From Afipia sp. OHSU_II-C1 (GTDB taxonomy: Bacteria > Pseudomonadota > Alphaproteobacteria > Rhizobiales > Xanthobacteraceae): a stretch of 64,000 nt of DNA. Shown piece after piece: positions 1 through 64,000 of this stretch. The stretch is from assembly GCF_000497575.1 (NCBI RefSeq), contig NZ_APJI01000001.1:124001-188000 (forward strand). The letters are read 5' to 3'. The position numbers and the translations under genes were made by a program. A model generated the notes under the pieces. It was not told the origin of the DNA and made no database searches. It was given only the letters and a program-made list of their open reading frames with translations. Every line of letters starts with the position of its first letter. Positions within the stretch are counted from its first letter, which is position 1.

Positions 1-814
1 GGTCGGCGGCGCGATCACCGAGATCCTCTATGCGCTCGGTCTTCAGGACAAGATCGTCGGCATCGACAGCACGAGTCTTTATCCGCCGAAGGCGCTCGGC
101 GAAAAGCCGAACGTCGGATACATGCGACAACTCAGCGCAGAGGGCGTGCTCGGCCTCAACCCGCAACTGATCCTGGCGATCGAAGGCTCCGGCCCGAAGG
201 AAACCCTCGACGTTATCGACGTCGCGAAAATTCCGTTCGTGTCTTTCCCGGAGACGCACACGGAGCAAGGCCTGCTCGACAAGATCAAGCTGGTTGCGCA
301 TGCGATGGATGCGGACGCACGCGGCGCATGCCTCACTGCAGCAGTCAGCAGCGATCTTGCTGAACTGAAGAAGCTCCGCGAAAGCGTCAAACATCCTGTG
401 CGCGTGATGTTCGTGATGTCGTTCCTCAACGGCCGCGCCATGGTCGCCGGACAGAAGACGGCCGCGAACGAGATCATCAAGCTCGCCGGCGGCATCAATG
501 CCGTCGAAGGCTTTGACGGCTACAAGCCGGTCAATGACGAGGCCATCGTCGCCGCCAAGCCGGACGTCATCCTTTCCATGCAGCGTGGCCGCGAGCAGCT
601 CGACGCACAAACCGTGTTCGCCAATCCGTCGTTCGCGCTGACGCCCGCTGCCGCGAAGAAATCGTTTGTCGCGATGGACGGGCTGTATCTGCTGGGCTTC
701 GGTCCGCGCACCGCCGCCGCCGCCCGCGATCTCGCACTGTCGCTTTATCCTGACCTCAATGAGAAGGCCGCGACGTGGAAGCCGGCGGCGCTTTCCGTCG
801 ACTGCCATAAATGA
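1..814 (+). CDS. hmuT: Haem ABC transporter, periplasmic haem-binding protein HmuT (5' truncated)
   Basis: The reading frame is open from the first bases of the window, so only the C-terminal ~270 residues are present and the signal peptide lies upstream. The visible part (VGGAITEILYALG, then IVGIDSTSLYPP, and later GINAVEGFDGYKPVNDEAIV) matches the bilobal TroA/BtuF-like fold of periplasmic haem and siderophore carriers. Such proteins take haem from the outer-membrane receptor and deliver it to the HmuUV permease. The stop codon overlaps the next start by four bases (ATGA), so it is translationally coupled to hmuU. The haem assignment rests on the HmuTUV-like order; a cobalamin or siderophore substrate is less likely but not excluded. 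Confidence 0.85.
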   Translation, partial: VGGAITEILYALGLQDKIVGIDSTSLYPPKALGEKPNVGYMRQLSAEGVLGLNPQLILAIEGSGPKETLDVIDVAKIPFVSFPETHTEQGLLDKIKLVAHAMDADARGACLTAAVSSDLAELKKLRESVKHPVRVMFVMSFLNGRAMVAGQKTAANEIIKLAGGINAVEGFDGYKPVNDEAIVAAKPDVILSMQRGREQLDAQTVFANPSFALTPAAAKKSFVAMDGLYLLGFGPRTAAAARDLALSLYPDLNEKAATWKPAALSVDCHK

Positions 815-1905
815 CGGTGACAGAAGCGACGCCATTGGCTTCCGCCAAGGCTGGTGGATCGATGCGCCCCTCCGCAATCGCCGTATACGCCGCTTTGATT
901 GCCGGAGTTGTGGCGGTCGCGCTGCTGGCGGTGACCGTCGGAGCGGCCGGCATTCCGCTGCCTCGTCTTGCTGCGGCACTGGGACTGAACATCGCCGGTG
1001 CCGATTCCGCGTTGCTCGCGCGTGACGAACTCGTGCTGTGGTCGATCCGGATTCCGCGCATCGCGATTGCCGGCATGATGGGAGGCCTGCTCGCACTGTC
1101 CGGCGCGATCATGCAGGGCCTGTTCCGCAATCCTCTTGCCGATCCGGCGCTGGTGGGCGTCTCGAGCGGCGGCGCGTTTGCCGCCGCATCTGCCATCGTG
1201 ATCTCGGACAGTGCATGGGGCGCGAGCTTCCGCTTCATGCAACTGGAGCTGCTGCCGGTCGCGGCGTTCGCAGGCTCGCTGCTGACCACCACTATCCTCT
1301 ACAAGATCGCCAGCCGCGAGGGCCGCACCTCGGTCGCGATCTTCCTGCTCGCGGGCCTTGCCATCGCGGCGATCGCCAATGCTGGCATCGGGCTTCTGGT
1401 GTTCGTCGCCGATGACCGTCAGTTGCGCGACATTACGTTCTGGCTGCTCGGCTCGCTCAGCGGCGCGACCTGGCCGAAGGCCGTAATGGTCGCACCCGTC
1501 GCCCTGCTTGCGGTGCTGGCGATCCCGCTGATCGCGCGCGGCCTCGATGTGCTGGTGCTAGGCGAAGCAGAAGCCTTTCACACCGGTATCGATGTCGAGC
1601 GGCTGAAAAAGATCTCGATCGTGATGATTTCGGCGATGACCGGCGTTGCCGTATCGATCTGCGGCGTGGTCGGCTTCGTCGGCATCGTGGTGCCGCACCT
1701 GTTGCGGATGGTGATCGGCCCCGGCCACCGGCTGCTGCTGCCCGCCTCGGTTTTCCTCGGAGCCATTCTTCTGATCTTGGCCGACACCATCGCGCGCGTG
1801 CTAGCGGCGCCCGCCGAAGTGCCGATCGGCATTCTCACCGCTGCGCTCGGCGCGCCGTTCTTCCTGTTCATCCTGCTGCGGCAACGAAAGCTGATCGCGT
1901 CGTGA
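811..1905 (+). CDS. hmuU: Haem ABC transporter permease HmuU (FecCD family)
   Basis: A 364-residue very hydrophobic protein, the usual length for FecCD/BtuC-type permeases with about ten membrane helices. The family signature NPLADPALVGVSSGGAF is present near residues 110-126, and the conserved CGVVGFVGIVVPHLLRM segment lies near 290. It forms the inner-membrane channel through which haem is passed to the cytoplasm. It starts within the stop of hmuT and ends inside the GTG start of hmuV, so the three are one tightly coupled unit. Family assignment is firm; haem as substrate is inferred from the cluster. Confidence 0.9.
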   Translation: MTVTEATPLASAKAGGSMRPSAIAVYAALIAGVVAVALLAVTVGAAGIPLPRLAAALGLNIAGADSALLARDELVLWSIRIPRIAIAGMMGGLLALSGAIMQGLFRNPLADPALVGVSSGGAFAAASAIVISDSAWGASFRFMQLELLPVAAFAGSLLTTTILYKIASREGRTSVAIFLLAGLAIAAIANAGIGLLVFVADDRQLRDITFWLLGSLSGATWPKAVMVAPVALLAVLAIPLIARGLDVLVLGEAEAFHTGIDVERLKKISIVMISAMTGVAVSICGVVGFVGIVVPHLLRMVIGPGHRLLLPASVFLGAILLILADTIARVLAAPAEVPIGILTAALGAPFFLFILLRQRKLIAS

Positions 1906-2696
1906 CATTCTCTCGCCCCGCGCTGATCGAAGCTGATGCGGTCTGCATGAAAGTCCGGCAGGCGACGCTGCTCGATCGCGTGAGCGCGCGGGTGCATGGC
2001 GGCGAAACCGTCGCCATCGTCGGGCCGAACGGCGCAGGAAAGTCGACATTGCTGCGGCTGTTGTCTGGCGATCTTCGCTGCACGGGCGGCGGTGTCCGTC
2101 TCAAGGGCCGCGACCTCGCGTCGTTCTCCTCACGCGATCTCGCCAACCATCGCGTCATGCTGTCCCAGCATGTCAACGTGTCCTTCCCGTTCTCTGTCGA
2201 AGAGATCGTCGCCATGGGCGCGCGTGATCGTCCGCGCGCTGTCGCCGCGCCGCTGGTGGACGCAGCCATTGCCGAACTGGACCTGTCACCGTTCCGCTAC
2301 CGGGAACTGCCGACCCTGTCCGGCGGTGAACAGCAGCGCGCGCATTTCGCACGGGTTCTGGTTCAGTTGGCCTGCGGCGAAGCCGAGCATGGCCCCGGCG
2401 TTCTTCTGCTCGACGAGCCGACCTCGAGCCTCGACCTGCGCCACCAGATCAATCTGGTCGAAACCGCCAAGCGCAGGGCGCGCACCGGCACGGCCGTGGT
2501 CGCGGTGCTGCACGACCTCAATCTTGCGGTCCGCTTCGCAGACCGCATCATCGTTCTGCGCAAGGGAGCGGTCGCCGCCGACGGCAGCCCTGCCGAGACG
2601 ATTACCAACAAGATGATCAGCGACGTCTTCGATGTGGAGACCAATATTGGCTCCGAGGACGGCCAGCCTTTCGTGCTGCTTCAGCGCATGCAGTAA
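1902..2696 (+). CDS. hmuV: Haem ABC transporter ATPase HmuV
   Basis: A 264-residue ABC ATPase starting at a GTG that overlaps the hmuU stop. It carries Walker A GPNGAGKST near residue 46, signature LSGGEQQRAHFARVL, Walker B VLLLDEPTSSLDL and the H-loop histidine in AVLHDLN. It powers haem import by binding the cytoplasmic face of HmuU. The sequence between signature and Walker B is slightly long (QLACGEAEHGPG), as is common in HmuV proteins. It is the last gene of the haem unit; the next gene follows after 232 bases that contain a regulator's operator. Confidence 0.9.
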   Translation: MTFSRPALIEADAVCMKVRQATLLDRVSARVHGGETVAIVGPNGAGKSTLLRLLSGDLRCTGGGVRLKGRDLASFSSRDLANHRVMLSQHVNVSFPFSVEEIVAMGARDRPRAVAAPLVDAAIAELDLSPFRYRELPTLSGGEQQRAHFARVLVQLACGEAEHGPGVLLLDEPTSSLDLRHQINLVETAKRRARTGTAVVAVLHDLNLAVRFADRIIVLRKGAVAADGSPAETITNKMISDVFDVETNIGSEDGQPFVLLQRMQ

Positions 2697-2868
2697 CAGC
2701 CACTGTGACGGCCAGGGCGGTTTAAGCCTTCGCGTTTTTCATATTCCGCACATCGAATTCAACGCGGCGGATACTGCGGCGCACGCGCAGCCGATTGCCG
2801 TTTCAGCCCGCTTCCGTTATGTCTGATCGAGGTTTACCTCCGGCCTCCTGCATTGCAGCAAGCTGCAA

Positions 2869-2891
2869 CATCCGATGTTTAACATCGGATG
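2869..2891. promoter_or_regulatory. Palindromic operator in front of the GntR gene
   Basis: Perfect inverted repeat CATCCGATG-TTTAA-CATCGGATG, ending 38 bases before the ATG of the FadR-type regulator. Each half is itself nearly self-complementary. It is directly preceded by another perfect dyad, TTGCAG-CAAG-CTGCAA (2853-2868). The position suggests autoregulation by the downstream GntR protein. A related shorter dyad, CATCCG-GCAAA-CGGATG, lies in front of the transporter operon. The repeat is seen; binding is inferred. Confidence 0.6.
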
Positions 2892-2928
2892 ATTGTCGCC
2901 GCGAGCGCCTGTGTGCTAGCTTTAGTGA

Positions 2929-3735
2929 ATGAAGTCGCCAGCCAAATCCCGCCCGAAAGCCGCCAGCAAGCTCGTCAAACCCGGCCGCATTCAGGCCGTG
3001 TTGCGGACGCTCGGCAGCGAGATCGCGCAGGATCTGATTCCGGTCGGCTCGGCGCTGCCGCCGGAGCATGATCTCGAAAGCCGCTTCGGCGTCGGCCGCG
3101 GCGTGGTGCGCGAGGCAATCAAGACACTCGCGGCCAAGGGACTGGTCAGCGTCCGTCCGCGCCACGGCACGCATGTGCGTCCGCGCGGCGACTGGAGCCT
3201 GCTCGACCGCGACGTGCTGAGCTGGCTGATCAGCAAGGAAGAACCCAATCGCGATCTTCTGCTCGCGCTGCAGGAAGTGCGCCTGATCATCGAGCCAGCC
3301 GCCGCTGCCCTCGCCGCCGAGCGCGCGACGGCGAAGGATCGCAGGCGCATCATGACAGCGCTCGCAGCAATGGAAGCCTCGCACGACGTGCCGACCGCGA
3401 TCATCGCGGACAAGGCGTTCCATCTCGCGATCATCGACGCCACGCACAATCCGGTGCTGCAAGGTTTTCGCGGCGCCATCGACACCATTCTGAGCGCCGT
3501 GTTCATGGTCGCCACCGGCAGCCCGGGCTGGTTCAACGAGAACCTGCCGAACCACGCCATCGCCGCGCGTGCCATTGATGAGGGCCATGCCGAGAAAGCC
3601 CGCGCCGCGATGCAGCAGGTGCTCGGCTACACGCAGTTCAAGCTGTCGACAAAGAGGAAATACGGACGCAACGCGAAAATCTCGCCGCGCAAATTGACGG
3701 TCAACGGCAAGCTCAGGAAGAAACGCGTCGCGTGA
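2929..3735 (+). CDS. GntR-family transcriptional regulator, FadR/FCD subfamily
   Basis: A 268-residue DNA-binding protein. The N-terminal winged helix (about residues 18-85) contains VGRGVVREAIKTLAAKGLVS, the typical GntR recognition region, followed by the RPRHGTHVRP wing. Residues ~100-235 form the all-helical FCD ligand-binding domain, in which NPVLQGFRGAI is visible. The C-terminus carries an extra very basic tail (residues ~240-268, rich in Lys/Arg) that most FCD regulators lack. It lies upstream of, and in the same orientation as, the Liv-type transporter and acyl-CoA synthetase genes and probably controls them in response to their substrate or its CoA ester. The effector cannot be read from the sequence. 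Confidence 0.85.
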   Translation: MKSPAKSRPKAASKLVKPGRIQAVLRTLGSEIAQDLIPVGSALPPEHDLESRFGVGRGVVREAIKTLAAKGLVSVRPRHGTHVRPRGDWSLLDRDVLSWLISKEEPNRDLLLALQEVRLIIEPAAAALAAERATAKDRRRIMTALAAMEASHDVPTAIIADKAFHLAIIDATHNPVLQGFRGAIDTILSAVFMVATGSPGWFNENLPNHAIAARAIDEGHAEKARAAMQQVLGYTQFKLSTKRKYGRNAKISPRKLTVNGKLRKKRVA

Positions 3736-3961
3736 CGCGGATTGCAATCTGTACCCGCGATCCGGTTCGCCATACGAACCGGCATATTGCGCTGCGTCCG
3801 CGAGGGATGCTTACCCTCACTGGCATCGATGCAAAACCTCTTGTGCAAATTCTGCAACGTCTGTTCGCACCAACGCCCATGCAAGCTTTCGTCGCACGCT
3901 TCAGGAACCGGGATCGTAGACGCGCGCCAAAAGCCCGCTTAAGCTGCCATCGAACCACTGA

Positions 3962-3978
3962 CATCCGGCAAACGGATG
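3962..3978. promoter_or_regulatory. Candidate GntR operator upstream of the first Liv-type operon
   Basis: Perfect dyad CATCCG-GCAAA-CGGATG, 44 bases before the start codon of the binding-protein gene. Its arms match the first six bases of the arms of the palindrome in front of the GntR gene at 2869. The rest of the 287-base gap (3736-4022) shows no gene. The simplest reading is that the GntR protein also controls the transporter operon from here. Confidence 0.45.
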
Positions 3979-4022
3979 CGGAAACAAGAACCGGCATGAC
4001 CGGACAATTCGGGAGGAACAGC

Positions 4023-5324
4023 ATGAAGCGCTTCACGCGAACATTTGGCTTATTGACGGCCTGCTCCGCCGCTGTACTGGCGTTTACCGGCCCGTCATCG
4101 GCACAGGAAAGCTTCAAGGTCGGCATTGTCACATTCCTGTCGGGTCCCGCAGCGGAAAGCTTCGGTGTCCCCGCCGGCAAGGCTGCGGAATTCGTCATCG
4201 GCGAACTGAACAAGGGCGCTGGACCGGCCCCCTATAATAAAGTCGGCTTCGGTGGCATGAAGATCGAGCCCATCGTCATCGACGAGAACGGCGGCGCGAC
4301 CAAGCAGGTGCAGGAGCTGCGCAACCTCTATCAGCGCGACAATGTCGATGCCGTCATCGGCTATATCGGCTCCGGCGACTGCCTCGCCGTCGCACCTATC
4401 GCGGAAGAACTGAAGAAGCCGCTGTTCCTGTTCGACTGCGGAACGCCGCGCATCTTCGAGGAAGCCAAATACAACTACGTCTTCCGTACGGCGGCCCATG
4501 CCACCCAGGATAACGTCGGGCTGATCCGCTACATGAAGCTGAAGAACATCAAGATGGATACGTTCTCGGCCATCAACCAGGATTACGCCTGGGGCCAGGA
4601 CAGCCGGGCCGACTTCGTCGCGGCTGCGGCCCAGCTTTATCCAAATGCGAAGCTCAATGCCGATCTGTTGCCGAAGTTCGGCGCGGGCCAGTACGGCACC
4701 GAGATCTCGGCGCTGGTGTCCGCCGGATCTGACGTCGTCTATTCCAGCCTTTGGGGCGGCGACTTGCAGGCCTTCATTCTGCAGTCGGTGCCACGCGGCC
4801 TCGCCAAGCGCAGCCAGCTCGTCCTCAGCGCCGCCGACCACGTCCTGCCGCCGCTCGGCGACAAGATGCCAGATGGCGTCATTATCGGCGCACGCGGTTC
4901 CTATGGTCTGATGTCGCCGAAGACCCCGCTCAACGAGTGGTTCTTCAACGGCTATGAAAAGGCTCACGGCACCTATCCCGTGCAGGCCGCCTATCGCGTC
5001 ACGCAGTCGATCCTCGGCGTGAAGAGTGCGGTCGAGAAGGCGATGGCGAAGAACGGCGGCAAGAAGCCGAGCGCTGATGAATTGGTCGCTGCGATGACCG
5101 GCTCCGAGTGGCAGAGCCCGGGCGGCCTGATCCAGATGAAGAACGGCGACGGCCATCAGGCCATCCAGCCAATCTCGTTCAGCCGCACCAAGTACAACGC
5201 CGAAAAGAAGCGCGTCGATCTGGTGGATATCGTCAACTTCGAAGCCGAATGCGTCAACCCGCCTCCGGGCGTGAAGGCGATCGACTGGATCAAGGGCGGA
5301 ATGAAGAACGACAAGTGCAAGTAA
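4023..5324 (+). CDS. ABC transporter substrate-binding protein, branched-chain amino acid type (LivK-like), operon 1
   Basis: The ATG at 4023 was chosen because GGGAGGAA lies just upstream and a signal peptide follows (MKRFTRTFGLLTACSAAVLA...SSAQ, cleavage near residue 28). The mature part starts ESFKVGIVTFLSGPAAESFG, the first strand of type I periplasmic binding proteins. At 433 residues it has the usual length. It captures the substrate in the periplasm for the permeases encoded next. These carriers bind amino acids, amides, aromatic acids or other carboxylates, and the substrate cannot be told from sequence. The downstream acyl-CoA synthetase suggests an organic acid. A strong hairpin follows the gene. 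Confidence 0.85.
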   Translation: MKRFTRTFGLLTACSAAVLAFTGPSSAQESFKVGIVTFLSGPAAESFGVPAGKAAEFVIGELNKGAGPAPYNKVGFGGMKIEPIVIDENGGATKQVQELRNLYQRDNVDAVIGYIGSGDCLAVAPIAEELKKPLFLFDCGTPRIFEEAKYNYVFRTAAHATQDNVGLIRYMKLKNIKMDTFSAINQDYAWGQDSRADFVAAAAQLYPNAKLNADLLPKFGAGQYGTEISALVSAGSDVVYSSLWGGDLQAFILQSVPRGLAKRSQLVLSAADHVLPPLGDKMPDGVIIGARGSYGLMSPKTPLNEWFFNGYEKAHGTYPVQAAYRVTQSILGVKSAVEKAMAKNGGKKPSADELVAAMTGSEWQSPGGLIQMKNGDGHQAIQPISFSRTKYNAEKKRVDLVDIVNFEAECVNPPPGVKAIDWIKGGMKNDKCK

Positions 5325-5345
5325 TCCCCTGCGCTTGAGGCCACC

Positions 5346-5378
5346 GGGCGGCGCGACGATGTGAATCTCGCGCCGCCC
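5346..5378 (+). promoter_or_regulatory. Hairpin between binding-protein and permease genes
   Basis: Perfect 11-bp inverted repeat GGGCGGCGCGA / TCGCGCCGCCC with an 11-base loop, 21 bases after the binding-protein stop. There is no U-tract, so it is more likely a 3' stability or partial-termination structure that lets binding-protein mRNA exceed permease mRNA. Similar hairpins follow the other three binding-protein genes of the window. Confidence 0.55.
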
Positions 5379-5412
5379 CTCTCTTCGCTGCAACTCCGGC
5401 CTGATCACCTTC

Positions 5413-6309
5413 ATGAATACGTTTCTCACGGTCATCCTCGACGGCCTGATCCAGGCATCGTGGCTCTTTGTTGTGGCGCTGGGCCTGACGCTCGTTTTCG
5501 GCGTGCTCAAGATCCTCAACATCGCGCACGGCGGCTTCTACGCGCTCGGCTGCTATCTCGCGGCGACCGCCGTCACAATGGCGGCGGCGCATAAAGTCCC
5601 CCCGGCGCTTGGGTTCGTACTGATGCTGGTATCGGTGGCCGCGATTGCCGCGGTCGTCGGCCTGCTGATGGAACGTGGACTGATCAAGCTGTTCTATGGC
5701 CGCGATGAAGTCGTGCTGCTGCTCGTGACCTATGCCGTATTCCTGATCTTCGAAGACGTGACCAAACTGATCTGGGGCGTCAACCCGATCTATGCGAACC
5801 AGCCCTACGAGCTGTTCGGCAATGCCGAGTTCGCCGGGTTGTTCTACGTCGGCTACGATCTCATGCTGATCCCGTTTTCGGCTGTGATCGGTTTCGCGGT
5901 GTGGTTCGCCCTTAACCGCACCACCACCGGAAAGATTGTCACCGCCGTGATCCACAACGCCGAAATGAGCGCCAGCATGGGCGTGAAGATCAACCGCGTC
6001 TACGCGCTCGCCTTTGCCTTCGGCGTGATGCTGGCCGCACTGGCCGGCGGACTTACCGCTCCGAAGATATCCGTGCAGCCCGGTTTGAGTTCGGAAATCA
6101 TCATCCTGAGTTTCGCCATCGTGGTGATCGGCGGCCTCGGCAGCATCGAAGGCGCGGCCGTCGGCGCCATCCTCGTCGGTATGGCGCGCGCGGCATCGGT
6201 CCACCTGCTGCCGCAGGCTGAACTGTTCATGATCTATCTTATTATGGCAGCAGTCCTGATGTTCAGGCCCGAAGGCCTGTTCCGCCGTGAAGTCGCGAGG
6301 CGCATCTGA
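5413..6309 (+). CDS. Branched-chain amino acid-type ABC permease (LivH-like), operon 1
   Basis: A 298-residue integral membrane protein of the LivH family. It shows the family's early motif LGLTLVFGVLKILNIAHGGFYALG (quoted here in part, residues ~24-46) and the late motif IVVIGGLGSIEGAAVGAILVG, a cytoplasmic loop that contacts the ATPase. About eight membrane helices are apparent. It forms one half of the translocation channel together with the next gene product. Its stop codon TGA overlaps the ATG of the following gene by one base, indicating translational coupling. Confidence 0.88.
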   Translation: MNTFLTVILDGLIQASWLFVVALGLTLVFGVLKILNIAHGGFYALGCYLAATAVTMAAAHKVPPALGFVLMLVSVAAIAAVVGLLMERGLIKLFYGRDEVVLLLVTYAVFLIFEDVTKLIWGVNPIYANQPYELFGNAEFAGLFYVGYDLMLIPFSAVIGFAVWFALNRTTTGKIVTAVIHNAEMSASMGVKINRVYALAFAFGVMLAALAGGLTAPKISVQPGLSSEIIILSFAIVVIGGLGSIEGAAVGAILVGMARAASVHLLPQAELFMIYLIMAAVLMFRPEGLFRREVARRI

Positions 6310-7298
6310 TGAAGTACGCGACAAATCCCTTCGTTCTTCTCGGCCTCGTCGTACTGGCCGTTCTTTTCGGCCGCATCATTCCGGCATGGACGCTGTCGCT
6401 CGCCACCGTCGCCGCATCCAAGGCGCTCGTCGCGCTCGGTATTGTCGTGCTCGCGCGGACAGGCAACGTCTCTTTCGGACAGGGCCTTTTCTATGCCGGC
6501 GGCGGCTACGGCGTGGCGCTGATCGCGATCACGTTCGGCGTCACCGACGCCGTGGCACAGGTTATCATCGGCGCAGTGTTCGGCGGCCTCCTCGGCCTGA
6601 TCATTGGCCCGCTGATTGCCCGCTACACCGGCATCTTCTTCGGCATGCTGACGCTGGCGCTGTCGATGGTGCTTTACGGTGCGCTGGTCAAGACGACCAT
6701 CCTTGGCGGCTCGGACGGCTTCAATGTCGGCCGCCCCACCCTGTTCGGCGCAGTGTTCAACGATCCGCGCGAGGCGGACTTCATGCTCTATGCCGTATCC
6801 GTCGTCGCCACCGGCCTTGCGGGTATCTTCGCAACGATCCTGTTCCGCTCGCAGTTCGGACTGACGAGTCTTGCGGTGCGCGAGAACAACCTCCGCGTCG
6901 AGTATCTCGGCACCTCCGCGAACCGCATCGTCACCATCAACTTCGTGATCGCGGCGACATTCGCAGGCGCCAGCGGCGCGCTCGCGCTGATGGCGCAGCG
7001 GCACATCGATCCGGAATTCGCCTACTGGACGACCTCCGGTGAATTCGTTTTCATCGCGGTGCTCGCGGGCACGCAAAGCGTCGCTGCGGTGTTTATTTCC
7101 GCGCTTGTGCTTGAGCTGGTCCGCTCGTTCTCCAATCTCTATATGCCGAACACTTGGCAGCTCGTGCTCGGCGTGTTCCTGCTGGCGGTCATCCTGTTTC
7201 TGCCGCGGGGCATCGGTTCGCTCTGGAGCGGAAGAAAGCGCAGGACCTCGGAGGCAGTGCCGGAACCCGTCCCCGCTGGGAAAGGATCGGCATCATGA
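6309..7298 (+). CDS. Branched-chain amino acid-type ABC permease (LivM-like), operon 1
   Basis: A 329-residue membrane protein of the LivM family. The motif GNVSFGQGLFYAGGGYGVAL near residue 50 and the run FVFIAVLAGTQSVAAVFISALVLE near 245 are characteristic; the usual 'GG-GS/T' loop is present as LAGTQSVAAV. It pairs with the LivH-like permease. The charged C-terminal tail (SGRKRRTSEAVPEPVPAGKGSAS in part) is probably cytoplasmic. The last four bases overlap the start of the ATPase gene (ATGA). Confidence 0.88.
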   Translation: MKYATNPFVLLGLVVLAVLFGRIIPAWTLSLATVAASKALVALGIVVLARTGNVSFGQGLFYAGGGYGVALIAITFGVTDAVAQVIIGAVFGGLLGLIIGPLIARYTGIFFGMLTLALSMVLYGALVKTTILGGSDGFNVGRPTLFGAVFNDPREADFMLYAVSVVATGLAGIFATILFRSQFGLTSLAVRENNLRVEYLGTSANRIVTINFVIAATFAGASGALALMAQRHIDPEFAYWTTSGEFVFIAVLAGTQSVAAVFISALVLELVRSFSNLYMPNTWQLVLGVFLLAVILFLPRGIGSLWSGRKRRTSEAVPEPVPAGKGSAS

Positions 7299-8044
7299 AG
7301 CCTGTCCTTTCCGTGCGCGGTCTCCAGAAGCGTTTCGGCGCGGTGGTCGCCGCCGACAATGTCAGCATCGACATTCCGGCGGGCCAAAAGCTCTGCCTGA
7401 TCGGCGCGAATGGCGCCGGCAAGACCACGTTCGTCAACATGGTGACGGGCTACATGAAGCCCGACAGCGGTGCGATCGAACTCGACGGCTCGCCGATCGG
7501 CCGGCGCTCTCCGCGCGATGTCGCCAAGCTCGGAATCTCGCGCTCTTTCCAGATTCCGCAGCTGTTCATTGAACTCACCGCCGCCGAAAATCTGACCGTC
7601 GCCGTCTCCAGCGCGGAAGGCGGACGGCTGTCGCTGACGGTTCCGGCGGAAGCCGGAGAGCGGCATGACAAGGCGCTGGCATTGCTGGACCGCTTTGGTC
7701 TCAAGGGTCTTGCCGACCGGCCGGTGTCCGAGCTGGCCGGCGGCGTCCGCAAGCTGGTCGATATCGCCATGGCGCTGGCGCGGCGTCCCAAACTGTTGCT
7801 GCTGGACGAACCGACCTCCGGCGTCTCGGCGGAAGAGAAATTCGCCACCATGGACCGCGTCATTCATGCCGTCTCGGAAGAGGCCGCCACCATCGTCTTC
7901 GTCGAGCATGACATGGATATCGTCAGCAAATATGCCGACCGCGTCGTCGCCTTTTACAACGGCCGCATCCTGGCCGACGGCGAGCCGTCAACGGTGCTGA
8001 AAGACAATGAAGTCCGCCGTTATGTGACGGGAGGCGCAAAATGA
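7295..8044 (+). CDS. Branched-chain amino acid-type ABC ATPase (LivG-like), operon 1
   Basis: The ATG at 7295 overlaps the upstream stop and gives a 249-residue ATPase; a longer in-frame extension into the permease gene is not needed. Walker A is GANGAGKTTFVNMVTG, Walker B LLLLDEPTSGVSAEE and the switch histidine is in VFVEHDMDIV. The signature motif is unusual: LAGGVRKLVDIAMAL, in which the usual LSGGQ is LAGGV. It supplies ATP-driven power to the permease pair together with the LivF-like subunit. The order LivK-H-M-G-F is the standard one for this transporter class. Confidence 0.88.
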   Translation: MKPVLSVRGLQKRFGAVVAADNVSIDIPAGQKLCLIGANGAGKTTFVNMVTGYMKPDSGAIELDGSPIGRRSPRDVAKLGISRSFQIPQLFIELTAAENLTVAVSSAEGGRLSLTVPAEAGERHDKALALLDRFGLKGLADRPVSELAGGVRKLVDIAMALARRPKLLLLDEPTSGVSAEEKFATMDRVIHAVSEEAATIVFVEHDMDIVSKYADRVVAFYNGRILADGEPSTVLKDNEVRRYVTGGAK

Positions 8045-8703
8045 CCGCTTCCCGCTCCCTGCTCGAAATCGACAACCTCGCCGTCGAAATCCAGTCGATG
8101 CCGGCGCTGCGCGGCTTCACCATGCATCTCACCGAGGGCGGCATGGTCAGTCTGGTTGGCCGCAACGGCGCCGGCAAGACAACGTTGATGCGCTCGATCA
8201 TGGGTCACCTCACGCCAAAGCGCGGCACGATCCGTTTCGGCGGCGAGGATCTGACGGCCCTGCCGCGTCACGCCCGCGCCGGTCTCGGTATCGGCTACAT
8301 GCCGGAAGACCGCGGACTGGTGCCGCAACTGACGGTGGAAGAGAATATTCTGCTGCCGCTATGGGTCGCAAAGGACGTCGACCGCAAGGCGCGGCTGGAC
8401 TTTGTCTACGAGGTGATCGGCGAACTCGTCGCCATGCGCGATCGCAAGGCACTATTACTTTCGGGCGGACAGCAGAAACTGGTCGCGCTGGGCCGCGCAT
8501 TGGGCATTGGAACCCGGTGCCTGCTGCTCGACGAGCCATTCGAAGGGATCGCACCTGCCCTGTCCGAGAGAATCTCCGACGTGCTTGCCTCGCTCAAGGG
8601 CAAGGGGTTAACAGTGTTGATGTCGCAGTCCGATTTGAATCACTCGCATACTTTGTTTGATACAGAATTTGTGATCGAGCGCGGGGCCAATTTTTCAACC
8701 TGA
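8041..8703 (+). CDS. Branched-chain amino acid-type ABC ATPase (LivF-like), operon 1
   Basis: A 220-residue ABC ATPase overlapping the previous gene by four bases. Motifs are Walker A GRNGAGKTTLMRS, signature LSGGQQKLVALGRAL and Walker B LLLDEPFEGIAP, the last being typical of LivF. The C-terminus is slightly shorter than the usual ~235 residues, ending ...FVIERGANFST. It is the second nucleotide-binding subunit of the operon. The acyl-CoA synthetase gene follows after 30 bases and is probably co-transcribed. Confidence 0.87.
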   Translation: MTASRSLLEIDNLAVEIQSMPALRGFTMHLTEGGMVSLVGRNGAGKTTLMRSIMGHLTPKRGTIRFGGEDLTALPRHARAGLGIGYMPEDRGLVPQLTVEENILLPLWVAKDVDRKARLDFVYEVIGELVAMRDRKALLLSGGQQKLVALGRALGIGTRCLLLDEPFEGIAPALSERISDVLASLKGKGLTVLMSQSDLNHSHTLFDTEFVIERGANFST

Positions 8704-8733
8704 CGCAACGATCAGGATAGGTAGCTAGAATCC

Positions 8734-10329
8734 ATGAACTGGTCGAAATACCCGATTCCTGCAATGCGGCTGGAAACCCGCTTCGGCGACCGTATCGTGC
8801 CCGCCTTCGAGACCCGCCCCGCGAACATCTGGGACATGGTCGCAGATGCCGCCGCACGCAACCCCGATGGCGAAGCGCTGGTCTGCGGCGATGAGCGGAT
8901 GACATGGCGCGAGGTCGCGCAGAAATCCGCGCAGATCGCGGCCGGTTTCAAGGAAATCGGCCTGAAACCCGGCGACCGGATCGCGCTGCTGCTTGGCAAC
9001 CGCATCGAGTTCGTGCTCGCGCTCTATGGCGCGGCGCATCTCGGTCTTGTCAGTGTGATGCTGAGCACGCGGCAGCAAAAGCCTGAGATCGCCTACGTTC
9101 TCGCCGACTGCGGCGCGGCGCTGATTATCCATGAAGACGGAATGGCGGACCGGCTGCCCGATCCCAACGAGATTCCGACCCTGCTTCATCGTGTCTCGAT
9201 CGGCGTAACCGATGGCTCGCTGGCGTTTCAGGATCTGGTCGCGACCGAGACGTCGCAGGTGCCGGTCGCTGTCGATGAACAAGACACCGCCATGATCCTC
9301 TACACGTCGGGCACGACGGGTAAGCCGAAGGGCGCCATGCTCGCCCATTGCAACCTGACCCATTCGGCGATGATCTACGAGGTCTGCCTCGAACTGACAA
9401 AATCTGACCGCTCGATCGCCGCCGTTCCGCTCGCGCATGTCACCGGCATTGCCGCCAACATCATGGCGATGGCGCGCTGCGCCGGTGCGCTCATCATCGT
9501 CGCCGAGTTCAAGGCGGCGGAATACCTCAAGATCGCAGCAAGCGAGCGCGTCACGCAGACCGTGATGGTGCCTGCGATGTATAACCTCTGCCTGTTGCAG
9601 GCTGATTTCGATAATTTCGATCTTTCCGCCTGGCGGGTCGGCGGCTACGGCGGCGCGCCGATGCCGGTTGCGACCATCGAGAAGCTGGCGCAAAAACTTC
9701 CCGGGCTGAAACTGGTCAACGCCTACGGTTCGACCGAAACCTCGTCGCCATCGACCATCATGCCACCTGCGTTTACCGCCAGCCACAGTGACAGCGTCGG
9801 CCTGCCCTGTCCCGGTGCGGATATCATTGTTGTCGACTCATCCGGACGCGAACTGCCGCGCGGAGAGATCGGCGAAATCTGGATTCACGGCGGCTCGGTC
9901 ATCAAGGGCTACTGGAATAACCCCCGCGCGACGGCGGAGAGTTTCACTGCCGGCTACTGGCATTCGGGCGATCTTGGATCGATCGACGCGGAGAATTTCG
10001 TTCGCGTGTTCGACCGGCAGAAAGACATGATCAACCGCGGCGGACTGAAAATCTATTCAGCGGAGGTCGAGTCGGTTCTGGCCAGTCATCCCGACGTCGT
10101 GGAAAGCGCCATCGTCGCACGGCCGTGTCCGGTGCTCGGTGAGCGCGTTCACGCCGTCGTGGTCGTGCGCTCGGACATCGACCAGCCGACCCTGCGCGCG
10201 TGGTGCGCCGAGCGTCTCTCCGACTATAAAGTCCCGGAGACCATCGCGATCGGCACCGACCCCTTGCCGCGCAACGCCAACGGCAAGGTCATGAAGAAGA
10301 ACCTGCGCGACGCGCTTGTCGAGTCCTGA
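8734..10329 (+). CDS. AMP-dependent acyl-CoA synthetase/ligase
   Basis: A 531-residue adenylate-forming enzyme of the ANL superfamily, which activates a carboxylic acid to its CoA thioester by way of an acyl-adenylate. Motifs in order are the phosphate loop ILYTSGTTGKPKGAML (~residues 190-205), YGSTETSSPS (adenine/acid site, ~331), GYWHSGDLGSIDAENFVRVFDRQKDMI (quoted in part, ~408) and the catalytic lysine in NANGKVMKKNL near the C-terminus. It follows the Liv-type transporter closely, so it probably activates the imported acid, fatty or aromatic. The specificity pocket cannot be read without modelling. The gene ends 18 bases from the convergent fmdB. Confidence 0.85.
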   Translation: MNWSKYPIPAMRLETRFGDRIVPAFETRPANIWDMVADAAARNPDGEALVCGDERMTWREVAQKSAQIAAGFKEIGLKPGDRIALLLGNRIEFVLALYGAAHLGLVSVMLSTRQQKPEIAYVLADCGAALIIHEDGMADRLPDPNEIPTLLHRVSIGVTDGSLAFQDLVATETSQVPVAVDEQDTAMILYTSGTTGKPKGAMLAHCNLTHSAMIYEVCLELTKSDRSIAAVPLAHVTGIAANIMAMARCAGALIIVAEFKAAEYLKIAASERVTQTVMVPAMYNLCLLQADFDNFDLSAWRVGGYGGAPMPVATIEKLAQKLPGLKLVNAYGSTETSSPSTIMPPAFTASHSDSVGLPCPGADIIVVDSSGRELPRGEIGEIWIHGGSVIKGYWNNPRATAESFTAGYWHSGDLGSIDAENFVRVFDRQKDMINRGGLKIYSAEVESVLASHPDVVESAIVARPCPVLGERVHAVVVVRSDIDQPTLRAWCAERLSDYKVPETIAIGTDPLPRNANGKVMKKNLRDALVES

Positions 10330-10347
10330 GCAAAACACGCAATACTT

Positions 10348-10686
10348 CTAGTGACTGATCATCCACGGCCGTGCAGTCGGAAATCCTTTGGCTCCGCTGC
10401 GGCTCTTGGTGACCAGCCGGGACGGTTTGGTCGAACAGCAGCCGCAGCCCGGCTGATGTGACGCCTTGTACTCGCCGAGCGTTTTCGGCGCGTTGGCGCT
10501 GCGCTCATTGATCGCATGCGACTTGCGTTTGTCCGCCGGCATGCATGAGAAGCGCGGCGCGGTCAGAATGACCCGCGGCGCGGCGATCGCGCAATGCGGG
10601 CAATCCTGCGGCGCATCGTATTCGGACATCGGCCGCATATCGGTGAATGGTCCGCAGTCGTTGCAAAGATACTCGTAAACCGGCAC
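10348..10686 (-). CDS. fmdB: FmdB-family zinc-ribbon protein
   Basis: A GTG at 10686, preceded by GGGAG, starts a 112-residue protein with the FmdB signature PVYEYLCNDCGPFTDMRPMSE followed by CPHC, that is, two CxxC pairs forming a zinc ribbon in the first 40 residues. The C-terminus has another cysteine group (GCGCC). The family is named from the formamidase locus of Methylophilus methylotrophus, where FmdB is proposed to be regulatory. Here it directly follows fmdA on the same strand, which supports that pairing. Its biochemical role is not established. Confidence 0.8.
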   Translation of the reverse strand: MPVYEYLCNDCGPFTDMRPMSEYDAPQDCPHCAIAAPRVILTAPRFSCMPADKRKSHAINERSANAPKTLGEYKASHQPGCGCCSTKPSRLVTKSRSGAKGFPTARPWMISH

Positions 10687-10728
10687 AGCCCGTCTCCCTC
10701 GGTTTGTCCTGTTATCGCGATCCCGGCG

Positions 10729-10765
10729 GATGCAGGGGCGGCAAGATACGCACCGCCCCTGCATC
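10729..10765 (-). promoter_or_regulatory. 13-bp hairpin between fmdA and fmdB
   Basis: Perfect inverted repeat GATGCAGGGGCGG / CCGCCCCTGCATC with an 11-base loop, just after the fmdA stop codon. No U-tract follows on the minus strand, so it may attenuate rather than fully end transcription into fmdB, or protect the 3' end of upstream mRNA. Confidence 0.55.
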
Positions 10766-10775
10766 ACCTCGCGGG

Positions 10776-12005
10776 TTACTTGTCCGGTGACAGCGGCATG
10801 TCGATGCCGCCCTTGATGTGCTTGATCGGCCCTGCCGACGACGGCATGACGTCGAAGTCGAAGATTTCCGTCGGCAGCCACAGCGTGGCGCAGGCGTTGG
10901 GTACGTCCACGACACCCGAGATGTGTCCCTGCACCGGGGCCGTTCCAAGAATGGAATAGGCCTGCGCGCCGGAATACCCGAACTTCTTCAGATACTCGAT
11001 GGCATTCAAACACGCTTGACGATAGGCAACCGTCACATCCAGATAGTGCTGCTTGCCGGCTTCATCGACCGAGATACCTTCGAAGATCAGGAAGTCCTTG
11101 TAGTTCGGCGTCATCGGCGACGGCTTGAACACGGGATTCTTGATGCCGTATTTCGCCATGCCGTCCTTGATGACGTCGACCTTGATGTGCAGCCAGCCGG
11201 CCATCTCGATGGCACCGCAGAAGGTGATTTCGCCGTCGCCCTGGCTGAAGTGCAGATCGCCCATCGAAAGGCCTGCCCCCGGAACGTAAACTGGGAAATA
11301 GATCTTCGAACCGCGCGACAGATCCTTGATGTCGCAGTTGCCGCCATGCTCGCGCGGCGGAACGGTGCGCGCACCCTCTGCCGCGGCCTTCGCCTTGGCA
11401 TCGCCCTTCAGGCGACCCATATGCGCGGTCGGACCGAACGGCGGATTGGCGAGACCCGGCACGCGCGTCGGGTTGGTTGCGATCAGCGCCGTCTCGCGCT
11501 CGTTCCACATCGACAGCATTTTCGGATCGGGCAGACAGCCGATGAGACCGGGATGAATGAGGCCCGCAAAATTGACGCCGGGAATGTGGCGCGACGACGT
11601 GTACATGCCCTTGAAGTCCCAGATCGACTTCTGCGCCAGCGGGAAATGGTCGGTCAGAAACCCGCCGCCATTCTGCTTGGAGAAGAAGCCATTGAACCCC
11701 CACAGGCTCTCCTTCATCGGGCCGACGTCGAGCAGATCGACCACCAGAAGATCGCCCGGCTCCGCGCCCTTGACGCCGATCGGCCCCGACAGAAAATGCA
11801 CGATCGACAGGTCGATGTCGCGCACGTCGTCGGCCGAGTCGTTGTTCTTGATGAAACCGCCGGTCCAGTCGTAGGTCTCGATGATGAAATCGTCGCCCGG
11901 ACTGACCCACTCCACCATCGGGATATCCGGATGCCAGCGATTGTGAACCTTGTCGTTGTCGTAGGCCGACTGATTGAGATCGACCTTGATCAGTGTATCT
12001 GGCAT
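10776..12005 (-). CDS. fmdA: Formamidase (acetamidase/formamidase family)
   Basis: A 409-residue protein of the FmdA/AmdA family, essentially the length of the Methylophilus formamidase. It hydrolyses formamide (and more weakly other short amides) to formate and ammonia in the cytoplasm. Recognisable family segments are the N-terminal MPDTLIKVDLNQSAYDNDKVHNRW region, VHFLSGPIGVKGAEPGD, DLHFSQGDGEITFCGAIEM and the C-terminal SGVVDVPNACATLWLP. It lies 32 bases after urtE on the same strand, so uptake and hydrolysis are encoded together. The enzyme family is clear; preference for formamide over other amides is inferred. Confidence 0.92.
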   Translation of the reverse strand: MPDTLIKVDLNQSAYDNDKVHNRWHPDIPMVEWVSPGDDFIIETYDWTGGFIKNNDSADDVRDIDLSIVHFLSGPIGVKGAEPGDLLVVDLLDVGPMKESLWGFNGFFSKQNGGGFLTDHFPLAQKSIWDFKGMYTSSRHIPGVNFAGLIHPGLIGCLPDPKMLSMWNERETALIATNPTRVPGLANPPFGPTAHMGRLKGDAKAKAAAEGARTVPPREHGGNCDIKDLSRGSKIYFPVYVPGAGLSMGDLHFSQGDGEITFCGAIEMAGWLHIKVDVIKDGMAKYGIKNPVFKPSPMTPNYKDFLIFEGISVDEAGKQHYLDVTVAYRQACLNAIEYLKKFGYSGAQAYSILGTAPVQGHISGVVDVPNACATLWLPTEIFDFDVMPSSAGPIKHIKGGIDMPLSPDK

Positions 12006-12037
12006 TTAGAATGCTCCCCTGGTTACAAACGGCTTCG

Positions 12038-12727
12038 TTAAACTGAAAGATATTTGGCGACCTGCGCGGCATCGATGCCGTCGCGCTTCTCGTCGCGGAC
12101 GATCTCGCCATTCTCGATCACCAGAACGCGGTCGGCGACGTCGAGTGCGAAACTGAGAACCTGCTCGGAGACGATGATCGACAGGCCTTTCTCGTCTCGG
12201 ATGCGCTTCAGCGTGCGCGCCATCTCGCGGATGATCGATGGCTGGATTCCCTCGGTCGGCTCATCGAGCAGCAGAACCTTCGGCTTGGTGGCAAGCGCGC
12301 GCGCAATCGCAAGCTGCTGCTGCTGGCCGCCGGAGAGATTGCCCCCGCGCCGGCTCTTCATCTCAAGCAGCACCGGGAACAGTTCATAGAGATCACCGGG
12401 CACTTCCTTCTCGCCCGACGCCACCAGTCCGGTCTCGATATTTTCCTTCACCGTCATGGTCGAAAAGATCATGCGGCCCTGGGGTACATAGGCGAGCCCC
12501 TTGGCGACGCGCTCGTAACTCTTGAGCTTGCTGAGTTCGCTGCCTTCCATCGTGACCGACCCGCTCTTGGTCGGAACGATTCCCATCAGCGACTTCATCA
12601 GCGTGGTCTTGCCCATGCCGTTGCGGCCCATGATCGCGACGATCTCGTTGGGCGCGACGGAAACGTTGAGACCGTGCAGGACTTCGCTCTGTCCGTATGC
12701 GACGTGAAGGTCCGAGATCGCGAGCAT
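12038..12727 (-). CDS. urtE: Urea/short-chain amide ABC transporter ATPase UrtE
   Basis: A 229-residue LivF-type ATPase with Walker A GRNGMGKTTLMKSLMG, signature LSGGQQQQLAIARAL and Walker B LLLDEPTEGIQPSII. The 'GRNGMGKTT' and 'TEGIQPS' variants are those normally seen in UrtE. It is last of the five transporter genes, all read leftward, and is followed by formamidase. With UrtD it drives transport through UrtBC. Urea is the default substrate, but related FmdDEF transporters carry short-chain amides, and the neighbouring fmdA supports that here. Confidence 0.9.
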   Translation of the reverse strand: MLAISDLHVAYGQSEVLHGLNVSVAPNEIVAIMGRNGMGKTTLMKSLMGIVPTKSGSVTMEGSELSKLKSYERVAKGLAYVPQGRMIFSTMTVKENIETGLVASGEKEVPGDLYELFPVLLEMKSRRGGNLSGGQQQQLAIARALATKPKVLLLDEPTEGIQPSIIREMARTLKRIRDEKGLSIIVSEQVLSFALDVADRVLVIENGEIVRDEKRDGIDAAQVAKYLSV

Positions 12728-12738
12728 TGCGTGTTTCC

Positions 12739-13494
12739 TTAGTGGCCGAGATAGACTTCGATAACCTTCGGATCGTTCTGCACCGCTTCCATCGAACCTT
12801 CCGACAGGATTCTGCCCTGATGCAGCACGGTCACCTTGTGCGCGATATCCTCGACAAACTTCATGTCATGCTCGATCACCAGCACCGAGCGGTCCTTGAT
12901 GATGCGGTTGAGCAATTCGGCGGTCTTGATCCGCTCGCTGACGCTCATGCCGGCCACCGGCTCGTCGAGCATCAGAAGGTCCGGGTCCTGGATCAGCAGC
13001 ATGCCGATCTCGAGCCACTGTTTCTGGCCGTGGCTGAGCAGTTCGGCGCTCATGCCGAGGCGATCCTTCAGGAAGATCATCTCCGCGACTTCTTCGACCC
13101 GGTCGCGCACCGTCGCATCGCGCTGAAATGTCAGTGCGCCGAACACCGTCCGTCCGCGCGGATAGGAGATCTCGAGATTCTCGAACACCGTGAGGTCGTC
13201 ATAGATCGACGGGGTCTGGAATTTTCGGCCGACGCCCGCCTGGACGATCTGGTTCTCCTTCATCTTGGTCAGTTCCTGATTACGGAACTGGATCGAACCG
13301 GATGTGGCCTTGGTCTTCCCGCAGATCAGATCGAGCACCGTGGTCTTGCCGGCACCGTTCGGGCCGATGATGACGCGGATCTCGTTTTCATCGACGTAGA
13401 ACGACAGGTCGTTGACCGCCTTGAAGCCGTCGAACGACACCGTGAGCGCTTCGACCGCGAGCAGGAATTCCTTGGGCTGATGACCGACAAGCAT
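12739..13494 (-). CDS. urtD: Urea/short-chain amide ABC transporter ATPase UrtD
   Basis: A 251-residue LivG-type ATPase. Walker A is GPNGAGKTTVLDLICG. The signature is LSHGQKQWLEIGMLL, the diverged form typical of UrtD, where LSGGQ is replaced. Walker B is LLMLDEPVAGMS and the switch histidine is in VIEHDMKFVEDIA. It is the partner nucleotide-binding subunit of UrtE, separated from it by 11 bases and from urtC by 9. Confidence 0.9.
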   Translation of the reverse strand: MLVGHQPKEFLLAVEALTVSFDGFKAVNDLSFYVDENEIRVIIGPNGAGKTTVLDLICGKTKATSGSIQFRNQELTKMKENQIVQAGVGRKFQTPSIYDDLTVFENLEISYPRGRTVFGALTFQRDATVRDRVEEVAEMIFLKDRLGMSAELLSHGQKQWLEIGMLLIQDPDLLMLDEPVAGMSVSERIKTAELLNRIIKDRSVLVIEHDMKFVEDIAHKVTVLHQGRILSEGSMEAVQNDPKVIEVYLGH

Positions 13495-13503
13495 GATGTG
13501 CTC

Positions 13504-14712
13504 CTATTCCGCGGGTGCGCCGTCGGCGACCGAGCCGCCGGTCCAGCCGTTCTTGCCGCCCGCCTTCGGCTTGCGGAGTGAGAGCAGGCGATCGATGTGG
13601 GACTGAATGTGATCGCGCCAGATCCCGGCAAGGCCATTCGGGAACGCCAGCACCACCGCGATGAACAGCCCGCCAAGGCCGAACAGCCACAACTCGGGGA
13701 AGGATTCCGACAGGCTGGTCTTGGCGAAGTTGACAAGGAGTGTGCCGTAGACCGCGCCCAGTATGGAGAGGCGCCCGCCGACAGCGGCATAGATCACCAT
13801 TTCGATGGACGGCACGATGCCGACGAAGGACGGTGACATGAAGCCGATTTCGAGGGCGAACAGAGCGCCGCCGATGGAGGCGAACACCGCTGCCGCGCAG
13901 AACGCGAAGATCTTGAAGTTGGCGACGCTGTAGCCCGAGAACCGGACGCGATCTTCCTTTTCACGCATCGCGACCAGGATTCGCCCGAGCTTTGAGTGCC
14001 GGATGAAAAGGGCGACGCCGATGCAGCCGAACAGCAAGATCACTTCCACGAAGTAGAGAATGAACTTGGCGTTGTCTGTCCGGATATCCCAGCCCTTCAG
14101 CGTGCGCAGGTCGGTGATGCCGTTGACGCCGCCGGTGTAACCTTGCTGACCGATGATCAGGATGGTCAGGATCGCGGCGATCGCCTGGGTGATAATGGCG
14201 AAATACGTACCGCCGACCCGCCGCTTGAACATCGCGGCGCCGATAATGAAGGAGAAGATCGCCGGAACCGCGATGATTGCGAAGATCGTGAAAGTCAGGC
14301 TGTGGAACGGCTTCCAGAAGAAAGGGAGTTGCGTGAGCTGATTCCAGTCCATGAAGTCCGGGATGCCGGGCGTCGACTGGATCTTGGTGTTGGCGACGCT
14401 GGATGCTTCCAGCTTGAGAAACATCGCCATGCAGTAGCCGCCGAGGCCGAAGAATACGCCCTGCCCGAGGCTCAGAATGCCACCATATCCCCAACAGATG
14501 ACGAGGCCGATCGCAACAAACGCGTAGGTCAGATATTTCGCGACCAGGTTGAGCCGGAAGATATCCAGGGTCAACGGCAGGACAACGACCAGCAGAACTG
14601 CAAGCGCCAGAATGCCGACAAGTTCGGAGCGGTTCGCGAAGCGCGGGTTGTCGTGGACGGCTTTGGCGACAACAGTTTGCTCGGAGCTTTTCTCTACGCT
14701 TTTCTTGGACAT
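13504..14712 (-). CDS. urtC: Urea/short-chain amide ABC transporter permease UrtC
   Basis: The start at 14712 (MSKKSVEKSSEQTVV) leaves 13 bases to urtB and gives 402 residues, the normal length for UrtC, which is longer than LivM because of an N-terminal cytoplasmic extension. The motif YGGILSLGQGVFFGLGGYCMAMF near residue 95 (quoted in part) and the late GGRLSILGAVYGTLLVNFAK loop are diagnostic. About ten membrane helices are visible. It forms the channel with UrtB. Confidence 0.9.
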   Translation of the reverse strand: MSKKSVEKSSEQTVVAKAVHDNPRFANRSELVGILALAVLLVVVLPLTLDIFRLNLVAKYLTYAFVAIGLVICWGYGGILSLGQGVFFGLGGYCMAMFLKLEASSVANTKIQSTPGIPDFMDWNQLTQLPFFWKPFHSLTFTIFAIIAVPAIFSFIIGAAMFKRRVGGTYFAIITQAIAAILTILIIGQQGYTGGVNGITDLRTLKGWDIRTDNAKFILYFVEVILLFGCIGVALFIRHSKLGRILVAMREKEDRVRFSGYSVANFKIFAFCAAAVFASIGGALFALEIGFMSPSFVGIVPSIEMVIYAAVGGRLSILGAVYGTLLVNFAKTSLSESFPELWLFGLGGLFIAVVLAFPNGLAGIWRDHIQSHIDRLLSLRKPKAGGKNGWTGGSVADGAPAE

Positions 14713-14725
14713 TTTCCTGGCCTTT

Positions 14726-15652
14726 TCACTTCCGGACCTTGAGGGCGAACAGGCCCTGCGGCCGCAGCATGAGGATGCCGACAATCGCGAGCAGCGTGAG
14801 AACCTTGGCCATCGAGCCCGACATGAAGAACTCCATGGTCGACTGGGCCTGCGAGATAGTGAATGCGGAGGCGATGGTGCCGAGCAGGCTGGCCGCGCCG
14901 CCGAAGACGACCACAAGGAACGTATCGACGATGTAGAGCTGGCCGGAGGTCGGGCCCGTTGAGCCGATCATCGTGAAGGCCGAGCCCGCGACGCCGGCGA
15001 TGCCGCATCCGAGACCGAAGGTGTAACGGTCGACCTTCTCGGTGTTGATGCCGACCGCGCCGGCCATCACGCGATTCTGCACCACGGCACGGACCTGCCG
15101 GCCCCAGCGCGACCTGTACATGATGTAGGCGACGGCAATCGTGATCAGCACCGTCAGGCACATCACGAAGATGCCGTTGATGGGCACTTCGATGGTGTCG
15201 GTGACCTTGAGCGAGCCCAGCATCCACTGCGGCAGTTCAACGCCGACCTCACGGGCTCCGAATATCGAGCGATAGGCCTGCTGCAACATCAGGCTCAGGC
15301 CCCAGGTCGCGAGCAGCGTATCGAGCGGCCGCTTGTAGAGATGCCGTATCAGTGCCCATTCCACCAGCATGCCGAGCGCGCCGGACGCAATGAACGCAAG
15401 TATCATGGCGAGGAAGAAGTAGCCGCTGAACAGCGACGGCAGATAGGCCTGAAAGAAATTCGACGTCATCCAGGTGACATAGGCGCCGAGGATCATGAAC
15501 TCGCCGTGCGCCATGTTGATGACGCCCATCTGGCCGAAGATGATCGCAAGTCCGAGCGCCATCAGAACGTAGACGGAGAACAGGATAAGGCCCGCAAATC
15601 CTTGCATCACAAAGATTGAACCGAGATCGCCAATCGAATAGTCGCCGAACAT
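14726..15652 (-). CDS. urtB: Urea/short-chain amide ABC transporter permease UrtB
   Basis: A 308-residue LivH-type permease with ALGLAIIFGQMGVINMAHGEFM near residues 30-52 and VVFGGAASLLGTIASAFTIS near 250. The 'MGVINMAHGEF' wording is typical of UrtB rather than LivH. It pairs with UrtC. It is separated from the binding-protein gene urtA by 108 bases that hold a hairpin. Confidence 0.9.
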   Translation of the reverse strand: MFGDYSIGDLGSIFVMQGFAGLILFSVYVLMALGLAIIFGQMGVINMAHGEFMILGAYVTWMTSNFFQAYLPSLFSGYFFLAMILAFIASGALGMLVEWALIRHLYKRPLDTLLATWGLSLMLQQAYRSIFGAREVGVELPQWMLGSLKVTDTIEVPINGIFVMCLTVLITIAVAYIMYRSRWGRQVRAVVQNRVMAGAVGINTEKVDRYTFGLGCGIAGVAGSAFTMIGSTGPTSGQLYIVDTFLVVVFGGAASLLGTIASAFTISQAQSTMEFFMSGSMAKVLTLLAIVGILMLRPQGLFALKVRK

Positions 15653-15674
15653 TTCAATTCTCCGCCGGGGAAGT

Positions 15675-15704
15675 CTCGCGCCGCAGACGAATCCGCGGCG
15701 CGAG
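15675..15704 (-). promoter_or_regulatory. Hairpin between urtA and urtB
   Basis: Perfect 10-bp inverted repeat CTCGCGCCGC / GCGGCGCGAG with a 10-base loop in the gap after urtA. There is no U-tract. It probably protects urtA mRNA from 3' decay or partly ends transcription, so that the binding protein outnumbers the channel. Confidence 0.5.
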
Positions 15705-15760
15705 GGCTGCGGGCGTGGACTGACGATCCACGCCAGGGAGCTGAGCTATCGGAGTGAGGC

Positions 15761-17023
15761 TTACTGGTAGCCCTTGGGGAACGGATCGGGCTCGACCAGA
15801 TCGGCGGTCTCGTAAACAACCTTGAACTGTCCATCGAGGCCGGCGAGACCGACGCGGGTCTTTGACCAGAGATGGTGGTTCGGATGGATCTTCACGTAGC
15901 CTTCCGGCGCCTTGGTGAACTCGATGCCTGCGGATGCCGCCGCGATCTTGTCGACATCGAAGCTGCCCGCCTTCTCCACCGTCATCTTCCAGAGCCACGG
16001 GCCGAGATAGGCAGCCTGTGTGACGTCTCCGATCACGGTCTTTTCGCCCCACATCTTCTTGAACGCGGCAACGAATTCCTTGTTGTTCGCATTGTCGAGG
16101 GACTGGAAGTATTTCATGCAGGCGAACGCGCCCGCGATGTTCTCGCCGCCGATGCCGTCGATTTCGTCCTCGGTGACCGAGATGGTGAGCAGCGTTTGCT
16201 TCGACAGGTCGATGCCCGCCGCCTTGAGCTGCTTGTAGAACGCGACGTTCGAACCGCCGACAATGATGGCGTAGATCACGTCCGGCTTGGTCAGCTTGAT
16301 CTTGTTGATGACGGAGTTGAACTGGGTATGGCCGAGCGGGAAGTATTCTTCGCCGACGACCTTCGCGCCGCCGAGATGACCCTCGATGTGCTTGCGCGCG
16401 ATCTTGTTCGACGTACGCGGCCAAATGTAATCCGAACCGAGCAAGTAGAAAGTTTTCGCGCCCTTGGTCTTGTTCACCCAGTCGAGACCCGCGATAATCT
16501 GCTGGGTCGCTTCCTGGCCGGTGTAGATCACGTTCTTGGACTGCTCGAGGCCTTCATAGAAGGTCGGGTAGTAGAGCATGCCGTTGTACTGCTCGAACAC
16601 CGGCAGCACCGCCTTGCGCGACGCCGACGTCCAGCAGCCCATCACCGATGCGCACTTGTCGTTGACCAGAAGCTTCTTCGCCTTCTCGGCGAAGGTCGGC
16701 CAGTCGGACGCGCCGTCCTCCTGGATGAACTTGATCTTGCGTCCGAGCACGCCGCCCGAGGCGTTGATCTGCTCGATCGCCAGCTTTTCGGCCTGAACCG
16801 ATCCCGTCTCCGAAATCGCCATGGTGCCGGTCACGGAATGCAGGATTCCGACCGTCACTTCGGCGTCGGTGACCGCGAGACCCGTGGTGTTGACCGCCGA
16901 CGTTGCCGGTCCGGCGCCGAACGATGGCTTCGAGACCAGTGACATGGCCGGCAGCGCCGCCATTCCCATCAGCATTTTTCGCCGGAACGCGGACTGTAAG
17001 CCCTGATTTTTGTCGTCTGACAT
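15761..17023 (-). CDS. urtA: Urea/short-chain amide ABC transporter binding protein UrtA
   Basis: The ATG at 17023 (MSDDKNQGLQSAFRRKMLMG) is preferred over a GTG six bases earlier, because AAGGGG lies seven bases before it. The N-terminus looks like a Tat-type or long Sec signal with FRRKMLMGMAALPAMS. The mature domain VTVGILHSVTGTMAISETGS is the UrtA/FmdD form of the type I binding fold. The 420-residue length fits UrtA. It captures urea or short amides in the periplasm. The first gene of the minus-strand urt-fmd group, it lies divergent from the sensor kinase across a 160-base promoter region. Confidence 0.9.
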   Translation of the reverse strand: MSDDKNQGLQSAFRRKMLMGMAALPAMSLVSKPSFGAGPATSAVNTTGLAVTDAEVTVGILHSVTGTMAISETGSVQAEKLAIEQINASGGVLGRKIKFIQEDGASDWPTFAEKAKKLLVNDKCASVMGCWTSASRKAVLPVFEQYNGMLYYPTFYEGLEQSKNVIYTGQEATQQIIAGLDWVNKTKGAKTFYLLGSDYIWPRTSNKIARKHIEGHLGGAKVVGEEYFPLGHTQFNSVINKIKLTKPDVIYAIIVGGSNVAFYKQLKAAGIDLSKQTLLTISVTEDEIDGIGGENIAGAFACMKYFQSLDNANNKEFVAAFKKMWGEKTVIGDVTQAAYLGPWLWKMTVEKAGSFDVDKIAAASAGIEFTKAPEGYVKIHPNHHLWSKTRVGLAGLDGQFKVVYETADLVEPDPFPKGYQ

Positions 17024-17077
17024 GACCACCCCTTTTTGCTGGAAAACCGCCTTGATGGGGAAAAGATGGCCCGGATT

Positions 17078-17115
17078 GTGCAGCGCACAGATACGCGAAA
17101 TCGCGCATACTGCAC
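17078..17115. promoter_or_regulatory. Dyad in the divergent urtA/sensor-kinase promoter region
   Basis: A nested inverted repeat: outer arms GTGCAG (17078-17083) and CTGCAC (17110-17115), with inner ACGCG-AAAT-CGCGC around 17093-17106. It sits midway between the two divergent start codons. It could bind the response regulator or a nitrogen regulator, but no clear sigma-54 promoter was found next to it. Confidence 0.3.
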
Positions 17116-17183
17116 CGCAAAAGCGCGACGTAGATTTTTCAAAACCGGATCAGGACGCACAACGCGTGACGAGGGAGACCAAA

Positions 17184-20100
17184 GTGGCCGGGCGACAGCG
17201 GATAGACCGCGTCAGGCGCCAATATAATCAATGGGTTGCCAATCAGACCCTTGAAGACTACGCGCTTCGCTTCACGGCCAAGAGTGCCCGCCGGTGGTCG
17301 GCTGCGCGGGTGGCGAACACGGCGCTGGGTGCGATCTCGTTTCTGGCGCTGGAAGCCATCGGCGGCACCATCACGCTGAACTACGGGGTTACCAACGCCA
17401 CCGCCGCCATTCTGGTGGTGAGCGCCATCATTTTCTGCTGCGGCCTGCCGATTGCCTATTACGCGGCCAGATACGGCGTCGATATCGATCTGCTCACCCG
17501 CGGCGCCGGATTCGGCTACATCGGCTCCACGATCACATCGCTGATCTACGCGTCCTTCACCTTCATCTTTTTCGCCATCGAGGCCGTCATTCTCGCGATG
17601 GCGCTGGAACTATGCTTCGGCATCCCCCGCCCGATCGGCTATCTCATCAGCGCGGTGGTCATCATCCCGCTGGTCACCCACGGCATCACACTGATCAGCC
17701 GCTTCCAGTTGTGGACACAGCCGTTCTGGATCCTGCTTCACATTCTTCCCTTCGCGGCCATCGCCATCAAAAGCCCCGGCTCGTTTGCGGAGTGGACAGC
17801 GTTTCCGGGCGAGCACGGCAATCCGTCGGGACATCTGGATCTGCTGCTGTTCGGAACCGCGGCTTCCGTGGTGTTCGCGCTGGTGGCGCAGATCGGCGAA
17901 CAGGTCGACTTCCTGCGGTTTCTGCCGCGCGACCGGCGGACCTCGAAGCGCGCATGGTGGATGGCGATGGTCAGCGCCGGTCCCGGCTGGATCGTACCCG
18001 GCGCAATCAAGATGCTGGCCGGATCGTTCCTCGCGTTCTTCGCGATCAAGCACGGCGTGACGGCGGAATACGCCGCCGAACCCGCGCACATGTATCTCGA
18101 AGCATTTCGTTACGTGCTCGCGCAGCCCGATCTGGCGCTGGCGCTGACGGGCACGTTCGTGATCCTGTCGCAGCTCAAGATCAACGTGACCAACGCCTAT
18201 GCAGGATCGATTGCATGGTCGAATTTCTTCTCGCGCCTGACCCACAGCCATCCGGGCCGCGTGGTGTGGCTGGTGTTCAACGTGCTGGTCGCGCTGCTGC
18301 TGATGGAGATCGGCGTCTACAAGGCGCTGGAACAGACGCTTGCACTTTACTCGAACGTCGCCATCGCATGGGTCGGGGCGCTGGTCGCCGATCTCATCGT
18401 CAACAAGCCGCTCGGCCTGCGACCGCAGCATATGGAATTCAAGCGCGCGCATCTCTACGACATCAACCCGGTCGGCGTCGGCGCGATGACGATCGCAACC
18501 ATCGTTTCGATCAGCGCGTTCTACGGATTCTTCGGAACCACGGCGAAAGCGCTTGCGCCGTTCGTGGCATTGACCGTGGCGTTCCTGACCGCGCCGGTGA
18601 TCGCATGGGGGACGGGCGGAAAATATTACATCGCGCGCAAGCCGAAGCGGAGCTGGCAGAATCTCGAATCGATCAAGTGCTGCATCTGTGAACATGCGTT
18701 CGAGCCGGAAGACATGGCTTCCTGCACCGCCTATGCGGGTCCGATCTGCTCGCTGTGCTGCTCGCTTGACGCCCGCTGCCATGATCTCTGCAAGCCGCAT
18801 GCGCGGGTGCAGGCGCAGTTTTCCGAAACTCTCGGCAAGATGCTTCCGCAATTCATCTACGCGCGGATCAATTCGCAGCTCGGGCACTATCTCGGTGTGT
18901 TTGCGCTGTCGGCGGGACTGGTCGGGCTCACGCTCGCCCTGATTTACCTCCAGACCTCCACCGCGATCCGGTTCGATCAGATCCAGCTTTCCGACGTGCT
19001 GTGGAAAGTCTTCTTCGCGCTCTCGATCATTATCGGTGTGGTGGCCTGGCTGTTCGTGCTGGCGCGGCAAAGCCGCCAGGCGGCGGAAGCCGAGACCCGG
19101 CGCCAGACCACGCTTCTGATGCAGGAAATCGATGCCCACCGGCAGACCGACATGGAGCTTCAGCGCGCCAAGGAAGTCGCCGAATCCGCCAACCTCGCCA
19201 AGAGCCGCTATGTGGTCGGATTGAGTCACGAGCTGCGCTCGCCGCTCAACGCCATCAGCGGATACGCGCAACTGCTCGAACAGGATGCGACCATCCAGCC
19301 GAAACCCCGCGACCAGATTCGCGTCGTACGCCGCAGCGCCGATCATCTTTCGGGTCTGATCGATGGTCTGCTCGACATTTCCAAGATCGAGGCCGGACGG
19401 TTGCATCTGTCGCGCGACGAAGTGCGGCTTCATGCCTTCCTCGACCAGCTTGTCGGCATGTTCCGCCTGCAGGCCGCCGCGAAGAATGTGGAGTTCGTGT
19501 TTCAGCGGCCGGAGACCCTGCCCCCGGTCGTCTATGCGGATGAGAAGCGGCTGCGGCAGATTCTCATCAACCTGCTGTCGAATGCCATCAAGTTCACCCC
19601 GAGCGGCAGCGTGCATTTCATCGTGCATTATCGCAGCCCCGTCGCCGAATTTGAGGTGCGCGACACCGGCCCCGGCATTCACGCCGACGATCTGGAGCGC
19701 ATCTTCGCCCCGTTCGAGCGCGGCGCGCTCGGCATTTCGCAGCCGCAGACCGGAACGGGTCTCGGCCTCACCATCAGCAAGCTGCTCGCGGGCGTGATGG
19801 GCGGCGACATCCGTGTCACCAGCACCGTTGGGCGCGGCAGCACATTCCAGGTCAAGATGCTGCTGTCGGAGGTCACCAACCCCACCCGCATCAAGGCGAT
19901 CAACGCGCCTATCTACGGCTATCACGGCCCGCGCAAGACCATCCTTATCACCGACGACGATCCGACCCACCGCGATCTCCTGCGCGAAGTGCTCGCCCCG
20001 CTCGGCTTCATCATCCTGAGCGCACCGGACGGCGCGACATGTCTCAATCTCGCGCAACATTGTCAGCCGGATATGTTCCTGCTCGACATATCGATGGGCG

Positions 20101-20570
20101 AGACCGACGGCTGGTCGGTGGCGGAAAGCCTCCGCACCGCGGGCCATCACAATGCCCGCATCCTGATGATCTCGGCCAGTGCGCTCGAAGCCCACGGCGC
20201 TCCGCTAGCACAGCCGTTCCACGACGGCTACCTGATGAAGCCGATCGACGTGCCGCGCCTGCTGGAACTGATCGGCCAGTTGCTCAAGATCGAATGGTCT
20301 TACGAGCCCGGTCCGGTTCAGACGATTGAGACCGAAGCCTCTACATGGAGTGCGAACGACGATCCCGCTCCGCCGGTGCAGTATGTCGATGAGTTGATCG
20401 ACCTCGGGCAAATCGGCTACGTCACAGCCATTCATCTCAAGCTCGACCAGATCGACAAGGACCATCCGGAGCACGCGGCTTTCGTGTCACAAATGCGCTC
20501 GCTGGTGGAACGGTTCGATCTCGGGCAATACATGGCAACCCTTCAGAATGTGCAGCGCCATGATCATTGA
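17184..20570 (+). CDS. Hybrid sensor histidine kinase with N-terminal NCS1 permease-like domain
   Basis: The GTG at 17184, five bases after GAGGGAG, gives 1128 residues; an open frame to 17010 would run into urtA. Residues ~20-480 form a polytopic NCS1 (purine/cytosine/hydantoin permease-like) domain, with ANTALGAISFLALEAIGGTI near the start. A cysteine-rich module follows (C499, C500, C502, C514, C522, C525, C526, C532, C536), probably zinc-binding. Then come two membrane helices (~555-610), a coiled linker, HisKA with SHELRSPLN (H682), HATPase with NLLSNAIKF, DTGPGI and GTGLGLTISKLL, and a REC domain (ILITDDDP, D968). The C-terminal ~130 residues are unassigned. By analogy with CbrA-type kinases the permease domain may sense or transport the ligand, here perhaps urea, amide or purine. 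A LuxR-type regulator gene overlaps its end. Confidence 0.85.
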   Translation: MAGRQRIDRVRRQYNQWVANQTLEDYALRFTAKSARRWSAARVANTALGAISFLALEAIGGTITLNYGVTNATAAILVVSAIIFCCGLPIAYYAARYGVDIDLLTRGAGFGYIGSTITSLIYASFTFIFFAIEAVILAMALELCFGIPRPIGYLISAVVIIPLVTHGITLISRFQLWTQPFWILLHILPFAAIAIKSPGSFAEWTAFPGEHGNPSGHLDLLLFGTAASVVFALVAQIGEQVDFLRFLPRDRRTSKRAWWMAMVSAGPGWIVPGAIKMLAGSFLAFFAIKHGVTAEYAAEPAHMYLEAFRYVLAQPDLALALTGTFVILSQLKINVTNAYAGSIAWSNFFSRLTHSHPGRVVWLVFNVLVALLLMEIGVYKALEQTLALYSNVAIAWVGALVADLIVNKPLGLRPQHMEFKRAHLYDINPVGVGAMTIATIVSISAFYGFFGTTAKALAPFVALTVAFLTAPVIAWGTGGKYYIARKPKRSWQNLESIKCCICEHAFEPEDMASCTAYAGPICSLCCSLDARCHDLCKPHARVQAQFSETLGKMLPQFIYARINSQLGHYLGVFALSAGLVGLTLALIYLQTSTAIRFDQIQLSDVLWKVFFALSIIIGVVAWLFVLARQSRQAAEAETRRQTTLLMQEIDAHRQTDMELQRAKEVAESANLAKSRYVVGLSHELRSPLNAISGYAQLLEQDATIQPKPRDQIRVVRRSADHLSGLIDGLLDISKIEAGRLHLSRDEVRLHAFLDQLVGMFRLQAAAKNVEFVFQRPETLPPVVYADEKRLRQILINLLSNAIKFTPSGSVHFIVHYRSPVAEFEVRDTGPGIHADDLERIFAPFERGALGISQPQTGTGLGLTISKLLAGVMGGDIRVTSTVGRGSTFQVKMLLSEVTNPTRIKAINAPIYGYHGPRKTILITDDDPTHRDLLREVLAPLGFIILSAPDGATCLNLAQHCQPDMFLLDISMGETDGWSVAESLRTAGHHNARILMISASALEAHGAPLAQPFHDGYLMKPIDVPRLLELIGQLLKIEWSYEPGPVQTIETEASTWSANDDPAPPVQYVDELIDLGQIGYVTAIHLKLDQIDKDHPEHAAFVSQMRSLVERFDLGQYMATLQNVQRHDH

Positions 20571-21477
20571 AGCCAAGTCACGCGACACCGTGCTGATCGT
20601 TGACGATTCGCCGGAAACCTTGCGCATGCTGACCGATGCGCTCGACGGCGCCGGCATGACCGTGATGGTCGCGCTCGACGGCGCGTCGGCCCTGCGCATC
20701 GGCGAGCAGATCGTGCCGGATATCATCCTGCTCGATGCCGTGATGCCGGGAATGGACGGGTTCGAGACCTGCCGCCGCCTCAAGCGCGAAACCAAGCTCG
20801 CCGGTGTCCCCGTCATCTTCATGACGGGCCTTGCCGAAAGCGAACATATCGTGCGCGGGCTGGAGGCCGGCGGCGTCGACTACGTGACCAAGCCGATTGT
20901 CATCGTCGAGATGCTGGCGCGGATCAAGGTTCACCTCGCCAATGCGCGGCTGACGCAAAGCGCCCGCGCTGCACTGGACGTCTCAGGACGTTACCTGTTC
21001 GCGGTGGATCATCGCGGACGCATCATCTGGGCAACCCCGCAGGCTGAGAAGCTGGCGCGCGCCAGAGGCGCCGACGAAAAATTTGAACTGCCGGAGCCGT
21101 GGCTCGACTGGCTCGACCAGATGCATCGGGGAATGGCTGAATCGAAATCGCCGCCCGCGATCTCCTTCCGCGACGAGAAGCTGCGCCTGCAATACATGGG
21201 CAGGCTCGGCGCGAACGAATTCCTGCTCCGGCTGGCGCGGGATAGCGGTTCGGATTCCCCGGCGGAATTCAGCAAGGAGCTGGGATTGACCAGTCGCGAG
21301 GGAGAAGTGCTGTCGTGGCTGAGCAAGGGCAAGACCAACCGCGACATCGCGCAGATCCTGGGTCTCAGCCCGCGCACCGTCGACAAGCATCTTGAGCAGA
21401 TCTACGCCAAGCTCGGTGTCGAAAACCGGACGGCCGCGGCGGCGGTCGCGAGCAATGCGAGCCGCCAGCGCATGTAA
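20548..21477 (+). CDS. Response regulator with LuxR-type DNA-binding domain
   Basis: A 309-residue protein (298 or so if the ATG at 20560 is used) whose start lies inside the end of the kinase gene, so the pair is coupled. The N-terminal REC domain has VLIVDDSPETL, the phospho-acceptor in IILLDAVMPGMDGF and the lysine in VTKPI. The middle ~100 residues contain a PAS-like stretch (GRYLFAVDHRGRIIWATPQAE). The C-terminus is a LuxR helix-turn-helix with LTSREGEVLSWLSKGKTN and LSPRTVDKHLEQIYAKL. It is the likely output of the NCS1-linked kinase and a plausible activator of the divergent urt-fmd genes. A shared terminator follows. Confidence 0.88.
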   Translation: MCSAMIIEAKSRDTVLIVDDSPETLRMLTDALDGAGMTVMVALDGASALRIGEQIVPDIILLDAVMPGMDGFETCRRLKRETKLAGVPVIFMTGLAESEHIVRGLEAGGVDYVTKPIVIVEMLARIKVHLANARLTQSARAALDVSGRYLFAVDHRGRIIWATPQAEKLARARGADEKFELPEPWLDWLDQMHRGMAESKSPPAISFRDEKLRLQYMGRLGANEFLLRLARDSGSDSPAEFSKELGLTSREGEVLSWLSKGKTNRDIAQILGLSPRTVDKHLEQIYAKLGVENRTAAAAVASNASRQRM

Positions 21478-21529
21478 GCGCATGATGAAAGTCGCCGCTG
21501 CGACGTCGTCATTCTACTTGCGCAACAAA

Positions 21530-21560
21530 AAAGCCGCCGGCATGGCCGGCGGCTTTATTT
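21530..21560. terminator. Bidirectional intrinsic terminator between the response regulator and fpr
   Basis: Perfect 12-bp stem AAAGCCGCCGGC / GCCGGCGGCTTT with loop ATG, followed by TATTTAAA on the plus strand and preceded by CAACAAAAA (a T-run on the minus strand). It sits between two converging genes and can end transcription from both. Confidence 0.9.
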
Positions 21561-21576
21561 AAACGGATCGGTCTGT

Positions 21577-22350
21577 TCAGCGCTCAGCGAACGCCTTCTC
21601 GACCACGAAATCGGCCGGCTCGCCGTGGTTGCCTTCGACGAAGCCACGATCTTCCAGCAGCTTCTTGGTATCGACCAGCAGCGCCGGGCTGCCGCACATC
21701 ATGACGCGATCCTTCGCGGCATCGAGCGGCGGCAATGCAATGTCCTCGAACAACTTGCCCGAGGTGATCAGGTCGGTGATGCGGCCACGGTTGCGGAACG
21801 GATCGCGCGTCACGGTCGGATAATAGATGAGCTGGTTGCTCACCATCTCGCCGATCATCTCGTCCTGCGGCAGCTTCTCGGTGATCAGTTCGCCGTAAGC
21901 CAGTTCGCGGACATGGCGGCAGCCGTGCAGCAGCACGACCTTCTCGAAACGCTCGTAGGTCTCAGGGTCCTTGATCACGCTGAGGAACGGCGCGAGGCCT
22001 GTGCCGGTGCCGATCAGATAGAGGTTGCGGCCGGCGGTCAGGTTGTCGATCACCAGCGTGCCGGTCGCCTTGCGGCTGACGATGATCTGGTCGCCTTCCT
22101 TCAGATGCTGAAGACGCGAGGTCAGCGGGCCGTCGGCGACCTTGATCGAGAAGAATTCGAGGTTCTCTTCGTAGTTCGCGCTCGCGACGCTGTAGGCGCG
22201 CAGCAGCGGCTTCTCGTTCACCTTCAATCCGATCATCGTGAACTCGCCGTTCCGGAACCGGAACGAGGAATCACGCGTGGTCGTGAAGCTGAAAAGGTTG
22301 TCGGTCCAGTGATGGACGCTGAGAACCGTTTCCTGATTGAAGTTGCTCAT
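21577..22350 (-). CDS. fpr: Ferredoxin-NADP(+) reductase
   Basis: The ATG at 22350 (MSNFNQETVLSVHHWTDNLF) gives 257 residues, the length of bacterial subclass I FNRs. The FAD-binding RAYSVAS motif appears as LLRAYSVASANY, followed by LEFFSIKVADGPLTSRL. The NADP part has LIGTGTGLAPFLSVI, VVLLHGCRHVRELAY and MMCGSPALLVDTKKLLEDRG. It ends ...DFVVEKAFAER, typical of FprA-like enzymes, whose C-terminus stacks on the flavin. It exchanges electrons between NADPH and ferredoxin or flavodoxin in the cytoplasm, often in oxidative stress or iron-sulfur metabolism. It stands alone as a single gene. Confidence 0.93.
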   Translation of the reverse strand: MSNFNQETVLSVHHWTDNLFSFTTTRDSSFRFRNGEFTMIGLKVNEKPLLRAYSVASANYEENLEFFSIKVADGPLTSRLQHLKEGDQIIVSRKATGTLVIDNLTAGRNLYLIGTGTGLAPFLSVIKDPETYERFEKVVLLHGCRHVRELAYGELITEKLPQDEMIGEMVSNQLIYYPTVTRDPFRNRGRITDLITSGKLFEDIALPPLDAAKDRVMMCGSPALLVDTKKLLEDRGFVEGNHGEPADFVVEKAFAER

Positions 22351-22595
22351 AACCGGACCCATGCTCTTGCAATCGGTGAGCGCACAATCGCCGGACTTGC
22401 GGGCGGTCACGCCTCACGCAGAACTTCTCGTCCATGAATTTTGCTGGATGGCCTGCCTTGCAGGCGAAGACGGCGGCAGCATTCACGACGCCGGTGAAAT
22501 AGCCGAATTTCCGTTTTTGGTCAATTACATACCGCGCCTGCGTCATGCCCCGAAGGCAGACCGGCGTTGCATTCTAAGATCATGTTCCGCAGGAG

Positions 22596-22633
22596 AAATT
22601 TCCTCCCTCACGGAGCCCGCCGGGAGGAAATTT
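22596..22633. repeat. 12-bp perfect inverted repeat, AT-containing arms
   Basis: Arms AAATTTCCTCCC (22596-22607) and GGGAGGAAATTT (22622-22633) around a 14-base spacer. The left arm is immediately preceded by GGAG, so part of the site is also locally symmetrical (GGAGAAATTTCCTCC). The function is unknown; it could be an operator for fpr or a transcript structure. Confidence 0.45.
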
Positions 22634-22660
22634 ACACTCAATCTAAACCAACCCGGGAAG

Positions 22661-22686
22661 CATGGCCGGGCAACCGCCCGGCCATG
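22661..22686 (-). promoter_or_regulatory. Hairpin after the ABC binding-protein gene
   Basis: Perfect 11-bp inverted repeat CATGGCCGGGC / GCCCGGCCATG with loop AACC, 17 bases after the stop of the minus-strand binding-protein gene. There is no long T-run, so it is a weak terminator or a 3' protective structure. Confidence 0.55.
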
Positions 22687-22703
22687 GCGTCGGGGAAGCC
22701 GGC

Positions 22704-23924
22704 CTACTTCTTCACCATCGGACAGTTGCCCTCGGCGATCGGCCGGAACGCGTCCTTGGCCGGGATCGTCTCCACCAGCTTGTAGAAGTCCCATGGCGCC
22801 TTGGACTCGGCGGGAGTCTTCACCTGGAACAGATACATGTTGTGGATGTGACGGCCGTCCTCGCGGATCGTGCCTTCGCCGAACAATGGATCCTTCGACG
22901 GCATCTCCTTCATCTTGGCGACGACCTTTTGCCCATCGGTCGTGTTCGCCGCCGCTGCCGCGCGCAGATAATGCAGCGTACCGGCATAGACGCCAGCCTG
23001 AATCGCGGTCGGGCGCTTGCCGCCGCCCACCGCTGCCGTGAAGCGGTCGGAGAACTTGCGCGTGCCGTCGTTAGAGTCCCAATAGAAGCCCTCGGTCAGA
23101 TAAAGGCCTTTCGCGCCCTGAAGGCCGATGGCGTTGACGTCAGTGACCTGCATCAGCAGCGCCGCCAGTTCCTGTCCGCCGGCCTGAATGCCGAACTCTG
23201 TTGCCTGCTTCACGGAATTGACGGTGTCATTCACGGCATTGGCGAGCGCGACGATCTTGGCCTTGCTGGCCTGCGCCTGCAGCAGGAACGACGAGAAGTC
23301 CGATGCGCCGGGCGGATGCCGCACGCTGCCGAGGATCTTGCCGTTTTCGGCCTTCACGACATCGGACGCGTCTTTCTCCAGCGAATGGCCGAAGGCGTAA
23401 TCCGCCGTGACAAAGAACCATGTGTCCTTCTTGGCCTTCAACAGGGCCAATGCCGTGCCGTGCGCCAGCGCCCAGGTGTCGTAGGTCCAGTGCACGGTGT
23501 TCGGCGAACACTTCTCGCCGGTGAGCAGCGACGAGCCGGGACCGGATGCAATGAACGCGGTTTTCGATCCGCGCGTGGCTTCCTGCACGGCCAGCGCCAC
23601 CGAGGAGAACGGCACGTCGAGAATCGCATCGATCTTGTCGATGTCCATCCAGCGCCGCGCAATCGCGCCGCCGATGTCCGGCTTGTTCTGGTGGTCCGCC
23701 TGAAGAAGTTCGACCTTGATATCCGGCTTCTCGGCCTTGAAATCCTCAATGGCGAGTTTCGCCGCAGCAACCGATCCTGCGCCCGTGGAGTCGGTGGCGA
23801 TACCGGTGAGATCGGTCAGCACGCCAAGCTTGATCGTATTGTTGGCGATCTGTGCATGGGCCGGAGCCATCAGCGCCAGCAGCATCGCCGCTCCCGCCAG
23901 AAAAGCCGATTTCGATTTAATCAT
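22704..23924 (-). CDS. ABC transporter substrate-binding protein (LivK-like) next to HMG-CoA reductase
   Basis: The ATG at 23924 follows GGGAGGGTAAGA, a strong ribosome-binding site, and starts a clear Sec signal peptide (MIKSKSAFLAGAAMLLALMA...AHAQ). The mature 406-residue precursor shows the type I periplasmic fold: IKLGVLTDLTGIATDSTGAG, DHQNKPDIGGAIARRW and a late GVYAGTLHYLRAA. It has no permease genes of its own and could feed the complete Liv-type system at 28.4-31.6 kb. It lies 55 bases downstream of HMG-CoA reductase on the same strand, so the bound substrate may be mevalonate or a related acid. That is inference. Confidence 0.85.
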   Translation of the reverse strand: MIKSKSAFLAGAAMLLALMAPAHAQIANNTIKLGVLTDLTGIATDSTGAGSVAAAKLAIEDFKAEKPDIKVELLQADHQNKPDIGGAIARRWMDIDKIDAILDVPFSSVALAVQEATRGSKTAFIASGPGSSLLTGEKCSPNTVHWTYDTWALAHGTALALLKAKKDTWFFVTADYAFGHSLEKDASDVVKAENGKILGSVRHPPGASDFSSFLLQAQASKAKIVALANAVNDTVNSVKQATEFGIQAGGQELAALLMQVTDVNAIGLQGAKGLYLTEGFYWDSNDGTRKFSDRFTAAVGGGKRPTAIQAGVYAGTLHYLRAAAAANTTDGQKVVAKMKEMPSKDPLFGEGTIREDGRHIHNMYLFQVKTPAESKAPWDFYKLVETIPAKDAFRPIAEGNCPMVKK

Positions 23925-23979
23925 TCTTACCCTCCCGTTTGATTTTCTTATGTGGTTCTCCGGCTTCGCCGGAAATGCT

Positions 23980-25263
23980 TTAGCGTCGGATGATTTCCAA
24001 TACCTCCTGCGCGACATCGATACGCACCGTCGCGCGTTCGACCAGCACCTTCGCAACAGCCTCGACCTCGTCGCCGACAGCACCGGCCATGATCGCGATG
24101 TTCTGTGCATGAAGCGCCATGTGACCGGACTGGATGCCTACGGTGGCGAGCGCCTTCAATGCCGAGAAATTCTGCGCCAGCCCGACGGCCGCGATGATGC
24201 GCGCCAGCCGCTCCGCTGTGGTCACGCCGAGAATTTTCAGGCACGCCTGCGCGGTCGGATGGATTTTGGTCGCACCACCGATCAGGCCAACCGCCAGTGG
24301 CAACTCGATCGAGCCTGACAGATCGCCGTCCTTGTTGATCTCGTAGCGCGTCAGGCTGGTGTAACGCCCGCTGCGCGCAGCAAAGGCGTGCGCACCGGCT
24401 TCGATGGCGCGCGTATCATTGCCGGTGGCAAGAATGACGGCGCTGATGCCGTTCATGATGCCTTTGTTATGCGTGGCCGCACGATAAGGATCGGCTTCCG
24501 CGAACTGATACGCGCTGATGATCCCGTCGCGCACACTTTCCCCGCCGATGTCGTCCAGTTTCCACACCGCATGCGCGCGCGCCAAGCGGCGATCTGCAAG
24601 ATTGGACAGGATGCGCAGAAACACGCGCCCGCCACTCCAGGATGCGATATGAGGCGCGATCTTCTCGGCCATGGTGTTGACCGCGTTGGCGCCCATCGCG
24701 TCGCGGGTATCGACAATCAGATGGGTGATGACCATTGGCCCGCCGAGCGTATCGAGAATCCGCACCTCGACATCGCGGAAGCCACCGCCAAGTTTCACCA
24801 GCAGCGGATCGCAGGCGTCGCAGATCGCCTTGATCTCGTCGCGCTTCTCCAGAAGACGAAGCCGCGCCGCATAAGGATCGGGCACGTCAACGGCCTGCAC
24901 CTGCGCGATCATCAGCGTGCCGGATACGGACGTGGTGAAGCCCGCATCATAGGTCTGGCGCGCGGCGTTGCAGACCGCGGCGACGACGGATGATTCTTCG
25001 GTCGCCATCGGAATCAGTACATCCTCGCCGTCGACCTTCACGTTGGTCGCGATGCCGATCGGCACATTCATGGTGGCGATGACGTTTTCAATCATCTTGT
25101 CCGCAAGCGGCGGCGGCAGGTTGCCCATGTCGGCGAGATGCGCCGTGGTCGCGGCATCGAGGCCGGCGAACGAAGCGACGAGATCGAGCCGCTCCTGCGG
25201 CGACTTGCGGTGAAACCCGGCGATCCGCGAACTGCGGTTTGCCCCGTGCCTTGCAACAGTCAT
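23980..25263 (-). CDS. mvaA: Hydroxymethylglutaryl-CoA reductase, class II (degradative type)
   Basis: A 427-residue protein matching class II HMG-CoA reductases such as that of Pseudomonas mevalonii (about 428 residues). Visible motifs are ENVIATMNVPIGIATNVKVDG and MATEESSVVAA (catalytic Glu), VDTRDAMGANAVNTMAEKIA, the Lys in ATHNKGIMNGISAV, GNDTRAIEAGAHAFA (catalytic Asp) and GHMALHAQNIAI (catalytic His). The enzyme interconverts mevalonate and HMG-CoA with NAD(P)(H). Most alphaproteobacteria make isoprenoids by the MEP route, so this copy more likely serves mevalonate breakdown. It is divergent from a MocR regulator and followed by an ABC binding-protein gene. No HMG-CoA lyase gene is in the window. 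Confidence 0.9.
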   Translation of the reverse strand: MTVARHGANRSSRIAGFHRKSPQERLDLVASFAGLDAATTAHLADMGNLPPPLADKMIENVIATMNVPIGIATNVKVDGEDVLIPMATEESSVVAAVCNAARQTYDAGFTTSVSGTLMIAQVQAVDVPDPYAARLRLLEKRDEIKAICDACDPLLVKLGGGFRDVEVRILDTLGGPMVITHLIVDTRDAMGANAVNTMAEKIAPHIASWSGGRVFLRILSNLADRRLARAHAVWKLDDIGGESVRDGIISAYQFAEADPYRAATHNKGIMNGISAVILATGNDTRAIEAGAHAFAARSGRYTSLTRYEINKDGDLSGSIELPLAVGLIGGATKIHPTAQACLKILGVTTAERLARIIAAVGLAQNFSALKALATVGIQSGHMALHAQNIAIMAGAVGDEVEAVAKVLVERATVRIDVAQEVLEIIRR

Positions 25264-25321
25264 TCTTCAGCGTCTCCCAGACCGATGGTCCTCTTGAGGG
25301 GATTTTCGGCTGCGGAAACTG

Positions 25322-25408
25322 TATGGTGATGGGGGTACACCACAAGGAACGCTTTGCACAATTTCAGGAAGGTCCGTACCATTCGCAGCATGGGTACAGT
25401 TCACCATA
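25322..25408. promoter_or_regulatory. Candidate MocR operator pair in the divergent promoter
   Basis: TATGGTGA followed by GTAC occurs twice in opposite orientation: at 25322-25338 (5-base spacer) and, on the minus strand, at 25394-25408 (3-base spacer). The right copy overlaps the ATG of the MocR gene at 25390. MocR regulators often bind such repeated sites between themselves and a divergent target. The unequal spacing weakens the case. Confidence 0.35.
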
Positions 25409-26796
25409 TCGGCCGCAGAATCCCGCGATCGCGCATCGAGACCATTGCCGATGAGATCGTGGCGCGGATCGAACGCGGCGCGATCCGGCCCGGCGAACGC
25501 CTGCCATCGATCCGCAGCGCATCGGAATTGTTCGGGGCATCAAAGAATACCATCGTCGATGCCTATGAGCGGCTAGTGGCGTCGGGCCAGATCGAGAGCA
25601 AGCCGGGCTCCGGCTTTTATGTCTCGCTGCATCGCCCGAAGCGTGCAGAAACCGCTGAGCCGGCAAAGGTCGAAGCCGTCGACAGCGTCTGGCTGCTGCG
25701 CGAGCAACTGGAGAAGCGTTACGAGGTCCGTGTCGGCGACGGCCGCCCGCCCGCGGCCTGGATGGAAGGCTCGGAAGTCGGTCCTTATCTGCGGCCGGTC
25801 AGCCGGCCCGGCCAGCGCAATCTCCCGGAAAGCTACGGCAGTCCCTACGGCCTGTTGCCGCTGCGCCAGCGTATCGCCGGTCTTCTCGCCGAACGGTCGA
25901 TCGGTGCGGAGCCGACTCAGGTTTTGCTGACGCAGGGCGCGAACGACGCGCTCGACATGATCGTCCGTCAGTTTGTCGAGCCCGGCGATCCGGTCCTTGT
26001 CGACAGTCCCGGCTATTATCCGCTGTTCGGCAAACTGCGGCTGGCCAAGGCGCGGCTCATCGGCGTGCGGCGAACCGTCGATGGGCCGGACCCGGACGAT
26101 CTCGCCGCAAAGGCCGCTAGCACCGGCGCGCGGATGTTCTTCACGCAGTCGCTCGCGCACAATCCAACCGGCTGTTCGATCACGTTGCCGGTCGCCTATC
26201 GCCTGCTCCGCACGGCGACCGAGCACAATCTGCGGATTGTCGATTCCGATCCGTTCGCCGATGTGCTCTCGAACAACAGTCCCCGCCTCGCCGCGCTCGA
26301 TCAGCTCGACCGCGTGATCTATGTCGGCACCTTCGCCAAGACGCTCTCTGCGAGCCTCCGGTCGGGATACATCGCCGCCAATGCCGATACCGTTGCGCGG
26401 CTCGCCGATCTCAAGATGATCACCCGCGCCAACAGCTCGGGTTACATCGAACAGATCATCTACGACCTGATCACCAGCGGACGCTATCGCGGACACCTCA
26501 AGCGGCTCAGCGGCCGCATCGAAGCCGCCACCCGTCAGGCGAACGATAGCCTGGCGCGGCTCGGCCTGCCGGTGTTCGGCCAGCCGCGCGGCGGATTTTA
26601 CATGTGGTGCGCATTGCCGGAGCACATCGACGACACGCAGCTGTCGCGTGTCGCCGCCGAACGCAGCATCCTGCTGGCGCCTGGCTCGGCGTTCAATCCG
26701 GACGCAACGCCGACCGGCCCAGCGATGCGCGTCAATATCGCGCATGTCGGCGATCCGCGATTTGAAAGCTTCATGGCCGAGCATCGCGCGCCGTAG
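25390..26796 (+). CDS. MocR-family regulator (GntR winged helix fused to aminotransferase fold)
   Basis: The ATG at 25390 (MGTVHHIGRRIPRSRIETI) gives 468 residues; a TTG 36 bases earlier is possible. Residues ~12-85 are a GntR winged helix (GAIRPGERLPSIRSASELFG, SKNTIVDAYERLVASGQIES, KPGSGFYV). Residues ~115-468 are a fold-type I PLP domain with the SLAHNPTGCS segment and the PLP lysine K317 in TFAKTLSASLRSG. MocR proteins use PLP, often with an amino compound, as effector. Divergence from HMG-CoA reductase suggests it controls that unit; it may also control the Liv-type operon that follows 250 bases later. Confidence 0.87.
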   Translation: MGTVHHIGRRIPRSRIETIADEIVARIERGAIRPGERLPSIRSASELFGASKNTIVDAYERLVASGQIESKPGSGFYVSLHRPKRAETAEPAKVEAVDSVWLLREQLEKRYEVRVGDGRPPAAWMEGSEVGPYLRPVSRPGQRNLPESYGSPYGLLPLRQRIAGLLAERSIGAEPTQVLLTQGANDALDMIVRQFVEPGDPVLVDSPGYYPLFGKLRLAKARLIGVRRTVDGPDPDDLAAKAASTGARMFFTQSLAHNPTGCSITLPVAYRLLRTATEHNLRIVDSDPFADVLSNNSPRLAALDQLDRVIYVGTFAKTLSASLRSGYIAANADTVARLADLKMITRANSSGYIEQIIYDLITSGRYRGHLKRLSGRIEAATRQANDSLARLGLPVFGQPRGGFYMWCALPEHIDDTQLSRVAAERSILLAPGSAFNPDATPTGPAMRVNIAHVGDPRFESFMAEHRAP

Positions 26797-26875
26797 CTTT
26801 TGCATCGCCAGGGAGCCGCGGAAAAATCAAACAGATCGCGATGAATTCGTAGGCATCGCTAAATTTCGGCATCGC

Positions 26876-26910
26876 AACATTAACGCGCAGCAATAATGTT
26901 CCTGCTGCGC
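26876..26910 (+). repeat. Two overlapping, mutually exclusive dyads upstream of the second Liv-type operon
   Basis: Dyad 1 is AACATTA (26876-26882) with TAATGTT (26894-26900). Dyad 2 is GCGCAGCA (26885-26892) with TGCTGCGC (26903-26910). The right arm of dyad 1 lies in the loop of dyad 2 and the left arm of dyad 2 lies in the loop of dyad 1, so only one can form at a time. It lies after the MocR stop and 137 bases before the binding-protein start. There is no U-tract. Confidence 0.35.
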
Positions 26911-26948
26911 TGAAGCGAAATCCGTTTCAAACAGATCCACGCTGCAAT

Positions 26949-26956
26949 CATCCGAT
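26949..26956. promoter_or_regulatory. CATCCGAT half-site and -35-like element before the second Liv-type operon
   Basis: CATCCGAT here repeats eight of the nine bases of the operator half found upstream of the GntR gene at 2869. A TTGAC resembling a -35 element follows at 26963, but no convincing -10 is seen. This hints at, but does not establish, cross-control by the GntR protein. Confidence 0.25.
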
Positions 26957-27046
26957 CTTTGCTTGACTTGAACTTGTCCGGCCAGCAGTCTGTCGGCGCA
27001 AAGAAAAAGCATCGAACACGAATTCAGATGCATTTGGGAGAAACGC

Positions 27047-28264
27047 ATGAAGTCATTTCTCAGCCTGCTCGCGACTGCGAGCATCGTCAGCGCCGGCGCC
27101 GTTCTCACTTCAGCTCCGGTCTCCGCCCAGCAAACCATCAAAATCGGCGTCCCGACCTCGGTCCAGCTTCAGGTCGGCCGCGATACGCAGAATGCCATCA
27201 AGATGGCAATTGAGGACATCAACAGCAAAGGCGGACTCGTCGGCCGCAAGCTGGAAATGGTGGTTGCGGACGAAACCGAAAATCCTGAACAGGGCATCGC
27301 CGCGATCAAGAAGCTCACAGCCGACGACAAGGTCGATGTGCTGATCGGCGGTTACACCAGCGGCGTCACACTCGCCCAGTTGCCGCACATTTCCAACGCG
27401 AAGACGATCTATCTCGGCGTCGGCGCGGCCTCTCCTGCCATCACCGCGAAGGTGAAGGCCGACTACGAAAACTACAAGTATATCTTCCGGGTCTCCCCGA
27501 TCCATGCCGGCCATCAGGCGCGCGCGCTGGTGGACTTCATCAACGGCAAGCTCAAAGGCGAGATGGGCCTGAAGAAAATCGCCATCGTCGGCGAGAACGC
27601 CAAGTGGGTGCAGGACCTGGTGCCGATCCTGAAGAAGGGCGCGGTCGAGGGCGGCACCGAAGTGCCGATGGCCGAATTCTTCGACACCTCGACCTCCGAC
27701 TTCTCTCCGCTGTTCGCGAAGGTGAAATCCAGCGGCGCGCAGTATCTGATCGTGATCCTGTCGCACGCCTCCTCGGACATCTTCGTCAAGCAGTGGCATG
27801 ACGCGCAGGTGCCGATTCCGATCGGCGGCATCGACGTGAAGAGCCAGGACGCGGACTTCTTCACCCGCGTGAGCGGCAAGGCGCTCTCCGAGACCGTCGG
27901 CCTGTTCGCGACCCGTGCCGAACTGACGCCGAAGACGATCCCGTTCTGGGACGAATTCGTGAAGCGTTACGGCACCGCGCCTGTCTACACCGGTGTCGGC
28001 GCCTATGACGCGATCTACGTCTACGCGGATGCCGTGAAGCGCGCCAACTCGGTCGAGCCGAATGCGGTGATCAAGGAACTCGAGAAGACGGACTATGTCG
28101 GCATCGCCGGCAAGATCCAGTTCGACGAAGTCCATGACGTGAAGACCGGACCCGGCCTGCAGAACCTGCTGTTCGCGCAATGGCAGAAGGACGGCGCCCG
28201 CATCGTCGTGTGGCCGAAGGCCTCCGAAACGGGAAAGATGATCCCGCCGCCCTGGATGAACTAA
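27047..28264 (+). CDS. ABC transporter substrate-binding protein (LivK-like), operon 2
   Basis: A 405-residue precursor with GGGAGAAACGC before the ATG and a signal peptide MKSFLSLLATASIVSAGAVL...VSAQ. The mature part begins QTIKIGVPTSVQLQVGRDTQ, a type I periplasmic fold with the DEFVKRYGTAPVYTGVGAYD segment near the C-terminus. It is the dedicated binding protein of the complete LivHMGF set that follows. The substrate is not evident. The gene stands 250 bases from the MocR gene and is followed by a strong hairpin. Confidence 0.87.
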   Translation: MKSFLSLLATASIVSAGAVLTSAPVSAQQTIKIGVPTSVQLQVGRDTQNAIKMAIEDINSKGGLVGRKLEMVVADETENPEQGIAAIKKLTADDKVDVLIGGYTSGVTLAQLPHISNAKTIYLGVGAASPAITAKVKADYENYKYIFRVSPIHAGHQARALVDFINGKLKGEMGLKKIAIVGENAKWVQDLVPILKKGAVEGGTEVPMAEFFDTSTSDFSPLFAKVKSSGAQYLIVILSHASSDIFVKQWHDAQVPIPIGGIDVKSQDADFFTRVSGKALSETVGLFATRAELTPKTIPFWDEFVKRYGTAPVYTGVGAYDAIYVYADAVKRANSVEPNAVIKELEKTDYVGIAGKIQFDEVHDVKTGPGLQNLLFAQWQKDGARIVVWPKASETGKMIPPPWMN

Positions 28265-28287
28265 CTGCACTTGACGTCGTGAGAACG

Positions 28288-28314
28288 GCGGCCGGTAACG
28301 ACCTTACCGGCCGC
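28288..28314 (+). promoter_or_regulatory. Hairpin between binding-protein and permease genes, operon 2
   Basis: Perfect 11-bp inverted repeat GCGGCCGGTAA / TTACCGGCCGC with loop CGACC, 23 bases after the binding-protein stop, and no U-tract. It occupies the same position as the hairpins of operon 1 and urtA. Confidence 0.55.
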
Positions 28315-28369
28315 AGTCACCGGAGGCTCGCCTTCATCTTACGTTTACGTACAAGAACAGCAGGCGGTT

Positions 28370-29224
28370 ATGCTCGAAATCCTGATTTACGGCGCTGTGT
28401 CCAGCGCAATCTATGCGTTGCTCGCAGTGGGGTTCACCCTCATCTTCGGTGTGGCCCGCATCCTCAATCTCGCCCACGGCTCGTTTTACGCACTCGGCGC
28501 TTACGCAGCCTACGTCTTCACCTCGCTGCTGAACTTCCCGCTGATCATCGCCGCGCCGCTGGCGGTCCTGCTGGTCGCAGGCTTCGGCGTGCTGATGGAG
28601 CGCTTTCTGGTCCGGCCGCTGCGCGCGTCGCAGCTCGCCGTGCTGATGATCACGCTGGCGGTCTCGCTCGCGGTGGAACAGGCGCTGTTCATCACCTTCG
28701 GCTCCGAATACCGCAATGTCCCCTCCTTCGTGGCCGACAAGATCTCGATCGGCGGCGTCGATATCGGCGGACAGCGGCTGCTCGCGCTGGTCATGAGCGT
28801 GCTGGTGCTGCTGCTGCTCTGGCTGTTCATTCAGCGCACGCGGCTTGGCGCAGCCATTCTCGCGGTGTCGCAGGACCCCGAGGCAGCGCAGTACATGGGC
28901 ATCCCGACCAACCGCATTTTCTCCATCGTGATGGCGATTTCGGCGGGCACCGCCGCGTTCGCCGGCGTACTGGTCTCGCCGTTTCTCACGGTGCAGCCGA
29001 CCATGGGCCTGCTGCCGATGGTGAAGGCGTTCGCCATCGTCATCGTCGGCGGCCTGGGCTCGATCCCCGGCAGCATCATCGCTTCGCTGATCCTCGGTTA
29101 CTCGGAGACCATCGTGGCCTATCTGATCTCGACATCGTGGACCGAGCTGGTGTCGCTGGTCGCTGTCGTCATTACCCTCATGATCAGACCGTCCGGAATT
29201 CTCGGACGGCGGGCGGCGTTCTGA
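28370..29224 (+). CDS. Branched-chain amino acid-type ABC permease (LivH-like), operon 2
   Basis: A 284-residue membrane protein with the LivH signature GFTLIFGVARILNLAHGSFY near residues 22-41 and the coupling loop FAIVIVGGLGSIPGSIIASL near 225. About eight helices are visible. It forms the channel with the LivM-like protein encoded one base after its stop. It is clearly a different paralogue from the one in operon 1. Confidence 0.88.
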   Translation: MLEILIYGAVSSAIYALLAVGFTLIFGVARILNLAHGSFYALGAYAAYVFTSLLNFPLIIAAPLAVLLVAGFGVLMERFLVRPLRASQLAVLMITLAVSLAVEQALFITFGSEYRNVPSFVADKISIGGVDIGGQRLLALVMSVLVLLLLWLFIQRTRLGAAILAVSQDPEAAQYMGIPTNRIFSIVMAISAGTAAFAGVLVSPFLTVQPTMGLLPMVKAFAIVIVGGLGSIPGSIIASLILGYSETIVAYLISTSWTELVSLVAVVITLMIRPSGILGRRAAF

Positions 29225-29225
29225 C

Positions 29226-30155
29226 ATGCGGCAAATTTCACCGATCGATATCGCCGGCGGGATTGCCGTCGTTGCCATTCTCGCCCTCGCGCCTGTGCTG
29301 ATCTCCAGCAACTATCTCACCGGCGTCCTGACCGTCTGCGTCATCTACGGCATCTGGGCCTCGAGCTGGGACTTCATGTCGGGCCTCACGGGACGCGAAA
29401 ACTTCGGCCACTCGCTGTTCATCGGCGCGGGCGCCTATACCGCGGGCTTCCTCGCAACTATCTGGTTTGCGAACCCATGGTACAGCCTGCCGGCGGCAGT
29501 CATTGTCGCGGTCGCCTTCAGCATCATCGTCGGCTTTCCGACACTGCGTCTGCGCGGTCCCTATTTTGCGCTGGCGATGCTGTCAGCCTCCGCGATCCTG
29601 CAGCGTCTGTGTCTGATCTTCTGGGAACAGACCGGCGGCGAGGAAGGTCTCTACGGCCTCGAACCGCTGATGCGCAATCCGCTGCACTACTACTGGCTGG
29701 TGCTGGCGATCCTTGTGGTCACCGTCATCGTGCTGGTGCTTCTGGCGCAATCGCACTGGGGCCTTCTGCTCCGCGCGATTCGCGGCGATGAGGCGACCTG
29801 TCAGGCCGCTGGCATCAACGTGACCTTCTACAAGATCGCATCGCTCGCCATCAGCGCGGCCTTCGCCGGGCTCGGCGGCGCGCTGTACGCGCATTACCAG
29901 CTACAGGTCTCCCCGCCGCTGTTCTCGGTCGTGGTGTCCATCACCGTCATCATCATGTGCTACGTCGGTGGAATCGGCTCGATCTACGGCGCGGCGATCG
30001 CCGCCATCCTGCTCACGCTGCTCACAGAGATGCTGCGCGGGTTCGGCGAGTATCGCCTGTGGATCTACACGCTCACGCTGATGCTGATCCTGTTCTTCCT
30101 TCCCAATGGCCTGGTCGCGCCGCTGTGGCGCCGGATGACGGAGCGCTTCCGATGA
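29226..30155 (+). CDS. Branched-chain amino acid-type ABC permease (LivM-like), operon 2
   Basis: A 309-residue membrane protein of the LivM family: GRENFGHSLFIGAGAYTAGF near residue 55 (the SLGH/FGHS motif), GIWASSWDFMSGLTG before it, and the loop IIMCYVGGIGSIYGAAIAAI near 245. It starts just after the LivH stop and its own stop overlaps the ATPase start by four bases (ATGA). Confidence 0.88.
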   Translation: MRQISPIDIAGGIAVVAILALAPVLISSNYLTGVLTVCVIYGIWASSWDFMSGLTGRENFGHSLFIGAGAYTAGFLATIWFANPWYSLPAAVIVAVAFSIIVGFPTLRLRGPYFALAMLSASAILQRLCLIFWEQTGGEEGLYGLEPLMRNPLHYYWLVLAILVVTVIVLVLLAQSHWGLLLRAIRGDEATCQAAGINVTFYKIASLAISAAFAGLGGALYAHYQLQVSPPLFSVVVSITVIIMCYVGGIGSIYGAAIAAILLTLLTEMLRGFGEYRLWIYTLTLMLILFFLPNGLVAPLWRRMTERFR

Positions 30156-30881
30156 CGGCGCTGCTCGAAGTCAATGACGTCACCAAGCGCTTTGGCGGCC
30201 TCACCGCCGTGAAGAACGCAACATTCAAACTGGAGAAGGGCGAGTTCACCGGAATCCTCGGTCCCAACGGTGCGGGCAAAACCACGCTGTTCAATATGCT
30301 CACCGGCTTTATGGCGCCCACATCCGGAGCTGTCACATTCAACGGTGAAGCGCTGCAAGGACTCGCGCCCTACAAGGTTGTCAACCGCGGCATGGCGCGG
30401 ACCTTCCAGCTCTGCCGTCCTTTTGTGGGCATGAACCTGCTGGAGAATGTTCTCGTCGCCTGCATGTCGCCTCGTGCGCATCAGGATCACGACAAGGAAG
30501 AGCGGGCGCGCCATCTGCTCGAACAGGTCGGTCTCGGCGGACGCGGTTCCGAGCCGGTCGAAACGCTGCCCTACGGCGACTTGCGGCGACTCGAAATCGC
30601 GCGCGCGCTGGCGACCCGGCCCGGTCTCCTGTTGCTCGATGAACCCTTCGCGGGCCTCGGCAGCAGCGAGATCGAGCCGCTGGCACAACTGATCAAGCGG
30701 CTGCATCGGGAGGAAAACCTGACCATCCTTCTGATCGAACACAAGCTGCGCGAGTTCATGGCGCTGGTCTCGCGGGTGATCGTGATGAATTTCGGCGAGA
30801 TCATCGCGGTCGGGCCACCCGAGGAGATCGTGAAGAATCCCAAAGTCATCGAGGCCTATATCGGCAAGACGGAGGATGCAC

Positions 30882-30895
<14 letters not shown>
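30152..30895 (+). CDS. Branched-chain amino acid-type ABC ATPase (LivG-like), operon 2
   Basis: The ATG at 30152 overlaps the LivM stop and yields 247 residues. Walker A GPNGAGKTTLFNMLTG, signature LPYGDLRRLEIARAL (the usual relaxed LivG form), Walker B LLLLDEPFAGLGSSE and LLIEHKLREFMAL with the switch histidine are present. It energises the operon 2 permeases with the LivF-like partner. Confidence 0.88.
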
Positions 30896-31589
<694 letters not shown>

Positions 31590-31636
31590 GGATTAACCGC
31601 AGACCTCATCCAGTTCATTCAGCGAGCGCGATGCGC

Positions 31637-31753
31637 TCCCTCTCCCCGCTAGCGGGGAGAGGGTTGGGGTGAGGGGCAACCCATGTCGAACGCGAATTCT
31701 GCCCCTCACCCGACCGCTTCGCGGTCGACCTCTCCCCGTAAACGGGGAGAGGT
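31637..31753. repeat. Palindromic repeat, family A (copy 1)
   Basis: Contains the perfect 26-base palindrome CCCTCTCCCCGCT / AGCGGGGAGAGGG, then TTGGGGTGAGGGGC, then GCCCCTCACCC and a second hairpin CCTCTCCCCGT-AA-ACGGGGAGAGG. The two halves are also complementary to each other, so the element can fold as one long cruciform. It lies between converging units. Confidence 0.85.
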
Positions 31754-31761
31754 GAAAAAGG

Positions 31762-32157
31762 TTACTTCTTCTCCAATGCGCCTTCGGCCTTGAGCACTTC
31801 ATGCGCGGCCTTGAAGGCCTCGAGACCCGCGGGAATGCCGCTATACACGGTGGCGTGCAGCAGCACTTCCTTGATCTCATCCACGGTCACGCCATTGGTC
31901 AGCGCGCCTTTGACATGGAGCTTGATCTCGTTGGGCGCCTTCAGCGCCGTCAGCATGGCAAGGTTGAGCATGCTGCGGGTCTTTCGATCGAGACCCGGCC
32001 GGGTCCAGGCATAACCCCAGCACCACTCGGTGGTGATCTCCTGGAAGGCCATCATGAAGTCGTCGGCCTTGGCGATGCTGCCGTCGACGTAGTCCTTGCC
32101 CAGAACGTCGCGACGGACGGCCAGACCCTTTTTGAAATGTTCGCTTTCACCGCTCAT
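31762..32157 (-). CDS. Carboxymuconolactone decarboxylase family protein (PcaC-like)
   Basis: The ATG at 32157 follows GAGGACGTC and gives 131 residues, the size of PcaC. The all-helical CMD/AhpD fold is indicated by RTRSMLNLAMLTALKAPNEI (as KTRSMLNL...), HVKGALTNGVTVDEIKEVLLHATVYSGIPAGLEAF. It lacks the CxxC of peroxidase-type AhpD, so a 4-carboxymuconolactone decarboxylase-like activity in the protocatechuate branch is more likely. No other pca genes are nearby, so the substrate is uncertain. It is a single minus-strand gene, divergent from the MFS transporter. Confidence 0.78.
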   Translation of the reverse strand: MSGESEHFKKGLAVRRDVLGKDYVDGSIAKADDFMMAFQEITTEWCWGYAWTRPGLDRKTRSMLNLAMLTALKAPNEIKLHVKGALTNGVTVDEIKEVLLHATVYSGIPAGLEAFKAAHEVLKAEGALEKK

Positions 32158-32363
32158 GACGTCCTCCCGAGGTTGACCCTGCGATAGGCGAGATCCTACC
32201 AGCGCTCCTGTCATGACGGCATTCCACCGGCACGGCAACCGGGCACTGCAACAAGGCTCGCGCGCGCAATTGCATAGGCGTATTCGCAAACTGCCCCTGC
32301 TCCTGCGCCGCGAATTGCGGTTCATGGACTGATGACTCACGACACACTCTCCGGGCTCGCCCT

Positions 32364-33605
32364 GTGACGCCCGCCGCGCCGGATCAGAAACCGGGTATGA
32401 AGCCGGTGCATATCGCCCTCAATGTGCTGGCTCTGTGCTTCGCCCTGTCGGTGCTGGGACGCGGGCTCGGCGAAAGCTTCACCGTCTTCCTGCTGCCGAT
32501 CTCCCAAAGCTTCGGCTGGGACCGGGCGGAAGTCATCTCGATCTATTCACTGGCGGCGCTGGCCGGCGGCCTTTCCGCCCCGGTGATCGGCCGCTTGTTC
32601 GACCGCTCCGGCCCCCGCGCGGTGTACTCGCTCGGGCTGGTGCTGCTGGGGGGCGCTTTCTTCACCGCCGCCTACGCGCAGCAGCTCTGGCAATTCCAGT
32701 TCAGCCTCGGGCTGTGTGTGGGCCTCGGCATCGCCTGCATCGGCAACGTGCCGAACTCGATCCTGCTCGGCCGCTGGTTCGGCCCGAAATTGCCGACCGC
32801 GATGGCGGTGGTCTATTCCGCCACCGGCGCCGGCGTTCTGATCCTGCTGCCGCTGTCGCAGGTCCTGATCGACCGGATGGGCTGGCGCGGCGCGTATCAG
32901 ATCTTCGGCGCGACCGCGCTGATCCTCCTGCTGCCCCTGCTCCTTCTGCCATGGAAACTGTTTTCAGCGGGGTCCGCCACGCTCGCGAAGACCACGGCCG
33001 CCGCCGATCTGATCGATGAAGGCTGGACGCTGCTCAGCGCGGTGCGCCATCACGCATTCTGGGCGTTGTTCTCGACATTTTTCTTCACCGCAATCGGCAT
33101 GTTTTCGCTGTCGGCGCAAATCGTCGCGTATCTGATCGATGCCGGCTTCCCGCCGTTGCAAGCCGCGACAGCATGGGGTTTCAGCGGCGTGGTGCTGCTG
33201 TTCGGCATGCTCGGCGTCACCTGGCTCGACGGAATCATCGGCCGGCGGCGCTCGGTGCTGTTCAGCTACGCGCTGTCGATCATCGGCATCGCCCTGCTCT
33301 GGCTGCTGAAATCCTATCCCAACATCTGGCTGCTCAGCGCCTTCGTCATCTGTTTCGGCAGCATGATTGGCTCCCGCGGCCCGCTGATCACCGCGACCGC
33401 AATGAAGATCTTCCGCGGCGAGCGCGTCGGCACGATCTACGGGACGATCTCCATCGGCAGCGGGCTGGGCGCGGCGTTCGGCTCATGGGCCGGCGGCCTG
33501 ATCCATGACGTAACCGGCAGCTACGACGCATTGCTGCTGTTCGCCCTCATCAGCGTGATCCTCGGCATGATTCCGTTCCTCGTCGTGCCCGCACTGCGGC
33601 AGTAA
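32364..33605 (+). CDS. Major facilitator superfamily transporter
   Basis: A 413-residue protein with about twelve membrane helices starting at GTG 32364; the ATG at 32397 (MKPVHIALN) is an alternative. The loop after helix 2 reads GGLSAPVIGRLFDRSGPRAV, the MFS G-x3-D-R-x-G-R-R type motif A. A second, weaker copy (WLDGIIGRRRSVL) lies after helix 8. The profile resembles oxalate/formate or monocarboxylate exchangers, but the substrate cannot be assigned. No regulator is adjacent; an arylformamidase-like hydrolase follows 67 bases later and might be co-transcribed. Confidence 0.82.
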   Translation: MTPAAPDQKPGMKPVHIALNVLALCFALSVLGRGLGESFTVFLLPISQSFGWDRAEVISIYSLAALAGGLSAPVIGRLFDRSGPRAVYSLGLVLLGGAFFTAAYAQQLWQFQFSLGLCVGLGIACIGNVPNSILLGRWFGPKLPTAMAVVYSATGAGVLILLPLSQVLIDRMGWRGAYQIFGATALILLLPLLLLPWKLFSAGSATLAKTTAAADLIDEGWTLLSAVRHHAFWALFSTFFFTAIGMFSLSAQIVAYLIDAGFPPLQAATAWGFSGVVLLFGMLGVTWLDGIIGRRRSVLFSYALSIIGIALLWLLKSYPNIWLLSAFVICFGSMIGSRGPLITATAMKIFRGERVGTIYGTISIGSGLGAAFGSWAGGLIHDVTGSYDALLLFALISVILGMIPFLVVPALRQ

Positions 33606-33672
33606 ATATGCTGGTTGCGCCGATGCCTCGCAGTTGCGATCATCACGACACGACGAAACCGGAGATGTTCTC

Positions 33673-34527
33673 ATGAGCGCGCCTGTCGATACACCGGATT
33701 GGCGCAAGCTGACACAGGAGCAACTCGATCTCGGCTTCAACAACACGCTGCATGTGCCCGAGACCGCGACCATCGTCGCCGAATGGGATCGCCTCTCTGC
33801 GCAGATGCGCGCCCGGCATCCGCAATCCCTCGACCTTCGCTACGGGCCGCGCGAGCGCAACCGGATTGATTTTCTGAAAGCGAAGGACGGCGGACCCACG
33901 CTGGTCTTTATTCATGGCGGCTACTGGCAGACCCGTGCGAAGGAAAACTTCACCTTCTGTGCGGCGGGCCCCATGGCCCACGGCATCAACGTCGCCCTGA
34001 TCGGCTATACGCTCGCGCCTGACGCCACTCTTGACCAGATCGTGGACGAAGTCCGCATCGGCATCGACTACCTTGTGACCGAGCTTCCAGCGCTCGGCGG
34101 CGACCCGGCGAAAATGATCGTGTCGGGCTGGTCGGCTGGCGGGCATCTGTCGTCGATGTCGCTCGGTCATCCGCACATCAAGGCCGGGCTTCTGATCAGC
34201 GGCATCTACGATCTCGAGCCGATCAGCCACAGCTATCTGAACGCCAAGCTCAACCTCCACGACGCAACGATCCAGCGCAATTCGCCAATGCGCAATCCCG
34301 GCGGCGTGAACAAGCCGCTCGTCATCGTCGCGGGCAGCGGCGAATTGCCATTGCTACGCAAGCAGTCCGCCGACTACGCCGCGCACCGCGCGGCGTATGG
34401 ATTGCCGGTTATTTACGAAGAAATCCCGAAGGCGAACCATTTCACCATGATGGATGAACTGGCCTCGCCCTCAGGCCGCCTCACCACGCTGGTGCGGCAA
34501 TTGTTCGAGCAACGCTGGATGCCTTAG
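33673..34527 (+). CDS. Alpha/beta hydrolase, arylformamidase (kynurenine formamidase)-like
   Basis: The ATG at 33673, after GGAG, gives 284 residues. The oxyanion-hole motif HGGYW (in LVFIHGGYWQTRAKEN, ~residue 86) and the nucleophile elbow GWSAGG (Ser, ~residue 156) are those of the HGGXW subgroup that includes arylformamidases and carboxylesterases. The likely acid is in the region around VIVAGSGELP and the histidine is in KANHFTMMDEL. It probably hydrolyses an amide or ester in the cytoplasm. No kynurenine genes are near, so N-formylkynurenine as substrate is only one possibility. The stop overlaps that of the converging next gene. Confidence 0.75.
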   Translation: MSAPVDTPDWRKLTQEQLDLGFNNTLHVPETATIVAEWDRLSAQMRARHPQSLDLRYGPRERNRIDFLKAKDGGPTLVFIHGGYWQTRAKENFTFCAAGPMAHGINVALIGYTLAPDATLDQIVDEVRIGIDYLVTELPALGGDPAKMIVSGWSAGGHLSSMSLGHPHIKAGLLISGIYDLEPISHSYLNAKLNLHDATIQRNSPMRNPGGVNKPLVIVAGSGELPLLRKQSADYAAHRAAYGLPVIYEEIPKANHFTMMDELASPSGRLTTLVRQLFEQRWMP

Positions 34528-34817
34528 AGATCGAGCACTACAGTCCCCGAAACGGCATCCGTGAGGCCGCGTCCGTCGCCCTGATCCTCGAGAAGAGACC
34601 TGAAGCTGTCGAGGGTCTTGATCATGGCGGGCCGCGCAGCAACCAGCGCTTCCTGACTGGACCACGCACCGATGAGGCAGAACGTTTGCTCGCCGGTCTG
34701 GATAATAAAGCCGCGCTCGAGGCCCGGCCATTTGGCCTTGCCGTTCCGGTGCGCATCAAGGAAGGCGGCCTGTTCGCCGGACTTCACCCTGAACTTGACG
34801 ACATTGTAGACCTGCAT
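34524..34817 (-). CDS. Small ABM-fold protein (antibiotic biosynthesis monooxygenase-like)
   Basis: The ATG at 34817, seven bases after GGAG, gives 97 residues; a TTG 12 bases earlier is less likely. The pattern MQVYNVVKFRVKSGEQAAFL...RGFIIQTGEQTFCLIGAWSSQEAL fits the dimeric alpha+beta barrel of ABM/quinol monooxygenase-like proteins. These small enzymes oxidise quinols or other aromatics without a cofactor, and many have no known function. It ends within the stop of the converging hydrolase gene. Confidence 0.6.
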   Translation of the reverse strand: MQVYNVVKFRVKSGEQAAFLDAHRNGKAKWPGLERGFIIQTGEQTFCLIGAWSSQEALVAARPAMIKTLDSFRSLLEDQGDGRGLTDAVSGTVVLDL

Positions 34818-34868
34818 GATGCGCTCCAATGTACTGGATGACGATCCCGGGGAGAATTTAGATTCGCT

Positions 34869-36035
34869 TTACGCCACCAACGGCATCCGCTGCTCGATGA
34901 TACGCGAGAACAGGCTGGCGCCAACAGGCAGGATGCCGTCGTCCAGAACGAATCCCGGATTGTGCAGCGGCACCGACCCCTCGTGGCCGAGCCAGAAATA
35001 AGCGCCCGGCACCTTCTGCAGCATGTCGGCGAAATCCTCGCTGCCCATTTTCGGAGTCGGCGTGGTCAACACATTGTCTTTCCCGACAACGTCCCGCGCC
35101 ACATCCGCCACGAAATGCGATTGCTCTTCGTGGTTGATCAGCACCGAGAAGATGTCGCGAATCTCGACCTTGATCTCGACCTGAAACGCCGCAGCCATGC
35201 CCGCCGCGATGGTGCGCATCCGGTCGCGGATCTGCAGCCTGATCTTTTCGGAGAAGGTGCGCACCGTCCCTGCCAGCGTCGCCTCGCCCGGAATGACGTT
35301 GTAGGCCGAGCCGGCGTGAATCTGCGTAATCGACAGCACCGCGGATTTCAGCGGATCGACATTGCGGCTGACGATGGTCTGCAGCGCCTGGCCGAGCGTC
35401 ATCGCAATGACCACGGGATCGCGTGACATTTCCGGCATCGCGCCGTGGCTGCCGTAGCCGGTGATGGTGATGTCGAAGAAGTCCGCGCAGGCCATGCTCG
35501 GCCCCGGGAAGACCACGACCTGACCCGGATCAAGCTGTGGTGCATTGTGCAGCCCGTAGACTTCATCGAGCGGAAACTTCTCGAACAGACCATCCTTGAT
35601 CATCGCGCGCGCGCCGCCCAGCCCCTCTTCCGCAGGCTGGAAGATGAAAGCCACCGTGCCATCGAAGTTGCGCGTCTCGGCAAGATAGCGCGCAGCGCCG
35701 AGCAGAATGGTGGTGTGGCCGTCGTGGCCGCAGCCATGGAAGCGATCGGGAATCGTAGAGCGCCAGCTCAGATTGGTCTTTTCCTCCATCGGCAGTGCGT
35801 CCATGTCCGCGCGCAGACCGATCCGCTTCTTGCCGTTGCCCTTGCCCTTCAGCAAACCGACAACGCCGGTGCCGCCGAGGCCGCGATGTACCTCGATGCC
35901 CCAGCCGGCGAGCTTTTCCGCGACAATGCCGGATGTACGATGTTCCTCGAAACCGATTTCGGGATGGGCATGAAGATCGCGGCGGATGGCAATGAGTTCG
36001 TCAGTATAACTTTCGATCAGTTCAATATTGGACAT
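34869..36035 (-). CDS. M20 family amidohydrolase (hippurate hydrolase/HipO-like)
   Basis: A 388-residue zinc amidohydrolase of peptidase family M20D. Motifs are LHAHPEIGFEEHRTS, the metal-binding CGHDGHTTILLGAARYL (~residue 98), FQPAEEGLGGARAMI with the catalytic Glu pair, GLHNAPQ and a late TPKMGSEDFADM. Relatives remove acyl or aryl groups from amino acids (hippurate, N-acyl amino acids, indole-3-acetyl-amino acids). It is cytoplasmic, with no signal peptide. Another, distantly related M20 gene lies upstream on the same strand, separated by 67 bases. Confidence 0.85.
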   Translation of the reverse strand: MSNIELIESYTDELIAIRRDLHAHPEIGFEEHRTSGIVAEKLAGWGIEVHRGLGGTGVVGLLKGKGNGKKRIGLRADMDALPMEEKTNLSWRSTIPDRFHGCGHDGHTTILLGAARYLAETRNFDGTVAFIFQPAEEGLGGARAMIKDGLFEKFPLDEVYGLHNAPQLDPGQVVVFPGPSMACADFFDITITGYGSHGAMPEMSRDPVVIAMTLGQALQTIVSRNVDPLKSAVLSITQIHAGSAYNVIPGEATLAGTVRTFSEKIRLQIRDRMRTIAAGMAAAFQVEIKVEIRDIFSVLINHEEQSHFVADVARDVVGKDNVLTTPTPKMGSEDFADMLQKVPGAYFWLGHEGSVPLHNPGFVLDDGILPVGASLFSRIIEQRMPLVA

Positions 36036-36102
36036 GCGGCGTCATCCCGTTTCGTAAGATCATTTATGACAAAGCCTGAACGCGCGGCCTCATCTTGGCA
36101 AA

Positions 36103-37236
36103 TCATTGCAGGCTGGCCAAGAGACCGGCCATCAACCTTCCGCGCTCGACCAGGCTGTCGACTTCGATATGCTCGTTCAGCGTGTGGTAATCCGCGCCGC
36201 GAACCCCAAGGCCGTCGAGGGTCGGCAGGCCCATCGCCCCGGTAAAGTTTCCATCGGAACCGCCGCCAGAACTGCCCTGGATCAGATCAAGGCCGAGTTT
36301 CGCGCCCACCGCACGCGCCTGCTCATACAGCGCCATGGTGCCAGCGTTGGGTTCCCAGACCGGGCGTGTCACACCGCGCGTCACCTTGAATGTGACATCG
36401 TTCGCTGTGCCGTTCAGCGCGAGCATTCGCTCGACGCCTCGGTCGAGATCGGACTGTCGCTTCGCCATGCTCAGCGCCTCGCCGCGGCAGCTCGAGGCCA
36501 CGCAGTTGACCCACTGCCCGCCATGCACGACGCCGACGCTGAAGGTGCAATCGTCGCCGGTCATGCCGTCGATGGCGATGATCTGCCGCGCCATCTCGCG
36601 GATGGCCGACCGTCCGGCGGCCAATGTTGCGCCCGCATGGCTCGGCTTCCCGGCGGCCTCCAGATTGAACCGGGCAATCGCGTAACGGCCGGTGATGACG
36701 CCGGCATTCCTGAACGCGGGCTCCGGCACCAGCACGTACTTGTTTCGCGCCGCCTCCGCCTCGATGATATCGCGCGTGCTCGGTGTGCCGACCTCCTCGT
36801 CGGGCGTGAACAAAACCGTCACCGGCAGCGGTATCGTGACCGACGCCTTGGCGAGTTGCCGGATCGCCTCGAGCGAGGCGTAGTTTCCGCCCTTCATGTC
36901 GAGAATGCCGGGGCCGTAACACTTGCTCCCCTCGCGCCGCCATGGAAGTTTTTCCAGCGTGCCGATCGGATGAACCGTATCCATGTGCCCGGCGATCAGG
37001 ATGCCCGGCTGGCCCTGCTTCGGGTGCGGAAATCGCGCCCGGATGCAGCCGCCGAAGCCCTGCCGTCCGGCGATATACTCGATCGAGGCGCCACTGAGCG
37101 CCATATCGCGCGCGGCGAGTTCAAGCATGCGGTTGACCGCCGCGGCGTCCCAGGTCGGGCTCTCGCATTCAATCCACGGGCGCAGGCCCGCCAGCATGGT
37201 CTCGGTATCGAACGGCAATGAGGCGGGATCGATCAA
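36103..37236 (-). CDS. M20 family metallopeptidase (carboxypeptidase G2-like)
   Basis: A 377-residue M20 protein of the CPG2/ArgE branch. Zinc ligands are visible in AGHMDTVHPIG (His, Asp), YGPGILDMKGGNYASL (bridging Asp) and LFTPDEEVGTPSTRD (Glu pair), with a late LDGLGVRGADYHTLNEHI carrying the last His. The middle is the dimerisation domain. It has no signal peptide. Substrates of the group include folate-type N-acyl glutamates and other C-terminal amino acid amides. It is probably co-transcribed with the HipO-like gene; together they may release amino acids from conjugates. Confidence 0.85.
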   Translation of the reverse strand: MIDPASLPFDTETMLAGLRPWIECESPTWDAAAVNRMLELAARDMALSGASIEYIAGRQGFGGCIRARFPHPKQGQPGILIAGHMDTVHPIGTLEKLPWRREGSKCYGPGILDMKGGNYASLEAIRQLAKASVTIPLPVTVLFTPDEEVGTPSTRDIIEAEAARNKYVLVPEPAFRNAGVITGRYAIARFNLEAAGKPSHAGATLAAGRSAIREMARQIIAIDGMTGDDCTFSVGVVHGGQWVNCVASSCRGEALSMAKRQSDLDRGVERMLALNGTANDVTFKVTRGVTRPVWEPNAGTMALYEQARAVGAKLGLDLIQGSSGGGSDGNFTGAMGLPTLDGLGVRGADYHTLNEHIEVDSLVERGRLMAGLLASLQ

Positions 37237-37448
37237 GGCGTGTCCTCTCGTTTTGCTTGTTTTACGGCAGGAACTGGTGCCCCGCTCGCCCTGATCGTTG
37301 CAGGTTCAGCCACCGATTCACAATGCAAACTTGACGGGCCTGCTGCGAGTTTCGCGATGTTGCGGGCTCATAAGAGATTGCGTAAGCAGACCGTCCAACA
37401 AATCGGGGGCTTTAAGATGTCGATTTGCGGTGCAGCACGGAGGCGCGA

Positions 37449-38315
37449 GTGACGCAATCGGTCCTTGCGATGCAGCCTTCCAACACGAAGGCCGCCGGCT
37501 GGATGGCCGGCTGGCTCACCCTGATGCTGGTGCTGCTGGTCGCCGGGCGCGAAGCCACGCGCGAACTCGACGTGTTTCAGATCATGGAAATGCGGTCGGT
37601 CATCGGCCTGCTGATGCTGTATCCGCTGATCCACATGAGCGGCGGCCTTGCGGGCATGAAGACTGCGCGGCCGCTCACCCATATCGTCCGCAACATCGTC
37701 CACTACGCCGCCCAGTACGGCTGGTTTCTCGCGCTCACGCTGATTCCGCTCGCGCAGGTGGTCGCCATCGAATTCACCATGCCGATCTGGACCGCGCTGC
37801 TCGCCGTGAGTTTCATCGGCGAGCGCCTGAATGTCTGGAAAGTGCTGGCGATCGTGCTGGGGCTGATCGGCGTGATCGTCATTGTGCAGCCCGGCGTCGC
37901 GCAGATCAGTCCGGGCCAGTTGATCATGGTTCTGGCGGCGATGGGATTTGGCGCCGCCATTGTCATGGTGAAATCCCTCACCCGCACCGACTCCGTCACC
38001 GTGATCATCTTCTGGATGCTGGTGATCCAGTCGGCGATCGGACTGGTTCCGGCGGTGTATACCTGGCACTGGCCATCGGCTCACATCTGGCCGTGGATTC
38101 TGGTGATTGCGTTCTGCGGAACCTATTCGCACTACTGCTTCGCGCAGGCGATGCGCTATGCCGACGCCACTGTCGTCGTGCCAATGGATTTTCTGCGCGT
38201 GCCGCTCTCGGCGACGCTCGGCTGGCTGCTCTATTCCGAGCGGCTCGACGCCGCGACCGTGATCGGCGCAGCGCTGATCCTGACCGGCAACCTGCTCAAC
38301 CTGAAGCGGTCGTAG
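37449..38315 (+). CDS. EamA/DMT family transporter
   Basis: GTG at 37449 with GGAGG seven bases upstream starts a 288-residue protein with ten predicted membrane helices in two homologous EamA halves. VVAIEFTMPIWTALLAVSFIGERLNVW marks the end of the first half (quoted in part as ALLAVSFIGERLNVWK) and DFLRVPLSATLGWLLYSERLD the second. DMT exporters move amino acids, nucleosides or drugs; no substrate is suggested by context. A family B palindromic repeat follows 12 bases after the stop. Confidence 0.82.
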   Translation: MTQSVLAMQPSNTKAAGWMAGWLTLMLVLLVAGREATRELDVFQIMEMRSVIGLLMLYPLIHMSGGLAGMKTARPLTHIVRNIVHYAAQYGWFLALTLIPLAQVVAIEFTMPIWTALLAVSFIGERLNVWKVLAIVLGLIGVIVIVQPGVAQISPGQLIMVLAAMGFGAAIVMVKSLTRTDSVTVIIFWMLVIQSAIGLVPAVYTWHWPSAHIWPWILVIAFCGTYSHYCFAQAMRYADATVVVPMDFLRVPLSATLGWLLYSERLDAATVIGAALILTGNLLNLKRS

Positions 38316-38327
38316 ACGAGACCTCTT

Positions 38328-38398
38328 GTCATTGCGAGGAGCGAAAGCGACGAAGCAATCCACTCTTCAATGGATTGCTTCGCTTCGCTCGCAATGAC
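38328..38398. repeat. Palindromic repeat, family B (copy 1)
   Basis: Outer arms GTCATTGCGAG and CTCGCAATGAC with inner GAAGCAATCCA / TGGATTGCTTC form a nearly complete 71-base hairpin. A second, diverged copy lies at 50960-51034. Here it is placed between converging genes and may also end transcription. Confidence 0.85.
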
Positions 38399-38409
38399 GT
38401 CGGAAATGT

Positions 38410-39534
38410 TTAAGCCGCGCTCTTCTTGTCCACCGACAGCACGCCGCGCCTGATCTGGTCTTCTTCAATGGACTCGAACAGCGCCTTGAAGTTGCCTTCG
38501 CCGAAACCGTCGTCGCCCTTGCGCTGTATGAACTCGAAGAAGATCGGGCCGATCGCGTTGGCCGAGAATATCTGCAGCAGCACCTTGGTATGCCCGCCAT
38601 CGACCACGCCCTCGCCGTCGATCAGGATGCCGTTCTTCTGAAGCCGTGCGACGTCCTCGCCATGTTTCGGCAGCCGCGTATCGATCTTCTCGAAATAAGT
38701 ATCCGGCGGCGGCGGCATGAACGGGAGGCCATCCGCGCGCAGCTTCTCGATGGTGTGATAGATGTCCTTCACACCGCAGGCGATGTGCTGGATGCCCTCG
38801 CCGCGATAGGTGGTGAGATATTCCTCGATCTGGCCGGAATCGCCCGCGTCCTCGTTGATCGGAATCCGGATCTTGCCATCCGGGCTGGTCAGCGCGCGCG
38901 AGAACAGGCCGGACGCCCGGCCTTCGATATCGAAGAAACGGATCTGCCGGAAATTGAACAGCTTTTCATAGAAGCCGGTCCAGACGTCCATGCGGCCGCG
39001 ATGCACGTTGTGGGTCAGGTGGTCGATATAGAACAGCCCCGCGCCATCGGGGTGAATGTCCTTCAGCCCGAGCCAGTCGAACTCGGTGTCGTAAGCCGAG
39101 CCCTTCTTGCCATAGCGATCGACAAAATATAACAGGCTGCCGCCGATGCCCTTGATCGCGGGGACGTCCAGCGTCTTCTGTGTGGACGCCACATCCGCAG
39201 GCTCCGCGCCGAGCGCGAGCGCGCGCTCATAGGCGCGCCTGGCATCGACGACACGGAACGCCATCGACGGCGCGCAGGGGCCATGCGCGGCGACAAAATC
39301 ATGACCATGGGTGCCGGGCTGCTCGTTGACGAGATAGTTCACATCGCCCTGACGATAGACCGTGATCGCCTTGGTCTTGTGGCGGGCGACCGCCGTGAAG
39401 CCCATCAGGCGGAACAGCGCATGAAGCTTTTCCGGCTCTGGATGCGCATACTCAACGAACTCGAAGCCGTCGGTGCCCATCGGGTTCTGTTCGGAAATGA
39501 CGGCGGCCGGCGCGTCGTGCGGAAACGGACCCAT
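38410..39534 (-). CDS. hppD: 4-hydroxyphenylpyruvate dioxygenase
   Basis: The ATG at 39534 follows GAGGAGAT and gives 374 residues. The iron ligands of this non-haem Fe(II) enzyme are visible as H172 (IDHLTHNV), H250 (GIQHIACGV) and E334 (PIFFEFIQRKGD), in the two-domain vicinal-oxygen-chelate arrangement. It converts 4-hydroxyphenylpyruvate to homogentisate, the first committed step of tyrosine breakdown. The homogentisate-degrading genes lie a few kilobases to the right in a separate unit. It is divergent from an Lrp-type regulator with two dyads in the 137-base gap. Confidence 0.95.
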   Translation of the reverse strand: MGPFPHDAPAAVISEQNPMGTDGFEFVEYAHPEPEKLHALFRLMGFTAVARHKTKAITVYRQGDVNYLVNEQPGTHGHDFVAAHGPCAPSMAFRVVDARRAYERALALGAEPADVASTQKTLDVPAIKGIGGSLLYFVDRYGKKGSAYDTEFDWLGLKDIHPDGAGLFYIDHLTHNVHRGRMDVWTGFYEKLFNFRQIRFFDIEGRASGLFSRALTSPDGKIRIPINEDAGDSGQIEEYLTTYRGEGIQHIACGVKDIYHTIEKLRADGLPFMPPPPDTYFEKIDTRLPKHGEDVARLQKNGILIDGEGVVDGGHTKVLLQIFSANAIGPIFFEFIQRKGDDGFGEGNFKALFESIEEDQIRRGVLSVDKKSAA

Positions 39535-39614
39535 GGCGATCTCCTCTTTGCCAGTGCGCTGGCGATTCCTGCTGATCTGAAAGAAGCATGAGCCGCTTTT
39601 CATGCAATGGGCGT

Positions 39615-39659
39615 GCAAAATCGGGCACATTTTGCTAATATCATGCACATATCGTGCAT
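39615..39659. promoter_or_regulatory. Two operator-like dyads between hppD and the Lrp gene
   Basis: Dyad 1: GCAAAAT-CGGGCAC-ATTTTGC (39615-39635). Dyad 2: ATGCAC-ATATC-GTGCAT (39643-39659), ending 12 bases before the Lrp start codon. Both are perfect. The second also lies within a TGCA-rich stretch (another TGCA at 39602). They are the likely binding sites of the adjacent Lrp protein controlling both genes. Confidence 0.55.
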
Positions 39660-39671
39660 TTTTTAAGGATT

Positions 39672-40151
39672 ATGCGCATGGTTTCGCTGGACGGTTTCGA
39701 CCTCAAGATCCTTGCCGCGCTTCAGGACGACGGCCGCCTGACCAATCAGCAACTGGCTGATCTTGCGGGCCTGTCCGCCTCGCAGTGCTCGCGACGCCGT
39801 ACGCGGCTGGAAGGCGAGAAGGTGATCGCCGGCTATCACGCCGACCTCGCCAGCGAAGCGCTCGGCTTCAACGTGCTGGCCTTCATCCAGATCACGCTGG
39901 CGACCCACTCGCCGAACAACGCCAAGCGCTTTCGCGACCTGATGCGCCGGGTTGACGAGATTCAGGAAGCCTATTCGCTGACCGGCGATGCCGACTATCT
40001 GCTGAAGGTGATACTGAGCGATCTCAAGAGCCTGTCCGACATCGTCAACAATGTGCTGATGCCGCACGAGAGCGTTGCGCATGTGCGCTCGTCCATCGTG
40101 CTCGACCGGCTGAAGACGACAAGGAAATTGCCGCTGAAGAAGCTGGGTTAA
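39672..40151 (+). CDS. Lrp/AsnC family transcriptional regulator, probable hppD regulator
   Basis: The ATG at 39672 is four bases after AAGGA and gives 159 residues; the ATG six bases later is also possible. The N-terminal helix-turn-helix reads DLKILAALQDDGRLTNQQLA...LSASQCSRRRTRLE, and the C-terminal ligand-binding alpha/beta domain includes VQEAY-type IQEAYSLTGDADYLLKV. Divergent placement next to hppD and dyads in between suggest it responds to tyrosine or phenylalanine to control 4-hydroxyphenylpyruvate oxidation. Confidence 0.87.
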   Translation: MRMVSLDGFDLKILAALQDDGRLTNQQLADLAGLSASQCSRRRTRLEGEKVIAGYHADLASEALGFNVLAFIQITLATHSPNNAKRFRDLMRRVDEIQEAYSLTGDADYLLKVILSDLKSLSDIVNNVLMPHESVAHVRSSIVLDRLKTTRKLPLKKLG

Positions 40152-40180
40152 AGGGCAGGACGTTCCACATCCGCGATCGG

Positions 40181-40290
40181 TCCCCTCTCCCGTGGGGAGA
40201 GGGTTGGGGTGAGGGCGTAGAATCCATCGAGAGAGCGTACCCCCTCACCCGCCGCGCTTCGCGCGTCGACCTCTCCCCATGGGAGAGGTA
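40181..40290. repeat. Palindromic repeat, family A (copy 2)
   Basis: CCCTCTCCC-GTG-GGGAGAGGG followed by TTGGGGTGAGGGCGTAGAAT, then CCCCTCACCC, an inner CGCGCTTCGCGCG hairpin and CCTCTCCCCATGGGAGAGG. It lies between the converging Lrp and fahA genes. The internal text GCGTAGAATC...GAGAGCGTAC is shared with copy 4. Confidence 0.85.
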
Positions 40291-40330
40291 TAGACACGCT
40301 GCCGATAACGCCCTTGCAAACACCCCGGTA

Positions 40331-41611
40331 TCAAACCGACGGCAAAATCGTCCCCTCGACCTCGCCAAAACCGATGCGATAGCCGTTGCCCTGACACCAG
40401 CCGCGCATCGTGAGCGAGTCGCCGTCCTCGAGGAACGAGCGCTGCACGCCGTTGCCGAGATCGAGCGGCTCGGCACCGCCCCAACTCAGCTCCAGCATGC
40501 TGCCGCGCTCGCTTTTCTCGGGGCCGCTGATGGTGCCGGACCCCAGAAGGTCTCCGACATTCATCGCGCAGCCGGATGACGCATGATGCACAAGCTGCTG
40601 CACCGAGGACCAGTACATGTATTTGAAGTTGGTGCGGCAGATACCCGCCGCCTCCTTCATCGTCTCGGTCTTGAGATCGACGGCAAGCTGAACGTCGTAA
40701 TTCTGCGCGCCCTTCTGCTGCAGATACGGCAGCGGCGCCGGGTCCTGCGCCGGACCCTTGACACGGAACGGCTCCAGCGCCTCGCGCGCCACGACCCATG
40801 GGCTGATCGAGGTGCCGAACGCCTTTGCCTGAAACGGCCCGAGCGGCACATACTCCCACGCCTGAATGTCGCGCGCGCTCCAGTCATTCAGCAGCGTGAA
40901 GCCGAAAATCATCTCCTCGGCCTGCTGTTCGGTCAGCATCTCGCCCATCGCCGACGCCTGCCCGATCACGACACCCATCTCCAGCTCGAAATCCAGCCGC
41001 TTGCAGGGACCGAACACCGGATGCTCCGCCGTCGGCGGCTTGAGCTGCCCGCGCGGACGGCGGATCGGCGTGCCGCTGACAACAACAGTCGATGCGCGTC
41101 CGTTGTAACCGATCGGAATCGACAGCCAGTTCGGCATCAGGGCATTGTCCTTGCCGCGGAACATGATGCCCACGTTGGTGGCGTGTTCCTTCGACGAATA
41201 GAAATCGGTGAAGCCCTGCACGGCGATCGGCATATGCATGGCGGCGAAATTGCGCGGGACCAGCGCGCGCCGCCGCAGCTCCATGTTGTCGCGCAATTCC
41301 GGATGATCGTGACGCAACAGTTCGCTGATCCGCGCGCGTGTCTTGCGCCACACCTTCGGGCCAAGCGCCATGAAATCATTCAAGGAGGGCTTTGCGAAGA
41401 CATTCGCCGCTCCATCGACACGCAACAGGCCCGCCGCTTCCAGGGCCGCAAGATCGAGCACGAAATCGCCGATGGCAACGCCGACCCGCAGGTCCGGCTG
41501 TTCCGGCGTGAAGAACACACCGTAAGGCAAATTCTGGATCGGGAAACCCGACGACGGATCGACCTCAATGAATGAGCGCAGCTTCGGATCGTTGGGGTGC
41601 ATCGTATCCAT
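40331..41611 (-). CDS. fahA: Fumarylacetoacetase
   Basis: A 426-residue enzyme with an SH3-like N-terminal part and the FAH catalytic domain. Metal and catalytic residues are visible in GFTDFYSSKEHATNVG (Asp and catalytic His), LDFELEMGVVIG (two Glu) and LLNDWSARDIQAWEYVPLG (Asp). It hydrolyses fumarylacetoacetate to fumarate and acetoacetate, the last step of the homogentisate route. It follows maiA by six bases on the same strand. Confidence 0.95.
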   Translation of the reverse strand: MDTMHPNDPKLRSFIEVDPSSGFPIQNLPYGVFFTPEQPDLRVGVAIGDFVLDLAALEAAGLLRVDGAANVFAKPSLNDFMALGPKVWRKTRARISELLRHDHPELRDNMELRRRALVPRNFAAMHMPIAVQGFTDFYSSKEHATNVGIMFRGKDNALMPNWLSIPIGYNGRASTVVVSGTPIRRPRGQLKPPTAEHPVFGPCKRLDFELEMGVVIGQASAMGEMLTEQQAEEMIFGFTLLNDWSARDIQAWEYVPLGPFQAKAFGTSISPWVVAREALEPFRVKGPAQDPAPLPYLQQKGAQNYDVQLAVDLKTETMKEAAGICRTNFKYMYWSSVQQLVHHASSGCAMNVGDLLGSGTISGPEKSERGSMLELSWGGAEPLDLGNGVQRSFLEDGDSLTMRGWCQGNGYRIGFGEVEGTILPSV

Positions 41612-41617
41612 CCATGT

Positions 41618-42256
41618 CTATTCCGCGTCGGGCTGACGGCCCGGTTCAGCCGCAGCAAAGGCTTCGAGCTTCGCGGCGGCGGCATCGAGCGCCACGATAC
41701 GCTTGTAGGGTGCAAGATCCACACCGAAGCGGCGCGCGTTGAACACCTGCGGCACGAGACAGATGTCCGCCAGCGTTGGCTGGTCGCCGAGCGCGAACGG
41801 CCCCGACAGATGCGCCAGCCGCGCCTCCACTGCATCAAAGCCGGTCTCGATCCAGTGCTTCGACCATGACGCGCGCGTCGCCTCATCGACGCCCATGTCG
41901 ATCAACCGGTTCAGCACCCGCAGGTTGCCGATGGGATGAATATCGGCAGCGACCACCAGCGCGATCTCGCGCGCAATCGCCCGCCCCTTCGCATCCGGCG
42001 GCAGCAGCGGCGGATGCGGATGGGTCTCGTCGAGATATTCGATGATCGCAATCGACTGCGCCAGTTCGAGATCGTCGTCGATCCAGTACGGCACAAGGCC
42101 CGCCGGATTGATCTTGCGGTAGTCCGGCTGCGTCTGCTCGCCCTTGCGCAGATGCACGAAACGGTGATCCGCGCTCAACCCTTTCAGATTGAGCGCGATG
42201 CGCACGCGATAGGCCGCGGTCGAGCGGAAGTAACCGTAGAGAACAGCGTCAGTCAT
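41618..42256 (-). CDS. maiA: Maleylacetoacetate isomerase (zeta-class glutathione transferase)
   Basis: A 212-residue protein with a thioredoxin-like N-terminal domain (YGYFRSTAAYRVRIALNLKG) and an all-helical C-terminal domain (NLRVLNRLID, ADICLVPQVFNARRFGVDL). It isomerises maleylacetoacetate to fumarylacetoacetate with glutathione. The family's SSCS active-site motif reads STAA here, so the cysteine is absent while the first serine remains; this variant is not disqualifying. The gene sits between hmgA and fahA, which supports the role. Confidence 0.92.
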   Translation of the reverse strand: MTDAVLYGYFRSTAAYRVRIALNLKGLSADHRFVHLRKGEQTQPDYRKINPAGLVPYWIDDDLELAQSIAIIEYLDETHPHPPLLPPDAKGRAIAREIALVVAADIHPIGNLRVLNRLIDMGVDEATRASWSKHWIETGFDAVEARLAHLSGPFALGDQPTLADICLVPQVFNARRFGVDLAPYKRIVALDAAAAKLEAFAAAEPGRQPDAE

Positions 42257-42290
42257 ATTGGTGTTCCGAATTCGATTTCAGCGGTCTGCC

Positions 42291-42402
42291 CACCTCTCCC
42301 GTGGGGAGAGGTCGGATCGCGCAAGCGATCCGGGTGAGGGCGTAGAATCTCTCGATGAATCTGGATCCCCTCACCCCAACCCTCTCCCCACAGGGGAGAG
42401 GG
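42291..42402. repeat. Palindromic repeat, family A (copy 3), inside the homogentisate cluster
   Basis: ACCTCTCCC-GTG-GGGAGAGGT, an inner GGATCGC-GCAA-GCGATCC hairpin, GGGTGAGGGCGTAGAAT, then CCCCTCACCCCAACCCTCTCCCC. Orientation is opposite to copies 2 and 4. It fills most of the 191-base gap between hmgA and maiA and could reduce read-through between them. Confidence 0.85.
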
Positions 42403-42447
42403 AGTGACATTGCTGCCGTTTCAATACCGCTCATCAATTCAACGACG

Positions 42448-43794
42448 TTAAGGCTTCGACGGGTCGAAGCGGCGCTCCAGCCCCTGCCAGCAATCGGCGT
42501 AGTCATCCTGCAGCGCGCTCGTGGTGGCTGCGAACTGCGTCACCCGCTGCGGAAACCGCGTCTCGAACATGAAGGCCATGGTGCCGGTCAGCTTCACAGG
42601 CTTCAGTTCGCCATTGCTGGCGTGATCGAACGCCTCGCGGTCCGGGCCATGCGGCAGCATCATGTTATGCAGGCTGATGCCGCCGGGCTCGAAGCCATGG
42701 GGCTTGGCATCATAGGCGCCATACAGCAGTCCCATGAATTCCGACATGATGTTCATGTGATACCACGGGGGACGGAAGGTGTTCTCCGCCACCATCCAGC
42801 GTTCCGGGAAGATCACAAAGTCGATATTCGCGGTGCCCGCCGTTTCCGACGGCGACGTCAGCACGGTGAAGATCGACGGATCGGGATGGTCGAAACCGAT
42901 GGCGCCGATCGGTGAGAACGTCCGCAGATCGTATTTATAAGGCGCATAGTTGCCGTGCCATGCGACCACATCGATGGGCGAATACGGCAGTTTAGTCATG
43001 AACAGCGAGCCGCCCCACTTCACATAAAGCTCGGTCGGCGTTTCCTTGTCCTCATAGGCCGCCACCGGCGTCAGGAAGTCGCGCGAGTTGGCGAGGCAGT
43101 TGGCGCCGATCGGCCCGCGCTCCGGCAGCGTGAATGCGCCGCCATAGTTCTCGCAGAGATAGCCGCGCGCCGGACCATTGGGAATCTCGACGCGGAATTT
43201 GACACCGCGCGGGATCACCGCGATCTCGCCGGGCTCGATGTCGATAATGCCGAATTCAGTAACAAGGCGCAGATTGCCTTCCTGCGCGACGAACATCATC
43301 TCGCCGTCGGCATTGTAGAAATTCTGGTCCACCATCGACTTGGTGATGAGGTAGACATGCGCCGCCATGCCGGCCTGCGTGCCCGCGTCGCCCGCCGTGG
43401 TCATGGTGTAGACGCCCTGCAGGAAGGTCTGGCCCTCCTTCGGCAGCGGCAGCGGGTCCCAGCGCAGTTGCGCGATCGGCAGATCGTATTCGGTGCACGG
43501 CGCGGTGCGCCAGTATCCGGCATCGACCTTGGTGAAGCGGCCCGAATGCTTCACCGACGGACGAATGCGATACAGCCACGAGCGTTCGTTGGTGCCGCGC
43601 GGCGCGGTGAACGGCGAGCCCGATAACTGCTCGGCATAAAGCCCATAAGCGCAATTCTGCGGCGAGTTGCGCCCGATCGGCAGCGCGCCAGGCAACGCCT
43701 CGGTCTCGAAGCTGTTGCCGAAGCCGGACATGTAACCCGGCGTGACATTGACGGCGTTGCGATTCACAGCGCCAGGAGCGGTGTTGATGTTCAT
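42448..43794 (-). CDS. hmgA: Homogentisate 1,2-dioxygenase
   Basis: A 448-residue cupin-type dioxygenase, the usual length. The N-terminal [20 protein letters not shown] and [12 protein letters not shown] are highly typical. The iron ligands lie in the block [20 protein letters not shown] (His, Glu) and [13 protein letters not shown] (His). It opens the ring of homogentisate to maleylacetoacetate. It follows the metallo-beta-lactamase-fold gene by four bases, so it belongs to the FAD monooxygenase-DUF2783-MBL-hmgA unit. Confidence 0.96.
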
Positions 43795-43798
43795 CGCA

Positions 43799-44755
43799 CT
43801 ATCCTCCTTGCAAAGCAGCCCACATTTCGCGGTCGCGCTTGTCGGTCCAGATCACCGGATCGTCGATCCCGGATGCTTCGTCGAAAGCGCGCGAGACATT
43901 GAACGGCAGACAGTGTTCGTAGATCGCGAAGGAGGAGAACTTCGGGTCCATCACCTCGCGGGTCGCGGCCATGGTCTCCTTGAGCGAACGTCCCTTCGCC
44001 ACCGACAGTTCCGCAGCGCCGTACAACGTCGTGACGAAATCGCGCGTCATGGCGATGGCCTCGTTCACCGTCGCCTCGCCTTTCAGGGCGTCGCCGCGGC
44101 CCGGCGCAACGGCCTTCGGATTGAACTCGCGGATTTCATTCAGGGTCAGCGGCCATTCCCGCAGCAGCGCGTCGCCGCAATAGCAGGCCGAGTGATATTC
44201 GATCAGATCGCCGGAGCACATCACCTGCGCATCGGGCACCCAGGCCACGATGTCGCCGGAGGTATGGCCCGCGCCGAGATGCATCAGCTGCACCTCGCGC
44301 TTGCCGAGATAAAGCGTCATGCCGGTGTCGAAGGTGATCGTCGGCCATGTCAGGCCGGGAATGCTCTCGGCGTCGCGGAACAGGCGCGGAAACCGGCCAT
44401 ATTCGGAATCCCAGTCCTGCTGGCCGCGCTCCACGATCAGCCGCTGGGTCTCGGACGAGGCGACGATGCCTTGCGCCTTGTAGGCCGACGCGCCGAGCAC
44501 GCGCACGGCGTGATAGTGCGACAGCACGACATATTTGATCGGCTTGTCGGTCACGGTCTTGACGCGTTCGATCACGCTGTTGGCCATCGCCGGCGTCGCC
44601 TGCGCATCGAACACGATGCAGCCATCATCGCCGACAATCACCGCCGTATTCGGATCACCCTCAGCGGTGAAGGCATAAATGTCCGGACCGATCTCGGAGA
44701 AGGTGATGGTCTTCTCCGCCATATCGCCGGTTGAGGCGAAACCCTTTGCGCTCAT
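43799..44755 (-). CDS. Metallo-beta-lactamase-fold hydrolase with only metal site 1 retained
   Basis: A 318-residue MBL-fold protein of unknown substrate. The canonical HxHxDH motif reads HYHAVR (H80, H82, then V84 and R85 in place of Asp and His). H164 in GAGHTSGD and D183 in CSGD are kept, but the later PGHG is PGRG (R220). So the three site-1 histidines are present and all terminal ligands specific to site 2 are replaced. It could act as a mononuclear zinc enzyme or have another role. It overlaps the DUF2783 gene by four bases and precedes hmgA by four, so it very likely acts in the same aromatic pathway. Confidence 0.8.
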
Positions 44756-44985
44756 TTTGCGTCCTTTTCTGAATTGGTCTTGCCGCCGCCCTGCGCGAGC
44801 TGGCGCTTCGCCAGCGCAATCGCCTCACGCAGCACGTCAGCATCGCCGACATGATTGGCGAGGATCAGCACCAGCGCCGTATCCAGCGATGCGCTGTCTT
44901 CATCGCTGAGGCCGCGATGGGCCTCCACCACCAGCCGATAGGCGGTGTCGGGATCGCTGAAATTCGACGTGGTCGAGAGTGTCAT
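44752..44985 (-). CDS. Small DUF2783-family protein
   Basis: A 77-residue soluble, mostly helical protein (MTLSTTSNFSDPDTAYRLVV...LVLILANHVGDADVLREAI) that I recognise as DUF2783. Its function is unknown. It overlaps its upstream neighbour (FAD monooxygenase) and downstream neighbour (MBL-fold protein) by four bases each. Such tight coupling, plus small size, suggests a partner or stabilising subunit of the monooxygenase. Confidence 0.75.
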   Translation of the reverse strand: MTLSTTSNFSDPDTAYRLVVEAHRGLSDEDSASLDTALVLILANHVGDADVLREAIALAKRQLAQGGGKTNSEKDAK

Positions 44986-46598
44986 CGCGCGGCTCTCCCG
45001 CTGGCGCGGGCCATGGCGGCTTCGACAGCCGCGGCCGTCGGCTTCCTGAAACGTGCCGCGACGTAACCATCCGGGCGGAGCAGATAGGCCGTACCTTCCG
45101 GCGCATCGTAGCGTTTGGCGAACAGCCCGGATGAATCGCGCAGCGGAGCTGTTTCGCCGATATGGATGGAATGACAGCCCGGTTGATCGCTGCCGTTGGC
45201 CCCCGCTTGCAGCAGGACGAAGCCGCCCCCGCCTCGTCGGAAGGCCTCGGTGAGATAAATCGGCTCGCCGTTCGCCGCCGCCAGTGGCGCGTCGATCATC
45301 TGCGCGCCCGGGCGCGGGCCCGCCGCCCAGAGATCGGTGTCCGGCGTCGACAGCGGCGTCTCATACACCGACGGCGTCGAGAGTCGCCCGCCGTTGACCA
45401 TCCGCTTGGCGAATTCGGCTTCCTTCGCAAGCCGCAGTATCGCTTGCCGCATCCGCCGCTCCTGCGCCGAATGCGGCGCGATGAAATCAGTCGAGCGGGT
45501 CGACGCACGGATGTTCTCGTCGGCAGCCGCGCTGCGTTCGATTTCGTAGCTGTCGAGCAGCGCCATCGGTGCTTCGCCGCGCAGGATCAGCGAGAGTTTC
45601 CACGCAACGTTCTCCGCATCCTCAAGTCCGGAATTCGCACCCCGCGCGCCGAACGGCGAGACCTGATGTGCCGAGTCGCCGGCGAAGATCACGCGCTCAT
45701 GCACAAAGCGCTGCATGCGGCGGCACTGGAACTTGTAGATCGAAATCCATTCGAAATCGAAATTGGCATGACCCAGCATGCGCTCGATCCGCGGCCGCAC
45801 ATTCTCCGGCAACCGCTCGACGGCGGGATCGGCATCCGGCCCGAGCTGCAGGTCGATACGCCAGACATCGTCGGGCTGACGATGCAGCAGCGCGGACTGG
45901 CCTGAATGGAACGGCGGATCGAACCAGAACCAGCGCTCGGTCGGAAACTCGGCGGTCATCTTGACGTCCGCGATCAGGAACTGATCCTCGAACACTTCGC
46001 CGGAAAATTCCGCACCGACAAAGCCGCGCAGCATTGAGCGCGCGCCGTCGCAGGCGACAACGTAATCCGCCTTGAGGTGATAGCGTCCGTCCGGCGTGTC
46101 GATCGCGAGCACAACATGATCGTTGCGCTGGTCGAGGCCGACGACCTTGTTGCGCCAGCGCAGATCGACCTGCGGCAGTTCGCTGGCGCGATCGACGAGA
46201 AAGGCCTCGGCGTAATATTGCTGGAGATTGATGAAGGCCGGCATCTTGTGGCCGTCTTCCGGCAGCAGGTCGAAGCGGTAGAGCATGTCATCGTTCAGGA
46301 AGATCTTGCCGACCTTCCACACGACGCCCTTCTCCACCATGCGTTCGCCGACCCCGAGACGGTCCCACAGTTCCAGCGAACGTTTGGAGAAACAGATCGC
46401 GCGCGAGCCGTCGCCGATCCGGTCGGCGTCATCCAGCAGGACGACACTGTGCCCGCGCTGCGCCAGATCGATCGCCAGCGTCAGGCCGACGGGGCCCGCG
46501 CCCACCACCACGACCGGGTGGCGCGCGGCATCCGCCGCCGTCCGGTCCTGATCGGAATGGCGGCGATAGCCGAACTGAATAATCCGTGATACCGGCAC
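44982..46598 (-). CDS. FAD-dependent aromatic monooxygenase (PHBH/MhpA-like)
   Basis: GTG at 46598 (VPVSRIIQFGYRRHS) gives 538 residues and leaves a clean intergenic region to the divergent MarR gene. Group A flavoprotein hydroxylase motifs are VVVVGAGPVGLTLAIDLAQR (dinucleotide binding), YVVACDGARSMLR (DG motif) and FAGDSAHQVSPFGARGANSG (GD motif). The C-terminal ~150 residues form the thioredoxin-like tail seen in MhpA/phenol hydroxylases. It hydroxylates an aromatic ring with NAD(P)H and O2. Because hmgA is in the same unit, the product may be homogentisate, for example from a hydroxyphenylacetate. The exact substrate is inferred. Confidence 0.85.
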   Translation of the reverse strand: MPVSRIIQFGYRRHSDQDRTAADAARHPVVVVGAGPVGLTLAIDLAQRGHSVVLLDDADRIGDGSRAICFSKRSLELWDRLGVGERMVEKGVVWKVGKIFLNDDMLYRFDLLPEDGHKMPAFINLQQYYAEAFLVDRASELPQVDLRWRNKVVGLDQRNDHVVLAIDTPDGRYHLKADYVVACDGARSMLRGFVGAEFSGEVFEDQFLIADVKMTAEFPTERWFWFDPPFHSGQSALLHRQPDDVWRIDLQLGPDADPAVERLPENVRPRIERMLGHANFDFEWISIYKFQCRRMQRFVHERVIFAGDSAHQVSPFGARGANSGLEDAENVAWKLSLILRGEAPMALLDSYEIERSAAADENIRASTRSTDFIAPHSAQERRMRQAILRLAKEAEFAKRMVNGGRLSTPSVYETPLSTPDTDLWAAGPRPGAQMIDAPLAAANGEPIYLTEAFRRGGGGFVLLQAGANGSDQPGCHSIHIGETAPLRDSSGLFAKRYDAPEGTAYLLRPDGYVAARFRKPTAAAVEAAMARASGRAAR

Positions 46599-46682
46599 GT
46601 CTCGTCCCTGATTTGGCTGGTCCGTCCATTGCGGGCTTCTTGAACGAAGCTCTGGCGAAGAGCTTAGACCAAGGCTATTATC

Positions 46683-46696
46683 GTTGCAACTGCAAC
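46683..46696. promoter_or_regulatory. MarR-type operator between the monooxygenase and MarR genes
   Basis: Perfect dyad GTTGCA-AC-TGCAAC in the 140-base divergent gap. It is short and compact, as typical for MarR-family sites, and lies 43 bases before the preferred GTG start of the regulator. It could control both directions. Confidence 0.55.
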
Positions 46697-46738
46697 CAAA
46701 TGGCCAGGCTCGCCGCCCGGCCAAACTGGACATTTTCT

Positions 46739-47218
46739 GTGACCAAGCTCGATCTCTTCAAATTCGTGCCGTTCCGCCTGAACCGGCTGGCTGCGGAAGT
46801 CAGCGCGGCGCTGTCCAGCGAGTACAGCGAGCGCTACGGCCTCGATATTCCGGAATGGCGGGTGCTGGCGACACTCGGTTTCCGTGATGACGCCTGCACG
46901 GCGCAATACATCGCCTATTGCACCCGCACACATAAATCGACCATCAGCCGGGCCGTCGCCCACCTGCTCGAGCAGCAACTGATCGAGCGCGTCGAGAATG
47001 TGGACGACCGCCGCGAACTGGCGCTGCAGATCACCCGCAAGGGCCGCGCTCTCTATGAGGAGCTTATTCCCCGCCTGCTCCGCAAGGAACAGGACATCCT
47101 GTCATGCCTGACGGCGGCGGAGCGGAAGGAGTTCGCAAACGCGCTCGGCAAGATCGAGCAGCAGCTCGGCCTCGTGCAGACCGCAAAAGACGCGCGCGCC
47201 AAGAAGGATGCGTATTAG
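46739..47218 (+). CDS. MarR-family transcriptional regulator of the homogentisate unit
   Basis: GTG at 46739 (MTKLDLFKFVPFRLNRLAAE) gives 159 residues; ATG 46700 would add 13 but would put the operator directly on its ribosome-binding site. The winged helix is seen in IPEWRVLATLGFRDDACTAQYIA, THKSTISRAVAHLLEQQLI and ENVDDRRELALQIT (wing). Long helices at both ends provide dimerisation. Divergent from the FAD monooxygenase, it is the obvious candidate repressor of the monooxygenase-hmgA unit, with an aromatic acid as inducer. Confidence 0.85.
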   Translation: MTKLDLFKFVPFRLNRLAAEVSAALSSEYSERYGLDIPEWRVLATLGFRDDACTAQYIAYCTRTHKSTISRAVAHLLEQQLIERVENVDDRRELALQITRKGRALYEELIPRLLRKEQDILSCLTAAERKEFANALGKIEQQLGLVQTAKDARAKKDAY

Positions 47219-47230
47219 GGCAACGCAGTC

Positions 47231-47353
47231 GTCATCACCGGGCTTGTTCCGGTGATCCACGTCTTTGTTGCGAGCTTTGAGGGAAGACGTGGATGGCCGG
47301 GACATAGGCAAGCGGAAGCGACGCCGTTCTTCGAACGGCTATGCCCGGCCATA
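47231..47353. repeat. Palindromic repeat, family D
   Basis: A composite of nested dyads: CATCACCGG / CCGGTGAT, CCACGTCTT / AAGACGTGG and TGGCCGGG / CCCGGCCA around CGTTCTTCGAACG. It follows the MarR stop and lies next to a family A copy, making a 295-base gene-free stretch built almost wholly of repeats. Confidence 0.7.
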
Positions 47354-47394
47354 CGATTGATAACAGAGGATGACAACGCAGCGGCACAATCTGC

Positions 47395-47502
47395 TCCCTC
47401 TCCCGTGGGGAGAGGGTTGGGGTGAGAGCGTAGAATCTATTGTGAGAGCGTACCCCCTCACCCGATGCACTCCGTGCATCGACCTCTCCCCACGGGAGAG
47501 GT
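47395..47502. repeat. Palindromic repeat, family A (copy 4)
   Basis: CCCTCTCCC-GTG-GGGAGAGGG, TTGGGGTGAGAGCGTAGAAT, then CCCCTCACCCGATGCACTCCGTGCATCGACCTCTCCCCACGGGAGAGG (described in parts). Same orientation as copy 2, located between the converging MarR and chemoreceptor genes. Confidence 0.85.
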
Positions 47503-47513
47503 GAAGAGAAGGA

Positions 47514-49562
47514 TCAGGCCGCGCGGATGTTCGCCATGAAGCGATCGAGCTCCTGACGCAGCCGGGTGCTTTCGACAGCCAGCGTCTGGGCCGAATTCAG
47601 CACCTCGCCCGACGCGGTTCCGGTCTCGCTCGCGCCGCGGTTGACCTCGGAGATTCCTTCCGCGATTTCCAGCGTGCCGCTGGCGGCGCTCTGGACGTTG
47701 CGGGCGATCTCGGTGGTCGCGTTGCTCTGCTGCTCGATGGCGGCTGCGATATTGCCGGCGATCTTCGAAATCTGGCCGATGGTCTGGCCGATTTCCTTAA
47801 TGGCGGAAACCGATTCCTGCGTGGCGCTCTGCATTCCCGCGATATGGGACGAAATCTCGTCGGTCGCCTTCGCGGTCTGGCTCGCCAGCGATTTCACCTC
47901 CGATGCGACCACGGCAAAGCCGCGCCCCGCCTCGCCCGCCCGCGCCGCCTCGATGGTGGCGTTCAGCGCCAGCAGATTGGTCTGCTCGGCAATCGCCGTG
48001 ATCAGCTTGACCACGTCGCCGATTTCCTGCGCCGCGCGCGACAACTTGGCGATACGCGCGTCGGTCGCTTCGGCCTGCGACACTGCCGCCGCAGCGATGC
48101 GGCTCGACTCCTGCACCTGCCGTCCGATCTCGTGAACGGATGCAGACAGCTCCTCCGTGGCCGCAGCCACGGACTGCACGTTGGCGGACGCCTCTTCCGA
48201 CGCACCCGCAACCTTGCCGGACAGTTCCTGTGCCGTCTCGACCGTGCGCGTCAGGGTGGTAGCTGACGATTCAAGCTGGCTGGCCGACGCCGACACGCTC
48301 GACACGATCACGCCGACAGCGGTTTCGAAATTGTCGGCAAAGCGACGAAGCTCCGCGCTGCGTGCGGCGCTGGCGGACTTGCCCTGTTCCTCGCGCTCTG
48401 CCGCCTCGCTCTGCGCCTTGGCGACCGCCCTCATCTTGAATTCCTCGACAGCGCCAGCCATCTCGCCGATCTCGTCCTTGCGGCCAAGACCCGGCAGGAC
48501 AACATCGAAATTGCCGCTCGCGAGTTCACGCATCGCCTTGCACATGCCGATCATCGGCCGCGAAATTCCGCGGCCCAGCATCCATGCGAGGAATGCGCCG
48601 AACGCGATGCCGCCGCCGCCGAGAATGGTCACGAACTTGCTGGTGCTGTGCGCAGCTTCGGCGGCTTCCTTCGCAAGCCGGGTCTGCTGTGCAAGCAAAC
48701 CGTCCTTGATGGTCTTCGCTTCCTGCGTCACGCTCGAGGCCGCCTCGTTCATCTTGGTGGACAGCGCCGCGATCTTCGCGGTGTTCTCCACGAACTTCGT
48801 GAAGGCCACCTTGTAGGCATCGAGTTCCTGGGTGATTTCCGCAATCTTCGATGTCAGCTTCGCGTCGTCGGCGGTCAGCGTGCCGAAGCTGTTCTTCAGA
48901 AGCTGCATGCGCGCATTGACACTGTTGGCGACGGCGGCGTCGGGGCGCAGCACGTAGTTGCTGATGTTGGACGTGATGGACGCGGAGTGGGTCGCCAGTT
49001 CCTTCGCGTTCTGCTGGATCGACGTCAGACCGGCAAGGATCGCGGTATCCGCCAGATCGTCGAACTTGTAGCGGATGACGTTGCCCATCCGGAGCAACTG
49101 GTTCGACGCGATCGCGGCGTTGTCGGTCTTGAGCTTGATGACCTCGCCGAACAGCCCGGCGAACTCGCTGTAGCTGGCCGAAAGATTGAGAACGCTCTTC
49201 CGGTTGCCGGCAGTGGCAACCCTGGCCGCGCGCTCGATGGCCGCGCCAAGGGCAGTCTCCGCAGCGCGTGCAGCCTCTTCGTCGGCGGGAAGGCCGGTCG
49301 TCACATAATAACGCGCGAGAAGCTGATAGGCCGCGAGTTCGCGGTCGATGTCCCGCGCGCTGTCGGTCTCGGCGACAATGCCCTGATAGGACTGGACGCC
49401 CTCGACGATCCGCTCAAAGCCGAAATAGGCAACGCCCATATTGATGGCGGAGATGCCCAGCACCGTGACGAAGCCGAGCATGATCTTGGTTCGAAATCGC
49501 AGATTGGAAAGAAAGCTGACGCTCGTCTTCTGCTTTGCCGGAGTGCTTTTGAACCAGCCCAT
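47514..49562 (-). CDS. Methyl-accepting chemotaxis protein
   Basis: The ATG at 49562 ([11 protein letters not shown]) gives 682 residues. The order is cytoplasmic tail, TM1 (~26-47), a ~270-residue all-helical periplasmic domain, TM2 (near [20 protein letters not shown]), HAMP ([20 protein letters not shown]) and the signalling domain with hairpin tip [20 protein letters not shown]. The periplasmic domain length and its heptad-like helices fit a helical bimodular (HBM) sensor, a class known to bind organic acids in some bacteria; that is inference. It senses an external compound and controls CheA. No other chemotaxis genes are adjacent. Confidence 0.9.
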
Positions 49563-49677
49563 TTCCAACCCCCAAAAGTTCTTTTTGCATGTCAAACCGG
49601 CCGGTCTCCAACCGGCGCAAAGTGCCTCAAGGTAAACAAAATTGAATAACACCCCGTAAATTGCTACCTCATTCAGC

Positions 49678-49703
49678 AAAAAACGCCCGCATAGCGGGCG
49701 TTT
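49678..49703 (-). terminator. Intrinsic terminator of nrdB
   Basis: Stem AAACGCCCGC / GCGGGCGTTT with loop ATA; on the minus strand it is followed by a run of six T (TTTTTTGCTG). It lies 73 bases after the nrdB stop, so it ends the nrdA-nrdB transcript. It is strong on the minus strand. Confidence 0.9.
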
Positions 49704-49775
49704 CCTGCAAACATCATGCGCATTCGCCGCCATTGCACCGTATCTCGGCACCGCGCGGCGGCAAAGATTAACGAT

Positions 49776-50918
49776 TTATTCCCAGCTCAGCGCGCCGCCG
49801 TTCTGGTATTCAATTACGCGAGTCTCGAAGAAGTTCTTCTCCTTCTTCAGGTCCATCGCCTCCGACATCCACGGAAACGGATTGTCGGTCTCGTCGAACA
49901 CGCGGGTCAGCCCAAGCTGGGCGCAGCGGCGGTTGGCGATGAAGTGCATGTACTGTTCGCACAGCGCTGCGTTCAGGCCGAGGAACCCGCGCGGCATGGT
50001 ATCGCGGCCATAGGCCGCTTCCAGTTCGGCCGCTTCGCGGATCATTCCGCGGACCTCCTCCTGGAATTCGGCGGTCCACAGATGCGGGTTCTCGATCTTG
50101 ATCTGGTTGATCACGTCGATGCCGAAGTTCAGATGGATGCTCTCGTCGCGCAGGATGTACTGATACTGCTCGGCGATGCCGACCATCTTGTTGCGGCGGC
50201 CGAGCGACAGGATCTGCGCGAAGCCGGTATAGAACCACATGCCCTCGAAGCAGACATAGAAGGTGATCAGGTCGCGCAGCAGCGCCCGGTCGGCCTCCGG
50301 CGTGCCGGTCTTGAAGTCCGGGTCTTCCAGATTCTGGGTGTGCTTGAGCGCCCACGCCGCTTTGTCGGTGATCGAAGGCACCTCCCGGTACATGTTGAAC
50401 AGCTCGCCCTCATCGAGGCCGAGGCTTTCCACGATGTACTGGAAGGTGTGGGTGTGGATCGCTTCCTCGAACGCCTGACGCAGCAGATACTGGCGACACT
50501 CCGGATTGGTCAGGTGGCGGTAGATCGCCAGTACAATGTTGTTGGCGACGAGGCTTTCGGAGGCCGCGAAGAATCCGAGGTTGCGCTTGATGGCGCGGCG
50601 CTCGTCGTCGGTGAGGCCGTCGCGCGATTTCCACAGCGCGATGTCAGCCTGCATCGACACTTCCGTCGGCATCCAGTGGTTGTTACAGCCGGCGAGATAC
50701 TTCTCCCACGCCCATTTGTATTTCAGCGGCAGGAGCTGATTGACGTCGGCGCGGCAGTTGATCATCGCCTTGTCGTCGACAGAAACGCGGCCACCCTTGC
50801 GGTCGATGGTGCCGAGGCCGGTTGCATCGGCTTGCTCCGATACGACAGGCTTACCGGTCAGAATCGGCGGCAGGTTGGTAGCGGGTTTGGCAAGTGCGGG
50901 TTCGGACCAGTCGAGCAT
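49776..50918 (-). CDS. nrdB: Ribonucleotide reductase beta subunit, class Ic-like (Phe at the radical-Tyr position)
   Basis: A 380-residue R2 subunit. Metal ligands read from sequence are E121 ([10 protein letters not shown]), E152 and H155 ([11 protein letters not shown]), E225 (CFEGMWFY), E259 and H262 ([13 protein letters not shown]). Four residues after H155, where E. coli R2 has the radical Tyr122, stands F159, and Tyr comes at 161. As I recall the Chlamydia R2, its spacing E89-E120-H123-F127-Y129-E193-E227-H230 is the same, and the first ligand is Glu rather than the Asp of class Ia. This indicates a Mn/Fe class Ic cofactor. It supplies the oxidising equivalent to NrdA for deoxynucleotide synthesis. 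It follows nrdA after a 126-base gap holding a family B repeat. Confidence 0.93.
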
Positions 50919-50959
50919 GAAGATCGTCTTTCTTGTCTAACGTCGGATGTTGCCAATTT

Positions 50960-51034
50960 CGTCATTGCGAGGAGGCGAATCCGACGAAGCAATCCCTGAC
51001 TTTTCAAAGGTGGATCGCTTCGCTCGCAATGACG
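50960..51034. repeat. Palindromic repeat, family B (copy 2), between nrdA and nrdB
   Basis: Outer arms CGTCATTGCGAG and CTCGCAATGACG with inner GAAGCAATCC / GGATCGCTTC. It is a diverged copy of the element at 38328 and lies inside the presumed nrdA-nrdB transcript. Confidence 0.85.
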
Positions 51035-51044
51035 GCGGGGCTGC

Positions 51045-53957
51045 TTACTGGCAGGCTTCACAATCGGGATTGTCGATCGAACACGCCGCCACGTTCGACA
51101 GGTCGGGCGCGGTCTGCGGCACGATGATAGGCTTGTTCACCGGCATGGCCGCGAGCGGCGTTGACGACACGGCATTGAGCTTGCCGTCGGTACCCTTCAG
51201 CGTGGATTTCTCCACATGGGTGGCGCTGCGCGAGCGCAGGTAATAGGTGGTCTTCAGGCCGCGCGCCCACGCCAGCCGATACAACTGATCGAGCTTCTTG
51301 CCCGACGGATTGGCTATGTAGAGATTGAGCGACTGCGCCTGATCGATCCATTTCTGCCGCCGCGCCGCAGCCTCGATCAGCCACGCGCTGTCGATCTCGA
51401 ACGCCGTGGCATAGAGCAGCTTCAGATCATCCGGTACGCGATCGATGGAGCCGACGCTGCCGTCGAAGTATTTCAGATCCGACACCATCACCTCGTCCCA
51501 CAGGCCCCGCGCCTTCAGGTCGCGGACGAGGAACTCGTTCACCTCGGTGAAGTCGCCCGACATGTTCGATTTGACATAGAGGTTCTGGTAGGCGGGCTCG
51601 ATCGACTGCGCCACACCGCAGATGTTGGAGATGGTCGCCGTCGGCGCAATCGCCATCACGTTGGAGTTGCGCATGCCGACCGACTGCACCCGCCCACGCA
51701 ACGCTGTCCAGTCCAGCGTCGCGCTCCGATCCATGTCGAGGCCGTTGCGGGCGTCGGCGAGAATCTCAATGGAGTCGATCGGCAGAATGCCGCGGCTCCA
51801 CAGCGAACCCTTGAACGACGGATACTGTCCGCGCTCTGCCGCGAGATCGACCGATGCCGTGATGGCATGGAACGAAATCGCTTCCATGCTGGTGTCGGCG
51901 AACGCGACGGCGGCGTCCGACGCCATCGGAATCCGCAGCGCATGCAGCGCATCCTGGAAGCCCATCAGGCCGAGGCCGACCGGGCGATGCTGCAGGTTCG
52001 AGCGGCGCGCTTCCGGGATGGTGTAGAAATTGATGTCGATGACATTGTCCAGCATCCGCATCGCGGTCGAGATCGTCCGCTTCAGCCGCGCATGATCGAT
52101 GCCGCCCTCACCCACATGGTTGAGCAGATTGACCGACCCGAGATTGCAGACCGCAACCTCGTCGTCCGACGTATTCAGCGTGATCTCGGTGCAGAGATTG
52201 GATGAGTGAATCACGCCGACATGCTGCTGCGGCGAACGAAGATTGCACGGGTCCTTGAACGTGATCCACGGATGCCCGGTTTCGAACAGCATGGTCAGCA
52301 TGCGGCGCCACAGATCCGTGGCGCGCAGCGTCTTGAACACGCGCATCTCGCCGCGCGCAGCCTTCGCTTCATAGAATGCGTAACGCTCGGCGAACGCCTT
52401 GCCGTAAAGGTCGTGCAGGTCCGGGGTCTCGTCGGGCGAGAACAGCGTCCATTCGCCATCCGCCTCGACGCGCTGCATGAACAGATCCGGCACCCAGTTC
52501 GCGGTGTTCATGTCGTGGGTGCGGCGGCGGTCGTCACCAGTGTTCTTGCGCAGGTCGAGGAATTCCTCGATGTCGACGTGCCAGGTCTCGAGATAGGCGC
52601 AGACCGCGCCCTTGCGCTTGCCGCCCTGATTGACCGCGATTGCCGTGTCGTTGGCAACTTTCAGGAACGGCACCACGCCCTGGCTTTCGCCGTTGGTGCC
52701 CTTGATGTGCGCGCCGAGGCCGCGCACGCGGGTCCAGTCGTTGCCGAGACCGCCGGAATATTTCGCCAGCAGCGCATTGTCCTTCACCGACTTGAAAATG
52801 CCGTCGAGATCATCGGCCACCGTGGTGAGGAAGCAGGAGGAGAGCTGCGGCCGCAGCGTGCCGGAGTTGAACAGCGTCGGCGTCGACGCCATGAAGTCGA
52901 ACGACGACAGCAGGTTATAGAACTCGATGGCGCGCGCCTCGCGGTCGATCTCGCGGATCGCAAGCCCCATCGCGACGCGCATGAAGAACGCCTGCGGCAG
53001 CTCGATGCGGTTGCCGTCCTGATGCAGGAAATAGCGATCATACAGCGTCTGCAATCCGAGGAACTGGAACGACAGATCGCGCTCCGGCTTCAGCGCTGCC
53101 GCGATCCGTTTCAGGTCATAGCGCGCCAGTTCAGGATCGAGCAATTCGGCTTCGATGCCTTTTTTGACATAGACCGGGAAGTATTCCGCATAGCGCGCGG
53201 TCATATCAGCCTGCGACGCATTGATCTGCGCGGAATGAACGAACGACAGCACTTCGGTGCGCAGCTTGTCGAGCAGGAGGCGCGCGCTGACATAGGCGTA
53301 GTTCGGCTCCTGCTCCACCAGCGTGCGCGCGGCCATGATGCCGGCAAGCGCAAGTTCATCCTGGCTGATCCCGTCGTAGAGATTGCGCTTCGTTTCAGCC
53401 AGTACAGGTGCCGCGTCGACGCCGTCGAGATTGGCGCACGCTTCCTGAATAATCAGCATCAGGCGATCGGCGTCGAGCGGGACGCGCGCGCCGTTGCCCA
53501 GCGTGACATGCAGCTGCGGCTCGGACGGCGTTTTGACCGACCTGGCGGCGGCGGCTTCGGCGCGCTGGCGCTGACGTTCGTCGCGATAAAGCACGTAGGC
53601 ACGGGCGACCTTGTGGTGCTCGCTGCGCATCAGCGCCAGTTCGACCTGATCCTGCACGTCCTCGATATGGAAGGTGCGCCCCTCGCCGATCCGGCGGGTC
53701 AGCGCGCCCACCACTTCGTTTGTGAGCTGCTCGATCACCTCGTGAATGCGGCGCGAGGCGGCTGCGGTGTGGCCTTCAACTGCAAGAAACGCCTTGGTCA
53801 TCGCAATCGAGATCTTGCTGGCGTCGAACGGCGAAACCGTGCCGTTGCGGCGGATGATCTGGAGCGGCGGCTCTGCCGCAGGGATAGCCAGTGACTCGGA
53901 ACGCAACTGAATGAGAGGAGCGGATTGGGCGGCTTCGCGTTCGATCAAGAGAGACAT
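51045..53957 (-). CDS. nrdA: Ribonucleoside-diphosphate reductase alpha subunit, class I
   Basis: The ATG at 53957 (MSLLIEREAAQSAPLIQ) gives 970 residues. After a short leader comes an ATP-cone (IIRRNGTVSPFDASKISIAM, ~residues 40-130) for allosteric control of activity. A linker of ~90 residues with a second, cone-like stretch (VTLGNGARVPLDADRLMLII) follows, then the ten-stranded barrel: SSCFLTTVADDLDGI (redox Cys), NLCTEITLNTSDDEVAVCNLGSVNL (active-site Cys-Glu and redox Cys, quoted in parts) and NSNVMAIAPTATISNI. The C-terminus CSIDNPDCEACQ holds the shuttle cysteines. It reduces nucleoside diphosphates with NrdB. A cobalamin riboswitch precedes it. Confidence 0.94.
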   Translation of the reverse strand: MSLLIEREAAQSAPLIQLRSESLAIPAAEPPLQIIRRNGTVSPFDASKISIAMTKAFLAVEGHTAAASRRIHEVIEQLTNEVVGALTRRIGEGRTFHIEDVQDQVELALMRSEHHKVARAYVLYRDERQRQRAEAAAARSVKTPSEPQLHVTLGNGARVPLDADRLMLIIQEACANLDGVDAAPVLAETKRNLYDGISQDELALAGIMAARTLVEQEPNYAYVSARLLLDKLRTEVLSFVHSAQINASQADMTARYAEYFPVYVKKGIEAELLDPELARYDLKRIAAALKPERDLSFQFLGLQTLYDRYFLHQDGNRIELPQAFFMRVAMGLAIREIDREARAIEFYNLLSSFDFMASTPTLFNSGTLRPQLSSCFLTTVADDLDGIFKSVKDNALLAKYSGGLGNDWTRVRGLGAHIKGTNGESQGVVPFLKVANDTAIAVNQGGKRKGAVCAYLETWHVDIEEFLDLRKNTGDDRRRTHDMNTANWVPDLFMQRVEADGEWTLFSPDETPDLHDLYGKAFAERYAFYEAKAARGEMRVFKTLRATDLWRRMLTMLFETGHPWITFKDPCNLRSPQQHVGVIHSSNLCTEITLNTSDDEVAVCNLGSVNLLNHVGEGGIDHARLKRTISTAMRMLDNVIDINFYTIPEARRSNLQHRPVGLGLMGFQDALHALRIPMASDAAVAFADTSMEAISFHAITASVDLAAERGQYPSFKGSLWSRGILPIDSIEILADARNGLDMDRSATLDWTALRGRVQSVGMRNSNVMAIAPTATISNICGVAQSIEPAYQNLYVKSNMSGDFTEVNEFLVRDLKARGLWDEVMVSDLKYFDGSVGSIDRVPDDLKLLYATAFEIDSAWLIEAAARRQKWIDQAQSLNLYIANPSGKKLDQLYRLAWARGLKTTYYLRSRSATHVEKSTLKGTDGKLNAVSSTPLAAMPVNKPIIVPQTAPDLSNVAACSIDNPDCEACQ

Positions 53958-54015
53958 CGGCAGACCCCGTGCGTGTTGCAATTTTTGGGGGCTGAGGCCG
54001 AAAGGCGCGTCGTCG

Positions 54016-54069
54016 CGGTGCGCGAACGCACCGAAGCACGCGACCGCCGGACACCCCGCCCGTGGACGT
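54016..54069 (-). promoter_or_regulatory. Expression-platform region of the nrdA cobalamin riboswitch
   Basis: Between the aptamer and nrdA lies an 18-base element (54052-54069; ACGTCCACGGGCGGGGTG on the minus strand) identical to one after the metE aptamer. It is followed on the minus strand by a 7-bp tetraloop hairpin, CGGTGCG-TTCG-CGCACCG (54016-54033). Its GCGGGG can pair with the CCCCGC of the aptamer core, a possible ligand-dependent switch. Confidence 0.5.
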
Positions 54070-54079
54070 TCTTTTGGTG

Positions 54080-54271
54080 TCGCGGCAGGTCTCCTGGCTC
54101 GCAGGTCGGCATTGAATCCGGTCTTCCCGATGCGAAAACGCACCAGTGACATCGGTCGGATTCAACTCACTGCTTACAGTTGCGGGGGCAGCGCCGGACT
54201 TGCTGCATCGGAGTGCAACTCACCGGCTTCCCATCTTCGCCACAAGGCCTTGCGGCTTTGTAGAACCGTGA
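54080..54271 (-). promoter_or_regulatory. Cobalamin riboswitch upstream of nrdAB
   Basis: On the minus strand the segment carries the conserved AdoCbl aptamer blocks in order: a 5' ACGGTTCT, GGGAAGCCGGTG, the core GCTGCCCCCGCAACTGTAAG, a variable hairpin, GGGAAGACCGG and the closing box GCGAGCCAGGAGACCTGCCG. It ends 123 bases before nrdA. B12 binding is expected to lower nrdAB expression, consistent with a B12-dependent class II reductase existing elsewhere in the genome (inference). Confidence 0.93.
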
Positions 54272-54555
54272 CGTCTACATCTGGTGACTTTCACGGTGCG
54301 ATGTCAAGCGGCTCGCGGTGTGAATAACCGGGACAATCACGCAACAGCGCAGAATGCGCCGGAAAGCCGTCAAAGAAATTTTCCGCTGGCGTGAGGAAAC
54401 GGCGCCTGGAGTTCAGGTCTGGCGATCACGCATCAAGAATCAGCTTGCATGATTCTCTTGCGCCGGCTGCCCACTCGCTCCCCGCGCGCGTCCGGCACAG
54501 CCGCGGTGGGAAGCTTTCCCTTTGACCGGGGGCAAGCCGCTTCACATAACTTGAT
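54272..54555. other. Gene-free core of the divergent nrdAB/metE control region
   Basis: 284 bases between the two aptamers with no convincing coding sequence. It must contain both promoters facing outward, but no clear -35/-10 pair was recognised. The sequence is less GC-rich near 54375-54460 (AAAGAAATTTTCC, then AGAATCAGCTTGCATGATTC), which fits promoter DNA. Confidence 0.5.
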
Positions 54556-54752
54556 CATCGCGGTTCTGCGGATCGGTGATCCGGAGCCAAGAGGGAATGC
54601 GGTGCGCGCGGCCCGAGAGGTTCGCGCAACTCCGAAGCTGCCCCCGCAACTGTAGACGGTGAGCCTCGTCCATCGGTGCCACTGAGGTGAAAGCCTCGGG
54701 AAGGCCGGACATCAGGCGTTGAGCCGTGAGCCAGGAGACCTGCCGCGATCAC
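54556..54752 (+). promoter_or_regulatory. Cobalamin riboswitch upstream of metE
   Basis: Plus-strand AdoCbl aptamer: GCGGTTCTGCGG at the 5' end, AGAGGGAATGCGGTG, the core GCTGCCCCCGCAACTGTAGA, GGTGCCACTGAGG, GGGAAGGCCGGA and the closing box GTGAGCCAGGAGACCTGCCG. The 18-base element ACGTCCACGGGCGGGGTG follows at 54756-54773. It ends ~108 bases before metE. B12 is expected to switch metE off because B12-dependent MetH can then work. Confidence 0.95.
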
Positions 54753-54859
54753 AGTACGTCCACGGGCGGGGTGCCCCGGTGTGTCGCTTGCGAAAGGACG
54801 CTCGCCGCCCTTCCCGTTCGCGCATGTCCGGCCCTGCCCCCACATCACGGGGTTTTGCA

Positions 54860-57199
54860 ATGTCGGGTTCTTCTACTGCTTCCATTCCTGTCGCCACGCT
54901 GGGCGTACCGCGTATCGGTCCGCGCCGTGAACTGAAAATCGCGCTGGAGAAATTCTGGTCCGGCAAGATCAACGAAGGCGCGCTGCGCGAGGCTGCGGCG
55001 AAAATCCGCGCCGACAACTGGACGCGCCAGCGCGATCTCGGCGTCACCGTGATCCCCTCGAACGACTTCTCGCTCTACGATCAGGTGCTGGACACCAGCG
55101 CCATGGTCGGCGCGATTCCGACAATCTACGGCTGGACCGGCGGACCGGTGTCGCTGGAAACCTATTTCGCGATGGCGCGTGGCAGCCAGAAGGATGTGGG
55201 CCACGACGATGGCTGCGCCCATAACCATAGTCACGGCCACGGCGTGCCCGCGCAGGAAATGACCAAGTGGTTCGACACCAACTATCACTACATGGTGCCG
55301 GAATTCACGAGGGATCAAACCTTCACCCTCGCCTCAACCAAGGCAATCGACGAATACCGCGAAGCCAAGGCGCTCGGCATCCAGACCCGGCCGGTGCTGG
55401 TCGGCCCTGTGACATTCCTCAAGCTCGGCAAGGGCGAAAACCGGTTGGTGCTGCTGCCCAAACTGCTGCCGGTTTACATCGAAGTTCTCAACAGACTCGC
55501 CGCCGAAGGCGCGGACTGGGTGCAGATCGACGAGCCATGTCTCGTGCTCGACCTCGGTGCGGATGAAAAGGCCGTGCTGAAAGCCGCGTACAGCGAATTC
55601 GCGCTGAAGGTACCTGGCATCAGGATCATGCTGACGACCTATTTCGGCGAACTCGGCGACAACGCCGATCTCGTCACCAAACTACCCATCGCCGGCGTGC
55701 ATCTCGATCTGGTGCGCGGCAAGGGCCAGATCGATACCGTCCTGAGCAAGCTGCCTGCGGATCGCGTGATTTCGCTCGGCGTGATCGACGGCCGCAACAT
55801 CTGGCGCGCGGATCTTGCGAAGGTTCTCGACCTTGCCGCCAAGGCCATCGCGGCGCGCGGCGGCGCGGACCGCATCCAGATCGCGCCCTCGTGCTCGATG
55901 CTCCACGTGCCGATCGACCTCGATCAGGAGACCGATCTCGATGCGGACCTGAAAAGCTGGCTTGCGTTCTCGGTGCAGAAGATGGGCGAACTGGCGGCCC
56001 TCAGCCGCGGGTTATCGGCAGGACGAGAGGCCATCAAGAGTGAGCTTGCGGCTTCCGATCAGGCGGCAGCCACGCGCGTCTCGTCGGCGAAGATTCACAA
56101 TCCCACTGTGAAATTGCGCGCCGCCGATACGTCGCCCAAGCTGTCGCAACGCAGGAGTCCGTTCGGCGCGCGGCAGAAACTCCAGAGCAAGGTGCTCCGC
56201 CTGCCCTCGTTTCCAACAACAACCATTGGATCATTTCCGCAGACCGAGCAGGTGCGCAAGGCGCGCGCCGAGCACGCCAAGGGCCAGCTCAGCGATGCCG
56301 ATTACGAGGCGTTCCTGCGCACGGAAACCGAGAAGGCGGTACGCTGGCAGGAGGATATCGGCATCGATGTCCTCGTGCACGGCGAGTTCGAGCGCAACGA
56401 CATGGTCCAGTATTTCGGCGAGCAACTGTCGGGCTATGCCTTCACCAAGCACGGCTGGGTGCAGAGCTACGGCTCCCGCTACGTCCGTCCGCCCATCATT
56501 TTCGGTGACGTCTCGCGGCCGAAGCCGATGACGGTCGGCTGGTCGTCCTATGCGCAGTCGCTCACCACGCTGCCGATGAAGGGCATGCTGACCGGCCCGG
56601 TCACCATGCTGCAATGGTCGTTCGTGCGCGACGATCTTCCGCGCGATCAGGTCTGCCGCCAGATCGCCTTCGCGCTGCGCGATGAGGTGACCGATCTCGA
56701 AACAGCCGGCATCGGCGTGATCCAGATCGACGAGCCGGCATTGCGCGAAGGCCTGCCGCTGCGCAAGGGCGACTGGAAGGCCTATCTCGACTGGGCGGTG
56801 GAATGCTTCAGGATTTCACAGGCCGGCGTGAAGGACGAAACCCAGATCCACACCCATATGTGCTACGCCGAATTCAACGACATCATCGACGCCATCGGGG
56901 CGATGGACGCCGACGTGATCTCGATCGAGACCTCGCGCTCGAAGATGGAGCTGCTCGACGCCTTCGTCACCTACAAGTACCCGAACGAGATCGGACCGGG
57001 CGTCTACGACATCCATTCGCCGCGCGTGCCGGAGGTTCCGGAGATGATGGAGCTGATCGGCAAGGCGCGGCGCAACCTGTCGCCGGAGCAGATCTGGATC
57101 AATCCGGATTGCGGCCTCAAGACGCGCGGCTGGCCCGAGGTCAGGTCTGCGCTGACCAACATGGTCGAAGCGGCCCGGCAGGCGCGTGGAGCGGTTTAG
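54860..57199 (+). CDS. metE: Cobalamin-independent methionine synthase
   Basis: The ATG at 54860 ([20 protein letters not shown]) gives 779 residues, the usual length; upstream ATGs at 54824 and 54719 lie in the leader or aptamer. The N-terminal and C-terminal barrels are both complete. Zinc ligands appear in [10 protein letters not shown] (His, Cys), the following [11 protein letters not shown] (Glu) and [11 protein letters not shown] (Cys). It transfers a methyl group from methyltetrahydrofolate-triglutamate to homocysteine. Residues ~115-128 hold a His-rich insertion ([14 protein letters not shown]) ahead of the conserved [12 protein letters not shown]. Expression is under the cobalamin riboswitch directly upstream. 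Confidence 0.95.
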
Positions 57200-57202
57200 A
57201 GC

Positions 57203-57308
57203 CGTCATTCCGGACAGCCCCGTTTCGCGGGCTGATCCGGAATCCAGACATGATGATGACAACTGATGGTGATTCCGGGCTCGCGCAAAAGCGCGCCCCG
57301 GAATGACG
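57203..57308. repeat. Palindromic repeat, family C
   Basis: Outer arms CGTCATTCCGG and CCGGAATGACG with inner hairpins AGCCC-CGTTTCG-CGGGCT and GCTCGCGC-AAAA-GCGCG, and a central GGTGATTCCGGG / ATCCGGAATCC match. It fills the gap between the converging metE and cytochrome c genes and may serve as a terminator for both. Confidence 0.8.
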
Positions 57309-57313
57309 AACTC

Positions 57314-57706
57314 TTACTTCTTCTTGCCGTCGGCGGCGAACTGCTTGAGGAACGCGGTGAGATCCTTGATCTCGTCTTCCTTCTTGATGCCGGCGAACGC
57401 CATCTTGGTGCCCGGAATCTTCGCCTTCGGGTCCTTGATGTATTCGGCAAACACCGCCTCATCCCAGGTGATGCCGGAATTCTTGTTGGCGTCGGAATAG
57501 TTGTAACCGGCAACGCTGCCGGACTTACGGCCGAACAATCCGTTCAGTTCGGGACCGACGGTGTTCTTGGCGGTCTCACCGACCTGATGACAGGCGCGGC
57601 ACTTGTTGAAGGACTTCTCACCAGCGGCGACGTCCTGTGCATTGGCGGCACCGGCAAAGCTGACGGCGGAAAAAGCGAGTGCGGCGGCGAGCGAACGAGC
57701 AATCAT
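57314..57706 (-). CDS. Class I cytochrome c (c2/c-550 type)
   Basis: A 130-residue precursor with a Sec signal (MIARSLAAALAFSAVSFAGAANA) and one haem site, FNKCRACHQVG, near residue 37. The axial methionine is expected in PGTKMAFAGI. The sequence VGPELNGLFGRKSGSVAGYNYS is typical of soluble cytochrome c2/c-550 of alphaproteobacteria. It shuttles electrons in the periplasm between the bc1 complex or Sox proteins and the oxidase. It lies 113 bases after soxF on the same strand and may serve as electron acceptor of the Sox system. Confidence 0.88.
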   Translation of the reverse strand: MIARSLAAALAFSAVSFAGAANAQDVAAGEKSFNKCRACHQVGETAKNTVGPELNGLFGRKSGSVAGYNYSDANKNSGITWDEAVFAEYIKDPKAKIPGTKMAFAGIKKEDEIKDLTAFLKQFAADGKKK

Positions 57707-57819
57707 CTGTTTGACCTTTGAAGCGGGCAGGAAGGCTGGCTGGTGGGGTGAGACGCAAGACTGGTGGGCGTAGCAGAAACCCGCCGCGCCGCGGCGGGTT
57801 CCGTCAACGATGTAACATG

Positions 57820-59094
57820 TCAGGCAAACATATCGGCTGTGATTCCGGCATACCAGCCCATGTTTTCCGCCTGCGTCTGCTTACGCAGTTCGGCATCCTC
57901 GCCGGTCTTCGAGACGAAGGTGGACGCCGCCGCGATCTTGCCGTCCTTCGGCTCATAGGCGCCGCCGATCTTCACCGTATCGTCGGTGTCGATCATGCTC
58001 CAGCAGGTATTGGTGTAGCGCGCCGGGAAGGTCCGCGCCGACACCAGTTCACCCCGGATCATCATGGCGGCGACCTTGGCCTGGCTGTTGGCGGAGAACG
58101 CGGACTTCGGCATGTCGCCCGCGATGCAGGCATCGCCGAGAATGTAGATATTGGAATCGGTAGCCGACTTCATGTTGGTCGGATCGATGGCGCAGTAGCC
58201 GGTTGCGTTGGCGAGGCCGGCATCGCGCGCGATGCTACCTGCCATTTGGGCGGGAATGACATTGACCAGCGCCGCGTTCTTGTAGGTCTCGAACCCCGTC
58301 ACCACGGTGTTGGTCTTGGGATCGACCGATTTCAATCCGTCATGCACTTTGGGGCCGAGCCATTCGACCATGCCCTTGTAGTGCTTTTCCCAGCCCTCCT
58401 GAAAAAGTCCCTGCTTGGAGAAGGTATCCTTCGGATCGATGATGATGATCTTGCTGCGGTCCTTCTTCGCCTTTTTCAAAGCGTGCGCCATCATCGAGAC
58501 GCGCTCATAGGGTCCCGGCGGGCAACGGTAGGGGTTGGGCGGCGCGATCATCACAATGACACCGCCATTGGGCACGGCATCAAGCCGCTTCTTCAAGAGC
58601 AGTGTCTGCGCGCCTGGCTTCCAGGCATGTGGCATCTTCTCTTCCGCGGCCTGCGACCAGCCCGGAACGGAATCGTATTTCAGATCGATGCCCGGCGAGA
58701 CCACCAGGCGGTCGTAAGGCAGCTTCTTGCCGCTGGCGAGGATGACTTCCTTCTTGTCGCGGTCGATCTTCGTCGCGCGGTCGGCGACGATGGTGACGCC
58801 GTGCTTCTTCACCGCGCCGTAGCCGTGGGTAATGGAGGGATAATCCCGCACACCGCCGAGATAGAGATTGCTGTGGAAGCAGGTCTGATATTTCGCCAGC
58901 GGCTCCACCAGCGTGACGCTGATCGTGCCTGCACTGTCCTTGGCGATGTATTTTGCCGCAGTCACGCCGCCTGCGCCGCCGCCGATCACCACCACGCGCG
59001 GCTTGCCCTGCCCGAGCACCGCAGGCGCACCGAACATCATGACGCCCGCGAACGATGCCGATCCTGAAATCAACTGCCGACGACTGATGCTCAT
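57820..59094 (-). CDS. soxF: Sulfide dehydrogenase flavoprotein, FccB/SoxF type
   Basis: The ATG at 59094, six bases after GGAGG, gives 424 residues with a Tat signal (SISRRQLISGSASFAGVMM). The FAD motif is VVVIGGGAGGVTAAKYI near residue 31. The two cysteines of the redox-active disulfide of flavocytochrome c are visible in NPYRCPPGPYERVS and in ATGYCAIDPTNM. It oxidises sulfide (or assists the Sox system) in the periplasm and passes electrons to a c-type cytochrome. The small cytochrome encoded two genes upstream is the probable FccA-like partner. Confidence 0.88.
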   Translation of the reverse strand: MSISRRQLISGSASFAGVMMFGAPAVLGQGKPRVVVIGGGAGGVTAAKYIAKDSAGTISVTLVEPLAKYQTCFHSNLYLGGVRDYPSITHGYGAVKKHGVTIVADRATKIDRDKKEVILASGKKLPYDRLVVSPGIDLKYDSVPGWSQAAEEKMPHAWKPGAQTLLLKKRLDAVPNGGVIVMIAPPNPYRCPPGPYERVSMMAHALKKAKKDRSKIIIIDPKDTFSKQGLFQEGWEKHYKGMVEWLGPKVHDGLKSVDPKTNTVVTGFETYKNAALVNVIPAQMAGSIARDAGLANATGYCAIDPTNMKSATDSNIYILGDACIAGDMPKSAFSANSQAKVAAMMIRGELVSARTFPARYTNTCWSMIDTDDTVKIGGAYEPKDGKIAAASTFVSKTGEDAELRKQTQAENMGWYAGITADMFA

Positions 59095-59137
59095 GTGTCC
59101 CTCCAATATGTCTTATTGAAAATCAGGCGGCTGCGGA

Positions 59138-59659
59138 TCAGCCGACCTTGAGATACGCAAAGCCTTTCGATTGCAGCGCCGCGACAGTGGCAACCCCGGA
59201 CGGCACGAAGCTGATAAACGGCGCATCCTTCACCTTGGCCTTGTCGAGCTTCAGCCGCTGGAAGGTGATTTCGCACAGATGCACCTTGAGGCCGTTCTTG
59301 GCGAGCGCGGTGACGCGCTCGAACAGCGCCGGATCGATGGTCTCATCCTTCCAGGGCGTGCCCTCAAGCGTAGAGAGGAAATACTTCACCGCGACGCTGT
59401 GGGCGATGATGACCAGTTGCAGACCGAACGGGTCCGCGCCGTAAGCCGAATAGTGATTGGAGATATTGTTCAGCGTCTGGGCGAAGCGCGCGTTGTCGCC
59501 GTAATCGCAGTGGTAGAGACAGGCGACATCGCCTTCCTTCTTCAGGTCCGCCATGGACAGGGCCTGAGGCGCAGCCTGCGCCGTTGCGGCCGCCAAGCCG
59601 CCGGCAGCGGCTCCGATGAGAAGACTGCGCCGTGTTGCCGAGCCATTCTGTTCTGTCAT
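59138..59659 (-). CDS. Tat-exported DsrE-family sulfur-relay-like protein
   Basis: The ATG at 59659 after GGAGGGTG gives 173 residues with a Tat signal (SATRRSLLIGAAAGGLAAAT). The rest is a single DsrE/DsrF-like domain, CLYHCDYGDNARFAQTLNNI ... VHLCEITFQRLKLDKAKV, with three cysteines. DsrE proteins carry persulfides or act as non-catalytic partners; most are cytoplasmic, so a periplasmic one is notable. It lies between the small cytochrome and soxF in the sox run, which suggests a role in periplasmic sulfur transfer. Confidence 0.8.
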   Translation of the reverse strand: MTEQNGSATRRSLLIGAAAGGLAAATAQAAPQALSMADLKKEGDVACLYHCDYGDNARFAQTLNNISNHYSAYGADPFGLQLVIIAHSVAVKYFLSTLEGTPWKDETIDPALFERVTALAKNGLKVHLCEITFQRLKLDKAKVKDAPFISFVPSGVATVAALQSKGFAYLKVG

Positions 59660-59682
59660 GACACCCTCCGAAATGTTGAACA

Positions 59683-59988
59683 CTATTTCTGGGTTCTGAA
59701 ATAAGCCGCCAGAGCGGCGATGTCACCTGCCTCCAGCCGTCCGGCTATGGTCTGCATCACCGGGTTGTCCCGCTGCTTGTTCTTGTAGGCGTTTATCACG
59801 GCGATGAACTGGTCTTCCGGCCATCCCGTGATTTTCGGAATACCCTGAGCCGCGCCCGAAGCACGGTGACAGGTTACACATTCCGCCGATAAATACTCTC
59901 CAAGTTCCCGGTCTCCCGCAGCAGCATTTTCCAGCGCAAGACCCGCCGCCAGAACGAAAAGCAACGCCCTCGCCGACGGCCGCTCCAT
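59683..59988 (-). CDS. Small c-type cytochrome of the sox cluster (FccA/SoxE-like)
   Basis: A 101-residue precursor whose ATG overlaps the soxD stop by one base (TGATG). A signal peptide (MERPSARALLFVLAAGLALENAAAG) precedes a single haem site CVTCH in SAECVTCHRASG; the Met ligand is probably in NPVMQTIAGRL. The profile matches the cytochrome subunit of flavocytochrome c (one haem) rather than the diheme SoxE of Paracoccus. It is likely the electron acceptor for the SoxF flavoprotein. Confidence 0.82.
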   Translation of the reverse strand: MERPSARALLFVLAAGLALENAAAGDRELGEYLSAECVTCHRASGAAQGIPKITGWPEDQFIAVINAYKNKQRDNPVMQTIAGRLEAGDIAALAAYFRTQK

Positions 59989-60695
59989 CAATCGACCTTC
60001 GGGCCGGACTTGCTGTCGGGCGTCACATCCACCGAGATCGCCCGTCCGGTCACTTTCGGTGCGCTGCGGCAATCCTTCATGCACGGGTCTTTCTTCCAGA
60101 ACTGCTTTTCGGACGTCTCGCGGTCGTCTTCGAAGAAGGCTGAGGCGTTCGGCATCTTGATCGAGGTGAAGTTCTTGTCGCTGAGTTCGAAGTTCTCGTC
60201 CTTCACGATGTCGTTCATCGACAGCAGATAGGCAACGATCGCGTAGACCTCATCGTCGGTCAGCGAACGTGCATTGCCGTATGGCATCGCGCGCTTGATG
60301 TAGTCGAACGCGGTGGACAGGTCTGGCCAGAACGAGCCGATGGTCTTGTCGGGCCGGTCCGCCTTGAGCGTCCCCGCGCCCCCGGCGAGCACCGGCCAGC
60401 GGCCCGCGCCTTCGCCGAATTCGCCATGACACGAAGCGCAGCGCTCCTGAAACAACGCATCCCCCTGCTTCACCGTGCCCTTGCCCGGCGGCAATCCCTT
60501 GCCATCCGGGCGGACATCGGTGTCCCACGCCTTGATTTCCTCGGGCAGCGCGGGACGTCCAAGTCCGAGCTTAGACGAGGTCTTCGCTGTCGCCTGTGTG
60601 GCAATTTGCTGCGCATGGCTTGAGCGCGGCGCAGCAAGAACGAGCGCCACGCCAGCAAGCACCACGAACGCCGTGGCCTTAACCGATTTCGACAT
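59988..60695 (-). CDS. soxD: Sulfur dehydrogenase cytochrome subunit SoxD (short form)
   Basis: The ATG at 60695 lies 17 bases inside soxC and gives 235 residues with a signal peptide (MSKSVKATAFVVLAGVALVL). One haem site, RCASCHGEFGEGAGRWPVL, is followed by DLSTAFDYIKRAMPYGNARS and SDDEVYAIVAYLLSMND, the hallmark of SoxD. The C-terminal PCMKDC is also typical. Paracoccus SoxD is longer (about 370-400 residues) and has two haems; the second domain is missing here. With SoxC it forms Sox(CD)2, which oxidises the sulfane sulfur bound to SoxYZ. Confidence 0.87.
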   Translation of the reverse strand: MSKSVKATAFVVLAGVALVLAAPRSSHAQQIATQATAKTSSKLGLGRPALPEEIKAWDTDVRPDGKGLPPGKGTVKQGDALFQERCASCHGEFGEGAGRWPVLAGGAGTLKADRPDKTIGSFWPDLSTAFDYIKRAMPYGNARSLTDDEVYAIVAYLLSMNDIVKDENFELSDKNFTSIKMPNASAFFEDDRETSEKQFWKKDPCMKDCRSAPKVTGRAISVDVTPDSKSGPKVD

Positions 60696-61956
60696 TTTCA
60701 GTCTCCCCGGTTGAACGCACCAGCCAGGTCTGAATGCCGTTGTTGTGGTAGATCGAATTGACGCCGCGCACCTTGCGCAGTTCGTCCTTGGTCGGCTGCA
60801 CATAACCGGTGGAATCCATCGCGCGGGACTGGATCATCAGCTCCTGCCCATTCCAGTCGAAATCGACATAGAAGCGCACCAGCGATTTCTCCAGCACTGG
60901 CCCGTCGATCCGCGCGGTCTGCCAGTTGCGGCCGCCGTCCATGGTGACGTCCACGCGCTTGATGGTGCCGCGGCCGGACCATGCGAGACCGCTCAGCACA
61001 TTGCGGCCCTTGTGCTTCAGCGGCGCCTGCGGCGACGGATTGGTCACCACCGACTTGGCATCCATGATGAAGGTGTGCTTGCGCGAGCGGCCGTCGGCGA
61101 GGAGGTCGGTGTACTTCGATGTTTCCTCGCGGGTCTGCCACGGCTGATCGCCGGCTTCGATGCGGCGAATCCATTTCACCCAGAGATTGCCTTCCCAGCC
61201 GGGAATCACCGCACGCAGCGGGTAACCCTGTTCAGGCCGCAGCGCTTCGCCATTCATGCCGAAAGCGAGCAGGCAATCGTTCAGCGCCTTTTCGACCGGC
61301 AGCGAGCGGTTCATGGCGGCGGCGTCCGCGCCTTCCAGCATCAGCCATTTCGCGTTCGGCTTGAGGCCCGCTTCATCCAGCACTGTCTTCAGCGTCACGC
61401 CCGTGTACATCACGTTGTGAACCATGCCGTGAGTGAACTGGCAGCCGTTAAGCTGCGCGCCGCGCCACTCCATGCCGGAGTTCGCCGCGCATTCGAGGAA
61501 ATGGATCTTGTTCACCCGCGGCATGCGCTTGATGTCGTCCATCGTGAACACCAAAGGCTTGTCCACGAGGCCGTTGATCATCAGGCGATGGTCGGCGGGA
61601 TTGATCTCCGCGACACCCGAATGATGCCGCTCGAAGCAGAGGCCCGATGGCGTGATGATGCCATCGAGCTCATGCAGCGGCGTGAAGTTGACGGAGGACT
61701 CCGGCGATGCCGTCAGCCACGACACGTCGCGGCGGATCACGTTCTTCTCGAACTTCGAGGGCACGCCGTAAGGAGTCTTCTGCACGCCGTCGCCGAGGTA
61801 GCGATTCCAGTCCTGAACCTCGGTGATCAGCGGATCGGGCTTGGCGCCTTCCGCCATCGCAGGCTTGGCGCCGAGCGCAACACCCGCGCCCGCGAGGCTC
61901 GCTGCGCCGAGGAATTTGCGGCGGCTGAGAATATCCGCAGATGATGTGTCACTCAT
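60679..61956 (-). CDS. soxC: Sulfur dehydrogenase molybdopterin subunit SoxC
   Basis: A 425-residue precursor with a clear Tat signal (LSRRKFLGAASLAGAGVALG). The sulfite-oxidase-type molybdopterin fold is shown by LHELDGIITPSGLCFERHHS, FLECAANSGMEWRG with the Mo-ligand cysteine, and YPLRAVIPGWEGNLWVKWIR. The C-terminal domain is the dimerisation fold. It is the catalytic part of Sox(CD)2 in the periplasm and is coupled to soxD by a 17-base overlap. The presence of SoxCD predicts complete oxidation of thiosulfate to sulfate without stored sulfur. Confidence 0.94.
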   Translation of the reverse strand: MSDTSSADILSRRKFLGAASLAGAGVALGAKPAMAEGAKPDPLITEVQDWNRYLGDGVQKTPYGVPSKFEKNVIRRDVSWLTASPESSVNFTPLHELDGIITPSGLCFERHHSGVAEINPADHRLMINGLVDKPLVFTMDDIKRMPRVNKIHFLECAANSGMEWRGAQLNGCQFTHGMVHNVMYTGVTLKTVLDEAGLKPNAKWLMLEGADAAAMNRSLPVEKALNDCLLAFGMNGEALRPEQGYPLRAVIPGWEGNLWVKWIRRIEAGDQPWQTREETSKYTDLLADGRSRKHTFIMDAKSVVTNPSPQAPLKHKGRNVLSGLAWSGRGTIKRVDVTMDGGRNWQTARIDGPVLEKSLVRFYVDFDWNGQELMIQSRAMDSTGYVQPTKDELRKVRGVNSIYHNNGIQTWLVRSTGETENVEIG

Positions 61957-62025
61957 GCGGCATCCTTTCTATCTATCTCGATACGTGAATATGTTGAGCG
62001 CGACTTTGCATTGAAATGTCCCGCG

Positions 62026-63723
62026 TTACGCGCCTGAAACTTTGACAGCCGTGTTCGGCTCGACCTTCACAGTGCCACGCTTGCCGACATGCGCCGACAC
62101 CACGTCCCAGATCGGCGGACCCTGCGTGCCTTCGTTGACGCTGGCCCAGCCCGCGACGCTGTAGCTCTTCGCCGCCTCGATCGGCTTGCCGGATCTCAGA
62201 TGGGTGAGATCGGAAATGCGCGAGCCCATCGGCTTCGACACATCAATCGAATATCCCATGCCGCCGATGCGCACCATGTCGCCGCCGCCCTGGAAGTACG
62301 GATCGGGGTGGAAGATGTTGTCGGCGACGTCTTCGAGGATTTCCTTGAGCTGCGCGCCGGTCATCTGGTTACGATAGCAGTTCGGGTAGGTGATCGCGGT
62401 GGCGTTGGTGACATCTTCCCATGTGATCGGGCTGTCCGGCAGCAGCGTGCCGCCCCAGCGGAATCCCGGCGACAGCGCAATCTCGGCATCGCGCTCCGAC
62501 AGCATCGCGTCGCAGATCAGATCGTCGAACGTGCCGTTGAAATTGCCGCGGCGATACAGCAGCGAATCCGTCTTGCCGATCACGCGCGCCAGATCCTTGG
62601 CGAACGGCGCCCTGACCTTCTCCACAAGCGCGGTCATGGCGCTGTCCGGTTTGATCGCATCGGTGAACACCGGCATGAGCTTGAAGCGGACGCCCGCAAC
62701 CTTCTTGTCCTTCACGTCAATGTCCAGACGCGAGACAAACTTGCCATGTGAGCCGGTGGCGACCAGCACGGTATCGCCGACGCGCACCAAGCCCGGCATC
62801 GCATCATGCGTATGCGCGGTCAGGATCACGTCCAGACCCTTCACGCGGCCAGCGAGCTTGCGGTCGACGTCGAAGCCATCGTGCGACAGCAGCACGACGA
62901 TCTGCGCACCCTCGGCGCGCGCTTCATCGACCTGCTTCTGCATGTCTTCTTCGCGGATGCCGAATTCCCATTTCGGGAACATCCAGCGCGGATTGGCGAC
63001 GGCGGTGCGAGGCAATGCCTGTCCGATCACGGCGATCTTCGCGCCGCCCTTCTCGAACATCTTGCGCGCTTCGAACACCGGCTCCTGCCATTCGTTGTCG
63101 CGGATGTTCTGCGCAAGGAATGCGAACGGCGCCTTGTCGGCGATTTCCTTGACGCGGTCCGCGCCATAGGTGAACTCCCAGTGGCCGACCATGGCATCGA
63201 CCTTGAGCGCCGACATGACATCGACCATGTCCTGCGCTTTGGTCTGCAACGAGGTCCAGCTTCCCTGCCAGGTGTCGCCGCCGTCGAGCAGCAGCACCTT
63301 GTCCTCGCCGCGTTCCGCACGCACCGCGTTGATCAGGGTCGCGACGCGGTCCATGCCGCCCATGCGGCCGTAGTTGCGCGCGAGCGATACGAAATCATCC
63401 GCCGTTAGCGCGTAGGCGTCGGCTGATCCTGCGGCGACGTTGAAATACTTCCGGAACGCGTCGTCGGTGAGATGCGGCGGCAGACCCTTGTCCGCGCCGA
63501 CGCCGAGATTGACCGACGGCTCGCGGAAATACAGCGGCATCAACTGCGCATGATTGTCCGCCACATAGAGGATCGTCACCGTGCCGAGCGGATCAAACTT
63601 GAGAATGTCCGCCTGCGTCAGCTTCTGCTGCGCGGCCACGCGCCCGAGCGGCCCCAGTCCGCTGCCGATCGTCAGCGCAGACGCAGCCGCGCTCGCCTGC
63701 AGGAATTCCCGCCTCGATATCAT
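62026..63723 (-). CDS. soxB: Thiosulfohydrolase SoxB
   Basis: A 565-residue precursor with a Tat signal (ISRREFLQASAAASALTIG). It is a dimanganese 5'-nucleotidase-like hydrolase; metal and substrate motifs include VADNHAQLMPLYFREPS, LLDGGDTWQGSWTSL, the SoxB signature VGHWEFTYG, LLSHDGFDVD and TAHTHDAMPG. It releases sulfate from SoxY-bound S-sulfonate. It lies between soxZ and soxC, 84 and 69 bases away; no soxA is found in the soxZ-soxB gap. Confidence 0.95.
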   Translation of the reverse strand: MISRREFLQASAAASALTIGSGLGPLGRVAAQQKLTQADILKFDPLGTVTILYVADNHAQLMPLYFREPSVNLGVGADKGLPPHLTDDAFRKYFNVAAGSADAYALTADDFVSLARNYGRMGGMDRVATLINAVRAERGEDKVLLLDGGDTWQGSWTSLQTKAQDMVDVMSALKVDAMVGHWEFTYGADRVKEIADKAPFAFLAQNIRDNEWQEPVFEARKMFEKGGAKIAVIGQALPRTAVANPRWMFPKWEFGIREEDMQKQVDEARAEGAQIVVLLSHDGFDVDRKLAGRVKGLDVILTAHTHDAMPGLVRVGDTVLVATGSHGKFVSRLDIDVKDKKVAGVRFKLMPVFTDAIKPDSAMTALVEKVRAPFAKDLARVIGKTDSLLYRRGNFNGTFDDLICDAMLSERDAEIALSPGFRWGGTLLPDSPITWEDVTNATAITYPNCYRNQMTGAQLKEILEDVADNIFHPDPYFQGGGDMVRIGGMGYSIDVSKPMGSRISDLTHLRSGKPIEAAKSYSVAGWASVNEGTQGPPIWDVVSAHVGKRGTVKVEPNTAVKVSGA

Positions 63724-63777
63724 CGCATCACCCTTGTCCCCTCAAGTCGAGGGAAACGATTTTCAGAAAGCCTGTGC

Positions 63778-63803
63778 TCGCGCGGGACTGAAAACCCGCG
63801 CGA
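63778..63803 (-). promoter_or_regulatory. Hairpin between soxZ and soxB
   Basis: Perfect 9-bp inverted repeat TCGCGCGGG / CCCGCGCGA with an 8-base loop, just after the soxZ stop. No T-run follows on the minus strand. It probably stabilises the upstream soxYZ message or reduces read-through into soxB. Confidence 0.45.
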
Positions 63804-63807
63804 AAGA

Positions 63808-64000
63808 TCAGCCGACCGTCAGCTTGTTCTTGGCGGTGTATTCCGAACCGTCGTCATCCTTCCAGGTGAAGGTGAACTCGCCGGTCTCGGACGCCTTGTA
63901 GAAGAACGACTGGTACGGATTGGCCGAGATCGCCGGATTCCAGTCCGCCTCAAACACCGGCTTGCCGTTGAAGGTCGCGGTAAACTTGTTGATGATCTTG
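63808..64000 (-). CDS. soxZ: Sulfur-carrier complex subunit SoxZ (C-terminal part, runs off the window)
   Basis: The last 63 codons of a minus-strand gene that enters from the right edge. The translation (INKFTATFNGKPVFEADWNP, NPYQSFFYKASETGEFTFTW, ending EYTAKNKLTVG) is the immunoglobulin-like SoxZ fold. SoxZ pairs with SoxY, whose C-terminal cysteine carries the sulfur substrate through the Sox cycle in the periplasm. soxY and probably soxA and soxX should lie just outside the window. Confidence 0.9.
   Translation of the reverse strand, partial: KIINKFTATFNGKPVFEADWNPAISANPYQSFFYKASETGEFTFTWKDDDGSEYTAKNKLTVG

Follow-up and report, generated by a model that had tools for sequence, protein, structure and literature searches.

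The principle that a B12-independent isozyme stands under a B12 riboswitch when the cell also has the B12-dependent enzyme reportedly comes from two earlier studies. Rodionov et al. (2003) are said to have found B12 elements on nrdAB and metE by comparative genomics, and Borovok et al. (2006) to have described B12 riboswitch control of nrdABS in Streptomyces. To our knowledge, neither study describes a divergent pair of such switches, their decay in genomes lacking nrdJ, or a linkage with queH or prpDCB.

In Caulobacter crescentus, B12 turns off reporters that carry the 5'-UTRs of metE and btuB, and these two are said to be the only genes with a B12 riboswitch (PMC6538847). The locus described here resembles that system in belonging to an Alphaproteobacterium with both MetH and MetE that scavenges B12 (probably so in the present case), whereas in Afipia nrdAB also bears a switch and is divergent from metE (PMC6538847). 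Cobalamin represses metE of Priestia megaterium, likewise a B12-independent isozyme in a cell with MetH, but through a SAM-cobalamin tandem on one gene, while Afipia has two separate cobalamin switches on two genes (PMC9600662). The B12-free counterparts NrdAB, NrdDG, MetE, and QueH are listed for a set of isolates, with no gene cluster shown in the accessible portion of the paper (PMC10378866). The partial texts of PMC8123684, PMC2667541, and PMC6593275 contain no description of the divergent pair or of the island proposed below, and no description was found elsewhere in a search that covered mainly literature outside subscription and partial texts, which is weak evidence of novelty. Riboswitches on B12-free isozymes, the switch type and its logic are already known. 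On this weak evidence, what may be new is a divergent layout maintained across a genus of probable scavengers, the cases of decay and, most of all, the proposed island of B12-free substitutes.

The aptamer pair and the genes it faces

The window, that is, the whole 64-kb stretch of DNA analyzed here, contains two matches to RF00174 and nothing else in a cmscan search at gathering thresholds. The aptamer of the nrdAB cobalamin riboswitch lies on the minus strand at 54067-54285 (118.9 bits, E 3.2e-29) and that of the metE riboswitch on the plus strand at 54544-54761 (119.1 bits, E 2.8e-29). Both cover model positions 1-189, and with a gathering score of 31.5, chance is excluded as the source of both matches. 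The initial annotation had placed two complete aptamers, one per strand, in the 902-nt gap between nrdA and metE (53958-54859), and the covariance-model search that it called for confirms this with a strong full-length match on each strand. Each aptamer is on the same strand as its gene and ends 98 nt (metE) or 109 nt (nrdA) before the start codon. The inverted aptamers are 258 nt apart, and the spacer (54286-54543) is, by position only, the expected site of both promoters. A sigma-70 consensus scan of the gap gives no site above threshold. Hexamers resembling TTGACA or TTGACC are readable by eye 5' of both aptamers.

The nrdA gene (51045-53957, minus strand, start codon at 53957) encodes the alpha subunit of a B12-independent class Ia ribonucleotide reductase (NF005544, 1728.9 bits; cut-off 965) and is followed by nrdB for the beta subunit (49776-50918, minus strand; NF005550, 682.5 bits; cut-off 309). 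On the other side, metE (54860-57199, plus strand, start codon at 54860) encodes the B12-independent methionine synthase (TIGR01371, 1092.3 bits; cut-off 929.95). These scores, far above the curated cut-offs, bear out the earlier view that both controlled products are B12-independent isozymes. A gene pair had been proposed on each side; nrdA and nrdB form one, whereas the metE side is a single gene. The pair had also been called one control point, and it should rather be regarded as two independent RNA leaders with the spacer alone in common: the aptamers cluster by gene, and the nrdA and metE switches have each been lost separately in some relatives. Next to metE, a minus-strand block (57820-63723) contains sulfur-oxidation genes: SoxB and SoxC exceed their cut-offs, and there are also a protein resembling cytochrome c and a flavoprotein with distant similarity to sulfide:quinone reductase. 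Downstream of nrdB, a chemotaxis-receptor-like protein is encoded at 47514-49751 (minus strand), below the cut-off for named receptors.

The B12-dependent enzymes NrdJ and MetH, predicted to be encoded elsewhere in the genome, are both present there, nrdJ at C14:127166-130915 (2365.4 bits) and metH at C6:538123-541692 (1757.8 bits). Each regulated gene thus has an encoded B12-dependent counterpart, as in an isozyme-switching regulon. The genome (5.08 Mb, 42 contigs) contains three RF00174 matches, namely the pair in the window and one on contig 11 (C11:122663-122896) 5' of a gene, presumably btuB, whose product has a TonB-dependent receptor plug domain (PF07715). Switching of nrdA and metE by B12 itself is predicted.

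Neither CobN nor CobJ is over cut-off in this genome. In the genus set (n = 29, this genome and 28 others), CobN gives no match in 28 members and two pieces below cut-off in G028, and cobJ is over cut-off in none of the 29, whereas 24 (CobN) and 22 (cobJ) of 32 other relatives are over cut-off. On these counts, the genus is most likely unable to make B12 and must scavenge it, and this genome is probably that of a scavenger.

Expression platforms and origin of the two switches

Fifty leaders from aptamer to start codon (23 of nrdA, 23 of metE, and 4 of nrdD) were compared, 47 from the genus and the other three from G034 and G035. A G-rich element directly 3' of the aptamer is common to all 50 with small changes. 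In the window, it is ACGGGCGGGGTGTCC in the nrdA leader (54049-54064, minus strand) and ACGGGCGGGGTGCCCC in the metE leader (54762-54777, plus strand), and it is a candidate for a small hairpin or an antisequestor. At their 3' ends, the leaders may form a hairpin with two helices, an inner one in which a C-rich strand faces the SD (usually GGGGU) and an outer one that extends to the start codon. The predicted SD-sequestering hairpin of nrdA (53957-54001, minus strand) consists of an outer UCGGC/GCCGA helix reaching into the AUG and an inner helix between GCCCC (53988-53992) and GGGGU (53964-53968), and the corresponding helices in relatives carry compensated changes. That of metE (54836-54859, plus strand), with GCCCC (54836-54840) facing GGGGU (54849-54853), is assigned by homology with other metE leaders; for the window leader, folding of its last 56 nt predicts that the SD pairs with a different C-rich stretch.

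In 49 of the 50 leaders, the predicted fold engages the SD core in at least 4 bp, and 43 leaders also have the outer start-codon helix. When the 5' part is shuffled, the SD is still paired in 82% and both helices form in 52%, so folding alone is modest evidence. The variation of the stems, which appears partly compensated, is stronger evidence than folding. GCCCC/GGGGU, ACCUC/GAGGU, and GCUCC/GGAGU replace one another as inner stems, as do UCGGC/GCCGA, UCGA/UCGA, and CACGGC/GCCGUG as outer stems. Since MAFFT alignments of the short tails put the 5' stem in the wrong place where loop length varies, swap tests were used instead of a per-column pair count. The mean pairing energy is -15.5 kcal/mol between own 5' and 3' halves and -14.8 kcal/mol between swapped halves, and values as low occur in 14 of 5000 permutations with all 50 leaders and in 8 of 5000 with the 28 distinct tails. 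The effect is small: 15 of 49 foreign 3' parts pair better with the median leader, and the own part is best or tied best in 4 of 50. A kissing interaction of L5 with the loop of the sequestor hairpin (L5-L13) was also considered; own L5 pairs no better than swapped L5 (-4.8 versus -5.4 kcal/mol, not specific), and covariation of this contact is therefore not claimed.

Downstream of the aptamers, the structure that may hide the RBS is the SD/start-codon hairpin, and intrinsic-terminator-like sites number 0 in 53900-54900, where 1.0 is expected from shuffles. The potential sequestor together with the lack of a terminator in the gap fits translational OFF switches, and the likely mechanism is translational. 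Two independent switches, one per strand, would each repress translation of a B12-independent enzyme when a cobalamin coenzyme is available. With ligand bound, the SD and the start codon would be held in the hairpin, which would open without ligand; here we infer ligand binding, the direction of switching, and the ON-state structure. While NrdAB and MetE are repressed, the cell would rely on NrdJ and MetH. We regard it as very probable that nrdAB and metE are governed by two such independent translational OFF switches, a reading that starts from the observed aptamers, genes, counterpart isozymes, and conserved potential hairpin, from a gap free of terminators, and from a genome with neither CobN nor CobJ over cut-off.

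It is quite unlikely, in our estimation, that the switches act mainly on transcription, by termination or Rho loading, instead of on ribosome access. Some cobalamin riboswitches elsewhere do act by termination, the leaders allow several folds, and SD pairing is frequent after shuffling too, but the count of terminator-like sites (Rho-dependent action apart) and the compensated changes in the SD/start-codon hairpin both speak for translational control. A different objection concerns the pair itself: the inverted orientation, the short distance, and the common post-aptamer element would also be expected if one aptamer had recently arisen from the other by inverted duplication, or if it were a degenerate, nonfunctional passenger. 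This is hardly credible, because both aptamers score about 119 bits, decayed aptamers look different (their cores are deleted in G006 and G020), and the 51 aptamers in a maximum-likelihood tree sort by gene and not by genome (5 changes for nrdA and 2 for metE; shuffled mean, 16.7), though several deep branches are weakly supported and the two aptamers of G034, which is outside the genus, fall together. Because of this clustering, the idea that the two aptamers evolved in concert, as arms of an inverted repeat, is rejected. The grouping by gene indicates that, within the genus, the nrdA and metE switches are of old and separate origin; that of nrdD is probably derived from the nrdA switch, since nrdD aptamers nest among those of nrdA.

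Distribution and decay of the switches in the genus

The divergent aptamer pair between nrdA and metE is found in 16 of the 29 genus members (this genome, G000, and G001, G002, G003, G005, G007, G012, G013, G014, G017, G018, G019, G021, G025, G026, and G027), with 0.25 to 6.2 kb between the two aptamers; this and the other presence counts across relatives are phylogenetically non-independent. Both switches occur in another layout in G004, G008, G010, and G028, while G016 has only metE with its switch and G024 only nrdA with its switch. Neither gene is found in full in G009, G011, G015, and G023, of which G009 and G023 are 83-84% complete. In G004, a full-length riboswitch match precedes a metE that is broken into two reading frames (G004:C1:1899789-1902079). 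A class III reductase with an additional switch is found in four genomes, identified as NrdD with NrdG by family models in G008, by similarity to the G008 proteins in G010, and by an ATP-cone match and the leader only in G007 and G018. The four cobalamin riboswitches before nrdD are located at L057 882-1197, L058 14878-15195, L067 360-683, and L068 2775-3091 (minus strand as listed).

Among the 21 carriers of an nrdA riboswitch in the genus, 19 have NrdJ over cut-off. The other two are G018, where NrdJ is in three frames, and G025, which is 84% complete and is the only carrier in which no NrdJ was found. The split nrdJ of G018 (G018:C6:455797-459580) reflects either frameshifts or assembly errors. 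NrdJ was also not found in G022 (99% complete) and G006 (85% complete), both of which have the nrdA and metE genes and MetH and neither intact switch. No cobalamin aptamer is detected at nrdA or metE of G022 by cmscan at E up to 0.5; G006 retains a 114-nt remnant of the nrdA aptamer (23.8 bits, nhmmer) and none at metE. Over the first 460 residues, NrdA of G006 is closest to that of G022 among 22 genus loci (92.4%; next, 89.3%), and the nrdA upstream regions of the two match at 86.1% of aligned positions (72.6-75.5% with G000, G001, and G020). G006 and G022 thus look like sister lineages, and the decay of their nrdA aptamer is counted as one event for this reason.

The contrary case of G020 should be noted. 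It keeps NrdJ, nrdA, and the divergent layout, with an aptamer at metE only. Its nrdA aptamer survives as a relic of the 3' end, at about 360-530 of L049 (minus strand), and the expression platform is still readable. A strict rule tying each switch to its counterpart was dropped, since G020 (for nrdA) and G006 and G022 (for metE) have the partner and no switch. The incomplete G025, with an nrdA switch and no NrdJ found, is a possible exception of the opposite kind. Loss of the metE switch in the latter two in spite of metH indicates that switch loss does not simply follow counterpart loss.

In G022, nrdA is preceded by a palindrome resembling an NrdR box, CACTATATATTGTG (L060, near 3390 on the minus strand), with 2 mismatches to the consensus. 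The scan gives two sites with 4 mismatches in G006, one such site before nrdJ of this genome (G000), and none with up to 4 mismatches in G020 or in the 20 of 21 riboswitch-bearing nrdA leaders of the genus that were scanned (all except G025). These sites are too weak to claim that NrdR has taken over nrdA in the nrdJ-less pair G006 and G022.

A proposed island of B12-free substitutes

We propose that the metE-nrdAB locus forms the nucleus of a larger "B12-independence island." In some relatives, additional DNA separates the two switches, and much of it is B12-related in its own right. The gene for the B12-independent epoxyqueuosine reductase, queH, occurs in 11 of the 29 genus members. In each it precedes metE in the same orientation and has no separate switch; in G007, one CBS-domain gene lies between queH and metE. 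The B12-dependent counterpart of QueH, QueG, exceeds its cut-off in 1 of the 11 members with queH (G027) versus 17 of the 18 members without it, the exception being G025, which is 84% complete. The surroundings of metE were examined in 24 genus members, in stretches of 20 kb or less (for G000, the window), the set being all 29 less G009, G011, G015, and G023, which have no full metE, and G025, whose contig is short. Within these 24, queH is at the metE spot in 11 and prpD, prpC, and prpB are 5' of metE in 6 (G006, G008, G010, G016, G018, and G022); in example matches, PrpC and PrpB are over cut-off and PrpD and a RamB-like regulator below. The three prp genes belong to the methylcitrate cycle, which is a B12-free route around methylmalonyl-CoA mutase. 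In the window itself, nrdAB adjoins the metE riboswitch, and neither queH nor prp is present.

Beyond the genus, loci around relatives of MetE were compared as the best 80 of 569 confirmed, in windows of up to 14 kb, some truncated where the contig stops; L078 is the one locus that comes from the genus. This sample is phylogenetically uneven, mostly Rhizobiales by title, and the counts are raw, without tree correction. An aptamer stands directly before metE in 77 of these best 80 of 569 loci, and at least one of nrdA (50% identity or more), nrdD, queH, and prp is present in 31. An nrdA of at least 50% identity is near metE in 13 of the 80, divergent with an aptamer on each side in 10, tandem in two (in one of which, L090, the nrdA start is outside the locus), and convergent in one. 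Another eight of the best 80 have, behind a second aptamer, a distant RNR alpha subunit (25-34% identity), probably of the nrdHIEF or some other class I type. Genes of prp are found in 18 of the best 80, queH in 5, and nrdD in 2, and the prp-bearing loci include records titled Rhodospirillales and Hyphomonas. The differing layouts suggest that the linkage probably formed more than once.

These observations can be read as follows, with about equal chances, in our view, of being right or wrong. The Alphaproteobacterial metE riboswitch would anchor a modular island of substitutes, with metE, an RNR (nrdAB, nrdHIEF-type, or nrdDG), queH, and prpDCB (for methylmalonyl-CoA mutase) as members, in which a gene tends to have its own riboswitch if its B12-dependent partner is retained and has none if that partner is lost, as for queH or for nrdA without nrdJ. 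It would be gained and lost piecewise as lineages shift between making, scavenging, and needing B12. The stand-in genes at the spot and their switches would then hint at which B12 enzymes a cell still owns, and the riboswitch pair would be a readable record of bacterial adaptation to B12 supply. Linkage to metE could also guide the search for additional B12-free substitutes among genes of unknown function, and relatives in which one or the other switch has been gained, lost, or left as a relic in nature are ready-made test strains.

The proximity of metE, nrdAB, queH, and prpDCB might instead reflect chance gene order in a small number of clades, with no functional island, and the uneven sampling of the best 80 of 569 loci leans that way, as do the 18 of 24 genus genomes without prp and the 13 without queH at the spot. 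We consider such a coincidence unlikely. None of 20 hand-picked comparison windows of 20 kb from 8 genus genomes contains any of the island genes. Within the metE locus, prp extends to records titled Rhodospirillales and Hyphomonas, and the RNR partner is divergent, tandem, or convergent with very different identities to the window NrdA. Since both the orientations and the NrdA identities differ, the metE-RNR linkage probably arose more than once. One further aptamer was observed in G032, where a sub-threshold match of the AdoCbl type (RF01482, 39.5 bits; gathering score, 50) at L072 4591-4748 (plus strand) is divergent from a strong RF00174 match.
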